Position numbers and translations under genes: made by a program
In this document: piece by piece, positions 1 to 7,451 of the stretch
Numbering within the stretch: position 1 is the stretch's first letter
Layout: each line of letters opens with the position of its first letter
Notes under the pieces: generated by a model
Seen by the model: the letters and a program-made list of their open reading frames with translations, nothing else
The model's database searches: none
What the model was told of the DNA's origin: nothing
DNA from: Deltaproteobacteria bacterium RIFOXYA12_FULL_61_11
GTDB lineage: Bacteria; Bdellovibrionota_F; JAHFAK01; YA12-FULL-61-11
Assembly (NCBI GenBank): GCA_001799195.1
Contig: MGSU01000203.1
Coordinates: 1-7,451, forward strand
Reading direction: 5' to 3'
Length of the DNA stretch: 7,451 nucleotides

Positions 1-10
1 CGGTTCCGTG

Positions 11-454
11 ATGCAACTTATCGGTGCCGGGCTCGGTTTCTATCTATTCTATGTGTTTTTTCTCCAAGGACGCCACAGCAAGGACTTCCGAGCCGTGATC
101 AATACCAGGAACGGCCGTCTCGTCTCGGAGAAGATCAGCACCGCGACCACCTTCGTCCGCCGTAGCACCGGCCTACTTAACCATGCCGGCTTGCCTCGAG
201 ACGAAGCCTTGTTCTTGTCCCCAGCTCGACGTATCCATACCTGTGGTATGCGCTTTCCCATCGACCTTGTCTTCGTCGAGCGACATGGCCACATCGTACG
301 ATTGTTCGAGCGCCTCGAACCGACGAGAACCCAGGTTGTCCATGATGGCGGCCGCCGAGCCTGCGCGGTCCTGGAACTCGCTGCTGGCCGTATCGAAGAA
401 CTCGACCTGCGCGAAGGCGATCAACTTCAATTCCTTCCTGTTAGCGAGGGATAA
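11..454 (+). CDS. DUF192 family protein with N-terminal membrane anchor (start uncertain)
   Basis: A protein of 147 residues from the ATG at 11. GTG at 8 is an alternative start, and the frame is open to base 2, so the true start could lie outside the window. Residues 2-20 form a hydrophobic segment that looks like a signal anchor. The rest, from about residue 27, matches the DUF192 fold (PF02643): an opening strand followed by N-x-R-x-G, then F-x-R-R-x-x-G-L-L, then I-H-T-C-G-M-R-F-P-I-D-x-V-F-V, then a V-L-E-L-x-A-G segment and a closing G-D-x-L. These are the family's usual landmarks in the usual order. The biochemical role of DUF192 proteins is not established, and many are exported or membrane-anchored. 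The gene ends 2 bases before the next start, so the two are probably co-transcribed. Family assignment is firm; function is unknown. Confidence 0.85.
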   Translation: MQLIGAGLGFYLFYVFFLQGRHSKDFRAVINTRNGRLVSEKISTATTFVRRSTGLLNHAGLPRDEALFLSPARRIHTCGMRFPIDLVFVERHGHIVRLFERLEPTRTQVVHDGGRRACAVLELAAGRIEELDLREGDQLQFLPVSEG

Positions 455-456
455 CA

Positions 457-996
457 ATGGGTCATCGCCGACGCTTCCTTATCGACTATCGGTTCCAACT
501 CCGCTACCTCGCGTATATCCTCGGAATGGTATGTATCGTCGCAACAACCTTTCTTCTTGTCCTCTCCGGTTTGCTCGATGAAGTCAAAGAGGTGAACGCC
601 GCGCTCCAACACCACAGCCACGAGACCCGAACCCTGGTCCAATCCTCTCCTTCCCTATCCATCGAACTGCGAGAAGAAGCCCTCGCCAACGCCCTCTCCA
701 TTCAAACCTTCGTCCAGTCGAACCAGGACACGCTGATCGAGCTCGAACTCCTGAGTTGGACCTTCATCGTACTCTTCTCCATTGTCGTCCTGGTCTTCGC
801 CGTGATCCACACCCATCGCATCGCGGGGCCCATCCACGTCCTCCGGGACATGCTCCAGCACCTCTGCGACAATCGCCCCCTACCCCAACGTCTTCCTCGC
901 GAGAACGACGAATTCAAAGAGCTGTTCGACTTGGTCAACACCTTGGCCGAGGAATATCGATCGAACACGCCTCCTAGCCATGAAAAGGGTGCATAA
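457..996 (+). CDS. Small two-helix membrane protein with HAMP-like module and no output domain
   Basis: A protein of 179 residues. The ATG at 457 follows the previous stop by 2 bases and has an AGCGAGG Shine-Dalgarno a few bases upstream. A basic N-terminus (R-R-R-F-L-I-D-Y-R-F-Q) leads into a membrane helix at about 17-38. A predicted extracytoplasmic, largely helical segment follows (about 39-97) and carries a His cluster H-H-S-H at 52-55. A second helix spans about 98-118. Directly after it comes a HAMP-like stretch (H-R-I-A-G-P-I near 120-126, the conserved Pro at 125, then amphipathic helices to about 168). The protein ends there, with no kinase, cyclase or methyl-accepting domain. It resembles the sensor half of a chemoreceptor or histidine kinase and would need a partner to signal. 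The frame, start and topology are clear. The HAMP call is by motif, and the stimulus is unknown. Confidence 0.75.
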   Translation: MGHRRRFLIDYRFQLRYLAYILGMVCIVATTFLLVLSGLLDEVKEVNAALQHHSHETRTLVQSSPSLSIELREEALANALSIQTFVQSNQDTLIELELLSWTFIVLFSIVVLVFAVIHTHRIAGPIHVLRDMLQHLCDNRPLPQRLPRENDEFKELFDLVNTLAEEYRSNTPPSHEKGA

Positions 997-1017
997 GCCG
1001 AAGAAAAAAGATCAGTA

Positions 1018-1046
1018 TTGAGTACATTACAAATATTTATTATAAT
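1018..1046 (+). promoter_or_regulatory. Predicted sigma70-type promoter in an AT-rich gap
   Basis: The sequence TTGAGT (1018-1023) lies exactly 17 bases upstream of a perfect TATAAT (1041-1046), which is ideal sigma70 geometry with 4 of 6 and 6 of 6 consensus matches. It lies in the 136-base gap between the stop at 996 and the preferred start at 1133. The first part of the gap is strikingly AT-rich compared with the genes around it. Transcription would begin near 1052-1053, leaving a leader of about 80 bases before the exported-protein gene. I see no convincing hairpin terminator for the upstream pair and no recognisable riboswitch in the leader. Confidence 0.6.
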
Positions 1047-1132
1047 GAAATTATTCACTATTGTTAGTAGTCATGTGTGGCTTTGTTTTTGCTTTAGTGT
1101 TTCTTATTGCGTACGTTTATTCGAGGCCACCG

Positions 1133-1933
1133 ATGCGCTTGTATCCCCTGCTCCAGGCACTCCTGTGTTTGACCCTGACCATGACCACCGCAGAAGCTTA
1201 TTCGGTACGTAGGGTGACCCATGCTTTCGAACCCGGGGACTTGTTCTTCAACCTCGGGCAAGACAGCTCGTTCCAGGGGGGCGCGGTCGTAACCGCGCGC
1301 TCCGACCGGAAACACTTCGAAGCCTTCCCCCTGAACGAAGGCCAGACCCCCACCAGCACGGTACGTATCGACGGCGCTCTGAAGAACTCTATCTATCGGG
1401 TGGAGCCGGGCAGCCTTTGCATCTATCACGAGGGTTCCAACGAACGCTACGGACTTTTCCAGGGCGTTGACGAGACCTCGCTCCAGAGCGGGGAACCCCT
1501 GTTGCGCTTCCGCGAATTCGGCGAGGGAGCTCCTGCTGACGGACGGGAAGTGGCCCTGCATGCTACCAGTTTTGACCCGGGTAAGGTTACGGTCATTCGG
1601 CCGGGTGATCCGATCCTCATCGAAACCAAGGACGGCCGCAGCATTGTCGGCCTTCGCTCGGCCATGAGCAGGACTCGAGATATGCATCGCCCGGCCTTCG
1701 AGATCGATCACGAACGAAAGAATGGCCCCGTGCGTTACTTCAGCGAAGGAGAGGACGGGAAGATCGAACTCAAGGATATCGCCAAGATCGAACCCATCGA
1801 GGCCGCAGAGAAAGACATGCTCGGTCCCAAGCTGACCATCAACGCCAAGAAAATGGTGCAATCGTGCGTTTTCGCCGCGGGAGCCGCCAATGCGGTCTTC
1901 ACGCTCGCCAGTATCATCGCTGCGGTGCTGTAA
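1133..1933 (+). CDS. Unrecognised exported protein with C-terminal hydrophobic tail
   Basis: I do not recognise a family. The product is 266 residues from the ATG at 1133. That start is preferred because a GAGG lies about 6 bases upstream and the protein then opens with a normal signal peptide (M-R-L, a Leu-rich core, then T-T-A-E-A near 18-22 as a signal peptidase I site). In-frame starts further upstream (TTG 1061, ATG 1073) lack a Shine-Dalgarno and would translate the AT-rich leader. The body is polar and probably strand-rich, with a single Cys at 96 in the central region and repeated P-G-D or P-G-S turns (34-36, 92-94, 157-159). It ends in a Cys (245) and a hydrophobic Ala-rich helix at about 246-266, which could be a membrane anchor. 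It has its own predicted promoter and converges on the minus-strand operon. Coding is supported by frame, composition and signal peptide; the function is unknown. Confidence 0.65.
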   Translation: MRLYPLLQALLCLTLTMTTAEAYSVRRVTHAFEPGDLFFNLGQDSSFQGGAVVTARSDRKHFEAFPLNEGQTPTSTVRIDGALKNSIYRVEPGSLCIYHEGSNERYGLFQGVDETSLQSGEPLLRFREFGEGAPADGREVALHATSFDPGKVTVIRPGDPILIETKDGRSIVGLRSAMSRTRDMHRPAFEIDHERKNGPVRYFSEGEDGKIELKDIAKIEPIEAAEKDMLGPKLTINAKKMVQSCVFAAGAANAVFTLASIIAAVL

Positions 1934-1937
1934 CCGC

Positions 1938-3182
1938 TCAACCGCAACCACCCTTCCTGCGCGATAATCCACGCTCGAACCGGACTTTCCTGACGAAATC
2001 GAGACCTTCAAGGGATGAGAGCGGCGGTAATGCGACTCGGTCCCCTCTGGCCGAAGAGAAGAGATGCCGCGTACCCATACTTCCGGTGTCGTCCTCAGTT
2101 CCGGAAGTGCAGCCGGGACCGTGCTCTGGATGGCCGAAGAGATCCAGCCAACCGTCCATTCCTCCCTCGAGGAAATACAGGTTTGGTACCGCCTCGAGGG
2201 CTGCATAGCCCCAGGTTTCCCTGACCCGCCGTCCCCCATCGCCGTCCAGGAGCACGGTGATCGCGTTCCACGGGCGCAGCTTCAAGCTCCGCAACACTTC
2301 GTCAGAGAGGGGGAGGTCTTCCACACGCCTCGCTCCGGGCAGATGGAACAGATTGAAAGAAGTTTCTTCGCGGAGATCGAGCAGCAGGACCTCGACTTGA
2401 TCGTCGTAAAGCAGGAGGAGTAATTCGGCAGGATGGACGGAGACCTCGCCGGAACTGAGGCGGTGCTGCAAGCCCCCTCCCTTCCAGACCCAACGTTGTT
2501 CTCGGGTTGGTTCCCCTCGTACGGCAAGGGCTGCACCCGCAACGATCAGGACCGCGGCACCCGTAAGGAGCAAGGTTCTCCCCCGCCCACTAGGGGCCGG
2601 TTTCCCTCCGATGGTCCTTTCCAGGAATTCCGCTGCGGCGAACATGCTCAGGGCCATGAGGACTACCCCTAACACTACTATCCCCGTGTCCAGACCGAAG
2701 AGCTCGGGCAAGGTCAAGCGACCGGCATGACCAGCGTTCCAGAAATCCTCGAACATGGCCACGGTCTCTGCGAAGAAACCGATACCGACAAGTACCCCGA
2801 GCACGAAGACCAGACCGTCGAGCTTGAGCGTTGCCAGGGCCACCAGCGAGGTTCCGGGGCAGAACCCGCCAATAATGAAACCGAGCCCCATCACAAAACC
2901 GCCGACGAGGCCCGACCACAGGAAGGTGGGATTGACCCAGACTAGGTCATAGTCTAGGAGACCGAGGAAAGACGAGCCAAAGATCAGCACCATGGCCACG
3001 ACAATGGCTCCGAACATTACCTTGAGCACGGTCAACTCAGTCAGGTAGAACTGGGCGGCAAGTTTCTTGGAATTGCCGAAACCCGCCTGCTCGAGGACGA
3101 AACCGAAAGCGAACCCTATCAAGAGATAGATCAGGTCGAGCATCCAGGGGGAGAGGGCTAGGCCGGGAAGATAGGGTGCCAT
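1938..3182 (-). CDS. YeeE/YedE half-transporter fused to an inactive rhodanese-like domain with a GGCG tail
   Basis: A protein of 414 residues. The ATG at 3182 is preceded by a GAGAGGTGAG ribosome site and follows the previous stop by 17 bases. Upstream extension of the frame runs through the antisense of other coding and is not credible. Residues 13-185 form a YeeE/YedE (DUF395, sulf_transp) unit of several helices with the signature G-G-F-C108-P-G-T-S; members of this family import thiosulfate. A last helix spans about 203-221. Residues 246-347 are a rhodanese fold (L-L-L-D-L-R-E, then L-P-G-A, then Y-F-L-E-G-G-M-D-G-W). The active-site loop reads L-L-D313-G-D-G-G-R-R, so the catalytic Cys is replaced by Asp. 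A linker with Cys358 and a basic tail follow, ending Gly-Gly-Cys413-Gly. The positive loop at 189-202 suggests the rhodanese part faces the periplasm. It probably pairs with the preceding half-transporter. Confidence 0.88.
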   Translation of the reverse strand: MAPYLPGLALSPWMLDLIYLLIGFAFGFVLEQAGFGNSKKLAAQFYLTELTVLKVMFGAIVVAMVLIFGSSFLGLLDYDLVWVNPTFLWSGLVGGFVMGLGFIIGGFCPGTSLVALATLKLDGLVFVLGVLVGIGFFAETVAMFEDFWNAGHAGRLTLPELFGLDTGIVVLGVVLMALSMFAAAEFLERTIGGKPAPSGRGRTLLLTGAAVLIVAGAALAVRGEPTREQRWVWKGGGLQHRLSSGEVSVHPAELLLLLYDDQVEVLLLDLREETSFNLFHLPGARRVEDLPLSDEVLRSLKLRPWNAITVLLDGDGGRRVRETWGYAALEAVPNLYFLEGGMDGWLDLFGHPEHGPGCTSGTEDDTGSMGTRHLFSSARGDRVALPPLSSLEGLDFVRKVRFERGLSRRKGGCG

Positions 3183-3199
3183 GAGCTCACCTCTCAGGT

Positions 3200-3724
3200 T
3201 CAGATCCACAAACGGCGAACGAACCAAGCCAGCAGATAGCCGCCGCCAAACACCGCAAACATGAAGGCCCAGCTCCCTGCGGATAGGACAGCCCCACCCG
3301 AGAGTGCCTGGCCCGAGGTACATCCTCTCGCCAGCCTTGCACCATATCCCATGATCGCGCCACCCAGGAAGGCGGTGAGCAAGCGTAGGCGTATGCTGGT
3401 GCGGGGCCCTCGTTTGACCTCGAAACGCACCCTTCGACCCAGCATACCCGACACGAATCCGCCGAGAAGGGCTCCAAGGATCTGGTATACAACCCAATTG
3501 TCGAGCGGATCGAGCTCTCCGCCCGCTGCCTCTGCGAGATACGGCGTGCGATCGACATGCAACGGGGCGACTACATCTACCGCAGCGGCCACGACCCGGA
3601 AGAGGCCTCCCGAAGCTCCTAGTCCGTTGCCGGTGAGAAAGAACGCCGCAAAGAGCACAACCCCGAGTAGAGCTCCGGCAAGATAGGGATTGAGGTAGGG
3701 GCGTTCCCCGATCGTCGTACTCAT
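3200..3724 (-). CDS. YeeE/YedE family half-transporter (sulfur compound permease subunit)
   Basis: A protein of 174 residues. Its ATG (3722-3724) overlaps the stop of the cytochrome b gene as ATGA, and a GAGGAGGG Shine-Dalgarno lies just upstream. The hydrophobic segments (about 14-31, 77-95, 114-130, 143-168), the G-N-G-x-G-A-S-G-G stretch at 32-40 and the signature G-A-R-L-A-R-G-C135-T-S-G-Q mark it as a DUF395/YeeE-YedE member. The conserved Cys is of the kind that handles thiosulfate in characterised YeeE (TsuA) proteins. At 174 residues it is about half the length of full YeeE, and the next gene supplies the second half. The pair therefore resembles two-gene PmpA/PmpB-type permeases. The segment 41-76 between the first two helices is long and polar. 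The substrate is inferred from family and neighbours. Confidence 0.87.
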   Translation of the reverse strand: MSTTIGERPYLNPYLAGALLGVVLFAAFFLTGNGLGASGGLFRVVAAAVDVVAPLHVDRTPYLAEAAGGELDPLDNWVVYQILGALLGGFVSGMLGRRVRFEVKRGPRTSIRLRLLTAFLGGAIMGYGARLARGCTSGQALSGGAVLSAGSWAFMFAVFGGGYLLAWFVRRLWI

Positions 3725-4395
3725 GGTCCCTCCTCGGTGATAGTAGATACAGTCCCGGTTGCACCGACCCCGGTCCTCGAAGGATGCTCGCGACCTGTGA
3801 GCATGGCCCTGAGATGCCCGAAGACGGTCTCACCTGTGGTGGTCAAATAGACATGCAGCAACACGAAAACCAGGAAGAGCCAACTGCCGAAAAGGTGCGC
3901 CCCGGTGAGGATCCCGCGATCGAGCCAATCCGGCAGGTCCGCCCACGACCGGCCTTGGACGAGCATCATGGCGATCCCAGTACCTATCTGGAGCGGCAAG
4001 AGGACATTGAGGATGATCAAATACGTCAGCTTTTGCAAAGGATTGAGCCGTGCCTGGGGGTTCCGTTCGAAGGGATGGGGTGCACCGCGGAAGATGCCTG
4101 AAACATAGTAGCGCGCTTGCGCCACGGCTTGCGAGAAATAATCGGCAGGCGGCCCTAGGAGATAATGGCGAATGGCCCCGCTGACGAGGTGATGGAGTAA
4201 ACCGAAGAGGGCGTTCGCGATAAGGATCAACCCGAAGGTCTTGTGCAGAGGTACGGACACTTCGAAGGCGCGATCGCCCAAGAGCGTGGGCCAGTGCATG
4301 ACGCCGCCCGTGAAGAGTAGGAAGCCGATGATGGTCGCTTGGAACCAATGCCAGAACCGTTCGTACGCTGTATAGATCTGCCGGGTGTCGTTCAT
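3721..4395 (-). CDS. Di-heme membrane cytochrome b (bacterial cytochrome b561 / Ni-Fe hydrogenase cytochrome b type)
   Basis: A protein of 224 residues. The ATG (4393-4395) overlaps the heptaheme gene's stop as ATGA and has a strong AGGAGG upstream, which excludes a longer start at 4506. There are four predicted membrane helices, at about 17-36, 51-72, 122-145 and 163-187. Histidines sit where this superfamily (PF01292) places its heme ligands: H16 in E-R-F-W-H-W-F, H51 in L-H-K-T-F-G, H167 in G-A-H-L-F-G, and H181 in L-L-H-V-Y. Members are the quinone-interacting membrane subunits of hydrogenases, formate dehydrogenases and thiosulfate or tetrathionate reductase-like complexes. Between two multiheme cytochrome genes and two transporter genes, its likely task is to pass electrons between the quinone pool and the periplasmic cytochromes. 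The direction of flow cannot be read from sequence. Confidence 0.9.
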   Translation of the reverse strand: MNDTRQIYTAYERFWHWFQATIIGFLLFTGGVMHWPTLLGDRAFEVSVPLHKTFGLILIANALFGLLHHLVSGAIRHYLLGPPADYFSQAVAQARYYVSGIFRGAPHPFERNPQARLNPLQKLTYLIILNVLLPLQIGTGIAMMLVQGRSWADLPDWLDRGILTGAHLFGSWLFLVFVLLHVYLTTTGETVFGHLRAMLTGREHPSRTGVGATGTVSTITEEGP

Positions 4396-6113
4396 AGTCC
4401 CTTCCTCCTGCGACGATGACCGGTCCAACGCAGACCGCCATGCATCGCAACCGCCGCAAGGGCAAATCCCAGCAGCCCCACTCCGTACCGGTCGAGCCAA
4501 GCCCAAGCGCCATTGCCGAGCATCGCAGGGCTGAGACGCCTCGGTTCGAACCAGGCTTCGCCCTCACTAATCACGATTTCACCCTTCTCCCTCAAGCCAT
4601 TGGTGAGTTCAAGCCTCCCGAGGGGCGAGGAGACGTGGGTCAGTCGCATCGCTCGTCCAGGTCGGCCGTTCTCCGTATGGCATTCGAGGCAACTGCGCAG
4701 GGCCCACGAACCGCCAATGACCCCATGACTGACATGGCGCGCCTCGACCGTGCCGACAAGCTGCAAGCCTCTGTTGCCCAAACCTTCCAATTCTCCTTGT
4801 ACCCAATCCCGGCGCTGATCGGTGTCGAGCGTCAATTCCTCGACCCGCAGCGTCCCATCCCCTTGTCTATCGAAGAGGTCGAGGACCTGTCGGCGGAAGT
4901 CTTGTCCATCGAAATAGACCTTCCGCAGATCGTCCAGAGAAGGTTCTCCGGCAGGCTGGCTTCCCTCCCAATGCCATGTCGTAACCAGGTTGTTCGGATG
5001 CAACCGATGTTGTCCATCGGGATCTGCTCTCTCGATGAGGATCGGTTCGAAGCCCTCGACAGGTGAGACTGCAGAACGTCGCAGGTCCCACTGCACCCCT
5101 CGCAACTCGACCCGAGGGGAGCCGAAGTGGTTCGTCAGGACCGTTCTATCGACCTCGCTGCGAGCAGGGTGGTACGACTTCGGAATGTGACACGTCTCAC
5201 ACGCGAGCTTCGAGAAATGCAATGCTTTGTAAGGTAACCAGGAATGTCGGAGCATGGGATCATGACAATCCTGACAGCGCCGAAGGGATCGAGGATTCTC
5301 GAGGCTGAACTCATGCGAAGGTCGGAGAAGGTACTGTCCCGGAGTTAGGCCACGGGGGTCGAACAGGAGGTGGTTCGCGTCTTCCCCTGTCCTTTTGGTG
5401 AGACGGCGTGCGGGATTATTCGGGGAAAGGTGACAGGCCACACAACCGACCTGGCGTTCGGCGTGTACGTCCCATGGGCGGGTGAGCGTCTCGCGGCCGA
5501 CCAGATTATAGCCGCCGTGACGGAGTTGTTGACCCGAGAAGACCGCTCCGCTCGCGGCACTCAGGGTATCCCCAGGTCGATCGAAGTGCGGTCGTACTTC
5601 TTCCTTCGCATGTACGGTCCGACCATGACACGCACCGCAGTGGCCATCCCGAGGAGGGCCTAGTCCGAGTATCTCGGCAGGAACCTCCCCGGATGGAGAA
5701 AAGCGGTTTCCCTTCCATGCCCACCCCACCAGGGAACGTTCGACCAGCCCGGTGTGGGCCAAGGTGGCGGTTGCTGCCCAACCGAGTTGCCCTGCTTCGA
5801 TCGTGTCAGCGCGCGAGAATACATCGGGAGCTTGGAGATGGCAGAGCAGGCAGTCCAATTCCAACTCACCGGAACGGGTGAGGACAGCGTTTCGGGCATC
5901 CGCCCAACCCAGTACCAACCTCTTGTGATTATTATGTGCTTTGATAAAGACCACGTCATGACACGTTCCACAGGTCCGCTCAGGGGACAACGGCTCACCG
6001 GTTACATGCACGGCCACCCCCGCGGCATCGAGCAAGCGCACCGCGGGATGGAGTCCCTGCGAAGGCAGGACTTCGAGACCCCAGGTCAAGGCGAGCAGGA
6101 ACAGGAACTTCAT
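4392..6113 (-). CDS. Membrane-anchored heptaheme cytochrome c with EF-hand-like loop
   Basis: A protein of 573 residues. The ATG (6111-6113) overlaps the octaheme gene's stop as ATGA, with GGGGAGG a few bases upstream; this start exposes a signal peptide (M-K-F-L-F-L-L-A-L, cleavage near 19-20). Seven C-x-x-C-H heme sites lie at 48-52, 88-92, 159-163, 224-228, 280-284, 305-309 and 475-479, with many extra His residues available as distal ligands. The 165-residue gap between hemes 6 and 7 holds a canonical 12-residue EF-hand loop at 415-426 (D415, Q417, D419, G420, T421, E426). A single C-terminal helix at about 543-561 is followed by H-R-R-R-R-K, so the domain should be periplasmic and the tail cytoplasmic. 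Its place between the octaheme enzyme and cytochrome b suggests an electron conduit or docking subunit. I cannot match it to a named family beyond multiheme cytochrome c. Confidence 0.9.
   Translation of the reverse strand: MKFLFLLALTWGLEVLPSQGLHPAVRLLDAAGVAVHVTGEPLSPERTCGTCHDVVFIKAHNNHKRLVLGWADARNAVLTRSGELELDCLLCHLQAPDVFSRADTIEAGQLGWAATATLAHTGLVERSLVGWAWKGNRFSPSGEVPAEILGLGPPRDGHCGACHGRTVHAKEEVRPHFDRPGDTLSAASGAVFSGQQLRHGGYNLVGRETLTRPWDVHAERQVGCVACHLSPNNPARRLTKRTGEDANHLLFDPRGLTPGQYLLRPSHEFSLENPRSLRRCQDCHDPMLRHSWLPYKALHFSKLACETCHIPKSYHPARSEVDRTVLTNHFGSPRVELRGVQWDLRRSAVSPVEGFEPILIERADPDGQHRLHPNNLVTTWHWEGSQPAGEPSLDDLRKVYFDGQDFRRQVLDLFDRQGDGTLRVEELTLDTDQRRDWVQGELEGLGNRGLQLVGTVEARHVSHGVIGGSWALRSCLECHTENGRPGRAMRLTHVSSPLGRLELTNGLREKGEIVISEGEAWFEPRRLSPAMLGNGAWAWLDRYGVGLLGFALAAVAMHGGLRWTGHRRRRKGL
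4836..4871 (-). other. EF-hand-like calcium loop in the heptaheme cytochrome
   Basis: These bases encode residues 415-426 of the heptaheme cytochrome. The loop has acidic or polar residues at positions 1, 3 and 5 (D, Q, D), Gly at 6, Thr at 7, Leu at 8 and Glu at 12, which is the classical EF-hand calcium ligand layout. It is preceded by a helix-like stretch ending L-D-L-F. A second, weaker acidic stretch (L-D-T-D-Q-R-R-D) follows immediately but does not fit the 12-residue pattern. Calcium binding is inferred. Confidence 0.7.
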
Positions 6114-7451
6114 GGTAGCGTCCTCCCCATTCGAAGTTCCGTACGCCGCCCACCCCATTGGAGGGGATCCCCCGGGTACCCCAGGGCGAGCCAATCCATC
6201 CGGCCCGGCTCGCCGTGACAATCATGGCAGCTCAGGGCTTCCTCAGCCGGGGGAATCATGTGGGAGAGCGGCCAATACATACTCGTCTCGATAAAATCGT
6301 AACTGCCGCTGTACGCGAGCCCATTGCTCTCGGCCCCGAGCCGGAGAGAACGATCCCAGTCGAAAGTCTGCCAATAACCATCCTCGCCGGCGGTCTTCGG
6401 CACGAGCAAGGTGCGGTGGACGAGATCGAAAGGCTGCTTGGCCATATGGATCTTGAAAGGCCATATAAGGGCCTCGGGATCCGTCATCGTGCCACGGGGC
6501 CGATTGATCGACACCTCTTCCCCCTGGCGAACAGGCTGGCCTAGTTGATAGCGCGTGACCGTTCCGTTGAACCAGCGATAGGTCGGCCACAATTCCTTCT
6601 GGTAGACGAACTCCCCCTTCTTCTTCAGGTACCGGTGTTCATCCTCGGGACGATCGTCACCGGCCTTGGACCAATCCCACGAAACCTTGGTAGCGTGCTT
6701 ACGGGCCACCGCCGGCAAGTGGCAAGTCTGACAGACGAGGCTGGTGCGGTGGCTCTCCAGGCGATCATCGTCGTGGATCCTTCCCTGGTGGCAATCCTCA
6801 CAACGCACACAATCCTCACACGTCAGACTTACCGCGAAGGAACGGCCCCGCAACCGATGCTCCTTGCTCCGGTGACAGTCCTGGCAAACGAAGTTGTGTT
6901 TTCCCATGTGCACGTCCAACTCGGGCGTGGGGTTAAGGAGAGCGCTGTCGAGGTCGCCGTGTTTGACCGCATTCCCGCCCCCACCGCTGAAATGGCAAGA
7001 ACCGCAGTTGGCTCTACCCGGCGACCCTACACTCCTGGCCGAGGCCAGCAAGTCGATCCCCGGTTCAGGATGTCCCGCACCTGCCTGGGCTTTGGCATAG
7101 ACACCGCTGCGGTCGTGGCAGACCAGACAATCGACCTTGGTCGCATCATTGAAATCGAAATGCTCATCCGCCCATCCGTAACCCGCATGGCACGAGGTAC
7201 AACGAGGCCAGTTGGACTGGACGCCTATGCAGAAGTTATTGACCGCATTTTTTTTCCCCAAGCGCACGAGGGTCCCTCCCGAGGAGGGGTCGGCCATCTC
7301 CTTCTCCCAGGTCCAGTGCGAGGTGCGCATGACCTCGTGCGCCTGTCGGTCATGGCATTGCAGGCACGTCTTGGTCACTGCCGGACCGTCGGGAAAGGGT
7401 TGGTCGAACAGCGCGGTATGGTCATAATGGACCGCTCGACGGGGAAGATAG
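6110..7451 (-). CDS. Octaheme c-type cytochrome, tetrathionate reductase (OTR) family, 5' partial
   Basis: A partial gene. The frame is open to the right edge, 446 residues are visible (counted from the codon at 7448-7450), and the signal peptide lies outside. Eight C-x-x-C-H sites are present at 29-33, 84-88, 108-112, 149-153, 189-193, 217-221, 240-244 and 408-412. This matches the octaheme count and the family's uneven spacing, with the eighth site far downstream. Diagnostic stretches include H-W-T-W-E, N-N-F-C74 before heme 2 and C-H-A-G-Y-G-W after it, and N-A-V-K163-H-G-D-L-D. In the characterised Shewanella enzyme the active-site heme is ligated by a Lys; K163 is the likely equivalent here, because its spacing to C74 matches the Lys-Cys spacing I recall for that enzyme. 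Homologues reduce tetrathionate to thiosulfate and also nitrite and hydroxylamine in vitro; the physiological substrate is unsettled. First visible gene of the operon. An in-frame GTG at 7378 is not the start. Confidence 0.93.
   Translation of the reverse strand, partial: YLPRRAVHYDHTALFDQPFPDGPAVTKTCLQCHDRQAHEVMRTSHWTWEKEMADPSSGGTLVRLGKKNAVNNFCIGVQSNWPRCTSCHAGYGWADEHFDFNDATKVDCLVCHDRSGVYAKAQAGAGHPEPGIDLLASARSVGSPGRANCGSCHFSGGGGNAVKHGDLDSALLNPTPELDVHMGKHNFVCQDCHRSKEHRLRGRSFAVSLTCEDCVRCEDCHQGRIHDDDRLESHRTSLVCQTCHLPAVARKHATKVSWDWSKAGDDRPEDEHRYLKKKGEFVYQKELWPTYRWFNGTVTRYQLGQPVRQGEEVSINRPRGTMTDPEALIWPFKIHMAKQPFDLVHRTLLVPKTAGEDGYWQTFDWDRSLRLGAESNGLAYSGSYDFIETSMYWPLSHMIPPAEEALSCHDCHGEPGRMDWLALGYPGDPLQWGGRRTELRMGRTLP
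6792..6820 (-). repeat. Short in-frame direct repeat giving CEDC-x2-CEDCH in the octaheme cytochrome
   Basis: The 11-base string CAATCCTCACA (plus strand) occurs at 6792-6802 and again at 6810-6820, a period of 18 bases or six codons. On the coding strand it produces Cys-Glu-Asp-Cys twice. The second copy is a true heme site (C-E-D-C-H, residues 217-221). The first copy (residues 211-214) is followed by Val instead of His, so it should not bind a c-type heme. It looks like an old 18-base tandem duplication. Confidence 0.7.

Follow-up and report, generated by a model that had tools for sequence, protein, structure and literature searches.

An octaheme cytochrome locus with a split YeeE-type transporter that ends in a pseudo-rhodanese domain and a cysteine tail

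The structure of the octaheme cytochrome c OTR was reported in 2004, and the function of the protein is still called cryptic (PMC11024163). Its catalytic heme is ligated by a lysine (cited in PMC11024163), and the Shewanella enzyme reduces nitrite and hydroxylamine in vitro (cited in PMC11237559, PMC11024163). Other observations connect OTR with sulfur compounds: the otr gene of Ca. Sulfomarinibacter itself is up 36-fold with tetrathionate (PMC8528874), and in lucinid symbionts soxY-S3 adjoins otr (PMC11237559). MmcA, a relative of OTR in which heme motif 2 and the lysine are lost, serves as an electron conduit (PMC11024163).

For the import of sulfur compounds, the closest described systems are channels of the YeeE/TsuA type. 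A cysteine of YeeD binds thiosulfate where the YeeE channel opens to the cytoplasm (PMC11073785), and an arrangement in which the channel is split into PmpB and PmpA has been described (PMC11582611). SoxY carries sulfur on the cysteine of a GGCGG arm (PMC6067878), and SoxYZ has been proposed to feed SoxT1A (PMC11582611). Here we describe a locus that combines elements related to both groups of proteins.

Gene order and distribution of the locus

The stretch of DNA analyzed here (the window) is a whole 7451-b contig of a MAG of 4.64 Mb that comprises 342 contigs and is 87% complete. Five minus-strand genes fill positions 7450-1938 in the order OTR, heptaheme cytochrome, cytochrome b561, YeeE1 and YeeE2-rhodanese (Table 1). 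ATGA stop/start overlaps at 6110-6113, 4392-4395 and 3721-3724 (tcat on the plus strand) join four of them, while the fifth gene, YeeE2, starts without overlap 17 nt downstream of the YeeE1 end. The contig edge removes the 5' end of the OTR gene, and with it the N-terminal signal peptide region of the protein, as well as any upstream genes. An initial annotation of the window had listed five minus-strand genes, four with ATGA overlaps, which the coordinates and overlap sites confirm. The gene families that it named also stand, except that the rhodanese lacks its active-site cysteine and is catalytically dead.

Table 1. Features of the window (position 1 is the first letter of the contig; aa, residue numbers of the encoded protein)
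Feature	Position	Strand	Basis or remark
OTR-family octaheme cytochrome c, 446 aa, 8 CxxCH	6110..7450	-	TIGR04315 564.7 bits; 1sp3 E 6e-147
OTR heme motif 2, CTSCH, aa 84-88, catalytic heme by homology	7187..7201	-	role from PMC11024163
OTR Lys163	6962..6964	-	aligned with Lys153 of Shewanella OTR (1sp3), catalytic-heme distal ligand
Heptaheme cytochrome c, 573 aa, 7 CxxCH, C-terminal membrane helix	4392..6113	-	
Heptaheme EF-hand-like 12-residue loop DRQGDGTLRVEE, aa 415-426	4836..4871	-	sequence
Heptaheme C-terminal transmembrane helix, aa 538-570	4404..4502	-	AF2 model
Cytochrome b561, 224 aa, quinone-linked membrane anchor	3721..4395	-	PF01292 E 8e-20
YeeE1, 174 aa, C-terminal half of YeeE/TsuA-type channel, PmpA-like, GCTSG motif	3200..3724	-	PF04143 81 bits
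YeeE1 Cys135 (RGCTSG)	3320..3322	-	100% of 66 homologues
YeeE2-pseudo-rhodanese, 414 aa: PmpB-like N-terminal YeeE half, last TM helix, Cys-less rhodanese domain, GGCG tail	1938..3182	-	
YeeE2 Cys108 (GFCPGT)	2859..2861	-	50/50 homologues
Pseudo-rhodanese domain, aa ~246-345, no catalytic Cys	2148..2447	-	PF00581 E 2e-10; Foldseek
GGCG tail, aa 411-414; Cys413 at 1944-1946	1941..1952	-	homologue alignment

The distribution of the unit was followed in two samples. A family-spread sample of 386 genomes, 13 of them with an OTR above the TIGR04315 cut-off, yielded 11 long-contig OTR loci with the window left out. YeeE1 and YeeE2-rhodanese lie downstream of OTR in eight of these 11; five of the eight also carry heptaheme and cytochrome b, two carry cytochrome b only, and one (L047) encodes a nine-heme protein; the L131 counterpart of this protein has a C-terminal cytochrome b561 domain. 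The heptaheme gene is present in L067 and L123 as well. The second sample consists of named genomes with the best 80 OTR matches and is biased towards the window; 62 of its loci extend at least 5 kb downstream. Among these, 49 contain the transporter pair; of the 12 OTR-only loci, nine are from Shewanella. The unit is spread over more than ten phyla, with carriers in Chloroflexota, Pseudomonadota, Gemmatimonadota, KSB1, Myxococcota, Neomarinimicrobiota, Eisenbacteria, Bdellovibrionota, Kiritimatiellota, Spirochaetota, Ignavibacteriota and Bacteroidota.

Because an identical gene order recurs in many phyla, the co-location is not due to chance, and its recurrence in the family-spread sample rules out a lineage-specific neighborhood. 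The association of OTR with the other four genes that had been proposed from the window is therefore kept across phyla and is not a case of rare co-occurrence, with the qualification that Shewanella OTRs lack the unit. In the OTR tree two sides are separated by a split with support 100/99. The Shewanella-type side comprises 21 rows, 15 of which are OTR-only, and the other side holds 74 rows, including every complete unit and a single OTR-only row. The window OTR falls on the 74-row side, where its exact position is poorly supported. OTRs without transporter occur in Shewanella and in other bacteria, and therefore the enzyme does not require the transporter. We consider the five-gene operon and its conservation to be solidly established; a prior description of the unit was not found in the open literature searched, which omits most subscription journals.

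The OTR enzyme and its predicted electron path

The window OTR exceeds the TIGR04315 cut-off of 375 bits by far, matches 1sp3 along its length and is 46-49% identical to Shewanella OTRs. It has eight CxxCH motifs and the lysine ligand of the catalytic heme, a residue kept in all 95 OTR rows.

The heptaheme cytochrome is related to its neighbor (hhalign probability 99.1, E 7e-19), and 1sp3 is the sole significant PDB match of the protein (Foldseek, E 1.7e-7; AF2 model with pLDDT 81). In the hhalign alignment its seven heme motifs pair with OTR motifs 1 and 3-8, which leaves it without motif 2, the site of the catalytic heme in OTR, and it also lacks the corresponding lysine. A function as second catalytic OTR is thereby ruled out. 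Among 31 heptaheme homologues all seven CxxCH motifs and several further histidines are invariant, as expected for bis-His hemes, and D415 and E426 of the EF-hand-like loop are nearly so. Since the protein has an OTR fold without the catalytic heme motif and lysine, it is probably an electron conduit. Matches of more than 300 bits to the heptaheme part were confined to six of the 386 genomes, in each of which the heptaheme gene lies beside OTR.

Gene fusions provide a further link between these proteins. In most homologous loci heptaheme and cytochrome b are encoded by a single fused gene. Locus L087 contains OTR and heptaheme in one ORF of 971 aa with 15 CxxCH motifs, and in L101 one ORF of 1099 aa combines OTR, a four-heme remnant and cytochrome b. 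In a MAG, genes could in principle become joined through a sequencing error, but the existence of two separate OTR fusions and of many fusions of heptaheme with cytochrome b suggests that the parts are in contact. These repeated fusions bear out the initial view that a quinone-linked cytochrome b and a multiheme protein are tied to OTR. The heptaheme-cytochrome b pair is thus the likely electron donor of OTR.

The transporter, its cysteine tail and the sulfur context

In TsuA, the thiosulfate channel of Spirochaeta, the regions matched by YeeE2 and YeeE1 are residues 6-125 and 238-327, respectively, and both window proteins score above the cut-off for Sulf_transp (PF04143). The split halves thus correspond to PmpB (YeeE2) and PmpA (YeeE1). 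Their core cysteines, located in the motifs GFCPGT and GCTSG, are invariant or nearly so in homologues and, judged by position, would be equivalent to Cys91 and Cys293 of TsuA (PMC11582611). The sulfur-compound permease postulated in the initial annotation is consequently well founded, as its halves match both halves of a thiosulfate channel. No Sulf_transp genes other than YeeE1 and YeeE2 were found in the 87% complete MAG, which also gave no match to a TusA-family protein (PF01206), the usual cytoplasmic partner of such transporters.

The domain that follows the last helix of YeeE2 has a rhodanese fold (PF00581, Foldseek; AF2 pLDDT mostly over 90). The catalytic cysteine is absent in 61 of 61 homologues, and the active-site loop is Cys-less in 50 of 50; serine, aspartate, glycine or alanine occupies the catalytic-loop position, and the catalytic cysteine of 6mxv aligns with a serine of the consensus. 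This rules out a role as active sulfurtransferase. The label rhodanese given to the domain in the initial annotation must therefore be replaced by that of a pseudo-rhodanese with a GGCG end, a feature then overlooked. A cysteine is present among the last four residues of 59 of the 61 full-length homologues (within GGC in 56, usually as GGCG) and missing in two, and 48 of 50 aligned sequences have a cysteine in the column of Cys413. The AF2 model shows disorder over the last seven residues, with a tail pLDDT below 50 that is consistent with flexibility. The resemblance to SoxY is an analogy only, given that no SoxY family is among the Pfam matches of YeeE2.

Mean numbers of lysine and arginine per YeeE2 loop amount to 2.6, 1.1 and 3.2 in the loops assigned to the inside versus 0.2-1.0 in those assigned to the outside, the value of 3.2 being that of the loop before the last helix. 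Because of this charge distribution the pseudo-rhodanese domain is predicted to be in the periplasm. The assignment is based on loop charges, on repeat symmetry with YeeE1 and on PMC11073785, and it presupposes that the broken helix carrying Cys108 spans the membrane a single time, as the symmetry suggests. The C-terminus of YeeE1 is expected to be cytoplasmic, so the same symmetry would put the YeeE2 domain outside. Both arguments speak against an arrangement in which the pseudo-rhodanese and the terminal cysteine lie on the cytoplasmic side and serve as a YeeD- or TusA-like acceptor that pulls substrate through the channel. Although the precedent of YeeD and the lack of a TusA match in the MAG favor such an acceptor, we regard it as distinctly unlikely.

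Transporters of this type are also associated with enzymes other than OTR. A YeeE2-pseudo-rhodanese profile gave strong full-length matches at no loci other than those of OTR, and its matches at other sites were weaker. Four of the weaker-match loci (L167, L168, L170 and L173) adjoin PhsA/PsrA-like molybdoenzymes and/or NrfD subunits, and three more (L172, L174 and L178) have the same context by gene content, as judged from sequence starts alone. The best match of these molybdoenzymes is the PhsA family, at scores below the equivalog cut-off. Ten of 11 such transporter proteins end in a terminal or near-terminal cysteine, and their rhodanese-like region is mostly Cys-less. Based on the tail shared by OTR and molybdoenzyme loci, a single kind of transporter seems to work with two unrelated enzymes, both with sulfur chemistry. 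A PhsA-type molybdoenzyme gene was not found in the MAG of the window (87% complete).

Regulatory genes in OTR neighborhoods fit the same context. Genes near Shewanella OTR have TtrS (391 bits) and TtrR (227 bits) as their best matches, at scores that do not reach the respective cut-offs, and an ArsR-type gene with one conserved cysteine is located directly upstream in 24 loci, mostly of Chloroflexota. With TtrSR-like genes, ArsR-type regulators and Phs/Psr-like enzymes, the sulfur theme recognized at the outset recurs in the neighborhoods, and a sulfur compound is the likely substrate of OTR. If OTR were mainly a nitrite or hydroxylamine reductase, as the activities of the Shewanella enzyme in vitro might suggest, the transporter pair would be a co-regulated bystander devoted to sulfur assimilation or to another anion. 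We consider this highly improbable in view of the tight conservation of the pair with this OTR clade across phyla and because Phs/Psr-like enzymes are accompanied by this kind of transporter as well.

The direction of catalysis is a separate question. OTR might oxidize thiosulfate or sulfane sulfur bound to the GGCG tail and pass electrons via heptaheme and cytochrome b to the quinone pool. SoxY-type arms are known from oxidation (PMC6067878), and multiheme/cytochrome b modules can presumably run both ways in principle. Yet OTR is a reductase in vitro, otr responds to tetrathionate, the tail-bearing transporter is found with PhsA/PsrA-like enzymes too, and the Shewanella gene lies near TtrSR-like regulators. 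An oxidative function thus seems unlikely, and we infer that OTR reduces a sulfur compound.

Proposed function and comparison with known systems

Taken together, we propose, with somewhat more confidence than doubt, that the locus encodes a respiratory reductase that acts on sulfur compounds in the periplasm and has an integral means of handing sulfur over to an importer. Cytochrome b561 would oxidize menaquinol or ubiquinol and pass the electrons through the heptaheme wire to OTR, whose Lys-ligated heme may reduce tetrathionate or a related compound of the S-S or sulfonate type. The resulting thiosulfate or sulfane sulfur could then form an adduct with the cysteine of the flexible GGCG tail. 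This tail is predicted to hang from the dead rhodanese domain, on the side of the transporter that faces the periplasm. The tail would deliver its load to the YeeE2/YeeE1 channel, where the two conserved cysteines might relay it to the cytoplasm, so that the transporter would take up the OTR product. Such a tail would play the role that SoxY presumably has for SoxT, and that of the first cysteine of TsuA, while being tethered to the channel.

The tethered carrier arm is new and, of the ideas put forward here, the most testable; it is derived from sequence conservation and predicted topology. More tentatively, and with less confidence than we place in the mechanism itself, we speculate that these transporters form a new class of sulfur importers in which a dead rhodanese presents a SoxY-like, channel-tethered arm, and which is used as a cassette on two unrelated quinone-linked enzymes, either OTR with a decatalyzed paralogue as wire or a Phs/Psr-type enzyme. 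Periplasmic sulfur respiration and uptake would then have a protein-bound intermediate in common, and this intermediate would be what OTR truly consumes or produces. In a large, mostly uncultured OTR clade found in more than ten phyla, the unit suggests that OTR has an electron donor of its own, heptaheme and cytochrome b561, as well as a sulfur-linked partner. The terminal cysteine of the transporter makes the question of OTR function accessible through one residue, Cys413. Transporters of this type also neighbor Phs/Psr-like enzymes, which suggests that sulfur respiration is coupled to import in this manner more generally.

Several known systems share parts of this design. Shewanella OTR (SO4144, PDB 1sp3) resembles the window enzyme in its eight CxxCH motifs, the conserved lysine and its TIGR04315 membership, but it belongs to a separate clade and is encoded without heptaheme, cytochrome b561 and YeeE genes. 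MmcA of Methanosarcina likewise has seven hemes and an OTR fold from which motif 2 and the lysine have been lost. It is, however, archaeal and Rnf-linked, whereas the heptaheme protein is bacterial and has an EF-hand-like loop, a membrane helix and a cytochrome b561 partner. With 19.1 bits to TIGR04314 (cut-off 250) the heptaheme protein is not a member of the MmcA family, though it may still work like MmcA.

Phs/Psr-type CISM complexes with NrfD are, like the proposed system, quinone-linked periplasmic sulfur reductases, and several of their loci lie next to a similar tail-bearing YeeE pair; they differ in having a molybdopterin enzyme in place of OTR and the cytochromes. The YTD cluster of sulfur disproportionators also places a YeeE/YedE-family transporter in a dissimilatory sulfur context. 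Its transporter, however, has TusA and DsrE-like partners, and the genes described for the cluster include neither OTR nor a tethered tail (PMC12998232, PMC13047784).

TsuA/YeeE and the split PmpA/PmpB have in common with the window transporter two halves with one core cysteine each, and the window pair and PmpAB are both encoded by split genes. Unlike these systems, the window transporter possesses an extra helix, the pseudo-rhodanese and the GGCG tail, while its channel part has no third conserved cysteine, and the TusA/YeeD proteins of the TsuA/TsuB and YeeE/YeeD systems were not found in the MAG. SoxY shares with YeeE2 a C-terminal Gly-rich cysteine tail, and SoxYZ with SoxT, like the window, involves a YeeE-like importer for sulfur. 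By contrast to SoxYZ/SoxT, the predicted carrier is here covalently part of the transporter, and its partner enzyme is OTR or a molybdoenzyme.

Variants of the probable electron-transfer module and additional multiheme proteins

At three of the loci compared in other genomes (L numbers in the table), the heptaheme cytochrome and cytochrome b are replaced by a nine-heme protein, the C-terminal end of which, in L131, is formed by a cytochrome b561 domain. Close to the OTR unit of Anaerolineales lie second OTR-type proteins with 15 CxxCH heme motifs (L069, L113), in which an OTR portion is extended by seven further motifs and a C-terminal helix. The OTR gene of L050 lacks the transporter unit and is followed immediately 3' by an ORF with 23 CxxCH motifs.

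Coordinates of features in the window and at related loci
Feature	Locus	Position	Strand
DUF192 protein	window	8-454	+
Membrane protein, family unknown	window	457-996	+
290-aa protein	window	1061-1933	+
Nine-heme protein	L047	12103-13998	
Nine-heme protein	L124	13125-15017	
Nine-heme protein	L131	3858-5753	
Second OTR-type protein, 15 CxxCH	L069	4999-7212	
Second OTR-type protein, 15 CxxCH	L113	5381-7696	
540-aa ORF, 23 CxxCH	L050	10788-12410	
ArsR-rhodanese fusion	L041	7917-8615	
XRE/cupin-like regulator, divergent	L102, L104, L105, L109, L111, L115, L116, L122	~8.6-9.4 kb	-

Genes flanking the OTR unit

All three plus-strand genes of the window are convergent to the operon. The last of them, whose 290-aa product had no matches in Pfam or NCBIfam, ends 4 nt from the operon's final stop codon. 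In Anaerolineales and related Chloroflexota, the region 5' of the OTR unit carries a conserved, divergent XRE/cupin-like regulator (eight loci). Immediately 5' of OTR in L041 lies an ArsR-rhodanese fusion whose rhodanese cysteine is apparently intact.
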